Positions 1 to 64,000 of a DNA stretch of 64,000 bases are shown piece by piece. Made by a program: the position numbers and the translations under genes. The stretch lies in assembly GCA_021772135.1 (NCBI GenBank), contig JADYXQ010000185.1:1-64000 (forward strand), given 5' to 3'. Position 1 is the first letter of the stretch. The number at the start of each line of letters is the position of its first letter. The notes under the pieces were generated by a model that did not search any database, was not told where the DNA came from, and saw only the letters and a list, made by a program, of their open reading frames with translations. Source of the DNA: Candidatus Obscuribacter sp. (GTDB taxonomy: Bacteria; Cyanobacteriota; Vampirovibrionia; Obscuribacterales; Obscuribacteraceae).

Positions 1-1379
1 ATGCCCGGCAGACCGGCCAGATTAGCAGGAATGGTGGCAATGTCAGACAGATACATTTGCAATGGATCATCGGTTTTTTCGCCGGTCTTAAAAGCGGTGG
101 AAGGAGCAGTCGGTGACAATACCAGGTCGAAATCGGCAAACACTTTTTCGAAATCGGAGGTAATCAGGCGCCTGACCTGCTGCGCTTTCTTATAATAAGC
201 ATCGTAGTAGCCGCTGCTCAAGGCGTAGGTGCCAAGCATAATGCGGAGTTTAACTTCAGCGCCAAATCCCTGCGATCTGGAGTTGTTATACATTGACAAA
301 ATATCAGGGGCATTAAGGTCACGTAGACCGTAGCGCACGCCGTCAAAACGCGCCAGGTTGGCCGAGGCCTCCGCTGTGGCAAGAATGTAATAGACGGGCA
401 GAGCATAACGGGAATGAGGTAAAGAAACTTCTTCCACCACAGCACCAAGCGCGGTGAGCAGTTTGGTTGCTTCCATTACAGAATTTCGCACATCTTCTTC
501 GATGCCTTCGCCTATTAGTTCTTTGATGACACCAATTCTGGTGCCTTTGAGCAGCTCAGCGGGAGATTGCTTGCTCAAAGACTCAATCATGCTCAAAGTC
601 AGCTCAGGAAAGCCTTTAGGATTGTTGTTGAAACAGGGCGCCACCAGCGAAGTAGAGTCTTTTTGATCATGACCGGCGATGGCAAGCAAAGTTAAAGCGG
701 TATCTTCTACGGTGCGACCAAAGGGTCCAATTTGATCGAGACTTGAAGCAAAAGCCACCAAACCATAACGTGAGACCATGCCATATGTGGGCTTCATTCC
801 CACCACACCGCAGAAGCTGGCCGGTTGTCTGATGGAACCGCCGGTATCTGAACCAAGAGCAGTAACAGCAAAACCAGCGGCCACAGCAGCGGCTGATCCG
901 CCCGAGCTGCCGCCCGGTACAAAGGCGGTATTGTGCGGATTGCTTGTGCCTTTGTAAGCCGAGTTTTCTGTTGATGAGCCCATGGCAAATTCATCTAAAT
1001 TGGTTTTGCCTAAAATCAAAGCCCCATTATTTTTTAAATTGATAATCGCTTGAGCGTCATAAGGTGCGGTGAAATTCTCTAAAATTTTGCTGCCGCAAGT
1101 GGTGGCCGTGCCGCTTACACACATATTGTCTTTAACGGCTACAGGCACGCCGGCAAGCACATTTCCCTCACCACCAAAACTTGCGCTAGAGTTCTTATCT
1201 AAAAATTGAGCTTGCTGGCGCGCTTGATCAAAAGTAAAGGAGAGGAAGGCGTTAATCTCGCCTTCGTGTTTTTCAATATGCGCAATATGCGACTCGAGCA
1301 CTTCAGAAGCTGAAACCGTTTTTGCCGAAAGCATTGCCCGCAGTTCGGAAATACTTTTGCCAATTACTTCTGCAGACAT
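1..1379 (-). CDS. gatA: GatA, Asp-tRNA(Asn)/Glu-tRNA(Gln) amidotransferase subunit A (3' end beyond window)
   Basis: Amidase subunit of the GatCAB complex, which releases ammonia from glutamine to convert misacylated Glu-tRNA(Gln) or Asp-tRNA(Asn). The gene enters the window from its ATG at 1377-1379 and runs off base 1, leaving 459 codons. The amidase-signature Lys-Ser-Ser triad is visible: Lys in VPVAVKDNM, the cis-Ser in PGGSSGGSAAA and the nucleophile Ser in GSDTGGSIRQPA. The frame is uninterrupted. It starts only 6 nt after the fabF stop, so it is probably the last gene of a fabG-acpP-fabF-gatA transcript. The indirect amidation route is usual in Cyanobacteria and many other bacteria. 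gatB and gatC are not in the window. Confidence 0.93.
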   Translation of the reverse strand, partial: MSAEVIGKSISELRAMLSAKTVSASEVLESHIAHIEKHEGEINAFLSFTFDQARQQAQFLDKNSSASFGGEGNVLAGVPVAVKDNMCVSGTATTCGSKILENFTAPYDAQAIINLKNNGALILGKTNLDEFAMGSSTENSAYKGTSNPHNTAFVPGGSSGGSAAAVAAGFAVTALGSDTGGSIRQPASFCGVVGMKPTYGMVSRYGLVAFASSLDQIGPFGRTVEDTALTLLAIAGHDQKDSTSLVAPCFNNNPKGFPELTLSMIESLSKQSPAELLKGTRIGVIKELIGEGIEEDVRNSVMEATKLLTALGAVVEEVSLPHSRYALPVYYILATAEASANLARFDGVRYGLRDLNAPDILSMYNNSRSQGFGAEVKLRIMLGTYALSSGYYDAYYKKAQQVRRLITSDFEKVFADFDLVLSPTAPSTAFKTGEKTDDPLQMYLSDIATIPANLAGLPG

Positions 1380-1385
1380 ATTTAG

Positions 1386-2642
1386 TTAGCCTTTAAAGCG
1401 CTTGAACACCAGCGAACAATTGTGACCGCCAAAACCAAAACTGTTAGACATGGCGATGTCTATTTTGGCATCACGCAGAGCAACGTTGGGAGTGTAATTA
1501 AGATCGCATTCTGGATCTGGTTCATTTAAATTGATTGTCGGCGGCACAATATTGTCTTGAATAGCCATGACGCAAACAATCGCTTCAACAGCTCCAGCGG
1601 CGCCTAAAAGGTGACCGGTCATAGATTTGCTAGACGAGATATGCAATTTATGAGAGGTGGCGTGATTGCCAAAAACTTTCTTGATTGCCTTAGTCTCTGC
1701 CTTGTCACCAAGTGGAGTGGACGTGCCATGAGCGTTGATATAATCCACCTCTTCGGCGGTGATACCACTTTGCTTCAAAGCGATTCCCATGGCTCTGGCT
1801 GCGCCTGAACCGTCCGGACAAGGTTGAACGATATCGAAAGCGTCGCTGGTGCTACCGAAGCCTGTAATTTCAGCGTAAATATGGGCGCCGCGCGCTTGAG
1901 CGTGAGTAAGCGATTCGAGCATCAGCACAGCTCCGCCTTCACCCATGACAAATCCATCTCTGGTTTTATCAAAGGGACGACTGGCTTTTTCAGGCTCTTC
2001 ATTGCGGGTACTCAAAGTACGGGCAGAGGCAAAACCGGCCATAACCAGAGCGGCAATGGGAGCTTCGGAACCTCCGGCAAACATAACGTCGGCTTCTCCA
2101 CGCTCGATAATGCGATAAGCATCACCAATGGAATGAGCCGATGTAGCGCAAGCCGTAACGGTGCAGGTATTGGGGCCTTTAGCGTTATGCAACATAGAAA
2201 CCCAGCCGGCCGTCATGTTGACAATCAGCATAGGTACGGTGAATGGTGAGCAGCGGTCTGGACCTTTGTCCATCAATACATGGAACTGGTCTTCAATTGA
2301 TTGAAATCCGCCGGCAGCGGAGCCCACGGCCACGCCAACCCGCTCGGGATCTTCTTTAGACATGTCTATTTTAGAATCGTCCAGTGCCAACTTAGCAGCG
2401 GCAATGGCGAATTGAATAAAGCGGTCAGTGCGTTTGACTGCGCGAAAATCCATGTATTTTGATGGATCGAAATCGTACATTTCGGCTGCAATTTTGCAGG
2501 ACGGTCTGAGTTTTTCGGGAATTCGCTGGACCAGCTTTACGCCGGATCTGCCATTTACAATCCCTTCCCAGAACTGCTCCTTGCCTGTCCCGACTGAGGA
2601 TATCGGCCCCAGACCGGTAACAACCACACGCTCTTTTGTCAT
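1386..2642 (-). CDS. fabF: 3-oxoacyl-ACP synthase II (FabF)
   Basis: Elongating beta-ketoacyl-ACP synthase of type II fatty acid synthesis, condensing malonyl-ACP with acyl-ACP. It has 418 residues, the normal FabF length. The Cys-His-His triad is visible: Cys165 in TVTACATSAHS, His305 in NAHGTSTPLGD and His344 in SKSMTGHLLGAAG. The C-terminal glycine-rich NSFGFGGHN motif is also present. It lies downstream of acpP (82 nt gap) and fabG on the same strand, the usual fab cluster arrangement, and immediately upstream of gatA. The His-His pair distinguishes it from FabH-type enzymes (Cys-His-Asn). Confidence 0.96.
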   Translation of the reverse strand: MTKERVVVTGLGPISSVGTGKEQFWEGIVNGRSGVKLVQRIPEKLRPSCKIAAEMYDFDPSKYMDFRAVKRTDRFIQFAIAAAKLALDDSKIDMSKEDPERVGVAVGSAAGGFQSIEDQFHVLMDKGPDRCSPFTVPMLIVNMTAGWVSMLHNAKGPNTCTVTACATSAHSIGDAYRIIERGEADVMFAGGSEAPIAALVMAGFASARTLSTRNEEPEKASRPFDKTRDGFVMGEGGAVLMLESLTHAQARGAHIYAEITGFGSTSDAFDIVQPCPDGSGAARAMGIALKQSGITAEEVDYINAHGTSTPLGDKAETKAIKKVFGNHATSHKLHISSSKSMTGHLLGAAGAVEAIVCVMAIQDNIVPPTINLNEPDPECDLNYTPNVALRDAKIDIAMSNSFGFGGHNCSLVFKRFKG

Positions 2643-2724
2643 TACTCTACTTATCTCTAGTTAATACCACACCAGAGTGGACCAACTTACGTGGCCCACT
2701 CTGGATACAACATCTCAGATTTAT

Positions 2725-2964
2725 CTAAAGATGCCCTGCGATGTACTTTACGGCTTCACCAACGGTGGTGATTTTTTCGGCGTCTTCGTCTGGAATTTCC
2801 ATTCCAAACTCTTCTTCCAATGCCATGACGAGCTCCACTGTGTCGAGTGAATCGGCGCCAAGGTCTTTTGTGAAGCTTGCTTCCATGGTTACTTCTTCAA
2901 CGTTGACGTTGAGTTGGGCCACAGCCACCTTCTTTACTCTTTCGAAGGCTTCCTTCTCTTCCAT
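2725..2964 (-). CDS. acpP: Acyl carrier protein
   Basis: Small acidic carrier of fatty acyl intermediates, 79 residues as expected. The phosphopantetheine attachment site is Ser39 in [17 protein letters not shown], followed by the [13 protein letters not shown] helix typical of AcpP. It sits between fabG and fabF in the same direction. The 147 nt gap to fabG leaves room for its own promoter, which would suit the high expression ACP needs, but no convincing promoter was recognised there. Confidence 0.96.
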
Positions 2965-3111
2965 GAGTACTGTCTACCTCTTTTAAAAAACTTGAAAAAC
3001 GCATGTGAAACTAAATAGGCACTGAGGAGCGCCGGTTCCAAGAGGATTAGAATATCACGTCGCAAAAGTAGTTTCTAATTGTGTTACCGATGTAAATGAA
3101 ACTCGCGAGAA

Positions 3112-3852
3112 TTATGTGTAGAGTCCGCCGGACACTTCCAGCACCTGACCGGTGACGTAAGAGCCGGGACCAGCGAGAAAAACAACAGCCGAAGCGATGT
3201 CTTCCGGGGTGCCCATGCGCTTTAGCGGCACGCGATCAAGAATCTTGTTTATAATTTCCTCACCCAATGCTTTAGTCATATCGGTATCGATAAAACCGGG
3301 GGCGATGGCATTAGAAGTGATGTTGCGCGAGGCATATTCAAGAGCAACGGTTTTGGTGAAGCCAATCAGGCCTGACTTGGCCGCAGCATAATTGACCTGG
3401 CCAAAGTTACCGTGCACCCCTGAGGTGCTGGCGATATTGACGATGCGACCGGAGCGCTGCTTCGACATTACTTTGACAATAGGCTGAGTCACTTTGAAGG
3501 CTGATGTCAGGTTGGTATCGATGACGGCCTGCCATTGGTCTTCACTCATCCTCATAAATAGAGCGTCTCTTGTAATGCCGGCGTTGTTTACCAGAATGTC
3601 GATACGGCCCCACTTGGCAATAATGGCTTCTACCATCTTGGCCACACTGGCAGAGTCGGTGACATTACAGGGCAGGGCAATGGCCTGAGCCCCAGAGGCT
3701 TCGAATTCGGAAGCGGTCTTCTGGCAAAGTTCTTCATTAATATCGCTAATAACTACTCTGGCGCCCTCATTTGATAAGGCTTGCGCTATCGCTCTGCCGA
3801 TTCCCCGGCCAGAACCGGTCACTACTGCCACCTGGTCAGCTAACATGCCCAT
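3112..3852 (-). CDS. fabG: 3-oxoacyl-ACP reductase (FabG)
   Basis: NADPH-dependent beta-ketoacyl-ACP reductase of the short-chain dehydrogenase family, 246 residues. The nucleotide-binding TGSGRGIGRAIA motif lies near residues 12-23. NNAG is at 89-92 and the catalytic residues are Asn114, Ser142, Tyr155 and Lys159 (YAAAK). The C-terminal GxxYVTGQVLEVSGG pattern is typical of FabG. It is the first gene of the fab cluster and is divergent from the 1051-residue gene. The start may be Met1 or Met3. An AAGGA element lies about 13 nt upstream of Met1, somewhat far. Confidence 0.95.
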   Translation of the reverse strand: MGMLADQVAVVTGSGRGIGRAIAQALSNEGARVVISDINEELCQKTASEFEASGAQAIALPCNVTDSASVAKMVEAIIAKWGRIDILVNNAGITRDALFMRMSEDQWQAVIDTNLTSAFKVTQPIVKVMSKQRSGRIVNIASTSGVHGNFGQVNYAAAKSGLIGFTKTVALEYASRNITSNAIAPGFIDTDMTKALGEEIINKILDRVPLKRMGTPEDIASAVVFLAGPGSYVTGQVLEVSGGLYT

Positions 3853-4173
3853 GCTTTTTTTTATTCCTTTATAGATACGAAACGATTCGATTCGAGACTG
3901 CGAGATTGCTCCATTAATTTACCGGCTTTACCCCCGCATTTGCAAAAATCACGGCTTTTTGAAAAATAATTGCGCCTTTATGAGATCAGAGTGGGGGAAT
4001 TACGCAAGCAATGATGTTTCCCCTTAGTGACATTAGATATGCTTTCGATTAATCTCTTAACATAACCGACGAGAAGTCGAATGTCCCCCGATAAAGGCCT
4101 CACTAGCTTTGTGGCGGGCGGCAGTCGTGCGTCTTCTCTAGTCGGCGCAAGCAAGGAATCTGGAGATCAATAA
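3853..4173. other. Divergent intergenic region between fabG and the 4174 gene
   Basis: About 320 bp that must hold the promoters for fabG (leftward) and for the HEIGH-motif gene (rightward). I found no hexamer pair close to consensus on either strand. A TATAAA element close to the fabG start (complement around 3867-3875) is the most promoter-like feature. The only coding candidate is the mini-ORF at 4081-4173. Confidence 0.5.
4081..4173 (+). CDS. Possible 30-residue leader ORF abutting the HEIGH-motif gene
   Basis: ATG at 4081 to TAA at 4171-4173, 30 codons, Ser/Gly-rich, with no recognisable domain. Its stop codon directly touches the ATG at 4174 and both are in the same reading frame. It could be a translated leader coupled to the large gene, or the remains of a longer N-terminus separated by a nonsense codon. 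Its own ribosome site is weak. A GGAG within its 3' end (about 4162-4165) is well placed for the 4174 start instead. Existence as a real protein is uncertain. Confidence 0.25.
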   Translation: MSPDKGLTSFVAGGSRASSLVGASKESGDQ

Positions 4174-7100
4174 ATGGCTGAAGGCAAATTGGACCTATCC
4201 GTCTCAAAAGACAATAATGACTCTTCCAATCAACTTAAATCTGACGTTGCAGCGAAATTTCATCAATCGATCGGTTCAAGTTCAAATACTGCCCCAGAAG
4301 CCAACAAAAATTTAAAAGCAGAAACGCCGCCACTAACAGCGGTGGTTGATACCACAATTAGTGGCCTCAAACGCACAGACCTCCTGGCTATCACGGAAAG
4401 GCTGGCTCAGACTCCTGCATCTGCCGCCAAAGCAAGCGCTGAAGAAGAAACTATTCTCGATAGCGCTGCCAAAAATTCGAAAACCGCGCGCTATGCCATG
4501 GTTACTGCTGAAGGTCTGGCCTATTCGGTGCCTGGTGTGTTCAAGGCCGTAGCGCACGACGTCACCCACCCTCTTGAATTTGCTGGAAAAATGGGCGTGG
4601 CCGCTTCTATAGGTGTGGCCATGAAAGTAGCCTTGCCTAAGTCAGGGGTCGGCAAAGCCATTGTCGGCACAGTGATGGGCTACTACATGGTCAAAGACGC
4701 ACTGCATCCGGTGCTCGATGCCTATAGCGCCGTCTCTGACGGTAAAGACATGAAAACCATTCACAAAGCCGCTGAAAAAATGGGCGATGGTATCGGCCTG
4801 TTTGCCTGGGATACATACACCGGCAATAAAGTCGGTTTGAAGGCCGAAAAATGGGCCGGCCACCTTATGGAAGCCAAGTTAGGCACCACTCGCTATTCCA
4901 ATTTTGAAAAAGCAAAAGTAGACTTTTTCTCTTCCGACGAATATTTTGTCGGCCGTACTCTCAACAAAATTGCCAAGCCAGTCGATAAAGTAGCGGGCAT
5001 AATTTCTGAGCGCCTCACTCGCAAACCGGAAGAACCAAAAGTTTCACTGGAAGAAGCGGTGCGCAAATTCCAGGAAGTAAAAGAGCAGAATGCCTACACT
5101 TCGCTCAGTGCCAATATGCATTTTAAAGGGCTCGAGACAGTTGACGCGAAATCGCTTGGATTTTCGCAGTCTCTCGATTTGCTGGTGCAGGGCCATGATC
5201 CTCGCAAGATCACCAGCGTTGAAGCGGCTACGCTTTTAAACAGCAGCAAACCACTTAGTGTAGAAGCTTTGCCCGGCAAACAAGTCAGTCCTAAACTGGA
5301 AGGCACGGATCCTGTGCCCGGCAGTATTGTCAAATCGGTGATTGGGCCTGTCGATAAGGCCGGAGAACTTGTGCCACCGGCTAAACCAGGTGACAAAGGT
5401 CCTACTGACGCCGCAACGGTTGCCGGGTTAGAAGTTATACCCGCTGCAGCAGTGGTGACGAAACCTTACGTCACTAAGGCCGAACAAGAATTGAATGTGG
5501 GCACAGTTTCAAAACTGGCCGAGATGAACACTAAAGAAATGAAAGAGTGGCCTGACCAGCGGGTTCTCATTGCTGACGCCATTGAGACTTCGCTCGGCCC
5601 AATTCACGCTGCCACCACCCCCAGTTACAAACCAATGGACCCGGGCTACATTCAAGCCCGCAACCAGGCAGTGGCAATCGCCAATCAAGTTCAGAGTGAA
5701 AAAGACCTGCGCTACATTGATCCGCTGCTCAGTCGCTTCACTTCAGCCACTAATCAACACCTTTCAAAAGGCCTGAGCGAAACGGCCAACTACAAAAGAG
5801 AACTAGATCTTTTAGCTCAAGAAATCCATAGTACTTTGGTGCGCAACATGAAGAAGGCGGGGATAAACCCTGACCAGGTTTTGGCCTCAAAAAACCCGCC
5901 GATCTTCTCCATTATGCATGACGGGGGCTCAGGCCCACATACCATGCGCCAGATTGACGGCGTCTGGAATATTGACCATGTGCTTTATCCGCGCAACATG
6001 GTCGGTGTACGCAGTGTCACCACCAGTGGTATTCATGGCCATGAAATTGGCCACGACCAGTACGGCGGCATTTTAAAATTTGAAGAATCAATTCGCGAAA
6101 ACGTGATTAAGAACGCCGTAGAAAAAGGCCTGGGAACTCGCGCTCAAGATAAAGTAACGGTGCCGGGTCATGGCGATATGACCAAAGCGCAATTAATTGA
6201 GCACATCTTCAAAGCCCAGGCTGACGAAAATACAGCCGATATCTGGGGCGCCGCCTGGACAGGACACAACGGCGGTGGAGCGCTGGGAATTCTGCTTCAG
6301 TCATTAAGAAAGGGCGGTCAGCTCGAAACAAGAAACGTTTACGGCAAAGAATTCATTCCCAAAGATGCTCCTCAAGACAATCCACTAGGATTTGAAGTGC
6401 ACGCCTTTGACGCTTTGCGGCCCAAAATCGTAGCCGCTACGATGCGGGCGAGGGCCAATGGCGATCAGCGTGTGCTTGATTATGCCAAAGCCTTAGATCG
6501 CTATTCAGATGAAGCCTCGCGGCCTGGAGACTATGTCTTCGCCAATATGGACAAACCGGGCGAAACTATCACCATCACAAGAAAAGATCTTGAAGATGTA
6601 ATTCCACACTTGATCGACGCCCAGATGAATACTCCGCTACCGGCTCTGCAAGGAAAAACTTTCGGCGATATGCTGCCAGATCTCCCAGCCCACATGGCAA
6701 AAATGGATAATCTGGCCGACCTGATGGTTGATGCCGTTATCAAAAATAAAAAACCCAGTGATATTCCTTTTGACACTCAACACTATTCCATTAACCAGGT
6801 CTTCGGTGCCGGTATGCCCGCCGCTTTACGCCTGGTGGCAAAAGGCGTTGACCCTACTGAAGCCAATAAGTCAGTCAACAAAATGTCTGATTACTTGAGA
6901 GCCCTCTATCACGACAATGACCCTCACGTTGACCCGCTCAAGCCAACAACTCTGCAAGCAATTAGATTGAATTCTCCGAAAGAATTGTTTGCTTCGTCTA
7001 AGCGCGTAGGTGTTGCCCTGACTGAAGCAACCGGTCGAACCATCGGTAAACAAGCTGATTTCCGTGAAGCAGTAGCTAAAAACACAGCCGGTATCGGCGG

Positions 7101-7329
7101 GGCACTGGGCGCCAACACCATGGGGGATTATTACCGCGAGCAAAGAGCGGAAAAATTGAAGAATATGCACGCTCTTGATCTCAGCCATGAAAATCTTTCG
7201 GCCACAGTGGCGGCCGCCAAGGACGGCCAATGGCTCAAATCAAAAGACAGAACTCTGAGCAATATTTCTTACATGCAAGGAGCCAAAAAGCAGTTGCTTA
7301 AGCCCAGCACTTCATTAGAGAAGCCATAA
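4174..7329 (+). CDS. Large protein of unknown function with HEIGH zinc-metalloprotease motif
   Basis: A 1051-residue protein that I do not recognise as a named family. Residues 1-100 are hydrophilic and Ser/Ala-rich. About 139-173 is a glycine/alanine-rich hydrophobic stretch that may be membrane-associated. About 385-430 is Pro/Val-rich and linker-like. The clearest signature is His623-Glu-Ile-Gly-His627, an HExxH zinc site, with an acidic DENTAD motif at 684-689 that could supply a third ligand, as in gluzincins. There is no classical N-terminal signal peptide, so export, if any, would be unconventional. A GGAG about 8 nt upstream supports the ATG. A secreted TPR gene follows after 59 nt on the same strand. 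A metallopeptidase activity is inference from the motif. Confidence 0.75.
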   Translation: MAEGKLDLSVSKDNNDSSNQLKSDVAAKFHQSIGSSSNTAPEANKNLKAETPPLTAVVDTTISGLKRTDLLAITERLAQTPASAAKASAEEETILDSAAKNSKTARYAMVTAEGLAYSVPGVFKAVAHDVTHPLEFAGKMGVAASIGVAMKVALPKSGVGKAIVGTVMGYYMVKDALHPVLDAYSAVSDGKDMKTIHKAAEKMGDGIGLFAWDTYTGNKVGLKAEKWAGHLMEAKLGTTRYSNFEKAKVDFFSSDEYFVGRTLNKIAKPVDKVAGIISERLTRKPEEPKVSLEEAVRKFQEVKEQNAYTSLSANMHFKGLETVDAKSLGFSQSLDLLVQGHDPRKITSVEAATLLNSSKPLSVEALPGKQVSPKLEGTDPVPGSIVKSVIGPVDKAGELVPPAKPGDKGPTDAATVAGLEVIPAAAVVTKPYVTKAEQELNVGTVSKLAEMNTKEMKEWPDQRVLIADAIETSLGPIHAATTPSYKPMDPGYIQARNQAVAIANQVQSEKDLRYIDPLLSRFTSATNQHLSKGLSETANYKRELDLLAQEIHSTLVRNMKKAGINPDQVLASKNPPIFSIMHDGGSGPHTMRQIDGVWNIDHVLYPRNMVGVRSVTTSGIHGHEIGHDQYGGILKFEESIRENVIKNAVEKGLGTRAQDKVTVPGHGDMTKAQLIEHIFKAQADENTADIWGAAWTGHNGGGALGILLQSLRKGGQLETRNVYGKEFIPKDAPQDNPLGFEVHAFDALRPKIVAATMRARANGDQRVLDYAKALDRYSDEASRPGDYVFANMDKPGETITITRKDLEDVIPHLIDAQMNTPLPALQGKTFGDMLPDLPAHMAKMDNLADLMVDAVIKNKKPSDIPFDTQHYSINQVFGAGMPAALRLVAKGVDPTEANKSVNKMSDYLRALYHDNDPHVDPLKPTTLQAIRLNSPKELFASSKRVGVALTEATGRTIGKQADFREAVAKNTAGIGGALGANTMGDYYREQRAEKLKNMHALDLSHENLSATVAAAKDGQWLKSKDRTLSNISYMQGAKKQLLKPSTSLEKP

Positions 7330-7388
7330 GGCCATAAAATCGACAACAAAAATCGCGCTAATTTGATTTTCAAGTTATCCTTAATCTG

Positions 7389-8858
7389 ATGAAGCCAAAT
7401 CGACCAAATCTAAAGGCAATATGCCTGACCCTGCTGTTTCTGCTCAGTCAGTGCAGCTCCGGCCCGGCTCTGGCGCAGTATGAAGATGAATCTCTCGGTC
7501 TTGTCAAGGCTCAGGGCCTCTTTCGCAACGCCACGCAGATGTTTGCTGTGGGCGATTATGCCAATGCCGTCGGACTGTTAAAGCAAGCGCAGACAGGCGA
7601 CGCGCGCAATAAACAAATTCCTCATCTGCTGGCCCTCTGCTATTCACAACTGGGTGACAATAAGAATGCCGATCTGGCTTTCCGCTCAGCTCTCACTCTT
7701 GATTACAATTTTATTGAAGCGCACAATAATTACGGCATTTATCTAAAAAAACTGAGCAAAATGGATGAAGCGAAAAAGCAGTTCAATGACTGCATTCGCA
7801 TCAAGCCGACTTATTCTAAAGCACACTATAATTTAGGCACCGTACATATGGAGCTCGGTGATCTTGATGCCGCTCTCGACTGTTTTCGCACAGCCACAAG
7901 ACTTGAACCAACTTATTTTGAAGCTAATCGTGATCTGGGTCTGGTAATTTTTCAAAAGTTTGAAAGAGGCGACGGCGGAGAAATTTCAGAGAGCCTTAGC
8001 AAACTAGAAACGGCTGCCAAACTGGTGCCTAGTAACCCGACCATTCACTATCATCTTGCCAATATTTTTTGTTGCGACGGCAATCTCGATGAAGCCGAAC
8101 TCGAGTTTCGCAAAGCCTTAAAGCTAGACTCTAAACTTGCTGTAGCGCATTACGAGTTGGGGCGTCTGCGTTATTTGCGTGGCGATCCTAACCGCGCTCT
8201 TTTTGAGATGAAAGAAGCGCAGAAAGTCAGCCCCGTATACACCGATGGCAAAAAATATCCTGCTGTAGACCGGGTCAAAATCAAGCAATTGCAAGCGAAA
8301 TGCGAAGAATTGACTGAGAGTTATGATGCCGCTATTGATTCTTTAAAAGATGTAGCCAGCCTCACGGCCAACAATGGCGAGACATTTAAACATATGGCGG
8401 AACTGGGACGCATGGCCAGATCCAACAGCCGCCGAAACGCTAAAGAAGTGGATCCGGCCGAAATAAAATCTATGCTCTCTCAGGGCATTCAAGAAACCGA
8501 AAGCGGAGATCTCGATGTTGCTAAGGCGACATTCACTAAAATCATTGACCTTGATCCTAAATGCTGGCTCGCCTATCAGAACCGAGGCCTTATTTTTGAA
8601 GCGGAAGGCGACCTGGCCCAGGCTTCTGTGCAATATCAATCAGCTCTTGATCTCAAGCCAAAATTTGACGGTCTGTATTACAACATGGCTTATTTGTTGG
8701 AAAAAAACAGTATGAAGTCGGAAGCAGGCGCCTGGTATAAGCGTTTTCATGAGCTGGCCGGCAAATACCCTTACGATCCCAAACATATTGTTTCTCTGCA
8801 ACAAGATATGGCGCGGGAACAGGCGCGCGGTCAGGCCAACCGCAAGCGTAACAATTGA
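7389..8858 (+). CDS. Exported TPR-repeat protein
   Basis: 489 residues with an N-terminal signal peptide: basic start, hydrophobic core at about 11-20 and a probable signal peptidase I site after ALA29. A Cys at position 22 follows LSQ, which is a poor lipobox, so lipidation is doubtful. The body consists of tetratricopeptide repeats in two blocks, about 35-290 and 365-460, with typical pairs such as AHNNYGIYLKKLSKMDEAKK and AHYNLGTVHMELGDLDAAL. TPRs mediate protein-protein contacts, so a periplasmic scaffold or assembly role is plausible but unproven. It lies 59 nt after the HEIGH-motif gene and may be co-transcribed with it. Confidence 0.85.
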   Translation: MKPNRPNLKAICLTLLFLLSQCSSGPALAQYEDESLGLVKAQGLFRNATQMFAVGDYANAVGLLKQAQTGDARNKQIPHLLALCYSQLGDNKNADLAFRSALTLDYNFIEAHNNYGIYLKKLSKMDEAKKQFNDCIRIKPTYSKAHYNLGTVHMELGDLDAALDCFRTATRLEPTYFEANRDLGLVIFQKFERGDGGEISESLSKLETAAKLVPSNPTIHYHLANIFCCDGNLDEAELEFRKALKLDSKLAVAHYELGRLRYLRGDPNRALFEMKEAQKVSPVYTDGKKYPAVDRVKIKQLQAKCEELTESYDAAIDSLKDVASLTANNGETFKHMAELGRMARSNSRRNAKEVDPAEIKSMLSQGIQETESGDLDVAKATFTKIIDLDPKCWLAYQNRGLIFEAEGDLAQASVQYQSALDLKPKFDGLYYNMAYLLEKNSMKSEAGAWYKRFHELAGKYPYDPKHIVSLQQDMAREQARGQANRKRNN

Positions 8859-8905
8859 AAGTATCTATAGCCGGGTCGCGAGAGCTTAAATGCTAAGATC
8901 TGGCC

Positions 8906-9784
8906 ATGAGTAAAGCCGTTTCAACCCTCACCCTGCAAAAATACAAACGCGATGGCCGCAAGATTGTGGCACTTACTGCTTATGACTATTCCATGGCCAA
9001 AATTCTCGATAAGGCCGGTGTCGACCTGATTCTTGTGGGCGATAGCCTGGCCATGGTCGCTCTCGGTCATCGCACCACCCATGCAGTAACCATGGAAGAA
9101 ATGTTGCACCACACCAGAGCCGTCACCCGCGGTGTGACAAATGCCATGGTGGTGGCCGACCTGCCCTTTATGAGCTATCAAGTCGATGTCATTCAAGCAA
9201 TTACAAATGCGGGACGATTCGTTAAAGAAGCGCAGGCACATGCAGTAAAACTAGAAGGTGCCACCAGGCTCAATTTGGAAATCATCGAGCGCCTGGTGGG
9301 CATGGGCATACCGGTAATGGGACACCTGGGCTACACACCACAAGCAATTCACGGTCTAGGCGGCGCCAGAGTGCAAGGGCGCTCGGCAGATGAAGCGCTT
9401 AAACTGATCGATGACGCCCGTGCTTTAGAGATGGCCGGTTGTTTTTCTGTGGTACTGGAGATGGTGCCCACAGCTGTTGCTAAAGCCGTGACTGAGCGAG
9501 TTAAAATTCCTACTGTGGGCATTGGAGCCGGCAATGTTTGCGATGGTCAGATTCTCGTTACTGATGATCTGATGGGAAAATTCACAGATTTCTTGCCCCG
9601 TTTTGTGCGCCGTTATGCTGACCTGAGCCAGGTTTGCCAGGACGCCGTAGGCAAATATGCAGAAGACGTAAAATCAGAAAACTTCCCTGACGCTTCTGAA
9701 TCTTTTCTTCTGCCTAAAGACGAAGAAGAAGAGCTTGCGCGTAAGTTAGCACTAGACAGTGTCAGTACCGGCGAGATCTGTTAA
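8906..9784 (+). CDS. panB: 3-methyl-2-oxobutanoate hydroxymethyltransferase (PanB)
   Basis: First committed enzyme of pantothenate synthesis, transferring a hydroxymethyl group from methylene-THF to alpha-ketoisovalerate. It has 292 residues; the extra acidic tail of about 25 residues is beyond the usual core. Family blocks are clear: TAYDYSMAKILDKAGVDLIL, VGDSLAMVALGH, LPFMSYQ, VKLEGA, MGHLGYTPQ and PTVGIGAG. The last bases overlap by 3 nt, tail to tail, with the converging hydrolase remnant on the minus strand. panC and panD are not in the window. Confidence 0.95.
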   Translation: MSKAVSTLTLQKYKRDGRKIVALTAYDYSMAKILDKAGVDLILVGDSLAMVALGHRTTHAVTMEEMLHHTRAVTRGVTNAMVVADLPFMSYQVDVIQAITNAGRFVKEAQAHAVKLEGATRLNLEIIERLVGMGIPVMGHLGYTPQAIHGLGGARVQGRSADEALKLIDDARALEMAGCFSVVLEMVPTAVAKAVTERVKIPTVGIGAGNVCDGQILVTDDLMGKFTDFLPRFVRRYADLSQVCQDAVGKYAEDVKSENFPDASESFLLPKDEEEELARKLALDSVSTGEIC

Positions 9785-10068
9785 TGGCGAACCAGCACTC
9801 TGTGCGGATCAAACTTTGCTTTTGCCGGCGCACTGGTTGAAACCGTCCAGACATTGCCCTTCTGTTGGCTCAAGTAATATTTAGAGCCAATCAGGCCCAA
9901 TGGTGCGTCATACTTTTTTATTAGAGTGGCGATTACATCTTCCGGTAGTTCGTGATTAACGGCTCCCAGTGGCAATTTACTGACGTCGAAGACTTGCAGG
10001 CGGTGCTCTTTGCCGTCGTTAAAGCTGATCTCGCCATAGTGGCCCAGACGGGGAAATTGCGTCGGCAC
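9781..10068 (-). CDS. C-terminal part of a frameshifted alpha/beta hydrolase
   Basis: A 95-codon ORF (first codon GTG) that overlaps the 3' end of the 10019-10720 ORF by 50 nt in another frame. Its content (PRLGHYG, then a VFDVSKLPLGAVNH segment and a helix) looks like the C-terminus of DUF900-type alpha/beta hydrolases, where an RLG motif and a later Asp-Val/His segment follow the nucleophile domain. No ribosome site is evident. It is best read as the out-of-frame tail of the upstream ORF rather than as an independent gene. Confidence 0.6.
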   Translation of the reverse strand: MPTQFPRLGHYGEISFNDGKEHRLQVFDVSKLPLGAVNHELPEDVIATLIKKYDAPLGLIGSKYYLSQQKGNVWTVSTSAPAKAKFDPHRVLVRH

Positions 10069-10720
10069 CGGCTAATATGGATATGCGATAAGGAGACTTG
10101 AGCAGTGTTTTGAGCGTCTCAGCACGCCTACTCAAGACCTCAATTAAAATTCTCGTGCCCATGCTATGACCAATAAAAATGGTTTGGTTGGCGGGAAGAG
10201 ATGTCTCCAGCTCGTTGAAGAAGCGCAGTGCTCTGCCCTTGCAGCGCTCTAAAACATTTTCGTTAGCGCTATAATTCATACCGTTGCCGAAAGCCGGCCA
10301 GCGGTACATGATTACCGGCATTGAACATTTAGCGGCCAGGCGCCGGGCTTTTTCAAGAGTAGCGGCTTCGCCCGAGCAGCAGCCGTGCAAAAAGACGATC
10401 ATGGGCTTGACCGAAGCAGCGTAGGCCTTGATTCTTGCAAAAAAAACAGCTTCGCTTATTTTCGATGTTTGCGAATCATTGGATGCACTGACATTGAACT
10501 GTGCCACCGAATCTAGTGTTTCACCATTAAAGACCAGTTCATCAGGAGGAGTGTTAAGGACCGCAGGACTCGACTCTGTCTGCTTTACCCAATAGACGGG
10601 CCAGGCTTCTGTAGCAGCAGCCTGCCTAATAGAAATAACTGATGTAGAAAATACAAAAGAGCAGGCGACAAAATATTGGACTAAAGACCAATACCACTTT
10701 GTTTTTCCACGCATAAGCAT
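10019..10720 (-). CDS. Alpha/beta hydrolase, N-terminal part of a broken gene
   Basis: 233-residue ORF with a signal-peptide-like N-terminus (about 12-35), an HGCCSG oxyanion-type segment and the nucleophile elbow GHSMG (Ser in FIGHSMGTR). This resembles DUF900/lipase-type serine hydrolases. After ILAGADA the frame enters unrelated residues and stops, while a matching C-terminus continues in another frame at 9781-10068. A skip of one base near 10050 (TTTCCCC run on the coding strand) would reconnect them. The Asp-containing strand between these parts seems missing, so a deletion is also likely. It is the last gene of the rseP-fmdB unit, starting 2 nt after the FmdB-like gene. Probably non-functional. 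Confidence 0.65.
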   Translation of the reverse strand: MLMRGKTKWYWSLVQYFVACSFVFSTSVISIRQAAATEAWPVYWVKQTESSPAVLNTPPDELVFNGETLDSVAQFNVSASNDSQTSKISEAVFFARIKAYAASVKPMIVFLHGCCSGEAATLEKARRLAAKCSMPVIMYRWPAFGNGMNYSANENVLERCKGRALRFFNELETSLPANQTIFIGHSMGTRILIEVLSRRAETLKTLLKSPYRISILAGADAISPSGPLWRDQL

Positions 10721-10722
10721 AG

Positions 10723-10995
10723 TTAGCAGCTATGGCACGAATGGGTGCTGCAGGAGCCGCATCCACCGCCAGATGACTTAGATGAAGATGATGATGAAGA
10801 TGAAGATGATGACTTGCTGCTCTGACCCACATCAGGGGTGCTGCCGCCGCTGCGCAAAGTCATATTCCAGATACGCGAGACATTACCCGAGCCGCAGTCG
10901 GCACAATTAGTATCAGTGGGGTCGGTCATTGAGCGCTCTACAGTGAAGGCAGTGCGGCAATTCTCTTCCATGCAGCGATAGTCGTAATTAGGCAT
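10723..10995 (-). CDS. FmdB-type zinc-ribbon protein with Ser/Cys-rich tail
   Basis: 90 residues. The N-terminus matches the FmdB/CxxC putative regulatory family: YDYRCMEENC, then CADCGSGNVSRIWN, giving a four-Cys zinc ribbon within residues 1-45. It is followed by a run of Ser with a few Lys and a C-terminus of Gly/Cys/His (GGGCGSCSTHSCHSC) that could bind an additional metal. The function of FmdB-like proteins is not settled. It lies 5 nt from rseP and 2 nt before the hydrolase, so it is in one operon with them. Confidence 0.85.
   Translation of the reverse strand: MPNYDYRCMEENCRTAFTVERSMTDPTDTNCADCGSGNVSRIWNMTLRSGGSTPDVGQSSKSSSSSSSSSSSKSSGGGCGSCSTHSCHSC
10779..10813. repeat. GAT/GAA trinucleotide tract encoding poly-Ser
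   Basis: Low-complexity run of GATGAAGATGAT-type triplets on the plus strand inside the FmdB-like gene, read as serine codons on the minus strand. As a triplet repeat, length changes would keep the frame. Confidence 0.8.
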
Positions 10996-11000
10996 CGTTA

Positions 11001-12233
11001 TTACTTTTCTGGTGTAGCTGGTTCTGTCGTTGGGTTTATAGTTGGCTTCGCTTGTTCTATCTTAATTTTGTCATCTGGCTTAGGGGCGCTTTTATGATCT
11101 TTCTTTTTGAAATCGAGATCGCCTTTGACCCAGGCCTGCACGTCATTTACAAGAACTATGACCATGAGGGCAATTAAACTGAGGAAACCCCATTTCACAA
11201 TTTCGCCTTGCGCCCTTTCTTCCATGGGCTTGCCTCGCAATGCTTCAATGAGCATGAATGCCAGGTGTCCGCCATCTAAAGCCGGCCAGGGCAACAAATT
11301 GACGATGGCCAGGTCCATTGATATCAATATGGTGAACATGAAGAGCTGACGCCAGTCTTCGCTGGCAAAGTCAGCGCCGATTTTAACCACGGCAATAACA
11401 CCGTGGAAGTTTTCGATACCTGGTTCAGGCTTGCCGTCTTTGCCTTTAGCACCAGGCTTAATAATATTATTGGCTACTCCGCTAAACATGCGACCGATAG
11501 AATTGACCATCTGCCCGGTCTGCGAAGTCAATTCGGTGGCGGCAATGGTGACCACTTCGATTGGACCGCCATCGATTTTCACATATTGCATTTTAGGGGC
11601 CAGAGCCATGCCTACTTTACCGTCCTGGTTGGGCGTCATAGCCAAATCGATGGGCTGTCCGTCACGTTTGAGGTGCAAGGTCACAGGTGTTGATTTGCGG
11701 GTGCTCAAATAGGCGATCACGTCTTCGGCAGTCTTGACTGATTTGTCGTCTACGGCAATAACTTCGTCTTGTACCTTGATGCCGGCGTTGGTGGCAATAG
11801 GGTTAGCCTTGACCAATTCGTTGACAAAAATACCTTGCGGTATCGGCTTGCCAAGCGCTACCAGCATCACAAGCATGACCAGGTAGGCGAAAATTACATT
11901 GAAAGTTACACCGGCGACGGCAACAAGGGCTCTTTGCCAGATGGGGAATTTTTTAAAAGGCGAAAGTTGTACACCAAAAACTTCATTGGAGGCATTGGAC
12001 TCGTCACCCAGCTCGGGAATAGCAACGTAGCCGCCCAGCATGCAGGCGTGAATGCGAAATTCGGTGCCCCAGCGCTTGCCCACAGTCCATGATGGTCCAA
12101 AGGGCAGTCCCAGGCCGAACACAGGGGTCTGGAAACCGAAAAACCTGGCGACGAGGAAGTGGCCGCATTCGTGAACAATGATTAGTGTGCTCAGTATGGC
12201 GAGCATCATGAAAATACCAAAAGCTTGTTCCAA
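11001..12233 (-). CDS. rseP: Site-2 zinc metalloprotease RseP (M50)
   Basis: Intramembrane protease of 410 residues. The zinc motif HECGH is at 21-25 in the first membrane helix (IIVHECGHFLVARFFG). A single PDZ domain spans about 133-200, with GIKVQDEVIAVDDKSVKTAEDV characteristic. The second motif, NLLPWPALDGGH, is at 312-323 with Asp320 as third ligand. It has about four membrane segments and a charged Lys/Pro-rich C-terminus. RseP-type enzymes cleave anti-sigma factors and remnant signal peptides. Its substrate here is unknown, as no sigma/anti-sigma pair lies nearby. It follows the SpoIID-like gene by 49 nt. Confidence 0.95.
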   Translation of the reverse strand: MEQAFGIFMMLAILSTLIIVHECGHFLVARFFGFQTPVFGLGLPFGPSWTVGKRWGTEFRIHACMLGGYVAIPELGDESNASNEVFGVQLSPFKKFPIWQRALVAVAGVTFNVIFAYLVMLVMLVALGKPIPQGIFVNELVKANPIATNAGIKVQDEVIAVDDKSVKTAEDVIAYLSTRKSTPVTLHLKRDGQPIDLAMTPNQDGKVGMALAPKMQYVKIDGGPIEVVTIAATELTSQTGQMVNSIGRMFSGVANNIIKPGAKGKDGKPEPGIENFHGVIAVVKIGADFASEDWRQLFMFTILISMDLAIVNLLPWPALDGGHLAFMLIEALRGKPMEERAQGEIVKWGFLSLIALMVIVLVNDVQAWVKGDLDFKKKDHKSAPKPDDKIKIEQAKPTINPTTEPATPEK

Positions 12234-12282
12234 GACCTGAACTCCCTGCCACAGCTGGACCGTAAATAATTACTGGCCGTAG

Positions 12283-14004
12283 CTAAATAGCACCGTCTTG
12301 GGCCAGAGGCTCTATCGTGACATCTTTGTAGTAGTACGACAGAATCTGTTCTGCATTATATCCGTTATCAGCCAGGGCTTTCGCTCCCCATTGAGAAAGA
12401 CCAAGACCATGACCGTAACCTCTACCGCTAAAGATGTAGTTACTGTCTGCTTGAAAGAGGCTAAACTGGGTGCTGGGCAGGTTAAACAATCTTCTTAAAT
12501 CAGCTCCGGAAATCACGCGGGCTGAGCTCTGCCCCACCAGAAGCACGTCTTTGACCCGCTGCGACACACCAGGATAGCGTCCAATCACGAGCACACCGAG
12601 CAAGGTCTGATTTTCGCCGCCTGCTGGTGCGGCCACTGCCAGAGTCTTAGCCAGGCTCTGGGCGCTGACGGTTTTTTTCCAGTTGAACTGCGGGGCAGCA
12701 TCGTCATAGTCGACGACACTTTTTAGATAAGGTAAAGGGCGGCTCCAGACATTTTCAGAAACTTCAGTGCTACCGCCACTAGTGCTGTGGAAAAATGCCG
12801 AGATCACTTTATTGTCGTTTTTTAAAACCAGGCCTGTAGTATCAGCCACCGCACCATTAGTTTCAGGGGCTTCAGCTATAACACCGCGATAAACCTGATC
12901 GTCTACTGTGGCTTTGACGTCATAGCCTTCTTTGCCGTGCTTACCTAAATTAGCCACTGCATATGAACGGGCGGCAATAGCCTGGGCCTTCAATACTTCT
13001 TTGGGCCATTGTGAGGGCACCTCAGACGGTACCACTGAAAGCAGATAATCTTCCAGGCCTAAAATATTGATCACGGCAATGCTGGTAGCACCGCTGTCAC
13101 TGACTACCGGTTTTAAAATCACGGCACCGCGATAAAGCTTGCCGCTGACGCCAAGCAAAGGCACAGAGCCAGGTTGCTCAGGGTTGCCGGCCACGGCAAT
13201 ATAACCCTGTGAAGCGTCTGGTAAAGAAGCCTTAGCACTATCTTCGGTGCTACTTAAATTCGAAGCAAAGTTTTTTGTCGGTAGTGCTAGATGACCGTTC
13301 CCTGACCCATAATTATCGCTGCCAAACATCGATCCGGTGCTGGGAATAAAGGCCGCTCTGGTAAAGGCCCCCACTGCGGCAATTTTATCTCTCGTGCTTT
13401 TGGCGGCAAAATTAAAATTGGGCTTACCGTCTATTTTGGCCAGGTTTAAATTCCAGGCACTTTGAGGGGCAATTTTTGCCACTAAGACTCCGTCGGCAAC
13501 CGTGTAAATATTGCCGCCATCAGGAAAATCTAAATCGACTTTCTGCACTCCACTGGCGAGGCAAACTCTAATGCTGCTTTTGGTCATCCTTTTAGAAGTA
13601 GCCGCCGCCCAGGGTTGAACGCCAGATTTAGCGGAATAGGCCAACTGGTCTTGTATTTGCGAATCTTGCAGCTGAGAACCTTGTTGTGCCAATTCTTGCG
13701 CCAGTACTGGTGGTGGCATCAAACCAAGAGATAGTGAGGTCAGTAGAGCGAAAGCGCCCGTATATAATTTAGCGCTCCAGAGCGACTTTGCTCTGGCATC
13801 ATATTCAGTAACGTTGCCGGTGGCGGCTAACCTAGCTGCCACCGCCCAGGGTGACCTGGCCGATAAATCCGCTTGTACGGCCTCTTCACCTACGTCTGAG
13901 GCAATATAAGCTTCCACAGCGGCAGCAATGGCTGCCATTTCTTCTTCTGTAGCTACCGAATTACCGGCAGACTGCACTGATATTTGACCGGAAGACAAAG
14001 GCAT
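12283..14004 (-). CDS. SpoIID/LytB-domain protein (probable peptidoglycan-acting)
   Basis: 573 residues. The C-terminal half (about 300-565) is a SpoIID domain: LEDYLLSVVPSEVP, LKAQAIAARSYAVA, HSTSGGSTE and the terminal GRGYGHGLGLSQWGAKALA. In Bacillus, SpoIID is a lytic transglycosylase acting on denuded glycan. Similar proteins in non-sporulating bacteria and cyanobacteria are thought to act on the cell wall. A hydrophobic segment at about 77-95 (TGAFALLTSLSLGLMPPP, then VLAQ) looks like a signal anchor. It is preceded by 75 residues containing AIAAAVEAYIASD and SPWAVAARL, which resemble decarboxylase gamma-chain tails. It starts 111 nt after atpG and may be read through from the atp operon. 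Confidence 0.88.
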   Translation of the reverse strand: MPLSSGQISVQSAGNSVATEEEMAAIAAAVEAYIASDVGEEAVQADLSARSPWAVAARLAATGNVTEYDARAKSLWSAKLYTGAFALLTSLSLGLMPPPVLAQELAQQGSQLQDSQIQDQLAYSAKSGVQPWAAATSKRMTKSSIRVCLASGVQKVDLDFPDGGNIYTVADGVLVAKIAPQSAWNLNLAKIDGKPNFNFAAKSTRDKIAAVGAFTRAAFIPSTGSMFGSDNYGSGNGHLALPTKNFASNLSSTEDSAKASLPDASQGYIAVAGNPEQPGSVPLLGVSGKLYRGAVILKPVVSDSGATSIAVINILGLEDYLLSVVPSEVPSQWPKEVLKAQAIAARSYAVANLGKHGKEGYDVKATVDDQVYRGVIAEAPETNGAVADTTGLVLKNDNKVISAFFHSTSGGSTEVSENVWSRPLPYLKSVVDYDDAAPQFNWKKTVSAQSLAKTLAVAAPAGGENQTLLGVLVIGRYPGVSQRVKDVLLVGQSSARVISGADLRRLFNLPSTQFSLFQADSNYIFSGRGYGHGLGLSQWGAKALADNGYNAEQILSYYYKDVTIEPLAQDGAI

Positions 14005-14115
14005 ATGCTGACCAGCTGAAAACTACTAACTTGCCACTTAGCAATTATAACCGTCAGCCAATTTTTGTCGACCGCTGCAGATTAGAGATCTAGCCTTTCA
14101 GGTCCAATATATTTA

Positions 14116-14997
14116 CTAGCCTTTCAGGGCCTCTGCGCCGCCCACGATTTCCAGCAATTCTTGGGTAATGGCCGCTTGACGGGCCTTGTTGTAGACAAGG
14201 GTCAAGCCGGCGATCAAATCGCGGGCATTGTTAGAGGCATTGGTCATAGCGGCCATGCGAGCGGCCAGCTCAGCTGCCGAAGCCTCCAATAAACCTTGAT
14301 AGATGACGTTCTGGATATACTTTGGTAGTAGTTCCCGTTCCATTACATCAACAATGCTTGGTTCAAATAGACGAATCGGTTGCAGGGAAGTTTTCACTTC
14401 AGCTTGAGGCATGTCGATTGGTAGATATTTGGTTGTCACCACTTCAGAGCGCAGCATCGAAATAAAATCAGTACCGATTACTTCAATGGCATCTACTTTC
14501 TTCTCGGTATAAAGATCACCGGCGTAAGTAGCAATCATTTTTGCTTCTTCAACGGTAGGAATAGCCGGAAGTAAGGTGTAGACCTTGAGCTTTTCTACCT
14601 TAATTGATTTGAAGAACGATACGGCCTTCAAACCGACCAGAATCAAACCGACTTCTTTACCTTCAGCCTGCAATTGCGAGATGCGTGCCACCACTTCACG
14701 GAAAACGCTGGTGTTGTAAGAGCCGCATAATCCTCTGTCTGACGACAGAACAATCAAACCGACTTTTTTCACATCGCGCCTTGAAAGCAGCTCCAGCCCT
14801 TGCACATCGATGGGGCTGATTTCTGCCACCACTTCACGCAAGACTCTTACTACAGCTTGAGTAAACGGCCGGGCCGCCAGCACACGCATCTGCGCGCGTC
14901 TTACTTTTGCCGCAGCAACCAGTCTCATCGCCCGAGTAATTTTCTGGGTGGACTGGACGCTTTTAATTCTTTGACGAATTGCCTTAAGGTTAGCCAT
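14116..14997 (-). CDS. atpG: ATP synthase F1 subunit gamma
   Basis: Central rotor shaft of F1, 293 residues. The N-terminal helix begins MANLKAIRQRIKSVQSTQKITRAM and continues as VAAAKVRRAQ; the C-terminal helix has MTNASNNARDLI and YNKARQAAITQELLEI, all family-typical. No clear insertion like the redox-regulated loop of chloroplast gamma was seen. It is the last atp gene here, 21 nt after atpA. Beta and epsilon are absent, as in cyanobacterial genomes where atpD-atpC form a separate unit. Confidence 0.96.
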   Translation of the reverse strand: MANLKAIRQRIKSVQSTQKITRAMRLVAAAKVRRAQMRVLAARPFTQAVVRVLREVVAEISPIDVQGLELLSRRDVKKVGLIVLSSDRGLCGSYNTSVFREVVARISQLQAEGKEVGLILVGLKAVSFFKSIKVEKLKVYTLLPAIPTVEEAKMIATYAGDLYTEKKVDAIEVIGTDFISMLRSEVVTTKYLPIDMPQAEVKTSLQPIRLFEPSIVDVMERELLPKYIQNVIYQGLLEASAAELAARMAAMTNASNNARDLIAGLTLVYNKARQAAITQELLEIVGGAEALKG

Positions 14998-15018
14998 CTG
15001 ATTGCCTTGCCTGTTTAA

Positions 15019-16542
15019 TTATGGTTTGAAGAAATTGGTTTTGAACTTGTTCAAGTGATCCACAAGCGCAGCATCATCAGCGTCAGAAAGCTTGTCGCCG
15101 GTGAGCAGTTTGGCATCAAGATCTTTAGCCTGAGCAGCCAGGTATTTGAACCATTCCACTTTGAACTTGGTGATATTTTTGGTTTCGACATCATCAAGAA
15201 TGCCTTTGTTAGCGGCAAAGAGAATGGAGACCTGTTCAGACAAGCTGAGCGGACGATACTGAGCTTGTTTCAAGACCTCGGTCAATTTTTGACCGCGACG
15301 AATTTGATCTTGTGTGGATTTATCCAGATCAGAAGCGAATTGTGCGAATGCTTCCAGCTCTCTGAACTGAGCTAAGTCGAGGCGGAGTTTACCGGCAACG
15401 GCTTTCATCGCTTTAGTTTGAGCAGAACCACCTACCCGGCTGACTGAAATACCAGCGTTGATGGCCGGACGTACACCGGCATAGAACAAGTCGGTTTCTA
15501 AGAAAATCTGGCCATCGGTAATTGAAATTACGTTAGTGGGAATGTAAGCTGATACGTCACCGGCCTGAGTTTCAATAATCGGCAATGCTGTGAGTGAACC
15601 GGCACCAAGGGCGTCGGACAGCTTAGCGGCGCGCTCAAGCAGACGGCTGTGTAGATAGAAGACGTCGCCTGGGAAAGCTTCACGGCCTGGTGGACGGCGA
15701 AGCAGCAAGCTCATTGTGCGGTAAGCGGTAGCGTGTTTCGACAAATCGTCGTAAACCAGAAGAGCGTGTCCGCCTTTTTTCATGAAATACTCGCCCATGG
15801 CCACACCGGCATAAGGAGCGAGGAATTGCAGAGCGGGAGCGTCAGTAGCAGGAGCGTTAACAATGATTGTGTATTCCATTGCACCGGCTTCTTCCAAAAT
15901 TTTCTGGATTTTGCCGACGTTGGAACTCTTCTGACCGATAGCTACATAGATACAGATCGGACGGTTGGGCTGGTGCTTCTGGTTGATGATCGCATCGATT
16001 GCAACAGCAGTCTTTCCGGTTTGACGGTCACCGATGATAAGTTCGCGCTGACCACGACCGATTGGAATCATGCCGTCGATAGCAGCGATGCCGGTCATCA
16101 TTGGCTCGTGTACTGATTTACGCGAAACAATACCTGGAGCCTTAACTTCAATTGGTGAAATTTCTGTGGAGTTAATCGGGCCCTTACCATCTAATGGCAC
16201 GCCGATTGAATTGACCACTCGACCCAGCAGCGCCTCACCCACAGGAACCGAAGCAATTTTGCCGGTGGTGCGAACTTCCATGCCTTCGGTAATTTTTCTG
16301 CCTTCGCCAAGAATTACAACACCGACGTTGTCTTCTTCGAGGTTGAGCACCATGCCGCGAGTTTTTTCTTCATCGTCGAACTCGACGAGCTCTCCGGCCA
16401 TGGCTTTTTCCATGCCGTAGATGCGGGCAATACCGTCGCCCACTTGAAGAACGCTACCGACGTTGCTGACGTTCAATGCAGAACGGTATTGCTCCAGCTG
16501 TGATTTCAATACTGATGTGATTTCGTCGGGCCTGATTGCCAT
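15019..16542 (-). CDS. atpA: ATP synthase F1 subunit alpha
   Basis: Non-catalytic nucleotide-binding subunit. The Walker A motif GDRQTGKT lies near residue 175. Family blocks [25 protein letters not shown]-type and [11 protein letters not shown] are visible, and about 507 residues is the usual length. I prefer the ATG at 16540-16542 because GAGG lies 9 nt upstream of it; an ATG two codons earlier would leave only 3 nt spacing. It follows atpH by 41 nt and precedes atpG by 21 nt. Confidence 0.96.
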
Positions 16543-16583
16543 GGTCATTAACCTCTAGATTTTCTTGTCTGTTTTCCGTCTAC

Positions 16584-17129
16584 TTATACATTCATCAAAC
16601 TTTTTTCAAGGGCTTTAAGACGCCCTTTCAAACTGCCGTCTATCACCTGGTCACCCAGTCTCAAGACCACTCCGCCGATAAGCGACGGATCGACTTTTAC
16701 TTCCAACTCAAGCCGCTTGCCGAGATGTTCGGTCAATTGCGCTTTGATATTGGCGACATTGTTGTCGGCCATGGGCTCTGAACACGTCAGCGTAGCGCTG
16801 ACAATGTTTTTGCGTTGATTCAAGAGTTCGCGGTAACCCGATTCAATAAAAGGAAGCAAATCAAGGCGGCGCTTATCAGCCAACAAATTGATCAAATTGT
16901 CGGTCAGGATGGAAATTTTTCCACTAAAGACCGTCTTCAACACTTCTTTTTTCTGGTTTGCACGAATAGCAGGATGGTTTATCACTATCTGCATGTCTTT
17001 GTCGGAAGCGAAAACTACATTGATTAATTGCAGCTCTTTGAGAACGGTCTCTTCTTCCTGATTTTTCGCTGCCAGATCGAGCACAGCTTCTGCGTATGCG
17101 CCGGCGATTCCTTGCAGTTCAGTATTCAT
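16584..17129 (-). CDS. atpH: ATP synthase F1 subunit delta
   Basis: Peripheral-stalk subunit linking alpha to the b/b' stalk (OSCP family), 181 residues. The helical N-terminus (GIAGAYAEAVLDLAAKN), the central DNLINLLADKRRLDLLP block and the C-terminal GGVVLRLGDQVIDGSLKGRLKAL motif are all diagnostic. It sits between the b subunit gene (18 nt gap) and atpA, as in cyanobacteria. Confidence 0.95.
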   Translation of the reverse strand: MNTELQGIAGAYAEAVLDLAAKNQEEETVLKELQLINVVFASDKDMQIVINHPAIRANQKKEVLKTVFSGKISILTDNLINLLADKRRLDLLPFIESGYRELLNQRKNIVSATLTCSEPMADNNVANIKAQLTEHLGKRLELEVKVDPSLIGGVVLRLGDQVIDGSLKGRLKALEKSLMNV

Positions 17130-17147
17130 TTCTACTCTACCTGCCTG

Positions 17148-17702
17148 TTATTTTCTAGTTGATTCGAGCGAACCAGTGGCGACCATCGATTTGGCATTGA
17201 GAGTCTCAAGCTGTTCCATAAACTGGCTCAGCAAGCCAGCTTTCACTTCCGCACTGGTCTGCTCGGCCAGTTGCGTGCGGGTCAATTCAATGGCTGCTTT
17301 AACAGCAGCTTGACGCATTTCATTTACCAGAAGCTGTCTTTCACCAGCCACTGAATTTTCAAACTTGACCAGCATTTCGGCTATGTCTTTTTTAGTTTGA
17401 GCTTCCAGAGTGGCTTGCATTTCAGCAGCGATATTTTTTGCTTCGCTGACGATTTGCTCGGCTTCTACTTCAGCATTAGCTAAAGCAGCTTTCTGTTTTG
17501 CCAATAATTGCTCGGCTTCAACACGGGCTTTCTGCGCGGCTTCCAGAGTGGAATTGATTTGCAATTCGCGAGCGGCAAAGACCGGCGGCAAATTTTTAGC
17601 CAGAACCCACCAGAAAAAAAGCACCAACAAAAACCAGTTGATGACATTGTTTTCAAACATGGCAAAAAGAGGATTGGTCTGTACTTCAGCAAACAAAAAC
17701 AT
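17148..17702 (-). CDS. atpF: ATP synthase F0 subunit b
   Basis: Peripheral stalk subunit: one N-terminal membrane helix (about 15-33, VINWFLLVLFFWWVLAKNLPP) followed by a long Ala/Glu/Lys-rich coiled coil. The ATG at 17700-17702 is chosen because an AGGAGG-like site lies 7 nt upstream and the codon overlaps the preceding TGA (TGATG), indicating translational coupling to the b' gene. A TTG two codons upstream is less likely. Length is 184 residues. Two divergent b-type genes side by side are characteristic of Cyanobacteria, other phototrophs and some relatives. Confidence 0.93.
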   Translation of the reverse strand: MFLFAEVQTNPLFAMFENNVINWFLLVLFFWWVLAKNLPPVFAARELQINSTLEAAQKARVEAEQLLAKQKAALANAEVEAEQIVSEAKNIAAEMQATLEAQTKKDIAEMLVKFENSVAGERQLLVNEMRQAAVKAAIELTRTQLAEQTSAEVKAGLLSQFMEQLETLNAKSMVATGSLESTRK

Positions 17703-18181
17703 CAGCAAGCCTCCTCTAACGCTTTCTTCACCTGAACTCTATCCATAGAAGTGGCTTGATGGCCGGCACCTATGAGTTTGCCCATGATGATATTGACCAG
17801 TTCGATTTCACGATCTACCAACTGATCTACAAGTGCTTTTTTCTCTGTCGCCAACTCAGCGCGAGCAGCTGTAAGTCGCTCGCGGCCTTGAGTTTGCACC
17901 TTCCCTATTTCTTCATTGCGTACTTTTTGAGCAGCAGTGGCAGCGTCGTTGATAATCGTCTGAGCTTTGTTGCGCACCTCAACCAGACGCTTCTGGTAGT
18001 CGGCCAACACAACTTCAGCTTCAGAGCGAGAGACTTTTGACAAAGCCAAATCTTGTTCTACTTTGGCAGCCCGGGCCTCCAGCACTCTGGAGACCGGCTT
18101 CACAAAGACCAGATTCAAGGCCCAGATAAAGGCCAGGAAACTGATTAAAAGTACGATAACTGTTCCGTTTAGTTCGAGCAT
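17702..18181 (-). CDS. atpF': ATP synthase F0 subunit b'
   Basis: Second b-type stalk subunit, 159 residues. The membrane helix (about 6-26) is followed by FVKPVSRVLEARAAKVEQDL and a coiled coil. It is shorter than the neighbouring b and lies first, immediately after the c-subunit gene, as b' does in cyanobacterial operons. Assignment as b' rather than b rests on position and length. Its stop codon overlaps the next ATG by one base. It would form a b/b' heterodimer with the product of the adjacent gene. Confidence 0.9.
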   Translation of the reverse strand: MLELNGTVIVLLISFLAFIWALNLVFVKPVSRVLEARAAKVEQDLALSKVSRSEAEVVLADYQKRLVEVRNKAQTIINDAATAAQKVRNEEIGKVQTQGRERLTAARAELATEKKALVDQLVDREIELVNIIMGKLIGAGHQATSMDRVQVKKALEEAC

Positions 18182-18224
18182 TTTGTTGAATTACTCTCTG
18201 GTTTCCTACTAATAATTCTAATTT

Positions 18225-18515
18225 TTAGCCTTTACCAAGAGTGAAAAGTTGGAGCGAAACCAGAAAGGCAAACAGACCGAGAGCTTCCATCAAAGCGGCG
18301 AAAATAATACCGTTGATGAGCAATTTGCCTTGCATTTCAGGTTGACGAGCCATACCTTCCAGAGCTCTGGAAGCAGCGATACCGATACCGATACCAGGTA
18401 CGCCGACGCCGATTGCTCCTAAGCCTGCGCCCAGAAGTGCAGCCGATCTGATAAATGTCTGACTATCTACTCCGCCCGCGACAGTTCCAGCCTGGGCAAT
18501 CAGTTGGTGGTCCAC
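18225..18515 (-). CDS. atpE: ATP synthase F0 subunit c
   Basis: Rotor-ring proteolipid, 96 residues, two membrane helices joined by the RQP loop (Arg57-Gln-Pro). The ion-binding Glu77 is in FAALMEALGLFAF. The residue following this Glu is Ala, as in proton-type rings, rather than the Ser/Thr common in sodium-binding c subunits. I choose GTG at 18513-18515 because AAGGAG lies 7 nt upstream (18523-18528). A more distant ATG at 18554 would add 13 residues before the ribosome site. About 20 residues precede the first helix, a little longer than usual. A 280 nt leader separates it from atpB. Confidence 0.95.
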   Translation of the reverse strand: MDHQLIAQAGTVAGGVDSQTFIRSAALLGAGLGAIGVGVPGIGIGIAASRALEGMARQPEMQGKLLINGIIFAALMEALGLFAFLVSLQLFTLGKG

Positions 18516-18795
18516 AGAAAATCTCCTTAACTCGTATCGAAAAAATTTCGCCATCCATTTCGAATGGGCATTTCGCGTTTAAGCGCGCCCATTTCAAAAG
18601 GCGTACTGATTATAACAGTTGCAAGATGCCCTATTGATGGGCTTAAAAGCGCTTAAATATGAGTCAAAGCCGCATGCCGAGCCGCTCTTTGTCAGAGTGT
18701 TTGCCTCTGCCCGGAAAAAGCTTGCAATAAAAGTGAACAATTTCCTAACGATGTTAGTTACTAAATGCAGCTAAGACCTGACAACTAAGCCGGTT
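18516..18795 (-). promoter_or_regulatory. Long structured spacer between atpB and atpE
   Basis: 280 nt, by far the largest gap inside the atp operon. Just upstream of the atpE ribosome site are two inverted repeats: AATGGGC (18563-18569) with GCCCATT (18587-18593), enclosing a CGC/GCG pair, and GCCC (18628-18631) with GGGC (18639-18642). The arms share GCCCAT sequence, so alternative pairings are possible. This is a plausible translational enhancer, processing site or internal promoter that raises c-subunit output. The function is inference. Confidence 0.45.
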
Positions 18796-19557
18796 TTAGT
18801 GATGTTCAGCAACAGCAGCACCAATATAAATTGATGTCAGCAAGGTGAAAACGAAGGCTTGCACTAGAGCAATGAACACTTCAAAGGCCATTACCAGGGA
18901 AGGCAAAATTACAGGGCACATACCAAGAAATGCACTGCGCAACATTTCATCGGCGGTGATTACTAGCAAAAGTCTCAAAGCCAGTGTGGCAGGTCGAACT
19001 ACTAAGTCGAGCCATTCCAGAGGGGCAATCGGTTTCCACAAGAACATGCCCACATAGTGGTGGCCATGCACTTTTACACCAGATGCCAGGTAGGTGACGA
19101 TGGCCAGACCGGCTAAGCCGGCGGTGACGTTGAAGTCGGTAGTGGCGGCTGCCACTTCGAAGTGCTTGCCGTTAACGTGGGGCCACCAGGACATATGCTC
19201 AAGTACTTGATAAGGCAGAATACCAATCAAATTGCTGGCCAGAATGAACATAAACAGTCCACAAAGCAAAGGCATGTAAGGCTTATAGCGATGGTCGCCG
19301 ATTGAACCCTTGGCAATACCGAGAATAAAGGTGTACAGACCCTCCAGCACGCCCTGGCTCTTGCTTCCTGGACCTTCCACGGTCATGTTGCTGGTGATCG
19401 CCGAGCAACTGAGAAGAATCAGACCCATGGCTACCCAACTGAGAATAATGGTATCGGCATGGATATCGCCGACGGTACCAAGACCCAGTGGCAGTGTGAT
19501 GTTGGTAATGCTCGGATCCTGAACTAACTCTTTGAGGGGTAAACTTTCGCCTAGCAT
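18796..19557 (-). CDS. atpB: ATP synthase F0 subunit a
   Basis: Proton-channel subunit, 253 residues with five to six membrane helices. The essential stator Arg is in PATLALRLLLVITADEML. The usual RLFGN motif reads RLLLV here, so the Asn is replaced, but the Arg and the following ADE segment align with cyanobacterial a subunits. The C-terminal helix pair (VMAFEVFIALVQAFVFTLL, then SIYIGAAV) contains the conserved Gln-Ala. It sits between atpI and atpE. Confidence 0.94.
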   Translation of the reverse strand: MLGESLPLKELVQDPSITNITLPLGLGTVGDIHADTIILSWVAMGLILLSCSAITSNMTVEGPGSKSQGVLEGLYTFILGIAKGSIGDHRYKPYMPLLCGLFMFILASNLIGILPYQVLEHMSWWPHVNGKHFEVAAATTDFNVTAGLAGLAIVTYLASGVKVHGHHYVGMFLWKPIAPLEWLDLVVRPATLALRLLLVITADEMLRSAFLGMCPVILPSLVMAFEVFIALVQAFVFTLLTSIYIGAAVAEHH

Positions 19558-19657
19558 TCCACTGTTCCCGCTTGATTTGAATGGTTCTTATACACAAAAA
19601 ATTGCAGCGCAGCCGACAATTAGGGCTGAGCGAAGAAAATCATAGCAGATGGTGGCG

Positions 19658-19891
19658 TCAGGATTTTTTGTCCATATCGTTCGATCGTTTGAGGATATAA
19701 GCTATGCCCAGACCGAATCCTACAGAAATGCCGACGATCACTCCGTAGGGAGACCAGTGCAACTGGCCGTCCAGCCAGGCTCCAGCAAAATATCCAGCAA
19801 TTGACAAGACGACGATTGATGAACCAAGCTCTGAAGCCATCATGATTTGAGCGCCAAGGCTGGCCGAGGGCTTCTCTGCTTCGTTCTTCAT
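19658..19891 (-). CDS. atpI: AtpI/AtpZ-type ATP synthase accessory protein
   Basis: Small two-helix membrane protein at the head of the atp operon: LGAQIMMASELGSSIVVLSI, GYFAGAWLDG and YGVIVGISVGFGLGIAYIL match the AtpI/AtpZ family, implicated in c-ring assembly or ion supply. I place the start at the ATG ending at 19891 (77 residues), where the conserved part begins. A GTG at 19987 in the same frame would add 32 residues with no family character. Neither has a good ribosome site. Confidence 0.8.
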   Translation of the reverse strand: MKNEAEKPSASLGAQIMMASELGSSIVVLSIAGYFAGAWLDGQLHWSPYGVIVGISVGFGLGIAYILKRSNDMDKKS

Positions 19892-20098
19892 AATGTTTTC
19901 AACATAACTCGTTAAGAAGCCGCTACCAATTTGACCTGTCTCTAATGTAGCACTGCCTTTAACATTAAGCAGGTCTAGTCTGGGCACAGACTGACAGCGC
20001 CAAAAGCGGGCATAAGTGAAAATGAGGACTCATGCTAAGAGCAAATTCATGCTATGAGTATAAGACTTATCTAGGTAGATATTAGGAGTTATCAGTAG

Positions 20099-21971
<1,873 letters not shown>

Positions 21972-22002
21972 TTAACGACAGTATAGATATAATTTCAAAG
22001 AG

Positions 22003-23667
22003 ATGGAAGTTATTAGTCAATTAAGAAGCGCCAGTAGAAATAGGAATAGATATAGATTGAGCCTGCCGGCGGCAGTGCTTCTATCTGCGGGCCTCTGGCT
22101 CAGTCAATCTCTTCCTTGTGTTGAACATAGCGCTCTTGCCACAGAAACTAGCGAAAGTATCTATGCCAATAAAGTATTGAAAAGGCGCTTGCAGACAGAC
22201 CGCCGCATGGCCGTCAGTGAAGCTTCTGAAGGGGGAGCCGACGTCTACGCCAGCTTGCCCTTTGCCCATCTGTTGCAATTACATTTGATCTTAGGCCGCT
22301 ATCAAGCATTTGCACAAGAGGGCGGTGATCTAAAAGATCTGCCTGTAAAAGCAGGCGATAAATCTACCGCTGATATCGAAATGGAGGTCAGCGCCCTCAA
22401 GGGAGGAGCTGACCAGAAGCGGCTCGCTCACACCAGAATGAGCGCTGAACAAATGATTATAGGCTCAGCAGTCAACGATGTAAAAGTTTTGGATGAGTTC
22501 AGCGCACCGCCGGTGATGGAAGGCGAAGGAAGAATTTTACGCAAAAACAAAAGCTCTGATGCTGCCTCTATCGAAGCATTCGACCTGGCACGCAGCGGCC
22601 GCATGGCCCAGGCCTTGCGCGTCTTGAGCACAGCGCTAGCGGGTGGTAAAGAAACGGGCAGCGCCCAAATTCGCCTCAGTAATAACAATATTTGTTTGCT
22701 GGCATTGAATGACGATATCAGTGGTGCACGGGCGGCATTGAAAAAAGCATTATCAGAAAATCCACAACTGGCCGACGGAGAAAAATATCCCATCACCGTT
22801 CTCAATCAAGTAGCTCTTCACCTGGCTGCTAAAGACAGTGCCGCCGCTTTAGCAAACCTCGAAACCCTTAAGGACCGGCCACTTTCTGGACGCCTGGGCC
22901 TGTGCTATTGGTTAGGCCGGGTCAAAGCCTATCAAATCAATGGCCAGGCAAAAGAGGCGCAAGATACCCTCGATCAGATGATCAAACGCTATCCAAATAA
23001 TATCCTGGCACTCACCACCGCTGGTGACCTGGCAATGGAAGCAGGCAATTATAAATTGGCGGCAGACTACTTTACGCCGGCCGCCAGCATCAATAAAACC
23101 GACCCGGCGGCATTAATAAAACTGGCTCAGTGCCAGGCTAAAATGGGTGATCTGGACAGCGCCATCAACACTGCCACCACTGCTGTGAATAACTGTCCAA
23201 ACAATGCTCAAGCCCACATTGCCCTGGGCAAATTGCACATGGACAATAAAGAATTTCTCGGGGCCAGGCTGCAATTTGAACGCGCTCTGGAATTAAAGCC
23301 GGAATTCGCCATTAAAAGAACAGCCTTCACACCACTGATTAAAGTGCTCGACATTATGAATGAAGACAAAGAGCTTTTGCGCAACCTGGCTCTCTGGGCT
23401 AAAGAGAACCCGCAAGAGCCTGTTTGCCATTACAATTTTGCCTTTGTGCTGGCGCAAAAAAATCAAATTGCCCAGGCAATTATCGAATATGAAAAAGCCA
23501 TTGCTTTAACTCCAGGCTTTACTAAAGCACGCTATAACCTGGCCCTGCTCTATCATCAAAACAAGCAAACTGAAGAGGCTAAAGCCCAGCTGCGCAAGCT
23601 TCTTCTCAGCACAAAAGTGCAGGCCGAAAAAGAACAAGCGGAAAAATTACTGCGCAGCTTTAATTGA
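22003..23667 (+). CDS. Exported TPR-repeat protein
   Basis: 554 residues. The start is very basic (RNRNRYR), then a hydrophobic signal segment at about 20-36 and a likely signal peptidase site after ALA46. TPR pairs occupy about 180-540, for example MAQALRVLSTALAGG, YKLAADYFTPAASINK and AQAHIALGKLHMDNKEFLGARLQF-type repeats, ending with FTKARYNLALLYHQNKQTEEAK. No catalytic motif was seen. It is transcribed divergently from tgt. Probably an envelope scaffold protein; the partner is unknown. Confidence 0.82.
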   Translation: MEVISQLRSASRNRNRYRLSLPAAVLLSAGLWLSQSLPCVEHSALATETSESIYANKVLKRRLQTDRRMAVSEASEGGADVYASLPFAHLLQLHLILGRYQAFAQEGGDLKDLPVKAGDKSTADIEMEVSALKGGADQKRLAHTRMSAEQMIIGSAVNDVKVLDEFSAPPVMEGEGRILRKNKSSDAASIEAFDLARSGRMAQALRVLSTALAGGKETGSAQIRLSNNNICLLALNDDISGARAALKKALSENPQLADGEKYPITVLNQVALHLAAKDSAAALANLETLKDRPLSGRLGLCYWLGRVKAYQINGQAKEAQDTLDQMIKRYPNNILALTTAGDLAMEAGNYKLAADYFTPAASINKTDPAALIKLAQCQAKMGDLDSAINTATTAVNNCPNNAQAHIALGKLHMDNKEFLGARLQFERALELKPEFAIKRTAFTPLIKVLDIMNEDKELLRNLALWAKENPQEPVCHYNFAFVLAQKNQIAQAIIEYEKAIALTPGFTKARYNLALLYHQNKQTEEAKAQLRKLLLSTKVQAEKEQAEKLLRSFN

Positions 23668-23689
23668 CATATATAAGGATAAGCCGCTG

Positions 23690-24904
23690 CTATTGCTTCC
23701 AGCCCAGTAAATTGAGGGTGGAAACGAAGTCACCGCGCCGCCAGAGCCAGACGTGAAAGGCAAAAATCAATTGCTCAGGAGTGAGTACTGATTTGACAAT
23801 CAGGTCATATCCTTTTTTTATGGTGTCAATTTTCACTTGATCGACAAACCCGCGATTGAGTAAAAAAGCCTCGACTTGATCGGGCTCTCTTTTTTCCACC
23901 AGACGAACCTGTTCAAGGTCGGAGCGTCTGACAATTCCTATCAGTTCAATCATGTCTACCAGACTGAGATTACCTCTGCCATTATCTTCAGTTCTGACAA
24001 ATGGCCGCACCATCACTGGTTTCATGGACGACAGCTCACCGACTGAAAACTCGAGCGGACGGCCGGTTTTAGCGCACTGCGAGAGCATCTGTGCTGCACG
24101 AAGAGGTTCAATAGTGTTTTCAACTATATATTTTTGCGCCCGCAATGCTGACGAAACAATCAACTCACTGATAATTCCCTCATCTACCAGAACCTGGCCC
24201 AGGGGCTTAGCTTCGGCCATGCTTTTTTCAACGCAGGAAAGTAAATCAAGTTCTGATATCAGCTCAGAGAGAACTAGAAGTTCACCCAGGCGGACGGAAT
24301 TTTCTTCGCGATAGCGCTTCAAGCCACCGAATTCTAAAATTTCTTCTATGTTTTCATTGTGCAAATGAGAGAGCTTCAAAGCTCCTACAGCCTGGTCGTA
24401 GCCGATTTTGCGCTCGTTGACAAGAAGCTGAGCTGTGAGCCCGGCATAGGCAACAATTTCGTTGAGAGACTTTTGCAGTACCAGCACCCGCACAATGGGA
24501 AGCCCCGAAAGTATGCTCACTTCCAGCCCTTGCGAAAGCTTATAAGGTGAGATGGCGCCCGCATCGACAAACATTTTGCCCAGATTGCGGCTGAAGTTTA
24601 TATGATCAATTTCGCAACCGAGGGCAAAAAGATTGTCGACAAAACTGCCACCATTGTCGCGAATCAGCTTCAGAACCTCGCCGGCTCTCTCCTGACTGAT
24701 TAGCCGTTCGCGAATTAAATTTTGCGCCTGCAGTGTGCCGTTCAGTTCGCCCTCGCTGACCAGGCCAGAGTCTACAAGAACCTTGCCGAGTGGGCTTTTT
24801 CGGCTCCGAGACATGGTCAGGGCGCCGTCAATGCTCTCGGCGGTTACAAGGCCAGCTCCGACAAGCAAATCGCCGATTTGGCTGGAAATATACGATTGCG
24901 ACAC
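23690..24904 (-). CDS. MshEN-repeat protein without ATPase domain
   Basis: 404 residues, entirely helical repeats of the type found at the N-terminus of type II secretion/type IV pilus ATPases (MshEN, T2SSE_N). Several units carry the pattern G-(x)-LLV-(x)2-G-(x)-(V/I)-(T/S), e.g. IGDLLVGAGLVTAESIDGAL, LGKVLVDSGLVSEGELNG, LGELLVLSELISELDL and LGQVLVDEGIISELIV. There is no Walker motif, so it is not an assembly ATPase. MshEN domains can bind cyclic-di-GMP, so a c-di-GMP or other ligand-sensing adaptor is a reasonable guess. Single gene, convergent with the TPR gene. Confidence 0.72.
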   Translation of the reverse strand: MSQSYISSQIGDLLVGAGLVTAESIDGALTMSRSRKSPLGKVLVDSGLVSEGELNGTLQAQNLIRERLISQERAGEVLKLIRDNGGSFVDNLFALGCEIDHINFSRNLGKMFVDAGAISPYKLSQGLEVSILSGLPIVRVLVLQKSLNEIVAYAGLTAQLLVNERKIGYDQAVGALKLSHLHNENIEEILEFGGLKRYREENSVRLGELLVLSELISELDLLSCVEKSMAEAKPLGQVLVDEGIISELIVSSALRAQKYIVENTIEPLRAAQMLSQCAKTGRPLEFSVGELSSMKPVMVRPFVRTEDNGRGNLSLVDMIELIGIVRRSDLEQVRLVEKREPDQVEAFLLNRGFVDQVKIDTIKKGYDLIVKSVLTPEQLIFAFHVWLWRRGDFVSTLNLLGWKQ

Positions 24905-25250
24905 TGGCTAGGCTTCCTTAACAAGCAAATATTGATAATAGCTAAGAAGTATATCTTCTTGACCATACTCTTTCTAGAGTAAAAAATTGCCCTGCCGCCC
25001 AAAAGAACAATTTTAGCTATGTTGTATATAGACCTCACCGCCTGTGGTGCGAATATTTTGCTATCATGCCCAAACAGGCATGGCCAGGGGTATTGCTAAA
25101 TGGAACCATCTGCATATTCGTCGTGCGCAGACTTGAACATCTAGCGGGAAAATTCAATGCAACTTTGAGCTAAAAGGTGACAGGACGGCAATTTCGGGCT
25201 AATATTAACTCTAGACTAAAATTGTTATGCGATTTGCCATAAGCTTTTGC
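24905..25250. other. Intergenic region upstream of smc
   Basis: About 350 bp, AT-rich, between the divergent MshEN-repeat gene and smc. Apart from the smc promoter at its right end, I see no gene, repeat or RNA-like structure. Confidence 0.5.
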
Positions 25251-25279
25251 TTGACACTAAATACAGTGTGTAGTCTAAT
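25251..25279 (+). promoter_or_regulatory. Sigma-70-type promoter of smc
   Basis: TTGACA at 25251-25256 (perfect -35), exactly 17 bp spacer, TCTAAT at 25274-25279 (5 of 6 matches to TATAAT). Transcription would begin near 25286. It is the best promoter match recognised in the window. It makes the GTG at 25291 almost leaderless and favours the TTG at 25327 as the smc start. Confidence 0.75.
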
Positions 25280-25326
25280 TCGGACGTAAGGTGCCCTCTC
25301 TAGCATCATCCAGGCGGGAAGCTCTT

Positions 25327-28300
25327 TTGCGAATCAAAGAAATCGAACTTGATAACTTCAAGTCTTTCGGGAAGCAGACACTAGTCCCTCTATTAGATGG
25401 ATTCACCACAATTTCAGGGCCCAATGGCTCAGGCAAGTCAAACATCGTCGACAGCCTGCTCTTTGCTCTCGGTTTATCTTCCACCCGCACCATGCGTGCC
25501 GAAAGGTTGCCTGATTTACTCAATAATTTGAGCGGCAAAACTGAAGCAAAAGTAAGAGTGCGCTTCGTCCACGATGACGGCGAAGAGCTCGAAGTCACCC
25601 GTCGTATTCGTGTTAAAGATACAGGCTATACTTCAACTTATATCCTCAATGGTCGAGTTGCTACTCTTACTGAAGTACACGAAGAGCTGACTAAATATAA
25701 CGTCAGCCCCACAGGCTATAACGTCATTATGCAAGGCGACGTTACCGGAATCGTCACCATGAGCGCCACCGAGCGCCGCAAAATCATCGACGAACTGGCC
25801 GGTGTGGCCGAGTTCGACCGCCGCATCGATCAAGCTCAAAACGAGCTCGAGTCTGTGGGCGAAAAAATTGAACAACAAAAAATCATTCTTACTGAGATTC
25901 TCTCGCGCATGGAGACTCTCAAAACCGACCGCGACCAGGCTCTTAAATATTTAGAACTGAAGACTCAAAAAGAAACTGTAGAGCGCGATCTGGTCTTTGT
26001 GCGTTCCACGGAACTGGAAACTAGATGCGCCCTTGAACTGGCTGAAATCGCCAAGCTGAATAAAAAAGAAGAAGAACTTGTTGAAAGACTGGAGCAAACT
26101 GAAATCAATTTGCTCGGCCTGCGCACCGAAATGGGTCGCATCGATCAAGAAATTCGCGAAAAAGGCGGCAACGAGCAGCTACTTCTGCGTCAGGAGCTTG
26201 AAACTAAACGAGGCGAACTGACTCGTGAAGAGAACAAACTCTCTAACTTAAATGGCGTTATCGGCGAGAAAACCAAACAATCAAAACAAATTGGTGGCCA
26301 AATAAAAGCCATCGATAAACACCTATCTGACATTTCCAAACAGAAAAAACAGCATCAGTCTGATCAGCAAGTGGTTCGCGTCGGCCTAATGGAGCGCCAG
26401 GGTGCCTTCAGTGCCGTCATGGCCGAAATTGAAGTGCTGCGCCAGGAAAAAGACAAGTCTTCCGACAAAATTTCAAATCTGCACGGCGATTTGCAAAAAC
26501 TTAGAGACGACCGACATGCGCACGAAGTAAAGAAAACCGAATTGCGCACCAGGCGCGAGTCGCTCGAGCGCGAGCTGGAATCGCTGCGCACTAAGGCTAC
26601 TGAGCAAATTACCAAGTCTGCTCAGGTCAAAGGTTTATTGAGCAAACAAGAACGTGATTTTCAAGATCAGCAAGCTCTTGTGGCCGGCATTGAAAGATCG
26701 CTCACTCAATACGAAGGCGAACTGGAAGGCACAAGAGAAGAAATCGAATCGAAGCGTCACGCTCAAGACACCGTCAACCGCCGCTTAATTGAGCTTGAGA
26801 CCACTAGAGAAGTGGCCGGTGAGTCAGGTTATGGCCGGGCCGTAGAAGCGATTTTAGCGGCGGGTATTGCCGGAGTGCACGGCACCATCGGTCAACTGGG
26901 CACTGTTGACGATCAATACACTACTGCCCTGGAAACAGCTATCGGCCCACGTCTTGGCCACATTGTCGTTGACGACGATCAAGTCGCCCAGGACTGCATT
27001 CAATATTTGAAGTCTAATCAGGCCGGCCGCGCTACATTTGTGCCTTTGAATAAAATTCAAACTAATCCCCCTGGCCTGTTGCCTCAACGCCCGGGTGTGA
27101 TTGATTTTGCTTATAACCTGATTGATTTCAATCCTAAATTTGTCAAAGCCTTCCAGTATGCCTGCGGCCAGACAATCATCGTCGACACCATGGACAATGC
27201 GCGCAGGTTAATAAACCAGGCTCGTATGGTCACTCTTGGTGGAGAACTATTCGATAAATCAGGCAGTATTTCAGGCGGTAACGACAGCAAATCTAAATTG
27301 CATTTCGGCAACCGCGGCGAAACCGATCTGGCAGTTTTGAAGCAAACAGCTAAGAGTCTCAGTGACCAGGTCAAATGGCTGAAAGATTCCCTTAAAGAGC
27401 TTGAAATAGCCTTGAATGAAGAGCGCGGCAAACTTGCCAGCGCCCGTCAGGTGCTGGCCCAAAAATCAGCTGAACTCGATAACAACCGCAAAGCTGTTAA
27501 AGATATGGAGCAGGATGTCGAAAGCATCAAACCGCAATTGCGCAGCAAAGGCGATGAGATCGATGTCATCGACGCGGAAGCACTGCAAGTAGAAGCGCAA
27601 GCCAAGCTGCTCACAGCCGATATCACCAAGCTTGAAGATTCACTGGAAGGCGCGCGTGATAAAGGCAAAAAGACTCATCTGGAAAACCTGATTCACGAAT
27701 CAGAAGAGCTGAGAGCCGCGCAAATTGCTGTGGAAACCGAGTTTAAAGAACTGCAGCGCATGATTGACATGGCCGAAACTGAAGAACGCGTTGAAATCAA
27801 TAACCGCGAAAATCTCACCGGCCAGGCTAATGAACTTGGTGCCGAACTAGATGACCTGGAAGCCCAGCGCCCCAGCCACGAAGCTTTGATTACCGGATTG
27901 CGTATGGCTATCGGTGAAATGGAGAAGAAAGTCTCCGCAATTTCTGATGAACTGGAATCAATGCGCAAAGCGAAAGAAGACATTCACGAGAAAGTCACGG
28001 CTTCTGAAATTGAGCGCACCAAAATTGACCAGGAGCTGATCAGGGTCAAAGAGCACAGAAACGAGCGCAAGATGGCGCACTACGAAGTTGAACAGCAACT
28101 GGTAGCCGTCAAAGAGCAAATCAGCGCTATTCTGGCTGAAAACCCTGATTATCAACCACCGAATGCCGGTACCGTTGAGCAACTGAAACAACAAGTTGAA
28201 AGACTGGAACGCCGCATGCGCGCCCTTGAGCCTGTGAACATGAAAGCTCTGGAAGATTACAATCAAACAGAAGAACGGCAGCGTGAACTGGCCGAAAATC

Positions 28301-28857
28301 TGGAAACTTTGCAAGCTGAAAGAGAACAGATCGATCACCGCATTTTAGGTTACGGCCAACTTAAAAAAGAAAACTTCATGGAAGCTTTCACCGCCATCAA
28401 CGCCAACTTCCAGGATATTTTCGCCGAACTCTCACACGGCACAGGCAAACTGGAGCTGGAGAATCCTGAAAGTCCATTTGAAGGTGGTCTGATTATCAGA
28501 GCGCAACCACGCGATAAGAAAATGCAGCGCATCGAGGCTCTCTCTGGTGGTGAGAAGTCACTGACGGCTCTATCGTTCGTATTTGCTTTCCAGCGTTTCG
28601 CTCCGGCTCCGTTCTATGCCTTTGACGAAGTCGATATGATGCTTGATGGTGCCAACGCTGAGCGCCTGGCCCGCATGGTTAAGAGCCAGTCGGCCAGTGC
28701 CCAGTTTGTCGTCGTCAGCTTGCGTCGTCCGATGATTGAAAATGCCGATCACGCTGTGGGTGTATCACTCAGAGCGGACGGATTCTCGCGAGTTGTCGGC
28801 ATCAAGGAAGTACATATCCCTGATGAGCAACTGCTTCCAGTGGCAGCCGGGGCTTAA
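25327..28857 (+). CDS. smc: Chromosome segregation protein SMC
   Basis: Condensin ATPase, about 1176 residues, normal length. The Walker A motif GPNGSGKS and following NIVDSLLFALG lie near residues 31-46. Two long coiled coils flank a hinge at about 500-660 (YGRAVEAILAAGIAGVHGTIGQLG and a SGSISGG motif). The C-terminal head has the LSGGEKSLTALS signature and Walker B FYAFDEVDMMLD. I choose TTG at 25327, giving an N-terminus aligned with family starts (MRIKEIELDNFKSFG) and a GGGAAG site 5 nt upstream. GTG at 25291 is the longer alternative. First gene of smc-scpA-scpB-ispD. Confidence 0.95.
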   Translation: MRIKEIELDNFKSFGKQTLVPLLDGFTTISGPNGSGKSNIVDSLLFALGLSSTRTMRAERLPDLLNNLSGKTEAKVRVRFVHDDGEELEVTRRIRVKDTGYTSTYILNGRVATLTEVHEELTKYNVSPTGYNVIMQGDVTGIVTMSATERRKIIDELAGVAEFDRRIDQAQNELESVGEKIEQQKIILTEILSRMETLKTDRDQALKYLELKTQKETVERDLVFVRSTELETRCALELAEIAKLNKKEEELVERLEQTEINLLGLRTEMGRIDQEIREKGGNEQLLLRQELETKRGELTREENKLSNLNGVIGEKTKQSKQIGGQIKAIDKHLSDISKQKKQHQSDQQVVRVGLMERQGAFSAVMAEIEVLRQEKDKSSDKISNLHGDLQKLRDDRHAHEVKKTELRTRRESLERELESLRTKATEQITKSAQVKGLLSKQERDFQDQQALVAGIERSLTQYEGELEGTREEIESKRHAQDTVNRRLIELETTREVAGESGYGRAVEAILAAGIAGVHGTIGQLGTVDDQYTTALETAIGPRLGHIVVDDDQVAQDCIQYLKSNQAGRATFVPLNKIQTNPPGLLPQRPGVIDFAYNLIDFNPKFVKAFQYACGQTIIVDTMDNARRLINQARMVTLGGELFDKSGSISGGNDSKSKLHFGNRGETDLAVLKQTAKSLSDQVKWLKDSLKELEIALNEERGKLASARQVLAQKSAELDNNRKAVKDMEQDVESIKPQLRSKGDEIDVIDAEALQVEAQAKLLTADITKLEDSLEGARDKGKKTHLENLIHESEELRAAQIAVETEFKELQRMIDMAETEERVEINNRENLTGQANELGAELDDLEAQRPSHEALITGLRMAIGEMEKKVSAISDELESMRKAKEDIHEKVTASEIERTKIDQELIRVKEHRNERKMAHYEVEQQLVAVKEQISAILAENPDYQPPNAGTVEQLKQQVERLERRMRALEPVNMKALEDYNQTEERQRELAENLETLQAEREQIDHRILGYGQLKKENFMEAFTAINANFQDIFAELSHGTGKLELENPESPFEGGLIIRAQPRDKKMQRIEALSGGEKSLTALSFVFAFQRFAPAPFYAFDEVDMMLDGANAERLARMVKSQSASAQFVVVSLRRPMIENADHAVGVSLRADGFSRVVGIKEVHIPDEQLLPVAAGA

Positions 28858-28863
28858 TCAATA

Positions 28864-29982
28864 ATGAGCAACGAAATCTTTAACGATCCTACTATTCAAA
28901 ATTTAGCCGGTGCCCTCAAGGTGCCGGCGGTTAAAGGCCGTAAGAAAAAAGCCAGCCCGCTCAGCACTCGCAGCTTTCCGGTAGAGTCTTTTGTTCCAGG
29001 AGCTGAGCAAACAGATTTTTCGCCGAGCAATCGCGCCGAACTGATAGCCCAGGTGCCTGCCGAACTGGCAGAAGCAGCAGCAAATTTTGATTTTTCTGAA
29101 CTTGAACTTGACGGCAATAAATTAGCGATTGAGAATTTACCCGCTCATGATGGTACCAAACCAGGCGAGACGATTTTCAAAAGCGAACCAGATAGCGGTA
29201 TTGAAATTCTCGTTAAGATGGCGGAGAAGGGTGAAATCGACCCTAAGAACGTAGACATCATCGATGTCTGCGATAAGTTCCTTAAAGCCATTGCCGCCAG
29301 CCCCAAAGAAAGCTTACGCCTCTCCGGCAAAGTGATTTTCCATGCCGCCGTACTTTTGCGCATGAAAGCCGAAGCACTTTTGTCACTGGCCAACAGCAGC
29401 CTTAACCCTGTTAGCGACGACTTTCTTGATTTCGATGATGAAGGTGGTCCGATTCTCTATGACTCGAACAAGCAAGAAGTAGGCAGGCAGCTGACCTTTA
29501 AAGATCTCGAAGGGGCCATTGTCAGACGCTCGCAACGCAAGAAGCAACAAGTTCGCGAACGCAAAGTAACACTGGAACAACTGATCGCAGCTCTGCGTGA
29601 AGCGGAAAAAGTCGACAGAAGTCGCCTGGATAAAAAGCCAAAAGCGCGCATCGACTTATCTGATCACCACGAAGTAAATGCCTACGATGATATTCTCGAT
29701 CTGGCTCACGATGAAGATATACAAGAGTCTATTGAGCTTATAGAACAATGGATCATTGGCAATCTTTTGTCCGGCCAAAATATTGAAGTATTTGATCTGG
29801 TGATGAAATTATCTGTGAAGCAAGATTGGGTTGAAGTATTTTTAGCAGCACTATTTTTATCAAATGCAGGTAAGATAGATCTACAGCAAGAGACGTTCTA
29901 CGGACCGCTTTTCTTGACTCTAGCAATCAGTCATTCCAATACTAACATTGACACTGACAGTAGTACCATCACCGAGAGCTGA
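28864..29982 (+). CDS. scpA: Segregation and condensation protein A (ScpA)
   Basis: Kleisin subunit bridging the SMC heads. 372 residues, longer than the usual 240-260 because of an N-terminal extension of about 95 residues before the conserved GIEILVKMAEKGEIDPKNVDI block. RLSGKVIFHAAVLLRMKAEALL follows, and the C-terminal winged-helix part includes WVEVFLAALFLSNAGKIDLQQ. It starts 6 nt after the smc stop and ends 7 nt before scpB. Genes for all three condensin subunits in one transcript is notable; smc is often separate from scpAB. Confidence 0.92.
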   Translation: MSNEIFNDPTIQNLAGALKVPAVKGRKKKASPLSTRSFPVESFVPGAEQTDFSPSNRAELIAQVPAELAEAAANFDFSELELDGNKLAIENLPAHDGTKPGETIFKSEPDSGIEILVKMAEKGEIDPKNVDIIDVCDKFLKAIAASPKESLRLSGKVIFHAAVLLRMKAEALLSLANSSLNPVSDDFLDFDDEGGPILYDSNKQEVGRQLTFKDLEGAIVRRSQRKKQQVRERKVTLEQLIAALREAEKVDRSRLDKKPKARIDLSDHHEVNAYDDILDLAHDEDIQESIELIEQWIIGNLLSGQNIEVFDLVMKLSVKQDWVEVFLAALFLSNAGKIDLQQETFYGPLFLTLAISHSNTNIDTDSSTITES

Positions 29983-29989
29983 CAGCGCC

Positions 29990-30763
29990 ATGAGCCTAAA
30001 AAATCACATCGAAGCACTTTTATTTTTGACCGACAAGCCTATTAAGACTGCGGTTATTGCTCGCACGCTCAATCAAGACGTGCAAGACATTCGCAAGGCA
30101 ATGATCGATCTTATAAATGATTATGAAGACCGCAATGGTGCTTTAGAAATTGCCGACGAAGACGGCTACATGCTTCAGGTCAAAGACGAATTTTCTGGTC
30201 TGGTAGACGAATTTGCCCCTTTCGAATTGCCCACCTCGCTGGTGCGTACGCTTTCGGCCATTGCCATCAAACAACCGGTGAGCCAATCTGAAGTAATCAA
30301 ACTGCGTGGTGCCGGCGCCTACGATCACATTAAAGAGCTGCTTATTCGCGAGCTCATCAATCGCAAAGAAGATGGCCGGTCGCCAATTCTCACCACGACT
30401 AAGAAGTTTCAGGAGTATTTCCGTCTTTCTAAAGATGGTCAAACCTGGCGCCATCAGCTTGAGACTGCCACCAATAAAGATCGCAAAGAAGATGAACAGG
30501 TCACCGTCGAGAAAAATGTACAGCTGGAACTCTTTGAACCAACTGAAGCAACTGTCTTAGACGCTGATACAGAAGCTCAGATTCAAGCTGTTGTGGACGG
30601 CGACGAACACATATTTGACACCGAGCCGGTCAGTGCAGAGCCCCGTGAAGTACTCAGTGCGACCGAGCCAACTGCAGTGCAGAGCGAAGAGCAAGCTGAC
30701 CAGGCTGAAAATCTAGCCGTGGCTCTTGAGCTTTCTGAGGCCGCCCACACCTCTGCCTTATAA
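29990..30763 (+). CDS. scpB: Segregation and condensation protein B (ScpB)
   Basis: Winged-helix partner of ScpA, 257 residues from the ATG at 29990. The conserved start IEALLFLTDKPIKTAVIARTL, the LSAIAIKQPVSQSEVIKLRG motif and the second winged helix ending in KKFQEYFRLS occupy residues 1-150. The remaining 100 or so residues are an acidic, low-complexity tail. An upstream TTG at 29948 would overlap scpA and adds nothing family-like. The stop is fused to the ispD start (TAAATG). Confidence 0.92.
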   Translation: MSLKNHIEALLFLTDKPIKTAVIARTLNQDVQDIRKAMIDLINDYEDRNGALEIADEDGYMLQVKDEFSGLVDEFAPFELPTSLVRTLSAIAIKQPVSQSEVIKLRGAGAYDHIKELLIRELINRKEDGRSPILTTTKKFQEYFRLSKDGQTWRHQLETATNKDRKEDEQVTVEKNVQLELFEPTEATVLDADTEAQIQAVVDGDEHIFDTEPVSAEPREVLSATEPTAVQSEEQADQAENLAVALELSEAAHTSAL

Positions 30764-31507
30764 ATGGATGTAAGCGCTCAATCGGGCGAAGGCAAATTAA
30801 TCAGCGCCATTCTGGTAGCTGGCGGATCAGGCACCAGATTTGGTGGCCAGGCCAACAGCGAGACCGTCCCTAAACAGTTTCAACCCCTGAATGGATATCG
30901 ACTATATATGTGGTCGCTGTCCAGGTTATACAGATCAAATATCTTTGGCCATATCGTTGTCACCAGCCCGGCGCGCTACGTAGATGAAATTCAAAGCGAA
31001 ATTGATCGCCTTCTGCCCGGCAAAATTACGGTAATTGCCGGTGGTGGCAGTAGACAAGAGTCGGTCAGTCTGGCACTGGAAAAATTATTCGTCCTTGGCA
31101 AGCCTGAATTTGTCCTGGTGCACGACGCTGCCAGACCGTTTGTCTCTGACATAACCATTAAAGACGCCATCGACACAGTCACCACCCTAGGTGCCTGTAC
31201 CGTGGCCACTGCAGTATCTGACACCATTAAATTGGTAGAGCACCAAAAAATTTGCCAGACAATTAACAGAGAAAATCTCTATGCCGTACAAACTCCACAG
31301 GCTGCCCCTTTTGACCTTTTGATCGATTGCCACCGTCAGGCCAGTAAATCGGGCCTTGGTGTCACCGACGATGCCGCTATATTGGAGCATTTCGGCCATA
31401 AAGTGGTGATCTTTAAGGGCTCAACCAACAACATAAAAGTCACTGTCTTAGATGACCTTCGCGCCTGTGAGCTTCTTGCACCGCTGTTCTTGAGCGAAAG
31501 CCCCTGA
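30764..31507 (+). CDS. ispD: 2-C-methyl-D-erythritol 4-phosphate cytidylyltransferase (IspD)
   Basis: Third enzyme of the MEP isoprenoid pathway, 247 residues. The nucleotide-binding motif AILVAGGSGTRFGG with the downstream PKQF lysine, then GGGSRQESVSLAL, HDAARPFVS, ATAVSDTIK and QTPQAAPFDLL are all diagnostic. A short Asn-Ser-Glu insertion sits between the Gly-rich loop and PKQF. The ATG directly follows the scpB TAA, so translation is probably coupled. Confidence 0.94.
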   Translation: MDVSAQSGEGKLISAILVAGGSGTRFGGQANSETVPKQFQPLNGYRLYMWSLSRLYRSNIFGHIVVTSPARYVDEIQSEIDRLLPGKITVIAGGGSRQESVSLALEKLFVLGKPEFVLVHDAARPFVSDITIKDAIDTVTTLGACTVATAVSDTIKLVEHQKICQTINRENLYAVQTPQAAPFDLLIDCHRQASKSGLGVTDDAAILEHFGHKVVIFKGSTNNIKVTVLDDLRACELLAPLFLSESP

Positions 31508-31670
31508 AACCACATCTGGTGCATATCTAGATAATATCAAGTAGTTTTCCTCTATCGTTGTCACCATTTGTGGTGCCACTTGCGCATTCCCAGGAAAGGA
31601 CTAAAATTGTTTCAATTCAATATTTATTTTCAAATTCAGTATTATTTCCAAGCATAAAAAAGGGAAAGCC

Positions 31671-32234
31671 ATGGTTGACGATTTTAGAGACAGCCCACAG
31701 GACAAACCTATATTTGCTAACGAGACCAGATCAGGTAAAAAAGAAATTGATCTTTTCCCTGCCCTGCAAGATCGTCGCATGATGGCACTAGGTTCAGTTC
31801 GCCAGAATAATGCGCCAACCCGATTAGGCACACAAATTTCAATTTTCACACCGGTGTCGTTTGAGGAAGCTCTCGAGATTGTCGAATGCTTGCGCTCGCG
31901 CGCTGCCACCACAATCTCACTCGAGAATATGAAAAAGCTCGATGCCAGCCGCCTGGTTGATTTTGTTGCGGGTGCCTCAGCTGCATTAGATGGTGATTTT
32001 CATAAACTGAGCGAACAGGTTTATGTCTTTTGCCCGAGCAATATTCGCATCACGCCTCCGGTTAAAGCTACCGTCGAGACACCTTACGTGCCTTATGGCG
32101 ACACACTAGCCGGTCAGCCTACTCCTGTAGATTCTTTGAGCACCGACCTCGGCCTGGGAGCCCTGGACTTCCTCTATCCTGGCAGAGGTAGCCAAGGGAC
32201 AACCTCGCCAAGCTCTCCCTGGACAAACTCCTGA
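31671..32234 (+). CDS. sepF: Cell division protein SepF
   Basis: FtsZ membrane anchor/ring organiser found in Gram-positives, Cyanobacteria (Cdv2) and relatives. 187 residues. The conserved beta domain runs about 45-125: FTPVSFEEALEIVECLRS, AATTISLENMKKLD, ASRLVDFVAGASAALDG and YVFCPSNIRI. The N-terminus is less conserved and could include the short membrane-binding helix. A GGGAAAG element lies just upstream of the ATG. The 163 nt gap after ispD suggests its own promoter. A strong terminator follows about 165 nt downstream. Confidence 0.92.
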   Translation: MVDDFRDSPQDKPIFANETRSGKKEIDLFPALQDRRMMALGSVRQNNAPTRLGTQISIFTPVSFEEALEIVECLRSRAATTISLENMKKLDASRLVDFVAGASAALDGDFHKLSEQVYVFCPSNIRITPPVKATVETPYVPYGDTLAGQPTPVDSLSTDLGLGALDFLYPGRGSQGTTSPSSPWTNS

Positions 32235-32398
32235 GCGTTAAACAAATCTAATAGTTAGTTGCTGCGGGCTTTGCCAATCACTGCTTCAAGTTTTTTAACA
32301 GCTATGGCTGGCAGGCGCTGGTATCATTGAAATACAAAGTACAGGCGGCAAAGGCCGTCAGGTGCTGGTTCCTCCTTACCTAATCCACCACAACACGT

Positions 32399-32435
32399 CT
32401 TCCCCCTTGTTTTATACGAGGGGGAAGTTCTGTTT
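32399..32435 (+). terminator. Rho-independent terminator after sepF
   Basis: CTTCCCCCTTG (32399-32409) pairs with CGAGGGGGAAG (32417-32427) through an 11 bp stem including one G-U pair, 7 nt loop, followed by TTCTGTTT. It ends the sepF transcript and insulates the next plus-strand gene. Confidence 0.8.
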
Positions 32436-32469
32436 ATGGCTTAAGATTTGAAGGTACGCCGGAGGCAAA

Positions 32470-33459
32470 TTGGCAATAAAACTAATGACAGGTCGAAATT
32501 TCTGCTTGTTGCTCACAATCAATTTAGTCATTTGCCAATCAGCATTGGCCACGCAGAAGAAAATCTTGCCCCAGGTTGGCGACCGCGTCACCGTAGTTTC
32601 TGGCGAAGGTTCTCTGATACCATTGCCGGCTGAAATTATGGAAGTGCTCACAGGAAAAGCAATTGTGCAGATGCTGCCGTCTTTTCAATATAAAGGTGGA
32701 GAGCGTCGCAAAGTCGCGCTGAGGCAGATAAAGGCGATTTTTCCACCTGATGCCGTCGCTTCGCCAGTGGCTGCAGGTGAAGTTAGTGCTGACCCGAAGT
32801 CGAAAACAACGGCAGTCAAATTGCAAGGAAATGCCAGAGCTGGCGAGCGGGTCAAAGTATTGAGTGGCCTGTTTACACGTTTTGGCCAGACATTTGAAGG
32901 CAAAAATTTGATTTGTAAAGAAGAGCAGTTTTACTTTTATCCTGATGGGCGCGTCTATCACGGCCTACCGCCAAACGGCCCATCTCATCTTGATTGGCAA
33001 AAAGCGTCAACTAGCAGCGGCAATTTGTGCGGTAGCTATGGCATCGATGGCGATACCATTATTATTAGATGGGGCAACCAACCGGCCACCACCTGGAGTA
33101 TCAAGCGCAAAGGCGTCAATATCGAGCTTAACGGCCTGGTGGCGGATAAATCACCGGAATTCCTTCACCCCACTCTGTCTGGAACCTATATGCGCCAGAG
33201 TGTGAAGCTGGTGGCGGGCAAATCAGTGATGAGCCCTGAAAGTTATGGCTTTGCCTCCGACGGTACCGTTGTTTATGTCGGTGACGGTAAGAAAAGCGGG
33301 CGATACCTTCTGGCAGGTAATGACCTGGAAATCAAATTTGAAAATGACGAAATTTTTCGTTGCACTGCCTTCCCTCAATATCTGGATAGTCGCAATGTCA
33401 AATCACCACCAAGAATAAATATGGCGGGCCAACTCTATGAGCTGCAACAAACCAGGTAG
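32470..33459 (+). CDS. Exported protein of unknown function
   Basis: 329 residues starting at TTG with GGAGG 4 nt upstream (32461-32465). An in-frame ATG 15 nt later is too far from this site. The signal peptide spans about 8-25, with cleavage likely after SALA. The first 90 residues after it look like a small beta domain (VGDRVTVVSGEG ... EIMEVLTGKAIVQML). The rest is beta-rich with many Gly/Asp turns. No catalytic motif was recognised. Isolated gene between a terminator and the stress operon. Confidence 0.72.
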   Translation: MAIKLMTGRNFCLLLTINLVICQSALATQKKILPQVGDRVTVVSGEGSLIPLPAEIMEVLTGKAIVQMLPSFQYKGGERRKVALRQIKAIFPPDAVASPVAAGEVSADPKSKTTAVKLQGNARAGERVKVLSGLFTRFGQTFEGKNLICKEEQFYFYPDGRVYHGLPPNGPSHLDWQKASTSSGNLCGSYGIDGDTIIIRWGNQPATTWSIKRKGVNIELNGLVADKSPEFLHPTLSGTYMRQSVKLVAGKSVMSPESYGFASDGTVVYVGDGKKSGRYLLAGNDLEIKFENDEIFRCTAFPQYLDSRNVKSPPRINMAGQLYELQQTR

Positions 33460-33566
33460 ACAAAGACGAGCAGGCCTTGAACGCTCACCTCTTTGCAAGC
33501 GAAAATACCTTTATATACACATTGGCACTCAATGAGCATTTCGAGACCTGGCCGAAAGTAAGCATG

Positions 33567-33575
33567 TGCTATTAT
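33567..33575 (+). promoter_or_regulatory. Candidate extended -10 promoter of the stress operon
   Basis: TG-C-TATTAT at 33567-33575, an extended -10 with 5 of 6 matches to TATAAT but no good -35. Such promoters often need an activator. I could not find a convincing FNR/CRP-type or NsrR-type palindrome. About 40 nt of A/T-rich leader follows before the rubredoxin ribosome site. Confidence 0.4.
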
Positions 33576-33623
33576 AGACAAAAAGGTTTTTTTGTTGATA
33601 ATAAAAAAAGAGAGGTTAAAACC

Positions 33624-33848
33624 TTGAAAGTAATATGCACGCTCTGCAACTACATTCTTGAGGAAGCTGCAGGTCTGCCACAAGCAGGAATTAAACCAGG
33701 CACAAAGTTTGATAATCTACCTAATGACTGGAAATGTCCTGACTGCGCAGCATCAAAAGAGTTTTTTCAAACTTGTTCTTGCGTAAGCCTACCGATCTTT
33801 GAAGCCACAAAAGTAGCGAATACTCATAAATGTGTAGACGCAGCCTGA
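33624..33848 (+). CDS. Rubredoxin-like protein
   Basis: 74 residues from TTG at 33624, supported by GAGAGG 8 nt upstream. The longer frame from 33477 has no ribosome site. The iron site is Cys5-x2-Cys8 and Cys38-x2-Cys41, with the rubredoxin core GIKPGTKFDNLPNDWKCPDC between. The usual Gly after each Cys pair is replaced (CNY, CAA), which may shift redox potential. A 25-residue tail with three more Cys (TCSC ... KC) is unusual. First gene of a four-gene unit with Ric, a DUF1858-like protein and a globin, so it probably donates electrons in nitric oxide or peroxide detoxification. Confidence 0.87.
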   Translation: MKVICTLCNYILEEAAGLPQAGIKPGTKFDNLPNDWKCPDCAASKEFFQTCSCVSLPIFEATKVANTHKCVDAA

Positions 33849-33873
33849 GATTCACCTACAGGGAGTAGCTGAC

Positions 33874-34605
33874 ATGAGAGATTTTAGACACGAAGCTGTC
33901 GGAATGTTGGTTGCCGAACAACCGCTTCGAGCTGCAGTATTCGACCGTTTCGGCATAGACTATTGCTGTGGCGGCAAACAAACACTGATAGAGGCTTGCG
34001 CAAAGGGCTCAATTAACCCGGAAACTATATTGGCAATAATTCAGGAAAATGATGCACTGACAGAGGTCAACGGAGAAGCCGAAAACTGGCTCCATGCCTC
34101 CATCACCGCACTGATAGATCATATTCAGCAAACCCATCATGCATATCTAAAGCTTGAATTGCCTCGCCTTCAAAGTTTGGCTGACAAAGTAGCACTGGTA
34201 CATGGAGTCAAAGAACCGCGTTTAGGTCAGGTTGCGTCAGTATTTTCTGCTATGCGGCAGGAGATAGAGCAGCATACAATGAAAGAGGACACGATTCTTT
34301 TTCCTTTTATGCGCAAACTTGACGGAAGAAAAGGCCTACCGGAGGCCCCTTTCGGCAATGTTGCAAACCCTGTCCACTGCATGGAGTCAGAACATAATGA
34401 CGCCGGTGAGGCACTGCTGCGCCTGCGAGATCTAACCGACCAATACACAGCACCGGATCATGCTTGCACTAGCTGGCGCGCTCTAGTTGCTGGACTGGCG
34501 CATCTTGATCAAGATCTGCGAACACATATTCATAAAGAGAATTCAATTTTATTTCCCAAAGCGATAGAGGCTGAAAGCAAGATGCGCTCAATGAGCCAGG
34601 TTTAA
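33874..34605 (+). CDS. ric: Iron-sulfur cluster repair di-iron protein (Ric/ScdA/YtfE)
   Basis: 243 residues. The N-terminal ScdA domain has FDRFGIDYCCGGKQTLIEAC. The rest is a hemerythrin-like four-helix domain with the His/Glu ligands in HIQQTHHAYL, EIEQHTMKEDTILFPFM, SEHNDAGEALLRLR and THIHKENSILFPKA. The family repairs iron-sulfur clusters damaged by nitric oxide or peroxide. GGGAG lies 9 nt upstream of the ATG. It follows rubredoxin by 25 nt and precedes the small Cys protein by 15 nt. Confidence 0.94.
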   Translation: MRDFRHEAVGMLVAEQPLRAAVFDRFGIDYCCGGKQTLIEACAKGSINPETILAIIQENDALTEVNGEAENWLHASITALIDHIQQTHHAYLKLELPRLQSLADKVALVHGVKEPRLGQVASVFSAMRQEIEQHTMKEDTILFPFMRKLDGRKGLPEAPFGNVANPVHCMESEHNDAGEALLRLRDLTDQYTAPDHACTSWRALVAGLAHLDQDLRTHIHKENSILFPKAIEAESKMRSMSQV

Positions 34606-34620
34606 AAGGACGGTAGAAAA

Positions 34621-34842
34621 ATGGTTATCACAGAAGAAACGACCGTTAAAAGTATTCTCGATTCATACCCTGATGCTGAAAAGGTTTTCGAGATACACGG
34701 TGTCAATGTTCCATCACAATGTGATGAAAGCATTTTAGACACGGAACTGGGAATCTGCGACAGCATGTGCCATATAGATGATTTACCGGCGCTTATGCGC
34801 GATTTACAGGTATTCATTGACGCTAAAGACAAAGGAGTTTAA
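34621..34842 (+). CDS. Small DUF1858-like cysteine protein
   Basis: 73 residues. The pattern TVKSILDSYPDAEKVFEIHGVNV followed by Cys and a C-terminal helix DDLPALMRDLQVFID resembles DUF1858 domains, which occur alone or fused to hybrid-cluster/ScdA-type proteins. Three Cys are present (SQCDES and GICDSMC). It is wedged between ric and the globin gene (15 and 2 nt gaps), supporting a role in nitric oxide or iron-sulfur stress. The family assignment is by pattern only. Confidence 0.75.
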   Translation: MVITEETTVKSILDSYPDAEKVFEIHGVNVPSQCDESILDTELGICDSMCHIDDLPALMRDLQVFIDAKDKGV

Positions 34843-34844
34843 TC

Positions 34845-35369
34845 ATGTCATTGGATGTAACATTATTACGAGAAACGTTCGAACGCGCCAAGGTAGAGAA
34901 TGGCGGAACCAGGGCATTGGGATTGAGTTTTTACAAAAGACTTTTCGAAAAATATCCAGCTGTCAAACCACTTTTTCATACGCCACCCGAAGAACAGCAT
35001 AAAAAACTTATGGCGTCGTTGGGCGCAATTGTAGCTGGCGTGGAACAGCCAGAACGCCTTCTGCCCTACTTGCATGCCATGGGAGTCAGGCACCTGAAAT
35101 ACAAAACTGAAAATGCACACTATGGTGCAGTGGGTGAGAATTTGCTGGCCGTTCTCGCAGAACATTTAAGCAAAGAAGGCGACTGGACGCCAGAAATGTC
35201 TGATACCTGGGAAGCAGCCATAGGTGTTGTGGCCAAGACCATGATCGAAGCAGCCGACAATCCCGCCCTCTTTAAAGATGAACTAGCCAAAAATGGCTAT
35301 GAACCCGATGGATTTAAGAAGAACGATCCCAGCCCGTGGTTGGATAAGACGCTACCAATCGGCAGTTGA
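34845..35369 (+). CDS. Single-domain bacterial globin
   Basis: 174 residues, the globin fold of the flavohemoglobin/Vitreoscilla type without reductase domain. The B10 Tyr is in LSFYKRLFEKYP, a Gln suitable for E7 is in EEQHKKLMASLGAIV, and the proximal His is in NAHYGAVGENLLAVL. Such globins bind oxygen or nitric oxide and need an external reductase. The co-encoded rubredoxin is a candidate electron donor. About 25 residues follow the last globin helix. It starts 2 nt after the DUF1858-like gene with GGAG upstream. Confidence 0.9.
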   Translation: MSLDVTLLRETFERAKVENGGTRALGLSFYKRLFEKYPAVKPLFHTPPEEQHKKLMASLGAIVAGVEQPERLLPYLHAMGVRHLKYKTENAHYGAVGENLLAVLAEHLSKEGDWTPEMSDTWEAAIGVVAKTMIEAADNPALFKDELAKNGYEPDGFKKNDPSPWLDKTLPIGS

Positions 35370-35406
35370 TGGCCAAGCCTAGGTCAACGTTATTTGATTG
35401 AACTAG

Positions 35407-36462
35407 CTAGTATGTCGTTCGCACAAGAAATTTTGCCGCAATTTCTTGTGCCGCAAGAGCGGCGTCGTCGCCTGATACTGTGAGCTCATAGGGCTCATAT
35501 TTGGCAATGCCACGGGCATACATAGGGTCGTAATATTCTTTCAGCAGTGTTGCCACCACATTATAGAAATCATCCAGTTCAAGCAGTCTTTTAATATCAA
35601 GCAGGTTTTCGCCGCCCAGTCTGCCCTTAATCGCTTCCAGTGATTGCAGGGCAGATTGTCTGCTCTCGGGCGGTAAAAAATTGTCTTCGGTGTAATCGCT
35701 GATAATGCGCTTTACCCGAGCATCGAGACTGCCATTCACAAGCACCCGGGCAGCCTTCTCCATACGCCCGTAAACGAAAAGGGGCAGCGAGAGCTTGCCC
35801 ACTTTTTTTCCTTCGGCTTCAACGAACACCAGGCCGGGAGGAAATGATCGTACCGTCTGCCACACAGCAGCGTCAAAATTTTTCTGCGTCGGTTGACTGC
35901 CAAGCTTGAGAGCACCAAATACGGAGCCGCGATGGTTGGCCAGGTGCTCAAGGTCCAGCACTGAGTGACCAAGCCCGGCTAAGTGTCGCAGAATATCAGT
36001 TTTGCCCACACCGGTGTGGCCATGAAGTACCACCATGGAAAATGTATATTGGTCGTCTGCAAATTCACTGAGCAGCTCTTTGCGCCAGGCTTTGAACCCG
36101 CCTGTCAAACGCCAGCAATCAACACCGATGATACTAAGACAGCTGGCTACAGCTTCGCTTCTTAAACCACCCCGCCAGCAGTGAATAACGAGCGGTGCAC
36201 CACCGATGCGCCGGCTGAGAATAGCATCGAGCAGTTCGGGAATTTTCGGCGCCACCATTACCAGCGCCTTACGCCTGGCTATAGACTCGCCTTCAACGGC
36301 ATAAATAGTGCCTATCACCTCGCGCTCCTGGTCGGTGAACAATGGTATGTTCACTGCCTCTGGAATGTGCTCCACCGAATACTCGCAGGGCGAGCGCACG
36401 TCTATGATCGCCACTTTTTTCAGGCTATTCAGTTCTTCGGCAGTGAGTTCGCGCCAGGTCAT
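35407..36462 (-). CDS. mnmH: tRNA 2-selenouridine synthase (MnmH/SelU)
   Basis: Converts 2-thiouridine-34 to 2-selenouridine through a geranylated intermediate in Lys, Glu and Gln tRNAs. 351 residues. The N-terminal rhodanese domain has the active Cys95 in IHCWRGGLRSE; the C-terminal P-loop domain has GHTGVGKT at 148-155. Family blocks FTDQEREVIGTIY and HRGSVFGALKLGSQPTQKNF are clear. It implies selenophosphate synthase (SelD) elsewhere. It is the distal gene after RNase J (22 nt gap). Confidence 0.94.
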   Translation of the reverse strand: MTWRELTAEELNSLKKVAIIDVRSPCEYSVEHIPEAVNIPLFTDQEREVIGTIYAVEGESIARRKALVMVAPKIPELLDAILSRRIGGAPLVIHCWRGGLRSEAVASCLSIIGVDCWRLTGGFKAWRKELLSEFADDQYTFSMVVLHGHTGVGKTDILRHLAGLGHSVLDLEHLANHRGSVFGALKLGSQPTQKNFDAAVWQTVRSFPPGLVFVEAEGKKVGKLSLPLFVYGRMEKAARVLVNGSLDARVKRIISDYTEDNFLPPESRQSALQSLEAIKGRLGGENLLDIKRLLELDDFYNVVATLLKEYYDPMYARGIAKYEPYELTVSGDDAALAAQEIAAKFLVRTTY

Positions 36463-36484
36463 AACTTATCTCTGCGCGTAATGA

Positions 36485-38302
36485 TTACTTCGAAGTTTTC
36501 GGCAAATTGCGCTCTGCTTTAAAATCGGCTCCGGTTCCCGGAACATCACCAGGTGACTTAGCCGAGCGCATAGCCAACACTTGCAGCAGTGGGTTAGACT
36601 TTAAGTCACGGGCAAATTGATATTCGAGTTTTTCCATTAGAAGCGACCGTACGGCGTCGGGGCTTAAAGCCTGACCGGCGCTGGCGGTGGCAACAATCAT
36701 CTCAATATTGTTCTTCAGCTCTTGCACAAAATCTTCGGCAGGAATGCCGCGGGGCAGAATGACGCCGCGCAAGGTTACGTCAGGACCGCCCACAATTTTG
36801 CCCAGTTGATCGATGGTGACGGCGATTACTACTAATCCGTCATCAGCCAGTCTCTGCCTGTCGGCTACGATGTCTTCATCGATAAAGAAATCGCGGTTAA
36901 AATCGACCAAGAGTACTCCAGAATCAACACTGCCGGCCATCTTACCGGCGTCAGCGGTCAATTCTAGTACTTCGCCGTTGTCCATGATAAAGACATTTTC
37001 TTCCAGCACACCGCATTCAACAGCCAGTTCACCGTGACGAACGAGCATGCGATATTCGCCGTGCACGGGCATGAAAAACTTTGGTTTGCACAAATTGATC
37101 ATGAGCTTTTGCTCTTCCTGACAGCCATGCCCGCTGACATGCACGCCGGCATCACGCCCGTAAATCACTTTGGCACCACGCACACAAAGAGCGTTAATAG
37201 TGTTGGCTACCGAGCGCTCATTGCCGGGAATAGGAGTGGCTGAAATAATCACCGTATCGCCGGCATTGATTTTAATGGCGCGGTGCTCATCGTTAGCGAT
37301 ACGGGTCAAGGCCGACATGGGCTCGCCCTGACTGCCGGTGGTCAAAATCACCACTTTTTCTTTGGGTAATTGATTTACCTGATCCACCGGTACAAGCAAT
37401 CCATCCGGATAAGACATATAGCCGAGCTCGCGGGCGATACTGGCGAATGTCAGCATAGAACGGCCCAGAACCGCCACTTTGCGCTCATAATTCATGGCCG
37501 CTTGCAACACTTGCTTAACGCGATTGACGTTGCTGGCAAAAGTGGTGACAATAATTCGCCCTTTAGCGTTGGCAAACGATTCGTTGATTTTGGCCCATAC
37601 TGTGCGCTCAGAAGGTGTGAAACCTTCCCGCTCAGAATTGGTGCTGTCACTCATTAAAAGCAAAATGCCTTCTTCACTGGCAGCAGCGATACTGGCAATA
37701 TCAGACTGCTCGCCGTCCACTGGAGTGAAGTCAAATTTAAAATCACCAGTATGAAGTAGCACACCAACTGGAGTTCTAATCACAAGCGAAAAAGCGTCGG
37801 CAATAGAGTGGGTGCAGCGAATAAATTCGACATTGAAGCAACCCATCTGCACTCGCTGACGCGGCTTCACTTGCTTCAAACTGGTGCGTCCCTGCAGGCC
37901 GCCTTCAGAAAGTTTTTTTTCAAGCAAACCTAAGGCCAGTGCCGGCCCGTAAATACTCGGCAAAGTTACTTCGCGCAACAAAAATGGAATGCCGCCGATA
38001 TGGTCTTCGTGACCGTGAGTCACTGCCAGACCGCGCAGATATTGTTGATTTTGTGCCAGAAAAGAAAGATCGGGCAAGACAAGATCAACGCCGAGCATTT
38101 CTTCTGATGGAAAAGCTAAACCGGCGTCAACCAGAATGATATCTTCGCCGTAACAGATAGCCATAGTATTTTTGCCGATTTCACCAAGGCCACCCAGGGG
38201 AATTATTTTTAGAGTCTTGCTCGTAGAAAAAGCTGAAGTCGGCTTCAATTCCGGCTTTACTTCATTCAGTTTGTTTTCAGTCACCTGGGTATCCTCATTC
38301 AT
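36485..38302 (-). CDS. rnj: Ribonuclease J
   Basis: Metallo-beta-lactamase/beta-CASP RNase with 5'-3' exo- and endonuclease activity in RNA decay. About 605 residues. Landmarks: IIPLGGLGEIGKNT, the zinc motif VTHGHEDHIGG, LLHTGDFKFD, SDSTNSEREG, TTGSQGEPMSAL, SATPIPGNE, and HVSGHG with PVHGEYRML. I place the start at the ATG ending at 38302, 28 nt after the dapA stop. A GTG at 38356 would overlap dapA. The dapA-rnj order is also known in Bacillus. Confidence 0.94.
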   Translation of the reverse strand: MNEDTQVTENKLNEVKPELKPTSAFSTSKTLKIIPLGGLGEIGKNTMAICYGEDIILVDAGLAFPSEEMLGVDLVLPDLSFLAQNQQYLRGLAVTHGHEDHIGGIPFLLREVTLPSIYGPALALGLLEKKLSEGGLQGRTSLKQVKPRQRVQMGCFNVEFIRCTHSIADAFSLVIRTPVGVLLHTGDFKFDFTPVDGEQSDIASIAAASEEGILLLMSDSTNSEREGFTPSERTVWAKINESFANAKGRIIVTTFASNVNRVKQVLQAAMNYERKVAVLGRSMLTFASIARELGYMSYPDGLLVPVDQVNQLPKEKVVILTTGSQGEPMSALTRIANDEHRAIKINAGDTVIISATPIPGNERSVANTINALCVRGAKVIYGRDAGVHVSGHGCQEEQKLMINLCKPKFFMPVHGEYRMLVRHGELAVECGVLEENVFIMDNGEVLELTADAGKMAGSVDSGVLLVDFNRDFFIDEDIVADRQRLADDGLVVIAVTIDQLGKIVGGPDVTLRGVILPRGIPAEDFVQELKNNIEMIVATASAGQALSPDAVRSLLMEKLEYQFARDLKSNPLLQVLAMRSAKSPGDVPGTGADFKAERNLPKTSK

Positions 38303-38330
38303 TTCTTCATTATCTTGATCTATTTGCCGC

Positions 38331-39257
38331 CTAACCAGCCTGCAATTCTTTTTCACGTTTCTCTAAACTATAGTTTTTCAGCACTTCATCTAAATCGGCT
38401 TTCTGTGCGCTATCCAGTGGGATGAGCGGTAAGCGCAAGTAAGACTGGCAGAGGCCCATTTTAGCCAGCGCGTACTTGACGCAAGTAGGATTTGGCGCAG
38501 TAAACAGACCTTTGAACATGGCCATGCACTGATAGTGAATCGCTCTTGCTTGATCCGGCTTACCGTCAAAGTGGGCCGTCTGCATGGCCATAATTTCTCT
38601 ACCAAGCACATGGCTGGCCACTGAAATCACACCGGAAGCACCCACCGACAGAAAGGGCAATGTCAAATTGTCGTCACCGGAATAAATATTGAAATCAGGT
38701 CTGGCAGCGGCAGCAATGTCTGAAGCTTGTTCAACGTTACCGGTTGAATCTTTTAGAGCGTGAATGGTTTTGTGGCTGTGGCTTAAGGCAATCATGGTTT
38801 CGGCAGCAATATTGATGCCTGTGCGACCGGGAATATTGTAGACAATCAGAGGCAGACTGGAAGCGTCGGCAATCACGCCAAAATGAGCGAGTAAGCCGGC
38901 CTGACTGGGTTTGTTGTAGTAGGGCGCCACCACCAGCGCACCATCGGCTCCGAGGGCAGCAGCGCTTTCGGTGGCTTTAATAGACTTGCTAGTAACGTTA
39001 GAGCCGGTGCCCATAATAATCTTGATACGCTTATTATTTACGGCGATGACGGCCTTGAGCAATTCTTCTTTTTCATGATCATCGAGGGTGGGACTCTCGC
39101 CGGTGGTGCCGTTCACGACTATGGCAGTGGTGCCGGTGGCGATTAAATGCTCGACAATTGATGCTACTGCCTTGAAATCAATTTTGAGCTCTTCGTCAAA
39201 AGGCGTGACCATAGCCGTCACCAGGCGACCAAACAACCGCGCATCGGTGCTAATCAT
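38331..39257 (-). CDS. dapA: 4-hydroxy-tetrahydrodipicolinate synthase (DapA)
   Basis: Condenses pyruvate with aspartate semialdehyde in lysine/diaminopimelate synthesis. 308 residues. TIM-barrel landmarks: VTAMVTPFDEE, VNGTTGESPTL, APYYNKPSQ, YNIPGRTGI, the Schiff-base Lys in HALKDSTGN, and YSGDDNLTLP. It follows dapB by 45 nt and precedes RNase J on the same strand. Confidence 0.96.
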   Translation of the reverse strand: MISTDARLFGRLVTAMVTPFDEELKIDFKAVASIVEHLIATGTTAIVVNGTTGESPTLDDHEKEELLKAVIAVNNKRIKIIMGTGSNVTSKSIKATESAAALGADGALVVAPYYNKPSQAGLLAHFGVIADASSLPLIVYNIPGRTGINIAAETMIALSHSHKTIHALKDSTGNVEQASDIAAAARPDFNIYSGDDNLTLPFLSVGASGVISVASHVLGREIMAMQTAHFDGKPDQARAIHYQCMAMFKGLFTAPNPTCVKYALAKMGLCQSYLRLPLIPLDSAQKADLDEVLKNYSLEKREKELQAG

Positions 39258-39302
39258 TTAAAGACGTCTCCTTGCTTGTGTTCACTCTGGCGGCAGCTGC
39301 GA

Positions 39303-40151
39303 TCATAATTTTAGAATTGTCTCCAGGCCTATTTTCAGTTCTGAAAGATTGATTACCGCTTTAACAGAAAGAGCTATGCCTTTGAGAAAACAATTGGTGT
39401 TGAAGCTGTCGTGACGAATTGTCAAAAGCTCACCGTCACTGCCGAAGATAACGTCTTGATGAGAGATCAGCCCTGGCAATCGCAAAGAATGCACCCTTAC
39501 TCCTGAGCTGTGTTCAGCGCCCCTGGCATGAGGCAAGAGCTCGTGCTCTTTGATTTCATTAACATTGAATTTTTTGTTGTTGGCGCCCATTTTACTCAAG
39601 GTGTGCATGGCGGTGCCTGATGGAGCATCGACTTTTTTAGTGTGATGCATCTCGACAATTTCGGCATTACCGTAAAATTTACTTGCCTGCCTGGCAAATT
39701 CCATCATTAAAACCGCACCGATAGAGAAGTTCGGTATTATCATGGCACCAAGATTTTTCTCGGAAGCCAGCACGGCTAATTGCTGAATTTGATCTTTACT
39801 GAGACCGGAGGTGCCAATAACTGGTCTTATGCCGTTTTCCAATGCCATCTTAGCGCACTCAAAAGAGGCGTCTGCCACCATAAAATCGAGAATGACGTCT
39901 GGTTTGCCCAACTCCAGCATCGACTCAAAAGACTGGCAGACAGGCAATCCGACATGACTGTTATCAGCAGTAACATCGGTCAGCTCACTGACGTCACAGC
40001 CAATATATTTGGCACCGGCTCTCCCGAACGCACCTACCAGCTCAAAGGCACCATCGGTTAAGATCGGCGTTAAACTGGCACGACCCATGCGGCCGTTAAC
40101 CCCGGCTATGGCTACTTTAATGCGCTCCGTCATGCGATTAATTTCTTGCAT
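39303..40151 (-). CDS. dapB: 4-hydroxy-tetrahydrodipicolinate reductase (DapB)
   Basis: NAD(P)H-dependent second enzyme of the diaminopimelate branch. 282 residues. The dinucleotide motif AIAGVNGRMGRA is at the N-terminus; GTSGLSKDQ, NFSIGAVLMMEFA and the signature MHHTKKVDAPSGTAM follow. The start may be this ATG or one six codons later (40133), which sits closer to the family N-terminus. It follows dut by 18 nt. Confidence 0.95.
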   Translation of the reverse strand: MQEINRMTERIKVAIAGVNGRMGRASLTPILTDGAFELVGAFGRAGAKYIGCDVSELTDVTADNSHVGLPVCQSFESMLELGKPDVILDFMVADASFECAKMALENGIRPVIGTSGLSKDQIQQLAVLASEKNLGAMIIPNFSIGAVLMMEFARQASKFYGNAEIVEMHHTKKVDAPSGTAMHTLSKMGANNKKFNVNEIKEHELLPHARGAEHSSGVRVHSLRLPGLISHQDVIFGSDGELLTIRHDSFNTNCFLKGIALSVKAVINLSELKIGLETILKL

Positions 40152-40169
40152 TTATTTAAGTCTCAGCTT

Positions 40170-40649
40170 TTAGGTCAGCCGACCGGTAGAGCCGAATCCG
40201 CCGGCACCGCGCTCAGCACTATCGGTTAATTCCTCAACCTCTAAAATTTCTACCCGTGGCACCGGAGTAATCAAAAGCTGAGCTATTCTTTCGCCTGGTT
40301 CAAAAGTGTAGGCTTTGTCGCCGTGATTAATAACGAGCACTTGCACTTCGCCGCGATAGTCACTGTCTATGGTGCCGACACAATTAGTCAGACTGATACC
40401 GGCTTTGTCTGCCAGACCTGACCGTGGTCTGACTTGACCTTCATAACCAGGTGGAATTTCAACAATGATGCCGATAGGAATGCGGCAACGTTCGCCTGGC
40501 TGCAGAATAACCGCCTCGACCAGAGCATTGGTCAAATCGAGACCAGCAGAGCCGGCAGTAGCGTATTTGGGCAATGCTTTGCAGTGCGGCAAACGCTTAA
40601 CTTTCAGGGTGACAGTGCCGGTTTTTTCTTCGGTTACGGTTGCTGACAT
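40170..40649 (-). CDS. dut: Deoxyuridine 5'-triphosphate nucleotidohydrolase (dUTPase)
   Basis: Hydrolyses dUTP to dUMP, preventing uracil incorporation into DNA. 159 residues with all five trimeric dUTPase motifs in order: GSAGLDL, RPRSGLADKAGI, NCVGTIDSDYRGE with the catalytic Asp, FEPGERIAQLLI and the C-terminal RGAGGFGSTGR. It lies between the M16 peptidase gene (32 nt) and dapB (18 nt). Confidence 0.96.
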   Translation of the reverse strand: MSATVTEEKTGTVTLKVKRLPHCKALPKYATAGSAGLDLTNALVEAVILQPGERCRIPIGIIVEIPPGYEGQVRPRSGLADKAGISLTNCVGTIDSDYRGEVQVLVINHGDKAYTFEPGERIAQLLITPVPRVEILEVEELTDSAERGAGGFGSTGRLT

Positions 40650-40681
40650 AATTTCTCCAATAAAATGAGACTCAAGTGAAT

Positions 40682-41935
40682 TTAAGTGAGATTTAACTGA
40701 TAGCTTTCTGCTAGTTCTTCTTTCGGCCCAACCACCACAAGCGAGAGTGATTCTTTGTTGAAGAGGAAATTAGCAAGCTCCATAACCGCTTCATTAGTCA
40801 CACCTTCAATGTCGGAGCGTGACTCTTCTAGAGGCACGATGCGATTGTAATGCATCAAATCAGAGGCATTGTTGGTGCTTCTGGCACTCATTGATTCTAA
40901 GTCCATGAGCAGATCGCTGCGCAGTTGAGTTTTGGCGCGTTTAATTTCAGTGGCAGTAAAACCTTCCGTTTTTACTCGCTCCAACTCCAGTACAATCAGC
41001 TCTAAAACAGTTGCAGTGTTCTCTGGAGTCATGGCGGCGTAAATAGCAAACTGACCGCAATTGCGGTAGCAATGCTGCATGCTGGCCACGGTGTAAACCA
41101 GCCCGCGCCGCTCGCGAATTTCTCTAAACAAACGTGAAGACGCGGAAGCAGCCAGGTTTAAATCGAGCACTTGCATGGCGTCAATGCGTTTGTCGCTGTG
41201 ACTTAAGCTGGGTAAAGTGAGCATCAACTGTGCCTGCTCAATACCTTTGTCACGCACAATATTAAAAACACGAGGCTGAGGCGTGGGCGGTTTAGGCCCC
41301 TGACCGGGAGACAACTTACCGAGCTCGGCTGACAGCCAGGCGATAGTGGCTTCTTCGTCAAAGTTGCCGGCGATAGATATAACCATGCGCTCAGGGCGAT
41401 AAAAGCGCTGATAATGCTCATAAATCATTTGTTGATTGATACCATGGACAGTATCAACGGTGCCGATGATCGGATAGCTGTGGGCGTAGCCTTTCCACAA
41501 ATTCAGATATGCCAGCTCTTGGGCTACATCGGCCGAATCGTCTTCATACATCTGCATTTCGTCGAGAATTACTTGTTTCTCGAGGGTGAGATCCATGACG
41601 TCGAACCTTGGCGAGGTCACCATGTCGATCATGATATCGAGGGCCACAGGCAAATGTTCACCGAGTACGTGACCATAAATTTTGGTCAACTCTTTTGAAG
41701 TAGAGGCACCAAGCATGCCGCCCACATCTTCAATATCTTCGGCAATTTGCTCAGCCGAGCGCTTTTCACTGCCCTTAAACAACATATGCTCAATACAATG
41801 GGAGACGCCATTGTTCAAAGCCGTTTCGTAGGCAGAGCCAACTTCTATCCAGAGGTCAATGGCAGCCGAATAAACCGACTCCACGACCTCGGTCACTATT
41901 CTTGCCCCGTTTGGGAGCGTGGTAGTCCGAATCAT
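40682..41935 (-). CDS. M16-family zinc peptidase (YmxG/PqqL-like)
   Basis: 417 residues, single M16 peptidase half-unit pair. The inverted zinc motif is His46-Cys-Ile-Glu49-His50 (VSHCIEHMLFKGS), with the third ligand Glu126 in VILDEMQMYEDD. ERRGLVYTV and the C-terminal RSDIEGVTNE region match processing-peptidase-like proteins. Related genes next to dapA occur in Bacillus (ymxG/mlpA). Head of the M16-dut-dapB-dapA-rnj-mnmH unit, 41 nt downstream of a TPR gene. Its 5' end is duplicated at 42828-43190. Confidence 0.93.
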   Translation of the reverse strand: MIRTTTLPNGARIVTEVVESVYSAAIDLWIEVGSAYETALNNGVSHCIEHMLFKGSEKRSAEQIAEDIEDVGGMLGASTSKELTKIYGHVLGEHLPVALDIMIDMVTSPRFDVMDLTLEKQVILDEMQMYEDDSADVAQELAYLNLWKGYAHSYPIIGTVDTVHGINQQMIYEHYQRFYRPERMVISIAGNFDEEATIAWLSAELGKLSPGQGPKPPTPQPRVFNIVRDKGIEQAQLMLTLPSLSHSDKRIDAMQVLDLNLAASASSRLFREIRERRGLVYTVASMQHCYRNCGQFAIYAAMTPENTATVLELIVLELERVKTEGFTATEIKRAKTQLRSDLLMDLESMSARSTNNASDLMHYNRIVPLEESRSDIEGVTNEAVMELANFLFNKESLSLVVVGPKEELAESYQLNLT

Positions 41936-41976
41936 CGTGTTTGCATGAAGGAAAGGACCATTCTAGCATTTATTGG

Positions 41977-42798
41977 CTAATTGCCTGAAAAATGCTTCTC
42001 TTTGGTGCGAAAAGGGCTTTCGTTGAAAATTTCTCTTTCAATTTTGCCGATGGCGGCCCTGTCCTGCTCTGCCAGAACGGTTTTGTGAAGCTTCTCAAAA
42101 CACTTGGCTCGGCGGGCTAAATAATCAATGAGATGATTGCATTCGGAGTAGACAGCGCGGCTCTCCCTGTCGATTCTAGCCATTATCGCGGTCTGATTCT
42201 TGACCAGATAGTTGTAATCAAGCAGAGCCTCCTGCGGCTGCCCAAGGGCTTCCAGTGCCAGTGCACGGTGTTTCCGCCCATCATTGACCTTGCCGGAAAG
42301 TATGATTTGTTCAGAATACTTAAGCGCTGCCTGGTGATCGCCTATGGCGCGCGAGCAATCTGATAGTTCAGTCAACAGGTAAGGAATGCCCATTTTGCGA
42401 GCGGCAATAAAACAAGGGATAGCCTCTTTGAATTGCTTTGTCACCTGATAGACCTTGCCTAGCTGGAGGTTGGCATTAACCACCACCGACGGTTTTTTAG
42501 AATGTAAGAGGTTCTTATAGTCAGCGATGCACTCCTGGATACGATTTTCGTGGTGGTAACATTCAGCACGCTCCATGCGTACCTGAGCGTTGGCAGGGTC
42601 GAGCAAAAGCGCTTCTGTGTATAGGGTAATGGCTTCGTCGTCGGCAAATGTCTTGCGGTGCAAACGGGCGGCGTCACGCAATTTTTGTACTTTTTGTACT
42701 TTTTGTGATTTATCAGAGCAATGTGCAGGGAGGCCGGCTAAGCCAATGATAGCTATACAAATTGCCACAATTCGCTGGCAGATTTTAGAGACAATCAT
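41977..42798 (-). CDS. Small exported TPR protein
   Basis: 273 residues with a hydrophobic N-terminus (about 6-25, then Ala-His-Cys) that could be a signal peptide. The following KVQKVQKLRDAARLHRKT is charged. TPR-like pairs run through about 45-200 (ADDEAITLYTEALLLDPANA, then AQVRMERAECYHHENRIQEC). It precedes the M16 gene in the same direction. Its last 85 bp and the spacer to the M16 gene are present again at about 43105-43190, as part of a partial duplication. Confidence 0.75.
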   Translation of the reverse strand: MIVSKICQRIVAICIAIIGLAGLPAHCSDKSQKVQKVQKLRDAARLHRKTFADDEAITLYTEALLLDPANAQVRMERAECYHHENRIQECIADYKNLLHSKKPSVVVNANLQLGKVYQVTKQFKEAIPCFIAARKMGIPYLLTELSDCSRAIGDHQAALKYSEQIILSGKVNDGRKHRALALEALGQPQEALLDYNYLVKNQTAIMARIDRESRAVYSECNHLIDYLARRAKCFEKLHKTVLAEQDRAAIGKIEREIFNESPFRTKEKHFSGN

Positions 42799-42827
42799 GG
42801 ATACTCCCGGAAATACCGGAAATAGAA

Positions 42828-43190
42828 TTAACGATGACAGAGTTCATAAATCACTTGCCGCTTGATACCATACACAGTATCAAATTCCGAGCGCTTTTCG
42901 CTGCCTTTGAACAACATGTGCTCAATACAATGGGAGACGCCATTGTTCAAAGCCGTTTCGTAGGCTGAGCCAACTTCTATCCAGAGGTCAATGGCAGCCG
43001 AATAGACCAAATCCACGACCTCGGTCACTATTCTTGCCCCGTTAGGGAGAGTTGTGGTCCGAATCATCGCATTTGCATGAAGGAAAGAACTATTCTAGCA
43101 TTTATTGGCTATTTGCCTGAAAATGCTTCTCCTCTGTGCGAAAAGGGCCTTCGTTGAAATTTCTTTTTCAAATTTGCCGATGGCGACCCG
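42828..43190 (-). pseudogene. Decayed partial duplicate of the M16 peptidase/TPR junction
   Basis: 42887-43190 repeats 41755-42061 nearly base for base (small substitutions and 1 nt indels): the M16 start through HCIEHMLFKGSEKRS, the intergenic spacer, and the 3' end of the TPR gene. 42843-42884 repeats another, non-adjacent part of the M16 gene (around 41418-41457), so about 300 bp between the two blocks has been deleted. The junction keeps frame, leaving a 79-codon ORF (42828-43067) that contains the HCIEH motif but lacks the third ligand and most of the fold, so no activity is expected. Remnant of a tandem duplication. Confidence 0.85.
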
Positions 43191-43375
43191 TCACTGGCAA
43201 ATTAGGGCAATAATACTGAAGCGCAAGCGCCTAAAGAGCAACAGGGTGAGCATTGCAACAACTCTGGCATTGTAAAGTATTCAAGCAGAAACTCACTCCT
43301 AGAGGTGACCAATAACCTGGACACTTCAAGTTAATAAACCAGGCTTAATTGCAGCGTCTAATCACTTCAACTAAA

Positions 43376-44272
43376 ATGAGGTCTATAGGCCGCTTAATGC
43401 AGCGCTCACAGCCTGACTATGGAGCAGAGACCTTGCAAATTGCCCTGGGCATTGTTACTTATAATAATCAACACTATCAATTAGAGCAGTTGCTCAGTTC
43501 GATAGCCCTTTGCGCCAGAGAGCTTGGAGACAAAGTTGCACTTAAATGTCTTGTGGTAGACAACGGTGCCGATAGTAGTGACCTCTTTGAGCACAAAAAG
43601 TATCCAGATTTTTCCATTCAACATCTGACTAGCCAAGGAAATGTTGGATTTGGCGCCGGAATGAACCGGCTGATGGATGTCGCATTTAGAGAATTAAATT
43701 GCCACCACTTTATTTGCGTTAATCCAGATGGCGTCTTTCATCGAAAAGCAATATTGCGGATGTTGCATATGCAAAATAGCTTTGCTTCATGTTTGCTTGA
43801 GGCAAAACAGTTTCCAGAAGAACACCCTAAGCAATATGACCCTGAAAATTTTGACTCACCTTGGTTGAGCGGTGCTTGCCTGATGATTCCGGCAGAGATT
43901 TATAAAAGCATTGGCGGCTTTGATGATCGGTTCTTTATGTACATGGAAGATGTTGATCTCTCCTGGAGAGCGCGCTGCGCCGGATTCAAAACGAAAATTT
44001 GTACAGACGCGTATTTTGGCCATCAAGTTCTAGGCCGAGATTTCTCTGCCAGAACTGAAAAAACCATATTCATTTCTGCCCGTGCACTAGCCGCTAAGTG
44101 GCATGAAGAACCATTTCGGCTCTGGTGCGAAGAACAATTAACTGAGCGAAAATTGGTCGAAAAGGTCGAAGCAATTCCAGCACTCCTGAATAATTTTGAA
44201 TTACCGTCGAATGCAAAAAGCGTGGTTGATTTTGAGCATTACTTTACTTTCTCTCAGGCGCGGTGGGAGTGA
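43376..44272 (+). CDS. Family 2 glycosyltransferase (rhamnosyltransferase-like)
   Basis: About 298 residues. GT2 signatures: LGIVTYNNQHYQLEQLL at the N-terminus, VVDNGADSSD, GNVGFGAGMN, NPDG, and the acceptor-side block LSGACLMIPAEIYKSIGGFD with FFMYMEDVDLSWRAR. This profile is typical of O-antigen/rhamnan transferases. The start is uncertain: ATG at 43376 is chosen, with TTG 43349 and ATG 43397 as alternatives and no good ribosome site at any. First of three plus-strand glycan genes. Confidence 0.85.
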   Translation: MRSIGRLMQRSQPDYGAETLQIALGIVTYNNQHYQLEQLLSSIALCARELGDKVALKCLVVDNGADSSDLFEHKKYPDFSIQHLTSQGNVGFGAGMNRLMDVAFRELNCHHFICVNPDGVFHRKAILRMLHMQNSFASCLLEAKQFPEEHPKQYDPENFDSPWLSGACLMIPAEIYKSIGGFDDRFFMYMEDVDLSWRARCAGFKTKICTDAYFGHQVLGRDFSARTEKTIFISARALAAKWHEEPFRLWCEEQLTERKLVEKVEAIPALLNNFELPSNAKSVVDFEHYFTFSQARWE

Positions 44273-45309
44273 TGAACGGGAATCGCATTTCGGTAGTGAT
44301 CCGCTTTCATAGTCTCGCGGCTCTGGAACAACTTGAACAGTGCCTTTTTTCAGTATGTTTGCAAAATACTGAAGATATAGAAATAATCGTGGTTGTGAAA
44401 AACTTCGATCAGGCGCAAAAATCTATTGTCGAAGAAGTGTGCCTCGGCCAACCCTGGCTCTTCGCGCCCATAGTTAAAATTGTAGACTGTAACGCGACTG
44501 ACGACCACGACACGCGCGCCGAGGCTCTTAACGTTGGCATAACATCTGCATCTGGCCGCTACATAGCCTTTCTTGATTACGATGACGTGCTCTATCATCA
44601 GTGTTATGAAACTCTGAAGAAACTTTTGCAAGAGTCAAAAGCAATATTGTCTTTCGGTAGAACGAGACTAGCTGTGATGGAAACAATAGGAGACAAGCCA
44701 TACGTTATCTCCAAAAAGAAATGGTTTTTCTGGGGCGACAGCCGGCGTGATTTATGGAAAGGAAATTTCATTGTCATACACTCTTACATGATTGATAAAG
44801 AGCGCCTGCCGATACCACTTTTGGTCGACACAACTTTCACCCGTCTGGAAGATTATGCGCTGCTTCTAAGACTTTCGGTCGAGGGAGATTTTGCCAAGAC
44901 TGAAGACGCCGTATGTGAGTATAGAATTCCGCTAGGACACGAACTGGCTGAAGAAGCGTTTGGTTTTGATCGCAGCAGCGATTATGAGCAGAGTCACGAA
45001 AGCGTTATTTGGAATATGAATACAGATAAGCTCGCCACTTTACGTGAGAGCTTGCGAGTAAATATGTCACTGGAACAGTTCAGTGAACTTATGGATGAAC
45101 TGGCTGATTTAAAGAAAGAACGTAAGTGGCTCAAAGAACAACTAGAGCACTCTGAGCAGGTCTGGTCAAAGCATCTGGAAGAAGCTGAGCTTTTGAGTTT
45201 CAGGCTTCTTCGCAGCGGGCACGCGGCTGTATCTAAGCCCGGTTTGCTTAAAGAGACAGTAAAGACCGTTCGTACTTTTAGAAAACTCTTTAAGCCACGA
45301 AATAAATAA
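44272..45309 (+). CDS. Family 2 glycosyltransferase with C-terminal coiled coil
   Basis: 345 residues. The N-terminal GT2 domain (ISVVIRFHSLAALEQLEQCL, EIIVVVKNF, ALNVGITSASGRYIAFLDYDD with the metal-binding DYDD, and later RLEDYALLLRLS) is followed by a coiled coil at about 268-310 (MDELADLKKERKWLKEQLEH) and a basic tail. The ATG overlaps the preceding stop (TGATG), so translation is coupled to the upstream transferase. Donor and acceptor unknown. Confidence 0.82.
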   Translation: MNGNRISVVIRFHSLAALEQLEQCLFSVCLQNTEDIEIIVVVKNFDQAQKSIVEEVCLGQPWLFAPIVKIVDCNATDDHDTRAEALNVGITSASGRYIAFLDYDDVLYHQCYETLKKLLQESKAILSFGRTRLAVMETIGDKPYVISKKKWFFWGDSRRDLWKGNFIVIHSYMIDKERLPIPLLVDTTFTRLEDYALLLRLSVEGDFAKTEDAVCEYRIPLGHELAEEAFGFDRSSDYEQSHESVIWNMNTDKLATLRESLRVNMSLEQFSELMDELADLKKERKWLKEQLEHSEQVWSKHLEEAELLSFRLLRSGHAAVSKPGLLKETVKTVRTFRKLFKPRNK

Positions 45310-45339
45310 GAGCACTGAGGAACTGAGAGCGATGTGCAA

Positions 45340-46305
45340 ATGAGTGCGGAGAAAGCTTGCCTTATCATTCACTTAGAAAGCGATCTCACGCCAGCCCTGG
45401 TGGACGTGGTAAATAATCTACTGGCTGAAAAAACGAATGTTTTTGCCATGGTGCGCGACTTTAGTACTGCCTCAAAGTGGCTGTCAGAGCGAGAAATTTA
45501 TTCATTTCTTCTGCCAGAATTTCTAAATACCAATGAACATGGCAGCAAAACTTTGTTTGCCGATTATAAGCAATTTTTTGCAGCGATATCTTATTTTGCG
45601 GACTACAACTTTGATCAAGTCTTGCTTGGTAAACAGCCTCATTTCAGCGAGCTAGCGACAAAGGCGATTGCCGCCACCTGCCCCCGCTTGGAAGAATTGG
45701 ACTACGGAGATTACCTTTGTTTCAAGAGGCTCAAAAAAAAGCAACTGAGTACAATGCAAAGGTCTATGACCGCCGCCCAGTTTTCGCTGGCAAGAGCTCG
45801 AGCAGGCTCGCTGCAAAAATGCTATCTATTCCTGAAAGTATTCGTAGAGGCGATTGTATGTTTCTGCCTGCTTATACTATTCCTCCCGGTTCTGATTATT
45901 CTCTCCGCGTTTAATGTCGCTAGAGTATCACCGCGAGCTATTTTAGGTAAGTCAAATAGAGTTCGTTTCGTCAATATTTTTGATAAAAAAGATTCTCACG
46001 ATGATGCAGATTTGCCCCGCTGGTGGTGGCTACCGACTCTCTGGAATGTTTGCAAAGGTGACGTCGCCCTGATTGGCCCACGTCTGGTCCTGCTTGCCGC
46101 AGATCCAAGCGCAAATATTTCCAATTATTCCAATTTATACTTTCAACTTGCGCCAGGCCTAATAAGCCGCTCTCAACTAAAGGCCGGCAAAGGCTACAGC
46201 CCAGAGCAGTTAGATGAACTCGATCAGGCATATATGCATGACTGCAACCCAATTTTGGATTTCAAAATTTTGCTTCTGGCGGCAAGCAGCATTCTAAGAA
46301 TTTAG
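45340..46305 (+). CDS. Divergent membrane sugar transferase (initiating glycosyltransferase-like)
   Basis: 321 residues. The N-terminal 150 residues have no recognised domain. One long hydrophobic segment at about 164-190 (VEAIVCFCLLILFLPVLII) is followed by a bacterial sugar transferase-like catalytic region: LPTLWNVCKGDVALIGPRLV and FQLAPGLISRSQLKAGKGY. These match the W-N-(V)-x-K-G-D-(M)-S-L-(V)-G-P-R and PG-(I)-(T) blocks of WcaJ/PglC enzymes, which load a sugar phosphate on undecaprenyl phosphate. The usual KFRSM block and the Arg before the PG motif were not found, so activity is uncertain. ATG 45340 preferred over GTG 45334. Overlaps the converging GT4 gene by 4 nt. Confidence 0.72.
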   Translation: MSAEKACLIIHLESDLTPALVDVVNNLLAEKTNVFAMVRDFSTASKWLSEREIYSFLLPEFLNTNEHGSKTLFADYKQFFAAISYFADYNFDQVLLGKQPHFSELATKAIAATCPRLEELDYGDYLCFKRLKKKQLSTMQRSMTAAQFSLARARAGSLQKCYLFLKVFVEAIVCFCLLILFLPVLIILSAFNVARVSPRAILGKSNRVRFVNIFDKKDSHDDADLPRWWWLPTLWNVCKGDVALIGPRLVLLAADPSANISNYSNLYFQLAPGLISRSQLKAGKGYSPEQLDELDQAYMHDCNPILDFKILLLAASSILRI

Positions 46306-47831
46306 CTCTCGACCTTAAAGACTCCACGCAATATCTTGCGCTTGGCCTTACCGGCCACTCCTCTAATTTGCGCGGTCAAAGTTGGTTCTAACACTGGCGG
46401 CGGGGCGTTCTTCACGCCAGCGTCATAACCTCGTTGATATGCATCTGAATAGGCGGCCCTAATAGCGGCATCATAGCCACGATCAAAACCTGCGGCAATC
46501 CATGGCACAGCCTTTTTCAAGACAAATTCTTCGCCGTCACCGGCAAGAGAATCACCAAGGCATTTTGCCACCAAAGCAAAGCCGTAATGATTTTCCCTGC
46601 GCTGGGCAAATTTTGCCCGCGCTTGCTCGTAGACATTCAGGCTCAGGACATAATTGGTCTCTAGACTACAGACTTCTTGAAGATTTTCTAAACCGCGCTG
46701 CGAAAGTTTTTCCCTCAGTGCTTGATCTGAGGCGAGCTTCACAATACCGTCTGCCAGTGCCTTTGGAGAATTCGTTTCGACAAGCACAACCGTTTCATCT
46801 TCGATCTGATATTCAGGCAGACCGCCCACTCTTGTAGCAACGCAACAAGCTCCACAACTTTGGGCCTCTAAAAGGCTGTAGCATGCCGTTTCATACCTAG
46901 ATGGAAATACGCATATATCAGTCTCTACGATAAGTTTCTGAATGTCGGTGCGTGAGAGAAAACCGGCAAAACTTACCTTGTCAGCAATACCCAATTGCTC
47001 TACTCTTTTCTTCAAGAGTTGGCCCTGTGAGGTGAAAGCACCATACTCGGTGCAATCATTACCACCAATGATGATTTGCGCAGAAGGAAATTTTGCCAGG
47101 ACTACCGGCAATGACTCAATGAGCGTGTCGGTGCCCTTCTGACGCTGAACCCGGCCCCAGAAGAATATTTTTGGATACTCAGCGCCGGCCACAAATGATG
47201 TTTTCAGGGGAGAGTCAGTGGGTGTGACAAAAGAAGTGCGTATGACATGAAAGTCGTCAATCGGTCTGCCGCTCAACTTATGCATGCGTGCAGCCAGCTC
47301 TTGACAAATAACTATAGCCGCATCAGCCTCAGCTACAGGGGCGAGTTCAAGAGCTTCGATCAGAGCAGTGTCTGAACTATTGTAATTACCAATGTCGTTG
47401 CCTTTAATAAGCTGCGAGAGTGAGCCGTAACAGCGCACTACAAAAGGATACTTCCCTTCAGCGGAAAAGAAAAATCCCAACCCGTTGAATTCCTGGCACT
47501 CTACGACATCTGGGTTGAAGTCGGACAGTACCTTTTTCGAACCTTCAAAAAGGTCTTTCGCTCTCGCAACGTGACGATTATAGTTTTCTACCGCAGGCAG
47601 CCCGGTAAAAGCTTGATAGCGGTCAAACTCTATACGTTTGCGAAAGACTTTGATGCCGGCCACATCAATCATGTCAGTGACGCAATCAGTTTTTGTTTCA
47701 GGGTGCACCGTGATTACAAGAACCTCATGCCCAGCTTCTTTCAAGCGCAGGGCAAAATACCAGGTGGCAGGAAAGCCTGGCTCTTCGTCTATTGAAGATG
47801 GAAAAGTGCCGACGACCAGAGCAATGCGCAT
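46302..47831 (-). CDS. Family 4 glycosyltransferase with repeat-like C-terminal extension
   Basis: About 509 residues from the ATG ending at 47831 (MRIALVVGTFPSS). An in-frame start 14 codons earlier is less family-like. GT-B fold: the N-terminal domain has ATWYFALRLKEAGHEVLVITVHPE; the donor domain has FFWGRVQRQKGTDTLIESL, FPSRYETACYSLLEAQSCG with the E-x7-E motif, and ATRVGGLPE. After about residue 400 there is an unusual tail with G-(F/Y)-D-R/A repeats (AGFDRGYDAAIRAAYSDAYQ, RGYDAGVKN) and a basic end. A structured RNA with a terminator lies upstream on the same strand. Confidence 0.87.
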   Translation of the reverse strand: MRIALVVGTFPSSIDEEPGFPATWYFALRLKEAGHEVLVITVHPETKTDCVTDMIDVAGIKVFRKRIEFDRYQAFTGLPAVENYNRHVARAKDLFEGSKKVLSDFNPDVVECQEFNGLGFFFSAEGKYPFVVRCYGSLSQLIKGNDIGNYNSSDTALIEALELAPVAEADAAIVICQELAARMHKLSGRPIDDFHVIRTSFVTPTDSPLKTSFVAGAEYPKIFFWGRVQRQKGTDTLIESLPVVLAKFPSAQIIIGGNDCTEYGAFTSQGQLLKKRVEQLGIADKVSFAGFLSRTDIQKLIVETDICVFPSRYETACYSLLEAQSCGACCVATRVGGLPEYQIEDETVVLVETNSPKALADGIVKLASDQALREKLSQRGLENLQEVCSLETNYVLSLNVYEQARAKFAQRRENHYGFALVAKCLGDSLAGDGEEFVLKKAVPWIAAGFDRGYDAAIRAAYSDAYQRGYDAGVKNAPPPVLEPTLTAQIRGVAGKAKRKILRGVFKVES

Positions 47832-47980
47832 CTTATCAATTACCTGATGATACCTGCTGAACAAAACCTGCAAGATTCAGTGCGAGACACATTCTAACAT
47901 TTAATGGGTCTTACCTGGAATCGGGTAAACAAGACTACGCGCTCGCGTATTCCTTGACAAAGTCACAGATCTTTGTATAA

Positions 47981-48010
47981 CAAAAAACCGCCCGAACCAG
48001 TCGCGGCGGC
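47981..48010 (-). terminator. Rho-independent terminator of the structured RNA
   Basis: On the minus strand CCGCC (48005-48009) pairs with GGCGG (47988-47992), loop of 12 nt with possible further C-G pairs, followed by TTTTTT (47982-47987). No T-run on the plus-strand side, so it acts leftward. Confidence 0.7.
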
Positions 48011-48228
48011 GTTCTTGCTACTGCCTGACTGTCCGTTGCTGGACTCAGTATTTCACCGCGATTCAGTCAGTCCTTCACGCGATGCGGGCTCTCTGCTATG
48101 TTTCCGGAAGGCGCCTTCCTGATGTTTCTGCAGCACCCCTCGGCTTAATGTGACCACTTCGCTTAGTCACGCACCGTATACATTTAGAGTATCAAGGCGC
48201 CACAATCCGAGGAAGTACCCCGTTTTTC
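47981..48228 (-). ncRNA. Candidate structured RNA ending in a terminator
   Basis: No ORF, but dense inverted repeats. A three-way junction is closed by 48207-48212 with 48138-48143 (CCTCGG/CCGAGG) and holds 48196-48200 with 48171-48175 and 48166-48170 with 48150-48154. A second hairpin has a perfect GGAAGGCGCCTTCC palindrome (48106-48119) inside CTGC/GCAG (48093-48096 with 48130-48133). A third pairs 48064-48070 with 48025-48031, with an inner GTCC/GGAC. It ends at a terminator. The 5' end is approximate; TTGAAC (complement 48254-48259) is a possible -35. Either a free small RNA or an attenuator-type leader for the glycosyltransferase that begins 150 nt downstream. It matches no RNA class I know. 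Confidence 0.5.
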
Positions 48229-48422
48229 ATTTAAGCAAAGTAATTCTGCCGGGGTTCAAGTCGACCAGTAAAGCAGTGCAAGTTCTACTAAAGCCAAGAA
48301 TCGATTGAACTACACTGCCTTAGCCAATTACCGGCATCTTGACCGCTTCATTGGCCCAGCACGGGCTATGTTAAGGGTAAGCGGCGTCAATGAGCTAAAC
48401 TCTGGCTCCTGGTTCAGAAAGG

Positions 48423-48450
48423 TTTACAGGGGCTGCCAATCTCATATAAT
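48423..48450 (+). promoter_or_regulatory. Promoter of tRNA-Thr
   Basis: TTTACA at 48423-48428 (5 of 6), 16 bp spacer, TATAAT at 48445-48450 (perfect). Start of transcription would be near 48457, just at the tRNA 5' end. Confidence 0.7.
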
Positions 48451-48458
48451 GCTCATAT

Positions 48459-48531
<73 letters not shown>

Positions 48532-48575
48532 AAGTTTAAAATCTGTAAAATTCCAAGGTTGAGAGAAGAGGCTGC

Positions 48576-49577
48576 ATGACAATCGCTCGTTTCACTCAAG
48601 TTTGCGCAGTCACAGCATTTACTATGGCTATTTTACAACCGGCAACTGCTGCGGGTGATGCCGAATATACAGCAGGCATGAGAGCTTACAAGGCCAAAGA
48701 CTACAAGGCTGCGTCCGAACATTTCGGCAAGTCAATTGATAATGGCAATAAAGCTCCCTCCGTCTGGCTGTTTAGTGCTCATTGTTTTACCGCTCTGGGG
48801 CAAATTGCACGTGCCAATCAAACATATGAAATAGTTACCAAATCTTTTAGAGGCACAGAAGAAGCTAAGTCGGCCGCCGCTTCAATCGAAGCTGTGCAAG
48901 CAAGATCGGGCATCGCATCTGGTGCTACCAATGGCCCTGCTCCTGCCGCTACAGCTAATCAGGGCTTGATTGCAAGGATCTTTGTCACCCCGCCGCAGTT
49001 CAATCACAAGCCAGTCAGTCAGGCCACCATTAATGCGGCCAAAGAAGCTGTGGCCGCACTGCCGACGTCGCTTCGCAAGAAACTGGACGACGACGCCGAG
49101 GCCCGCATCACTATCTCACCCAACATGATTGATCGCTGGCCTGAGTCTTTGAAAGACTTGCCCGAAGACACACCTGCACTCAATATGGCAGAAGTACCAG
49201 GGCGAATTTATGGCAAGGATATGAATATCTACGAGCGGCCCAAGTTTCGTGGTAACAACAGTCTCAAAGAAGCAAGGCCACCAAAATATATTCGCCTCCA
49301 GGCCGGCAATATGTGTTTTCAGTTGCTTGACGACATGATGACCATCTCAAAAAATCCGGCCCTACGCAAAGAATGGGAGGCCGATAAAGCCAGTGTGCCA
49401 CCAGGAATGGCTCCAGTCCTTGGTGCATTTATGAAAGAAGATGATTGGGGCCCGCGTGAGACTTGCTCTGAATTATTTGGCTCAATGATGGGCGGCTACG
49501 ACGAAAATACCGATAATCTCTATCGTTATTTTCCCAGAACTAAAAAATGGCTGATTGCAAAAATGGGAATCAGATAG
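48576..49577 (+). CDS. Exported protein of unknown function with TPR-like N-terminus
   Basis: 333 residues. Signal peptide at about 5-25 with a site near AAG/D. A TPR-like pair follows (YTAGMRAYKAKDYKAASEHFGKS, then SVWLFSAHCFTALGQIARANQTYE). Residues about 130-333 form a separate, Pro- and charge-rich region (LPTSLRKKLDDDAEARITI, KYIRLQAGNMCFQLLDDMM, MKEDDWGPRETCSELFGSMM) with no family I recognise. AGAGG lies 5 nt upstream of the ATG. Single gene downstream of tRNA-Thr. Confidence 0.72.
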   Translation: MTIARFTQVCAVTAFTMAILQPATAAGDAEYTAGMRAYKAKDYKAASEHFGKSIDNGNKAPSVWLFSAHCFTALGQIARANQTYEIVTKSFRGTEEAKSAAASIEAVQARSGIASGATNGPAPAATANQGLIARIFVTPPQFNHKPVSQATINAAKEAVAALPTSLRKKLDDDAEARITISPNMIDRWPESLKDLPEDTPALNMAEVPGRIYGKDMNIYERPKFRGNNSLKEARPPKYIRLQAGNMCFQLLDDMMTISKNPALRKEWEADKASVPPGMAPVLGAFMKEDDWGPRETCSELFGSMMGGYDENTDNLYRYFPRTKKWLIAKMGIR

Positions 49578-49709
49578 ACTCCGCTCTTTCATAGCGTATT
49601 GCCATGATGGATGAAGAGCTAACTTTTATAGGATGAGCCCAGCTTATGCCGCACCTTGGTGAAAATCTTGCCAAGGCAAACTTGTAAATACTGCATCTCT
49701 AATTTGCTG

Positions 49710-50456
49710 TTAACTGTCTTTTCCTGAATGCAAAGTCTCAAGCCATACCCTGCGTATTTCGCTGGCACCGAGATAGCTTGGTTCAATTGGCTGCAGAGGA
49801 CAATACCAAAAATTATCTTTATGACCGCACTCGGCACCGTGACCCTTGAAGTGCGAATAAACGTCAGCTAAAGCGGTTTTCTGCCTCCTAGCGCATGATT
49901 CAATAAAGGTATTAAATTGCTGAATAAAGGCAATGGGAAGAGTGCCGGTGCCCATGGTAGTACTCGGGAGAATTCCGGTACCATCTGTAGGGTCATACAA
50001 AGTAGTGAGCAAAATTGTACTGGCCGGCACGGTTGCTTTTATTAATTTCAATAAGTGCAGAAAACGAGTGTGCACCTCTTGCGTAGCACTGGTAAGAGCG
50101 CGCATATTCGTTGCTGGAATATCTTTGAAAATTTTGAGCAGATCGTTACCGCCTACTGTCAATGTAATCAAACAATGAGCAGTGGAAAATTGATTGAGTT
50201 TACTAATGCGTTCTTCGAAAATCATGTCTTCAGTTGTGGCATCGTCGTATGCCAGATTGACAAATTGCAGCCTGGGATACTGAGAGACGAGATCTTTACC
50301 AGCCAGCTCAGGAAAAAGTTGGGCTTCGTTTTGATAAAGCAGAGCCGCTGCGCCGATATCTTTGCGGCAATTGAGACCTCTGCGTTCGGCATCGCCGGCC
50401 GGATAATCGTCCAGCGTCATCGAATCGCCCATAGCAATATAAACTTCAAATGCCAA
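49710..50456 (-). CDS. SGNH/GDSL-family hydrolase
   Basis: 248 residues, cytoplasmic by appearance (no signal peptide). Block I AMGDSMT has the nucleophile Ser12, and block III is TVGGNDLLKIF (102-105). Block V, normally D-x2-H, reads PIEPSYLGASEI, so the catalytic His is not evident. SGNH enzymes are esterases/lipases of varied specificity. It begins 13 nt after the PAS-domain gene stop, so the two are probably one transcript. Confidence 0.82.
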   Translation of the reverse strand: MAFEVYIAMGDSMTLDDYPAGDAERRGLNCRKDIGAAALLYQNEAQLFPELAGKDLVSQYPRLQFVNLAYDDATTEDMIFEERISKLNQFSTAHCLITLTVGGNDLLKIFKDIPATNMRALTSATQEVHTRFLHLLKLIKATVPASTILLTTLYDPTDGTGILPSTTMGTGTLPIAFIQQFNTFIESCARRQKTALADVYSHFKGHGAECGHKDNFWYCPLQPIEPSYLGASEIRRVWLETLHSGKDS

Positions 50457-50469
50457 TTTAGCTTCTCTC

Positions 50470-50871
50470 TTACAAAATGCTTTGCTTAGTGGCGTCGAGG
50501 ATGCAAAGCATCATACCAACCCCTTCGGCAGTGTTAATCATAGAAACTGTCAACTTTATAGGTATGGCACTGCCGTCTTTTGTTGAGCCTTGTGCTGAAA
50601 TTATTCCTTCATCGCAACATTGAGAAAGCCTGGCGACAAGCTCGGTGTCATTGAGATCAGTTTTAATAAATTTACTGATGTTGCGACCGCAAATATCTCG
50701 AGAATCGAAAGAGCTGAGCTTTTCAAATTGTTCAGTGACTGCTTCAACCCGGCCGTCCATGGCTATAAATACGACACCAGCAGGAATGGCTCCAAGTATG
50801 CCTTTGAGCCGCAATTCCATTTCGTCGAGCTTATCTTGAAAAGCTAAATCGTCAGTCATCGGTACCTGCAT
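50470..50871 (-). CDS. Stand-alone PAS-domain protein
   Basis: 133 residues. A short helix (LDEMELRLKGILGAIPAGVVFI) leads into a PAS fold with the typical MDGRVEAVTEQFEKLSSF, GRNISKFI and SMINTAEGVGMMLCILDAT strands. No kinase, cyclase or HTH output domain, so it would signal by protein contact. Located 13 nt upstream of the SGNH hydrolase gene in the same direction. Confidence 0.82.
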   Translation of the reverse strand: MQVPMTDDLAFQDKLDEMELRLKGILGAIPAGVVFIAMDGRVEAVTEQFEKLSSFDSRDICGRNISKFIKTDLNDTELVARLSQCCDEGIISAQGSTKDGSAIPIKLTVSMINTAEGVGMMLCILDATKQSIL

Positions 50872-51028
50872 CAGAAAAGAAGCGTAGTCAACATTATTAC
50901 CTGCATGAACATTACTATATTTCGGCTGCAGATGCCCTTAAGGTGAACAGCCGACCCTTGGCGTGGTTAATGTATTTATTCCACCTACAGATATACAATG
51001 CATTAATATTGGCAGAGAGGAAAACTAT

Positions 51029-51616
51029 ATGGCACTTACATATTCGACAATGCTTGCTTTAGGCACCACAGCGCCCGACTTTCATTTGAAAGATGTAGTG
51101 ACTAATCTCGACATTTCACTTGAGACTTTCAAGGCCTACAAAATTTTGCTGGTGATGTTTGTCTGCAAGCATTGCCCTTATGTTGTTCACGTCAAAGATG
51201 AAATTTTGCGCGTGGCACGCGACTTTTCCGAACAAGATCTGGCTGTGGTAGCAATTTCAAGCAATGACGCCGAAGCTTATCCTGACGACTCGCCCGAAAA
51301 TTTGAAGCAGTTTGCTATCGACAACTCACTACCTTTTATTCTTTGTTATGACCCTACTCAAAATGTGGCCAAAGACTATGGCGCCGCCTGCACTCCCGAT
51401 TTCTTCGTCTTTGATCGCGGCCGCACTCTTGTTTATCGCGGGCAACTCGACGACAGCAGACCGGGCAACAACGTTCCGCTGACCGGTCATGATCTGCGCA
51501 ATGCTATCGATGCCGCCTTAGCAGATAAGCCGCAAAGCAGCGATCAAAAACCTAGCGTTGGTTGCAATATTAAATGGAGAGCCGGTAACGAACCCAGTTA
51601 TTTCGCTCGCCCTTAG
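51029..51616 (+). CDS. Thioredoxin-fold peroxiredoxin/TlpA-like protein
   Basis: 195 residues from the ATG at 51029, where GAGAGG lies 8 nt upstream; the frame is open further upstream but without a ribosome site. Thioredoxin fold: GTTAPDFHLKDV, then LLVMFVCKHCPYVVHV with a CxxC pair, VVAISSNDAEAYPDDSPENL, and the cis-Pro region ACTPDFFVFD. This is the widespread thioredoxin family with a CxHCPYV active site, related to AhpC/TSA and ResA proteins. No export signal. Probably a cytoplasmic thiol oxidoreductase or peroxidase. Confidence 0.87.
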   Translation: MALTYSTMLALGTTAPDFHLKDVVTNLDISLETFKAYKILLVMFVCKHCPYVVHVKDEILRVARDFSEQDLAVVAISSNDAEAYPDDSPENLKQFAIDNSLPFILCYDPTQNVAKDYGAACTPDFFVFDRGRTLVYRGQLDDSRPGNNVPLTGHDLRNAIDAALADKPQSSDQKPSVGCNIKWRAGNEPSYFARP

Positions 51617-51709
51617 CGATATATACATATGACTGTGAATATTTATTAACTACGAAAAACCGCTGCCAGTCGCTATTGTAGGCTTGTCATGCTGTTACTT
51701 GTGTAGTTG

Positions 51710-52333
51710 ATGAATCAAGCGCAGAAAATTATCGAAAACTACCGGTTGGTTACTCAGCCTGTTCGACCTGATTATGTGGCTTATTTGACACAGAAATCGT
51801 TCGCTTATTCTGAACGCGCCAGAGAGACTGCCAACAATAGCGAACGCGCACAGCTTGCCGTAGAACAAGCGATGGTTGCAATGATTGACAGGCTGTTCGG
51901 CATGCTTGAAGCCTACACTCAAGAAATTAATCGTGCCGGTGGTGCTTCCGAATTACATCTGACTTGCGTACCGCCCAGTCGGCCGAACGAAGCTGTTGAG
52001 CTCAATCGCCAGAGGCAAGCTTCAAAATCAACCAGCTTTTATCGCACTCGTTTTTCAACGAGCAAATTTAGCCTGGTCATACGCGGCATGCAAGATCGTG
52101 TGGAATTTTTCCTCATTGCCGCTGATCGGGTGATGGGTTTGTCACATGAAGAAGCCTGCTATGAGCCATTGATGGTCTTTGAAGCGGATGTAAAATTAGA
52201 ATTCGGTCAATGCGATCTTAGCTGGACGGTTGAAAACAAGAATCTTACCGCCGACCGTTTTGAAAGATATAGTTTGCTCGCCCTCGAACATCTAATCGAC
52301 AAAACACAAGAAGAGCTAGGCGGCCGCAGATAG
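51710..52333 (+). CDS. Protein of unknown function (paralog of the 58964 gene)
   Basis: 207 residues, no signal or membrane segment. The N-terminal half is helical and charged; a central beta region reads RFSTSKFSLVIRGMQDRVEF with FLIAADRVMGLS, and the C-terminal helix ends the protein (YSLLALEHLIDKT). The central and C-terminal parts can be aligned by eye with the product at 58964-60061 (RDWALIVRGHEHKIAVFVIP, then PHLAKELFGDLI), so they appear to be distant paralogs of a family I cannot name. ATG 51710 is preferred to an overlapping TTG at 51707. Confidence 0.72.
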   Translation: MNQAQKIIENYRLVTQPVRPDYVAYLTQKSFAYSERARETANNSERAQLAVEQAMVAMIDRLFGMLEAYTQEINRAGGASELHLTCVPPSRPNEAVELNRQRQASKSTSFYRTRFSTSKFSLVIRGMQDRVEFFLIAADRVMGLSHEEACYEPLMVFEADVKLEFGQCDLSWTVENKNLTADRFERYSLLALEHLIDKTQEELGGRR

Positions 52334-52368
52334 ACAATCAGTTTAAGTTTCAGTTTCTTTCTCAAACT

Positions 52369-53217
52369 TTGTCTGAGCATTTAAATGTACTCGCTATTGA
52401 AATCGGCGAACGCAACTTAAATAACACAGGCTCACTGAGAAAAACTGCTGATTATATTGCTTGGCAATTTTCGCGAAATAACCTGTTTAAAGAGTTGGAC
52501 GAATTTACTTACCAAGCGACCAGTTTTGCCAATGTAAAAGGGCAGATTACAGGAACAGTAAACCCGGAAAAAATTATTGTCATTGGTGCACACTACGATT
52601 CAGTTGTAGGCTCTCCCGGCGCTAATGACAATGGCACAGGGGTGGCAGCATTGCTTGCCCTGGCGCAAATTTTCAAAAATATCAAAAGCGAAAAGACCAT
52701 CCGCTTTGTCGCCTTCGTGAACGAAGAGTCGCCTTATTTCGGCGGGCCCGGTATGGGCAGCCACAACTATGCCAGGCGATGTCGCGACCAAAACGAAAGT
52801 ATTGAAGCAATGTTCTCATTAGAGACCATGGGCTATTACAGTGACGAGACCGGCAGCCAGACTTATCCTCCAGGAATAAGCGGATATCCCGACCAGGGCA
52901 ATTTCATCGCCTTCGTTGCAAATTTAAAATCAGCAGGCCTGCTTACTGAAACCACTGATATTTTCAAAACCGTGGGCAATTTTCCCTATCAAAAGATTGC
53001 CGCTCCAGATAGCCTGCCCGGTGTGTCGCTTTCTGATCATATGTGCTTCTGGCAAATGGGTTATCAGGCCGTCATGGTTACGGATACGGCCCCATTTCGC
53101 TATCCCTTCTACCATACTGCCGATGACCTGCCTGACAAGATTAATATGGCTATGTTTACAGAACTGGTGGCAAATCTGGCTAAAACCTTTGCCTTACTTG
53201 CCGGAAGTAACCTCTAG
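52369..53217 (+). CDS. M28-family zinc aminopeptidase-like protein
   Basis: 282 residues from TTG. No ATG or GTG start exists in the open frame upstream, so the start is uncertain. M28 co-catalytic zinc ligands are visible: His75 (GAHYDSVVGSPG), the bridging Asp87 (GANDNGTG), Glu119-Glu120 (FVNEESPYF), a further Asp expected later, and the terminal His in PFYHTADDLPD. GSHNYAR is also family-typical. No signal peptide is seen, although many relatives are exported. Probably an aminopeptidase. Confidence 0.88.
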   Translation: MSEHLNVLAIEIGERNLNNTGSLRKTADYIAWQFSRNNLFKELDEFTYQATSFANVKGQITGTVNPEKIIVIGAHYDSVVGSPGANDNGTGVAALLALAQIFKNIKSEKTIRFVAFVNEESPYFGGPGMGSHNYARRCRDQNESIEAMFSLETMGYYSDETGSQTYPPGISGYPDQGNFIAFVANLKSAGLLTETTDIFKTVGNFPYQKIAAPDSLPGVSLSDHMCFWQMGYQAVMVTDTAPFRYPFYHTADDLPDKINMAMFTELVANLAKTFALLAGSNL

Positions 53218-53234
53218 AGGCTATAACTACGTGC

Positions 53235-53855
53235 ATGGATTTCTTCGGCACAAAAAATATTCCAGTATCTACCGACGCTGTTGCACAGTGGCTGGTTGAC
53301 GCCCTGGTTGACGCTGAAATCGAAAGCGATGAAGAAGAAGGCACCGGAGTCTGGTCGCAGATTGCTCTTTATCTCGACAACGGTGATCCGGTAGCTGAAG
53401 TCGATCGCTTTGTCAGGGGTGACGAAGACTTCAACGAATATATTGCTGACGTTGTGCGCATGCTTTTAGATGATACCGAACCGGTGATGCCGCATACAGC
53501 TGTGCGCTGGCTCTGCCAATACATGCATCAGGTACAAGTAATTTATAGCTTCAAACCCCATCAGGCCCTTTATGAAGAAAAAGGCTGGGCTATTTTCGAT
53601 CAGGTCTGGACCAACTTGAAAAAGCTAGAACCAGGCGTGGTGCACACTCAGGCTGAAGGCTTTAGTAATGAAAACGGCGATCAAATAACCTGGGAATTTC
53701 CTAAAGGTTCAGTGGGCGACTGGAAAATGGCCGTTTTAAATGATGAAGGCCAGTGGCAAAAATTCACAATGGATCTTGCCAACCTGGAACAGCGCCAGTC
53801 ATTTCAAGCCGGAAAGCTACCTGATAACGTTGTTACAGCAGACGCAGCAAAGTAA
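53235..53855 (+). CDS. Acidic cytoplasmic protein of unknown function
   Basis: 206 residues, strongly acidic in the first half (DAEIESDEEEGTGVWSQIAL, then DEDFNEYIADVVRMLLDD). The middle is helical and Trp/His-containing (AVRWLCQYMHQVQVIYSF); the C-terminal half has alternating strands (GDWKMAVLNDEGQWQKFTMD). No family recognised. No strong ribosome site. It lies 17 nt after the M28 gene and ends at a strong terminator, so it is likely the last gene of that transcript. Confidence 0.68.
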   Translation: MDFFGTKNIPVSTDAVAQWLVDALVDAEIESDEEEGTGVWSQIALYLDNGDPVAEVDRFVRGDEDFNEYIADVVRMLLDDTEPVMPHTAVRWLCQYMHQVQVIYSFKPHQALYEEKGWAIFDQVWTNLKKLEPGVVHTQAEGFSNENGDQITWEFPKGSVGDWKMAVLNDEGQWQKFTMDLANLEQRQSFQAGKLPDNVVTADAAK

Positions 53856-53865
53856 CTTTCGCTTT

Positions 53866-53894
53866 GAGGCGGGGATTCCCCGCCTCATTCTTTT
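53866..53894 (+). terminator. Rho-independent terminator
   Basis: GAGGCGGGG (53866-53874) and CCCCGCCTC (53878-53886) form a perfect 9 bp stem with a 3 nt loop, followed by ATTCTTTT. It ends the plus-strand M28/53235 unit, 10 nt after the stop codon. Confidence 0.9.
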
Positions 53895-53899
53895 AGATT

Positions 53900-54238
53900 T
53901 TAGGCGCTGACCATTATAGGCATTGCTTCTTCGTCTTGCTCGCGATGCACTTCACTGATCAGATGACGAAGCTCTTTGATGTCGCCGCTGATTTCTGCTT
54001 GTTGTAAGGTCAGCAGGTTGAGTAAGCGGTTGAAGGAAGTCAAAGCATCTTCGTGTTTGTCTGTGGCAAACTGTGTCATGCCGAGGTTATATAGGTAAGG
54101 CACCAGTTCGAATGATTCTTCGCCGATTTCTTTTGATTTCAGCACAAGGGCTTTCTTGTAGAGCTTTTCGGCTTCTACATAGTTTCCCTTTTCTTCGTGA
54201 AGTTCCGCTCTTTCGGAAACGTCTGCTGAATTTCTCAT
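53900..54238 (-). CDS. Small TPR protein
   Basis: 112 residues with two TPR-like units: AELHEEKGNYVEAEKLYKKAL and ELVPYLYNLGMTQFATDKHEDAL, as in kinesin-light-chain-type repeats. No signal peptide. The upstream side carries AGGAGAAG about 8 nt before the ATG. Single-gene unit, convergent with the 53235 gene. Confidence 0.78.
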   Translation of the reverse strand: MRNSADVSERAELHEEKGNYVEAEKLYKKALVLKSKEIGEESFELVPYLYNLGMTQFATDKHEDALTSFNRLLNLLTLQQAEISGDIKELRHLISEVHREQDEEAMPIMVSA

Positions 54239-54955
54239 GATCTTCTCCTGGTATTACCGATAGTGGCACACACCAGCGACGTCGGCAGTGCCAACATTGT
54301 TGATGAAGTCAATCGGTGTATTGGTGGTGGTATTTAATGAGAAACCAAATCGTGTTTTTGTCTGATTAGACGAACAACTCTGTCAGAGGGGCTGATGAAG
54401 CTTCTCTAGCAGTTACCACAACACAAAGAGCAAGGCTTGCGGGCTTCAAGTGAAGCAGCCGAGCCAGATGCATATGGAGTTCGATTTCGTTTCTATGCAA
54501 ACATCATAAGCCCGGTCTCACACTTAACGCAATACATCATGATGGGCGCACTTTATATAACCGCGCTATATACAAGCTCCGAAACGCAACAAGCATCAAC
54601 CTCATGGAAACGCCCACTATCAAGCCTCGCAGAGGCGTCAAGATAAATTCTTCCAATACGTCACAGAGTTAGGGTTTCCAAAAGCTTAAATTACAAGCGC
54701 TAAGAAGCCGCACACCCAGCGGATTTTAACGCCCATGACATGCACCTTGAGCCAAAAGTATATGCTTAATGACTCAAGTTATTGTTCAATCATCTGGCTT
54801 CAAAGTGGCTGTATTATAGGGTTTCGTAGCAGCAAGTCAGGTGCGCTGCCGAATTTTCTCTTTATAGTGTTGAAAATGAACGCTTGCTATAACAGCCTAA
54901 AATCACCATCTTCACCGCTAGCGACACCAGAAGCTACATATGCATGGAGCAATCA
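54239..54955. other. Gene-poor spacer between divergent genes
   Basis: About 715 bp with no ORF that looks coding. Two frames of 69 and 74 codons (54437-54646, 54735-54959) have no ribosome site, no domain and skewed composition. An extended -10-like TGCTATAAC at 54885-54893 lies about 60 nt before the peptide transporter start. No convincing hairpins, repeats or tRNA-like folds seen. Unusually long for this compact region. Confidence 0.5.
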
Positions 54956-56350
54956 ATGACTAATCTCGCCAGTGATGCCGTCTTAGAAACAGGCGGACTG
55001 GGCGGTCACCCTCGTGGCATGAACGTCCTCTTCTTTACTGAACTCTGGGAACGCTTTAGCTATTACGGCATGCGAGCTATTCTAATATTGTTTATGGTGG
55101 CGCCGGCGGTGCAAGGCGGTTTAGGTTTTTCGGTAGAGAGAGCTTCCGACATTTACGGCTGGTACACCATGTGCGTCTATCTAACCTCCATTCCTGGAGG
55201 TTTCATCGCAGACCGACTGATTGGTGCTAGAAAAGCAATTTTGCTGGGTGGAATTATTATTGCCCTGGGCCATTTCACGATGATTATGCCCAACCTCACC
55301 GGATTTTTTGGCGGCATGCTCTTGATTGTGCTCGGTACCGGTTTGCTCAAGCCGAATATCAGCACAATGGTAGGCAGGCTTTATCACATTAACGATCCAA
55401 GGCGCGATGCCGGATTTTCTATTTTCTACATGGGCATTAACATGGGGGCAACCATGTCGCCCATTGTTTGCGGCTATCTGGCACAAAGCGATGGTTTCAA
55501 AGAGATTCTCGCTCAAGCCGGCATTCCCGCTGAAGCAAGCTGGCACTTTGGTTTTGCAGCTGCCGGCGTCGGCATGTGTATTGGCCTGGCTCATCTACTT
55601 ATGCAATGGCATCTATTAGATAAGATTGGCGGCAAGTTTAAACCTGAAATAGTTCCGCAAATAGCTGAAAGTAATTCCAGTGCTCCAGCAAAATCTATAT
55701 TCACAGCAGACGAGTGGAAAAAGCTTGGGGCACTACTATGCCTCTTTATCTTTAACGCTCTATTCTGGTCAATCTATGAACAGGGTGGATCAAGCTTGAA
55801 TTTATTTGCAGACAAGTGCACCAATAATTCCCTGTTTGGCTTCACTTTTGAATCTAGCTGGTTGCAGGCTTTTCAGCCTGTCTACGTAATTTTGCTGGCA
55901 CCAGTATTTTCGTGGTTGTGGATCAAGCTGGGTGAGGAACAGCCTTCAAGCCCCGGCAAATTTGCATTGGGACTTCTCTTTCTCGGCATTGGCATCGCCA
56001 TTATGGTACCGGCGGCGATACTAACGGCCCAGGGTAAAGTTAGCCCCCTGTTTTTAATTGCAGTCTATTTTGTCGAGACTGTAGGTGAGCTTTGCTTGAG
56101 CCCGGTGGGCCTCAGTACGGTGACTAAGTTGGCTCCAGCACGACTGGCAAGCCTGACTATGGGCGGTTGGTTCGTCTCAACGGCAATCGGCAACAAAATG
56201 GCCGGGTACTTCAGCGGCTTCTTTAAAGAAGGTTCTACCGATGCCATGGTTTTTCTCTTTGGCGCCATGGCAATTGCTGCAATTGGTGCGGGAGCTTTCT
56301 TGGCATTACTGACGCCTTACATCAAAAAGTTGATGGGTTCAGTAAAATAG
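54956..56350 (+). CDS. POT-family proton-dependent oligopeptide transporter
   Basis: 464 residues from the ATG at 54956, which has GGAG 6 nt upstream; ATG 54944 lacks a site. Major facilitator fold with about 12-14 membrane helices. The PTR2 signatures are clear: FFTELWERFSYYGMRAIL (containing the ExxER proton-coupling motif) near the N-terminus, and FSIFYMGINMGATMSPIVCGYL. It takes up di- and tripeptides with protons. The nearby M28 peptidase could supply substrates, but the genes are not in one operon. Confidence 0.93.
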   Translation: MTNLASDAVLETGGLGGHPRGMNVLFFTELWERFSYYGMRAILILFMVAPAVQGGLGFSVERASDIYGWYTMCVYLTSIPGGFIADRLIGARKAILLGGIIIALGHFTMIMPNLTGFFGGMLLIVLGTGLLKPNISTMVGRLYHINDPRRDAGFSIFYMGINMGATMSPIVCGYLAQSDGFKEILAQAGIPAEASWHFGFAAAGVGMCIGLAHLLMQWHLLDKIGGKFKPEIVPQIAESNSSAPAKSIFTADEWKKLGALLCLFIFNALFWSIYEQGGSSLNLFADKCTNNSLFGFTFESSWLQAFQPVYVILLAPVFSWLWIKLGEEQPSSPGKFALGLLFLGIGIAIMVPAAILTAQGKVSPLFLIAVYFVETVGELCLSPVGLSTVTKLAPARLASLTMGGWFVSTAIGNKMAGYFSGFFKEGSTDAMVFLFGAMAIAAIGAGAFLALLTPYIKKLMGSVK

Positions 56351-56387
56351 AAGCAGTGGCACATTCAAGACGAGAACAATAATACTA

Positions 56388-56852
56388 ATGGCATCAACAG
56401 ACCCTACGGCTAAGTTGCTTTACTTTGACGATTTCGTTGTCGGCACAGTTTTCATGAGCGACAATCAATCCATCGGCAAAGAACAAATAATCGAATTTGC
56501 CAGCGAGTTCGATCCGCAACCATTTCACACCGATGAAGTAGCGGCAGAAGCGACGTTTTTTAACGGCCTGGCAGCAAGTGGGTGGCATACTGCAGCTATC
56601 ACCATGTCAATGCTCGTGAGAAGCGGCTTGCCTTGTGCTGGCGCAATGGTGGGTTTAAGCGCCGACATCAAATGGCCGCTGCCTACCAGACCAGGCGATG
56701 TTTTGCACGTTGAAACAGAAGTTCTAGAAATTAAAGCTCTACGCTCCAAACCGGATAAGGGCATAATTACTCTGCAAAGTAATACCAAAAATCAAAATGG
56801 TGACATTGTTCAAAGTATGCTGACTAAGGTTTTAATTCCGAAACGCAAGTAG
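56388..56852 (+). CDS. MaoC-like (R)-hydratase domain protein
   Basis: 154 residues, hot-dog fold. The hydratase motif has Asp and His in FDPQPFHTDEVAAEATFFNG, followed by GLAASGWHTAAITM, and IKWPLPTRPGDVLHVETEV is typical of MaoC-like acyl dehydratases. These act on enoyl-CoA or similar thioesters; the actual substrate is unknown. It follows the peptide transporter by 37 nt and ends tail-to-tail with the kinase gene. Confidence 0.87.
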   Translation: MASTDPTAKLLYFDDFVVGTVFMSDNQSIGKEQIIEFASEFDPQPFHTDEVAAEATFFNGLAASGWHTAAITMSMLVRSGLPCAGAMVGLSADIKWPLPTRPGDVLHVETEVLEIKALRSKPDKGIITLQSNTKNQNGDIVQSMLTKVLIPKRK

Positions 56853-56900
56853 ACAAGAAAAGCCTGCTCTTCTTCAACAGTCATCCATCGAGTAAAGCTT

Positions 56901-58886
56901 TTACTTATCCAGCCCATCAGCTTCTTTAATAAGCGCTTGAGCTTCAGCTTTTTTACCAGTCTGACCAAGATAATCGGCATAACTGCGCAAACAAAGTACA
57001 AGCACTTCATGAGAAGCTTTGGCTTTTCGTGCAATCTCGAGCGCCTGAGAAAGTTCAGGCCCTGACCTGGCGAGATCAGTGCGGTCGGTATCGAATTGAC
57101 CGAGTTTGGCCAGGGCACGAGCGTAAGCTTCGGGGCGGCGGTCAGACTTATTTTTATAAACTGCCATAGCATCCGCTAAAAGCGGACGCACTCTTTCATA
57201 TTTGCGCTGTGCTTGCAGGCAATCTGCCAGCTGAGTTGCGATCTCGGCTGTTTGTACAGAATCGTTGCCAAGCCGCATTCTTGCTACCTCGATGGCTTTT
57301 GACAACAGCAACTCTTCATTTTCATAGAGGCCCTTACCGTGCAAATTTTTAGCCGTAGATATCAGCATAGGCACCTGGGCTTCAGCTTTCAATTGCGCAC
57401 CGCCATCAGTGGCAACTAGGGGTGTATTCTTTAGCTTTTCGATTAGGGTCAGCAGGTTTTTAGCATCGTTGGTAACGCGCTCATTCTCGATTTCTCTAAT
57501 TTCACTGTTAGTTTTTGCCAGCGCTTCAGCGTGACCATCCCAGTGTTCATACAGATCACTTTTTCTGTCAAGAACCAGATTCAAACGGGTCTTATGGTCG
57601 CCAAATTGGCGAGCCATCACTTCTGCCTGATTAAGTTTTTGCTCCGCAACAGCAAAATCTTTGTCTGTCAAAGCACTGTCACCAGCCGCCAGAGTTAGTT
57701 GCCAGAGTATCTTATTAAATGGCGTTCCCCGATCATCGGGCGGCCCCGGCCACATTGCACAAAAACAAACAATCCCAATAAGCAATACGGCACAAATTAA
57801 AGCCACCACATTCGATGCCACCGCATGGACCGGCGCAGGCGACTTCGCCGCCGGTCGTGCGCCACTAATGCTTGAAATATGAGTGCGGCTCGAACCTAAC
57901 AAAGCAGTCGTAATATAGACCAGAGTGTCGCGCAGTTCACTGACGCTGCTAAAACGCTTACCTGGTTCTTTAGCCATACACCTGGCTATTATTTCTTCCA
58001 GCTCAGAAGGAATTTTGGCATCAGGCACAAACTCATTGATCGGTTTGGCTATTTCGCCTACATGCATGTTCATGGTTTCTAAAAAACCACCGCCGACAAA
58101 GGGAGGCTCGCCGGCCAGAGTTTCATACATTAAACAGCCAAGGGCATAAATGTCTGAGCGAGCGTCAAGTTCTTTGCCCAGGCATTGCTCGGGGCTCATG
58201 TAAATTGGGCTGCCGAAAACTTCGCCGGTTCTAGTTAGCTGCTGCTGCTCCTTGCCTGGTTGTGCCATCATTTTAGCGATGCCGAAATCTACCAGACGAA
58301 CAAGCTCTGACCCGTCATCTTGCTTGGTGACAATAACGTTGGCCGGCTTCAAATCGCGGTGGATGATGCCTCTTTTGTGAGCAGCTTCCAGACCGTCACA
58401 AATTTGTTTAAACAGTGACAAAGCTCGGTCAAATGGAATACGACCTTTGCGTTCGATCAAATCTTTGAGACTCTCGCCTTCCAAACAATCCATAACAAAG
58501 AACGGCTCACCATCAGGAGTGACGCCAAAATCATAGACTGTAATTACATTGTGGTGACTGAGTGAACTGCAAGCCTGCGCTTCCAGCTTAAAGCGCTCAA
58601 GCGCCACCACATCTTGTTTAAGGACGTTATGCAGCATTTTAATTGCCACGGTTCTGTCCATCAGTTTGTGCTTGGCTTTATAGACTACACTCATGCCACC
58701 CAGTCCAAGAATCGATTCGACCATGTAGCGTTCGGCGAAGACCTTGCCTATCCATGGATCATTTTTTGGCCCACGCAAAACGGTTTGATCTTGAGGGCAA
58801 AGCTCAATGAAGCCTTCAAACTGCTGGAAGCATTGCGGACAATATTTTTTCTCAATAGTGACTTTTTGAGTAGACGAATCATCCAT
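56901..58886 (-). CDS. Membrane Ser/Thr protein kinase with zinc ribbon and TPR-like sensor
   Basis: 661 residues. Order: zinc-ribbon-like CPQC ... CPQD (16-33); Hanks-type kinase about 54-330 with the Gly loop GLGGMSVVYK, Lys83 (VAIKML), HRDLKPAN (Asp178), DFG (200-202) and SPEQCLG; transmembrane helix about 358-379; C-terminal extracytoplasmic helical region with TPR-like repeats (AETATQ-type, ERVRPLLADAMAVYKNK, YARALAKLGQF). All catalytic residues are present. This is the cyanobacterial/Gram-positive PknB-like architecture, but with a TPR sensor rather than PASTA. Single gene, divergent from the 58964 gene. Confidence 0.92.
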   Translation of the reverse strand: MDDSSTQKVTIEKKYCPQCFQQFEGFIELCPQDQTVLRGPKNDPWIGKVFAERYMVESILGLGGMSVVYKAKHKLMDRTVAIKMLHNVLKQDVVALERFKLEAQACSSLSHHNVITVYDFGVTPDGEPFFVMDCLEGESLKDLIERKGRIPFDRALSLFKQICDGLEAAHKRGIIHRDLKPANVIVTKQDDGSELVRLVDFGIAKMMAQPGKEQQQLTRTGEVFGSPIYMSPEQCLGKELDARSDIYALGCLMYETLAGEPPFVGGGFLETMNMHVGEIAKPINEFVPDAKIPSELEEIIARCMAKEPGKRFSSVSELRDTLVYITTALLGSSRTHISSISGARPAAKSPAPVHAVASNVVALICAVLLIGIVCFCAMWPGPPDDRGTPFNKILWQLTLAAGDSALTDKDFAVAEQKLNQAEVMARQFGDHKTRLNLVLDRKSDLYEHWDGHAEALAKTNSEIREIENERVTNDAKNLLTLIEKLKNTPLVATDGGAQLKAEAQVPMLISTAKNLHGKGLYENEELLLSKAIEVARMRLGNDSVQTAEIATQLADCLQAQRKYERVRPLLADAMAVYKNKSDRRPEAYARALAKLGQFDTDRTDLARSGPELSQALEIARKAKASHEVLVLCLRSYADYLGQTGKKAEAQALIKEADGLDK

Positions 58887-58963
58887 GCAAATACAAACCT
58901 GGCCTTTGTGAACCCATAAGTGTATTATATGTCAGCTTTTTCGAAAAACAGGCGGTAACGAAG

Positions 58964-60061
58964 ATGGGTCGTTTTAATGATCTTTGGGCATCGGGTAAAT
59001 TTGTGATGCAGAGAAATAAAGAGGCCGACCAGTCGCGTATGCGCGAAGCCACAGAACGCGCAGCAGAGCTGTCACCCGAGTTTTCGGTACCTGAAGGCTC
59101 ACAAGTAATCTTCGACGCCCTGAAGGCTAAGCGAGGCCAGGAGACCGGCCGATGGCTTAACGGGCTTCTACCGGCCGATGTTGAAAAACCCATGGAAACG
59201 CAGGCAGCAGTGGGTACCGCTTTTGAAGAAGTGACCGAATGGATTAATAAATTGTGCGCGCAGTTTGCCGAGCTAACCTATGAGTTTAATAAAAAAGCGA
59301 TCGGTACAAATCTCTATGTTTCCTACGAGAAGCCGAGATTATTCGAAAAACGGAACGAAGATGTCTGGTACAAGCCAGTCGACAAAAGCTACAAAGGGCG
59401 TTTGACAACTCGCGACTGGGCTCTGATCGTGCGCGGCCACGAGCACAAAATCGCTGTCTTTGTCATTCCGGCAGCCATGGTCATGGCTTTCGATACAGAC
59501 ACTATCGGCGAAGACGAAATGCCGCCATTTATGGAAATCGTTAGCACCGCCGTCGGTGCTAACGCAGTATGGAAGATCGGAGGTGAAGATGTGCCGATTG
59601 AAACCATGCCTCACCTGGCTAAAGAGTTATTCGGCGATTTAATTCGCCTCGCCAGTGGTGTGATGAGCGAATCTGAACTGATGGGCAATCACGAACATTC
59701 CAACCTTTCACTGGGCGAAAACATTGCTGTGGGCTATCAGCCCGAGGCTAATCTCTCACCGGCTGAAAAACAGGCCAAGTCGGCTGACGCATCCGCTGAC
59801 GGAGAAGCACCAGATCAGATAATTTCTAAAGCTTGCGACATCGTTGACGAAATTCTTGATCAAGAACTTAAGGCACTCTATGCCACCGCGTCTGAATATA
59901 AGCCTGGAACTGCCGAATCAAGCGCCATTCGTCGAAAAATTTCTGCAACCGAAACTTTCCATAACAAAATTATTGACGCCTTTAAAGAATATACTCACTC
60001 CATTTTAATTACTGAAGCAAAGACAGAAGCGGGCCAACTAGAACCAGAGTTGAGCAAGTAA
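58964..60061 (+). CDS. Protein of unknown function (paralog of the 51710 gene)
   Basis: 365 residues, soluble, no signal peptide. The N-terminal 60 residues are charged (RNKEADQSRMREATERAAEL). About 75-245 is a helix plus beta region with RDWALIVRGHEHKIAVFVIP and PPFMEIVSTAVGANAVWKIGG, alignable by eye with the 51710 product. The C-terminal 110 residues are extra here: an acidic linker, then a helical segment (ISKACDIVDEILDQELKALY). No catalytic motif. It shares a 77 nt intergenic region with the divergent Ser/Thr kinase gene; a functional link to that kinase is speculative. Confidence 0.72.
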   Translation: MGRFNDLWASGKFVMQRNKEADQSRMREATERAAELSPEFSVPEGSQVIFDALKAKRGQETGRWLNGLLPADVEKPMETQAAVGTAFEEVTEWINKLCAQFAELTYEFNKKAIGTNLYVSYEKPRLFEKRNEDVWYKPVDKSYKGRLTTRDWALIVRGHEHKIAVFVIPAAMVMAFDTDTIGEDEMPPFMEIVSTAVGANAVWKIGGEDVPIETMPHLAKELFGDLIRLASGVMSESELMGNHEHSNLSLGENIAVGYQPEANLSPAEKQAKSADASADGEAPDQIISKACDIVDEILDQELKALYATASEYKPGTAESSAIRRKISATETFHNKIIDAFKEYTHSILITEAKTEAGQLEPELSK

Positions 60062-60072
60062 GTAATTGCCGA

Positions 60073-60816
60073 CTACTCGGCCAGTTTTGCCTCTAGTACT
60101 TTTTCCGCTTCCAGCCTGCGTGGTTCGGCTTTGACCGCCGTGTGCATGCCCACCAGTCGCGCCACCATGATGGCCAGATAAAGCTGACCACTCATCGCTT
60201 CAAGGCATGAAAGAGCACGGGCCAACCTGCTTACAGGAATAATATCGCCATAAGCCACAGTAGAAAGGGTGCAGAAGCTGAAATAGATCAGCAGTGGGTA
60301 ACGCTCATGGCGCTCGCGCGTCGAATCGTAACCTTTGACATTATCGCGGTACGCATGAGGATCATGTATTGCCACCATCATGTGCACTAGAGCAAAACAG
60401 AAACCAATTAAGACATAGACGCAAGCGCCACCACAAATGCGATTAGAGTTGATGCTTCCGGTTAAAAGGTCCAGCACCATCACCCGTACAATGCGCAAAA
60501 AGAAAAGCAGAATCATGCCCAGCGAAAGAATCTGAAAAACCGGCCCTTTAAAAGGCACCATATTCGTACAAAATGCCAGTGTCCAGCCGACTGTTGCCAA
60601 TACGGCCAGACTAATCGATAACCAATCGAGTTTCTCTTCGCTGCGCACTGATAGCGCTGAGAACAGAAGAACCAGGGTGAGCAAAATGCCAATTAAGATA
60701 TGCGACCAGATAGTGTGATCGACCAGGGGTGCAATAAACGAAAGCACAATGACGCTTGTCAACAAGGCGTAGTAGTGCCTGGGTGAATGCTTTTTATTTG
60801 TTACCGCTGCCGACAA
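60073..60816 (-). CDS. Voltage-gated-like potassium channel protein
   Basis: 247 residues with about six hydrophobic segments (about 15-32, 38-56, 66-84, 95-116, 130-150 and 205-225) and a pore loop carrying the selectivity filter TVAYGD at 186-191 (the usual TVGYGD with Gly to Ala). The pore is followed by VSRLARALSCLEAMSGQLYL, typical of the Ion_trans_2 domain. There is no RCK/TrkA domain, and the S4 segment lacks a clear arginine ladder. It starts 1 nt after the pgi stop in the same direction, so it is probably co-transcribed with pgi. Confidence 0.85.
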   Translation of the reverse strand: MSAAVTNKKHSPRHYYALLTSVIVLSFIAPLVDHTIWSHILIGILLTLVLLFSALSVRSEEKLDWLSISLAVLATVGWTLAFCTNMVPFKGPVFQILSLGMILLFFLRIVRVMVLDLLTGSINSNRICGGACVYVLIGFCFALVHMMVAIHDPHAYRDNVKGYDSTRERHERYPLLIYFSFCTLSTVAYGDIIPVSRLARALSCLEAMSGQLYLAIMVARLVGMHTAVKAEPRRLEAEKVLEAKLAE

Positions 60817-60817
60817 T

Positions 60818-62578
60818 TTAATTAATAGCCTGGTGAATTGCTTCAGCGAGTTGTTTTAATCCAGACTCGAGATTGCCGCTGATATGCGCCCTTAAGGCCC
60901 GGCGCTTGCGACTGGTTAACACGTCAAAGTCGCCTCTTGCTTGCGCTGCTTTAACGATACCAAAACTATATTTCTGACCGGGCACCGCTAGATCATGTTC
61001 GTCTTCGCAGGTCACCTGCAAGACCACACCAGTGTCTGGCCCACCTTTATAGGCCTGACCGGTGGAATGTAAGAACCGCGGCCCGAAGCCTAGGCAGGTG
61101 GCAACATGCTTTTGATCACGCACAGACAAACGAATTTGCTGAGCAATATCGATGTGGGCTTTGTTCATCTCAATATAATTGAGTAGTGCAAAATAATCAC
61201 CCTTACTCAATCTTGCCAGGTGAGCTTTGAGCAAGCCAATGAGAGTGTTGGTGGCAGATGATTTTTTCAATGCGTCAATATTCGCCTGGTCACTGAATAG
61301 TTTAATCTGACCTTCTTCAAAAAATGCTTCCTCAGCAGGCAGGCTACCGGTATTCTCGTACTCGTCGGTTAGTTCACGAGTTTTGATTTTGCTTGCTTCA
61401 ACATCAGGTTGATCAAAAGGATTTATGCCCATTACAGCACCGGCAACTGCTGTGGCGATTTCGAATCGGAAAAATTCGTGAGCCAGGTTGATTTTGTCGG
61501 TTAAAATTATGCGCACCACCGGATGCCCTTTTGCTTCCAGGGCCTGAAGCCTTTCTTCAATGGCGGCATTGTCCAGCCCATCAAACTTACCGCTGTCGCC
61601 TTCAAGCTTGACGAAAACAAAAAGTCGATCGTCACCATAAACAGAAGTGTTTGCGCTCAAAGTTTCAAGATCAACTGGAATTATAGCCTTGCCTTCTTTA
61701 CCCGTTGATTCGGCCACAAGCTGCTCAAGCCAGGCGCCAAAATCGTGAATGGCCGGCGAGGTAACAATAGTCAGTTTATTACGGCCGTCTCTAGCTGCCG
61801 CTCCCATAATTGCACCAAGCACCAGACCTGGATTCTCTGCGTCGTTGGCCTGGCACTGCACAGTCATTTCTTGCGCCTGGGCTAAAAAAGTTTGCAAGTC
61901 GAGGCCAATCAGTGCGGCAGGCACGATGCCGAAGGGCGAAAGTGCTGAATAGCGGCCACCAATGCCGGGATAGCCAAGAAATACCCGGCGGAAATTTTCG
62001 CTCTTAGCCACAGCCGCCAGTTTTGAACCCGGGTCGGTAATGGCAATAAAGTGAGACCCGGCCTTGTCTTCGCCCACCGTTTGTTTGACCATGGCGAGAA
62101 AATGAGCCATATAAATATTAGGCTCAAGGGTGCTGCCCGATTTGCTGGAGACCACAAACAAAGTCTTTTTGGCATCTACTGTTGCGTCAAGGTGTCTAAT
62201 TTGTTGTGGATCTGTAGAGTCAAGAATACGCAAGCGCGGGTAGCCTGGTTGCGAGCCGTAAGTAACGGCAAAAACTTCTGGCGCCAGACTCGAGCCGCCC
62301 ATGCCCAGTAAAAGCACATCAGTAAAACCGGCGTCTTTGATTTCACGAGCGAAAGCCTCGTATTCAGGCAGTAGAGCTTGCTGACCGGCTACCACATTGA
62401 GCCATTCCAGCCATTTGGCTTCATCTTTGCTGGTCCATAAAGTAGCGTCCTTTTGCCAGAGCTTTTGAATTTTATTGGTGGCTGTCCAATCGGACAAAAT
62501 TTCAGAGACGGCAGTTGCTAGAGCGGCAGGCAATCGGCGGGAAAGGGCATTGACCTGACTTCTGCTTGCAGTATTCAT
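60818..62578 (-). CDS. pgi: Glucose-6-phosphate isomerase
   Basis: 586 residues. SIS-domain isomerase: LLLGMGGSSLAPEVF, RILDSTDPQQIRHL, VVSSKSGSTLEPN, AITDPGSKLAAVA, GIGGRYSALSPFGIVPAAL, INPFDQPDVEASK, and a C-terminal region with TSRKRRAL. The sequence resembles the Pgi half of bifunctional transaldolase/Pgi proteins, but no transaldolase domain is attached (only about 50 residues precede the first SIS motif). It interconverts glucose-6-phosphate and fructose-6-phosphate. Confidence 0.9.
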   Translation of the reverse strand: MNTASRSQVNALSRRLPAALATAVSEILSDWTATNKIQKLWQKDATLWTSKDEAKWLEWLNVVAGQQALLPEYEAFAREIKDAGFTDVLLLGMGGSSLAPEVFAVTYGSQPGYPRLRILDSTDPQQIRHLDATVDAKKTLFVVSSKSGSTLEPNIYMAHFLAMVKQTVGEDKAGSHFIAITDPGSKLAAVAKSENFRRVFLGYPGIGGRYSALSPFGIVPAALIGLDLQTFLAQAQEMTVQCQANDAENPGLVLGAIMGAAARDGRNKLTIVTSPAIHDFGAWLEQLVAESTGKEGKAIIPVDLETLSANTSVYGDDRLFVFVKLEGDSGKFDGLDNAAIEERLQALEAKGHPVVRIILTDKINLAHEFFRFEIATAVAGAVMGINPFDQPDVEASKIKTRELTDEYENTGSLPAEEAFFEEGQIKLFSDQANIDALKKSSATNTLIGLLKAHLARLSKGDYFALLNYIEMNKAHIDIAQQIRLSVRDQKHVATCLGFGPRFLHSTGQAYKGGPDTGVVLQVTCEDEHDLAVPGQKYSFGIVKAAQARGDFDVLTSRKRRALRAHISGNLESGLKQLAEAIHQAIN

Positions 62579-62800
62579 CTTGATTACTTTCCTTGTGATG
62601 CTTTGCTGTGCGTCTAACTAACCATTTTAATGGTTTTTTCAAAGGTATTGCGAAACGATATCAGATTGACGACTATTCACGTTTAGCAGTTGACGCGTGT
62701 TGCAGATGTAGTAGCCTAAATCACTAACCATCAATATAATTGTCAAGCATAAGCAACTGTTCAGGTAGCAAACGGAAACCACAGACAGGTATGAATTTCA

Positions 62801-64000
62801 GTGAACCAGTCTGAGCCCAGCCAGGCAGATCCAGGCGCACCAGTCAAGCCAATTTCAGATCATCATCACCACGGCGACGCCCTGCTCGCGTGGTGGCTGG
62901 CAGCAGCTATCGTCGGCGCTGATATAGGCACATCGGTTTTTTATACAACAGGCGTGATCTTGCCTCTGGTGGGCTTTGCCGCACCATTCATCATTCTTGT
63001 AGTTTGCCTGCTGATGTGGGTTTTCAAAGCCACATATGAGGAAGGTTGCGCGGTCAGCCCCTTCAATGGCGGCGCGTACATCATGGTGTTGCAGACTGTG
63101 GGCAAGCGTTTTGCCATTGTCGTAGGCGCTCTCACCATTCTTTCTTACCTGGCCACCGCAGCTGTGAGCGCGCTTTCCGGTGCTTTTTATATAGATTCGA
63201 TCGACAACATCATGAACTGGCCAGTATCGAATATTGTCATTGTGGCGATTTTGCCTGTCATTGTTTTTGGTCTGCTCAATATCGTCGGCATCAAAGAGCC
63301 GGCTATGATCGTATTTTTCATTGCCCTCTTCCACTTTGGTCTACTTTTATATATGGACGTCAAAGGCGTGATCATGGCCTATGAACGCCATATTGATTTG
63401 ACCAGGTTCACAGACTGTTTCAGTAAAATACAACCGGCCCATTTTGTGCACGGATTTGCCGCCGCTTTTCTTGGCATTACCGGTTTTGAATCAGCGGCGC
63501 AAATTGTGGAACAGTTGAAGACACCTACCTGGAAAACCCTCAAATACATTTATCTCTCTGTAGTTTTACTCGTGGGTATCACAGCTCCAATTACGTCATT
63601 TCTGTGCCTCGGTCTGTTAAGCGACGCCCAGCTGCTTGAAAGTCGAAACAATTTGTTGTCTGGACTTGCCTTCGTGGAAGGCGGTAAGCCACTACTGATA
63701 GTACTGGTGGTTGACGCAGCATTGATGTTATTTGCTGCTGTAAATACCGCGTATGTCGGTTGCATCGGCTTATGCACCACTATGGCCAAGCAAGGTAATC
63801 TGCCGGCCTTTTTCTTGCGGCGCTGGGCGCACAGGTTTCCCATGATGCATGGTTATCCGTATGTGTGCCTGATGTTCATGGCCGTTTGTTCCATCATGAT
63901 CATGCTCTTGCCGGGACAAGTTGACAATTTAGGCCAGGTCTACGGCATGGCTTTTCTCGCTGTCATGGCTTCGTTCTGTTTTGGCGTAATTATGTTGCGC
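62801..64000 (+). CDS. APC-family amino acid permease (3' end beyond window)
   Basis: 400 codons, open to the window edge, starting at GTG 62801 (an in-frame TGA at 62792 blocks longer versions). The N-terminal tail has a DHHHHGD stretch. About ten membrane helices follow. APC signatures: AAIVGADIGTSVFYTTG in helix 1, CAVSPFNGGAYIMV, and ITGFESAAQIVEQLKTP in the sixth helix. Likely an amino acid or polyamine transporter; substrate unknown. Divergent from pgi across about 220 bp. Confidence 0.88.
   Translation, partial: MNQSEPSQADPGAPVKPISDHHHHGDALLAWWLAAAIVGADIGTSVFYTTGVILPLVGFAAPFIILVVCLLMWVFKATYEEGCAVSPFNGGAYIMVLQTVGKRFAIVVGALTILSYLATAAVSALSGAFYIDSIDNIMNWPVSNIVIVAILPVIVFGLLNIVGIKEPAMIVFFIALFHFGLLLYMDVKGVIMAYERHIDLTRFTDCFSKIQPAHFVHGFAAAFLGITGFESAAQIVEQLKTPTWKTLKYIYLSVVLLVGITAPITSFLCLGLLSDAQLLESRNNLLSGLAFVEGGKPLLIVLVVDAALMLFAAVNTAYVGCIGLCTTMAKQGNLPAFFLRRWAHRFPMMHGYPYVCLMFMAVCSIMIMLLPGQVDNLGQVYGMAFLAVMASFCFGVIMLR

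Follow-up and report, generated by a model that had tools for sequence, protein, structure and literature searches.

A structured RNA on the minus strand of the window (the whole stretch of DNA analysed, 64,000 nt from Candidatus Obscuribacter sp.) is almost certainly a member of the poplar-1 family, already catalogued as Rfam RF03041. It is very probably encoded by a stand-alone gene with a predicted transcript of its own, and the two statements taken jointly are also very likely to hold. At the family level the finding is an ordinary rediscovery; what is added concerns the boundaries of the gene, its fold, its range and its locus. The family is catalogued, with no function found for it in the literature searched, in which we found no paper naming poplar-1. 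Comparison of genomes places it in nearly every sampled genome of the Obscuribacterales and adds both ends of the complete gene, a pseudoknot supported by covariation and an ancestral locus; along with the range, these show where its transcript and its partner should be sought. It also removes a false lead, that of a riboswitch ahead of a glycosyltransferase gene.

The match to RF03041 covers 48149-48014 on the minus strand and the complete model (positions 1-141), with 126.2 bits (E 8.5e-28) against a curated gathering score of 110.5 bits; the consensus helices are formed in the alignment, with two non-standard positions marked. An earlier note on this DNA had described the RNA as belonging to no recognised class, which is wrong because the family is matched over all 141 positions; the covariance-model search that the note had itself proposed as a check thus took away the novelty of the class. 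Its more general statements held up: a structured RNA is present on the minus strand, as seen from the Rfam match and from covariation, and no open reading frame of at least 60 aa overlaps the stretch. The note had found no tmRNA, RNase P or SRP signatures, and the Rfam search of 47700-48500 at E values of up to 1 likewise returned poplar-1 and a tRNA and no other family; 6S RNA likewise had no match in this interval at that threshold. A 6S RNA candidate at G000:C169:4443-4651 (L042) scores 29.3 bits, under the gathering score of 46.4, so that this group may have a divergent 6S RNA.

When 63 copies from related genomes were aligned with their flanks, the gene was found to extend past the 141-nt Rfam model on both sides (Table 1). 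In nearly all copies a promoter element of the form GGGG(T/G)A(G/C)TT lies 29-30 bp upstream of TANNNT, and its GGGG is about 81-92% conserved per column. Judging from the -10 box, transcription would start at about 48179; a conserved CGGUGAG begins about a dozen nucleotides past the -10 box and is followed by the 5′ hairpin P0. At the other end, the minus-strand terminator hairpin pointed out in the earlier note is retained across the family, its stem 48009-48005/47992-47988 being 99.7% paired and followed by six U (47987-47982). Homology between paralogues within a genome ends at +38, which is the end of the U-run, and reaches upstream to about -170 in many pairs. Another upstream element, at about -138, has its best-match position between -135 and -139 in most of 62 copies and matches weakly in the window copy (9 of 14 positions); it is a possible regulator site. 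A perfect palindromic operator was considered there and rejected: the position is constant, but the palindrome is partial and the window copy weak. Sequence comparison shows these parts to make up one transcription unit: a promoter at fixed spacing, a 5′ hairpin, a poplar-1 body that a pseudoknot closes, and lastly an intrinsic terminator. Many genomes of the order carry duplicates of the entire unit.

Table 1. Features of the poplar-1 gene and its locus in the window
Feature	Position	Strand	Remarks
Upstream element GTTCAATCGATTCTTGG	48294..48310	-	Family form ~TGATCCGGCGCTTGTTAA; about -138 from GGTG of the RNA
Promoter element GGGGTACTT	48213..48221	-	29-30 bp from the -10 box, constant in nearly all copies
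-10 box TACTCT	48186..48191	-	Family form TANNNT
Complete poplar-1 transcript (predicted)	47982..48179	-	~198 nt, promoter to end of U-run
P0, 5′ hairpin	48150..48170	-	Outside the Rfam model; covariation in 4/5 pairs
Poplar-1 body	48014..48149	-	RF03041 model 1-141
P2 palindromic hairpin GGAAGGCGCCUUCC	48106..48119	-	Between two GAAAC stretches; two-sided changes in 5/5 pairs
Pseudoknot, 5′ strand	48065..48070	-	Pairs with 48030-48025
Pseudoknot, 3′ strand	48025..48030	-	Pairs with 48070-48065
Intrinsic terminator	47982..48009	-	5-bp stem and six U; two-sided changes in 4/5 pairs
tRNA-Thr(CGT)	48459..48531	+	Neighbour in divergent orientation; belongs to the conserved locus
M16 peptidase gene	40682..41962	-	Pfam; original downstream neighbour, adjoins poplar-1 in relatives
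dut	40170-40769		After M16
dapB	39303-40151		After dut

The folding energy is not unusual (z = -1.8 for 321 nt and -1.1 for the 198-nt transcript) and is weak as proof, and covariation was therefore used; it is the Rfam match and the covariation, not the energy, that place the structure beyond chance. Across 63 distinct copies, helices P0, P1, P1b, P2, P3, P4 and P4b, the pseudoknot and the terminator are paired in 97.3% of pair cells, with 95-100% of the pairs of P1-P4 kept. Compensatory, two-sided changes, which the earlier note had suggested looking for in related genomes, occur in 32 of 42 pairs. Two-sided cells number 405, versus 105 ± 12 after shuffling and no more than 53 in slid controls; relatedness is ignored by shuffling but not by sliding, and the observed number far exceeds either control. 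In a second set, which includes the other family of the order and whose alignment was fitted to the model, 98.7% of cells are paired and 25 of 36 pairs have two-sided changes. The helices P1-P4 are the same in Rfam and here. The Rfam model lacks P0, the terminator and the promoter, and the structure line printed for it lacks the pseudoknot, which is present in the alignment made here and changes there from UGACU/AGUCA to UGGCU/AGCCA, UAGCU/AGCUA and UAACU/AGUUA. This pseudoknot, 95.5% paired, is the long-range helix of the earlier note, as 48070-48065/48030-48025 on the minus strand.

Of the nested three-way junction proposed in that note, one arm remains, the hairpin 48170-48166/48154-48150 (minus strand), which is P0, with 90.5% of its cells paired. 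The arm 48138-48143/48207-48212 can form in one of 62 copies, namely the window's own, and the arm 48171-48175/48196-48200 in 17 of 62 even if a slide of 4 nt either way is allowed. Both lie in or against the promoter, and 48138-48135 in fact pairs with 48089-48086 (99.6% paired), so that a nested three-way junction of the described kind does not exist. The palindromic hairpin 48119-48106 (minus strand) with its GAAACAT stretch on each side, reported in the note as flanked by AAACAT, is kept at 98.4%. Its tetraloop is GCGC, GCGU or ACGU across the family and could pair with itself in 52 of 63 copies if G-U is allowed; a homodimer through this self-complementary P2 loop is left as a possibility, because such self-pairing largely follows from being a hairpin. 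Unpaired positions of the body are no less conserved than paired ones (43 of 67 versus 16 of 52 at 90% or more), and GGA motifs are present in the loops.

The window's own genome contains seven poplar-1 matches, six of them above the cut-off, and an eighth copy is truncated by the end of a contig. With the RF03041 model, matches were obtained in 47 of the 194 genomes of the class sample, the confident ones all in the window's own order, Obscuribacterales. The extended model R1, constructed for this analysis with 233 positions, matched 48 of the 53 sampled genomes of the order and gave no match in the other five; elsewhere in the class it found one marginal match (E 8e-4). RF03041 had no match in 385 other sampled genomes of the phylum, a sample drawn with stricter filters and containing few members of the window's order. 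Copy number ranges from 1 to 14 per genome (median 4), and copies are often clustered 0.5-2 kb apart and often located at contig ends. In a tree, the window copy and those found at the same locus in its genus form one group (support 100/99), from which the five other included copies of its own genome are separate.

In congeneric genomes, the copy with the greatest similarity to that of the window lies between a divergent tRNA-Thr(CGT) and the M16 gene, followed by dut and dapB, and the order tRNA-Thr(CGT)/poplar-1/(M16)/dut/dapB, with M16 optional, occurs in genomes of 10 genera. The window copy occupies this ancestral locus. The window has the tRNA-Thr at its usual position, but glycosyltransferase genes (43349-47873) and a TPR gene separate M16 from the RNA there. 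In one relative, G105, the RNA also adjoins this glycosyltransferase (76% identity), and among the genomes looked at a GT4 gene at the poplar-1 locus is common only to these two. The position of poplar-1 before the glycosyltransferase is on this evidence a later accident with no regulatory link, because the locus of relatives has M16, dut and dapB and the tree joins copies of the same locus. A few other features of the region were recorded. The block 43349-47873 consists of glycosyltransferase and sugar-transferase genes inside the otherwise conserved locus, and relatives of the neighbouring glycosyltransferase are found in Melainabacteria/Obscuribacterales MAGs. The start of the M16 gene is duplicated (41755-41991 and 42887-43123, 237 nt at 93% identity, plus 56 nt at 82%); a truncated M16 fragment (42828-43094) adjoins the glycosyltransferase genes and is separated from the intact M16 by the TPR gene. 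Directly before the tRNA-Thr(CGT), a near-consensus sigma-70 promoter is located at 48423-48450 on the plus strand (TTTACA-16 nt-TATAAT).

The earlier note had left the choice between a stand-alone small RNA and a riboswitch or attenuator leader, and of these the former has been retained. The RNA does lie about 140-150 nt upstream of the GT4 open reading frame on the same strand, with a terminator at its end, as a leader would. However, a leader should keep company with one kind of downstream gene, and here the neighbours differ: the seven full copies of the genome, and copies elsewhere, are followed by unrelated or opposite-strand genes, and similarity among paralogues stops at the terminator. 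At the ancestral locus itself, the glycosyltransferase adjoins the RNA only here and in G105, with M16 or dut in that place elsewhere; the RNA is therefore not the leader of that gene, the leader reading being highly improbable in our view. The likeliest reading, with about an even chance in our estimate, is that poplar-1 is a trans-acting sibling small RNA. Its transcript would be a free RNA of about 198 nt, and the copies would together act as sibling sRNAs with common control from upstream. The conserved unpaired UUUGAGCCGAG between P0 and P1 would be offered to a partner, either protein or RNA, as would the two conserved GGAAAC stretches on either side of P2. A somewhat less probable reading is that poplar-1 is the structural RNA in a particle of RNA and protein and has no regulatory role through base pairing, which would agree with its compact pseudoknotted fold, its highly conserved loops and its presence in nearly the whole order. 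Against this stand the copy number of 1-14, the local tandem expansion and the shared upstream element, which fit dosage-controlled regulation better than a particle, and no protein gene recurs beside all copies, the neighbouring protein families being shared merely as locus-wise orthologues. As to partners of a trans-acting RNA, the exact 11-nt complement of the linker (CTCGGCTCAAA) is found outside poplar-1 at about the level of chance, and a Yfr1-like partner carrying that exact complement was accordingly discarded. The sole CTCGGCTCAAA site common to two genomes of the genus (L106 and L121) lies within a self-complementary stretch, AUUUCUCGGCUCAAAUUGAACUAAGCCGGGGAAAU, which is conserved between the two and is covered by no Rfam match at gathering score.

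Cyanobacterial small RNAs share some of these habits; Cyano-1 (RF01701) is taken here to be Yfr2, on the basis of shared motifs. That poplar-1 is an enlarged homologue of Yfr2/Cyano-1 is very unlikely in our view. Yfr2 occurs in multiple copies at unconserved loci and has a GGAAACA repeat in its loop (PMC6778093, PMC1242208), and Yfr2-5/Cyano-1 and poplar-1 are both multi-copy stand-alone sRNAs with changing loci and their own promoter (PMC1242208; PMC6778093), to which GGAAAC stretches, perhaps a GGAAACA-type loop, and a GAGG-containing 5′ motif may be added. The poplar-1 model even gives two weak matches (16.6 bits) in one cyanobacterium on Cyano-1 genes, but these rest on the terminator and flank and skip the body, 24 other Cyano-1 loci yield no consistent match, and the extended model likewise reaches Cyano-1 genes by terminator and flank only. 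In the opposite direction, the Cyano-1 model has no match in the window's own genome at E values of up to 10, Cyano-1 is not among the matches up to the same E value at a poplar-1 copy, and its matches shown for the phylum sample are all outside the window's class. Homology is not supported, and there is no covariance-model link between the two. They also differ in build: Yfr2-5/Cyano-1 are about 90 nt long with one main hairpin and a 5′ GUGUGAGGAG motif (complementary to Yfr1), which is not present in poplar-1, where UUUGAGCCGAGGGGC is found in its place. As for the GGAAACA repeat in a loop, poplar-1 has two GGAAAC stretches, which flank a hairpin, and many Cyano-1 copies themselves lack the second repeat.

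A sponge for CsrA of the CsrB/RsmZ type, acting through several GGA motifs, would make use of the GGA motifs in the loops; it has next to no probability, as CsrA was not found in the window's own genome and turned up in the order in just two genomes, members of a single genus. The Qrr sRNAs of Vibrio quorum sensing are likewise encoded by several almost identical genes, each under a promoter of its own, and they act with Hfq. Poplar-1 resembles these siblings in habit, as separate multi-copy genes with their own promoter, and no Hfq was found in its genome; an Hfq-dependent sRNA was rejected on the same ground. Returning to the trans-acting sibling sRNA, we tentatively propose, as a rather unlikely extension of it, that poplar-1 serves all Obscuribacterales as their core regulatory RNA, much as Yfr2 serves their cyanobacterial sister group. 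It would have a single fixed ancestral gene by tRNA-Thr/dut and lineage-specific expansions under a shared operator, and would act without Hfq or CsrA. An Hfq-like protein does occur in two genera of the class sample, and only there, both belonging to the window's family.
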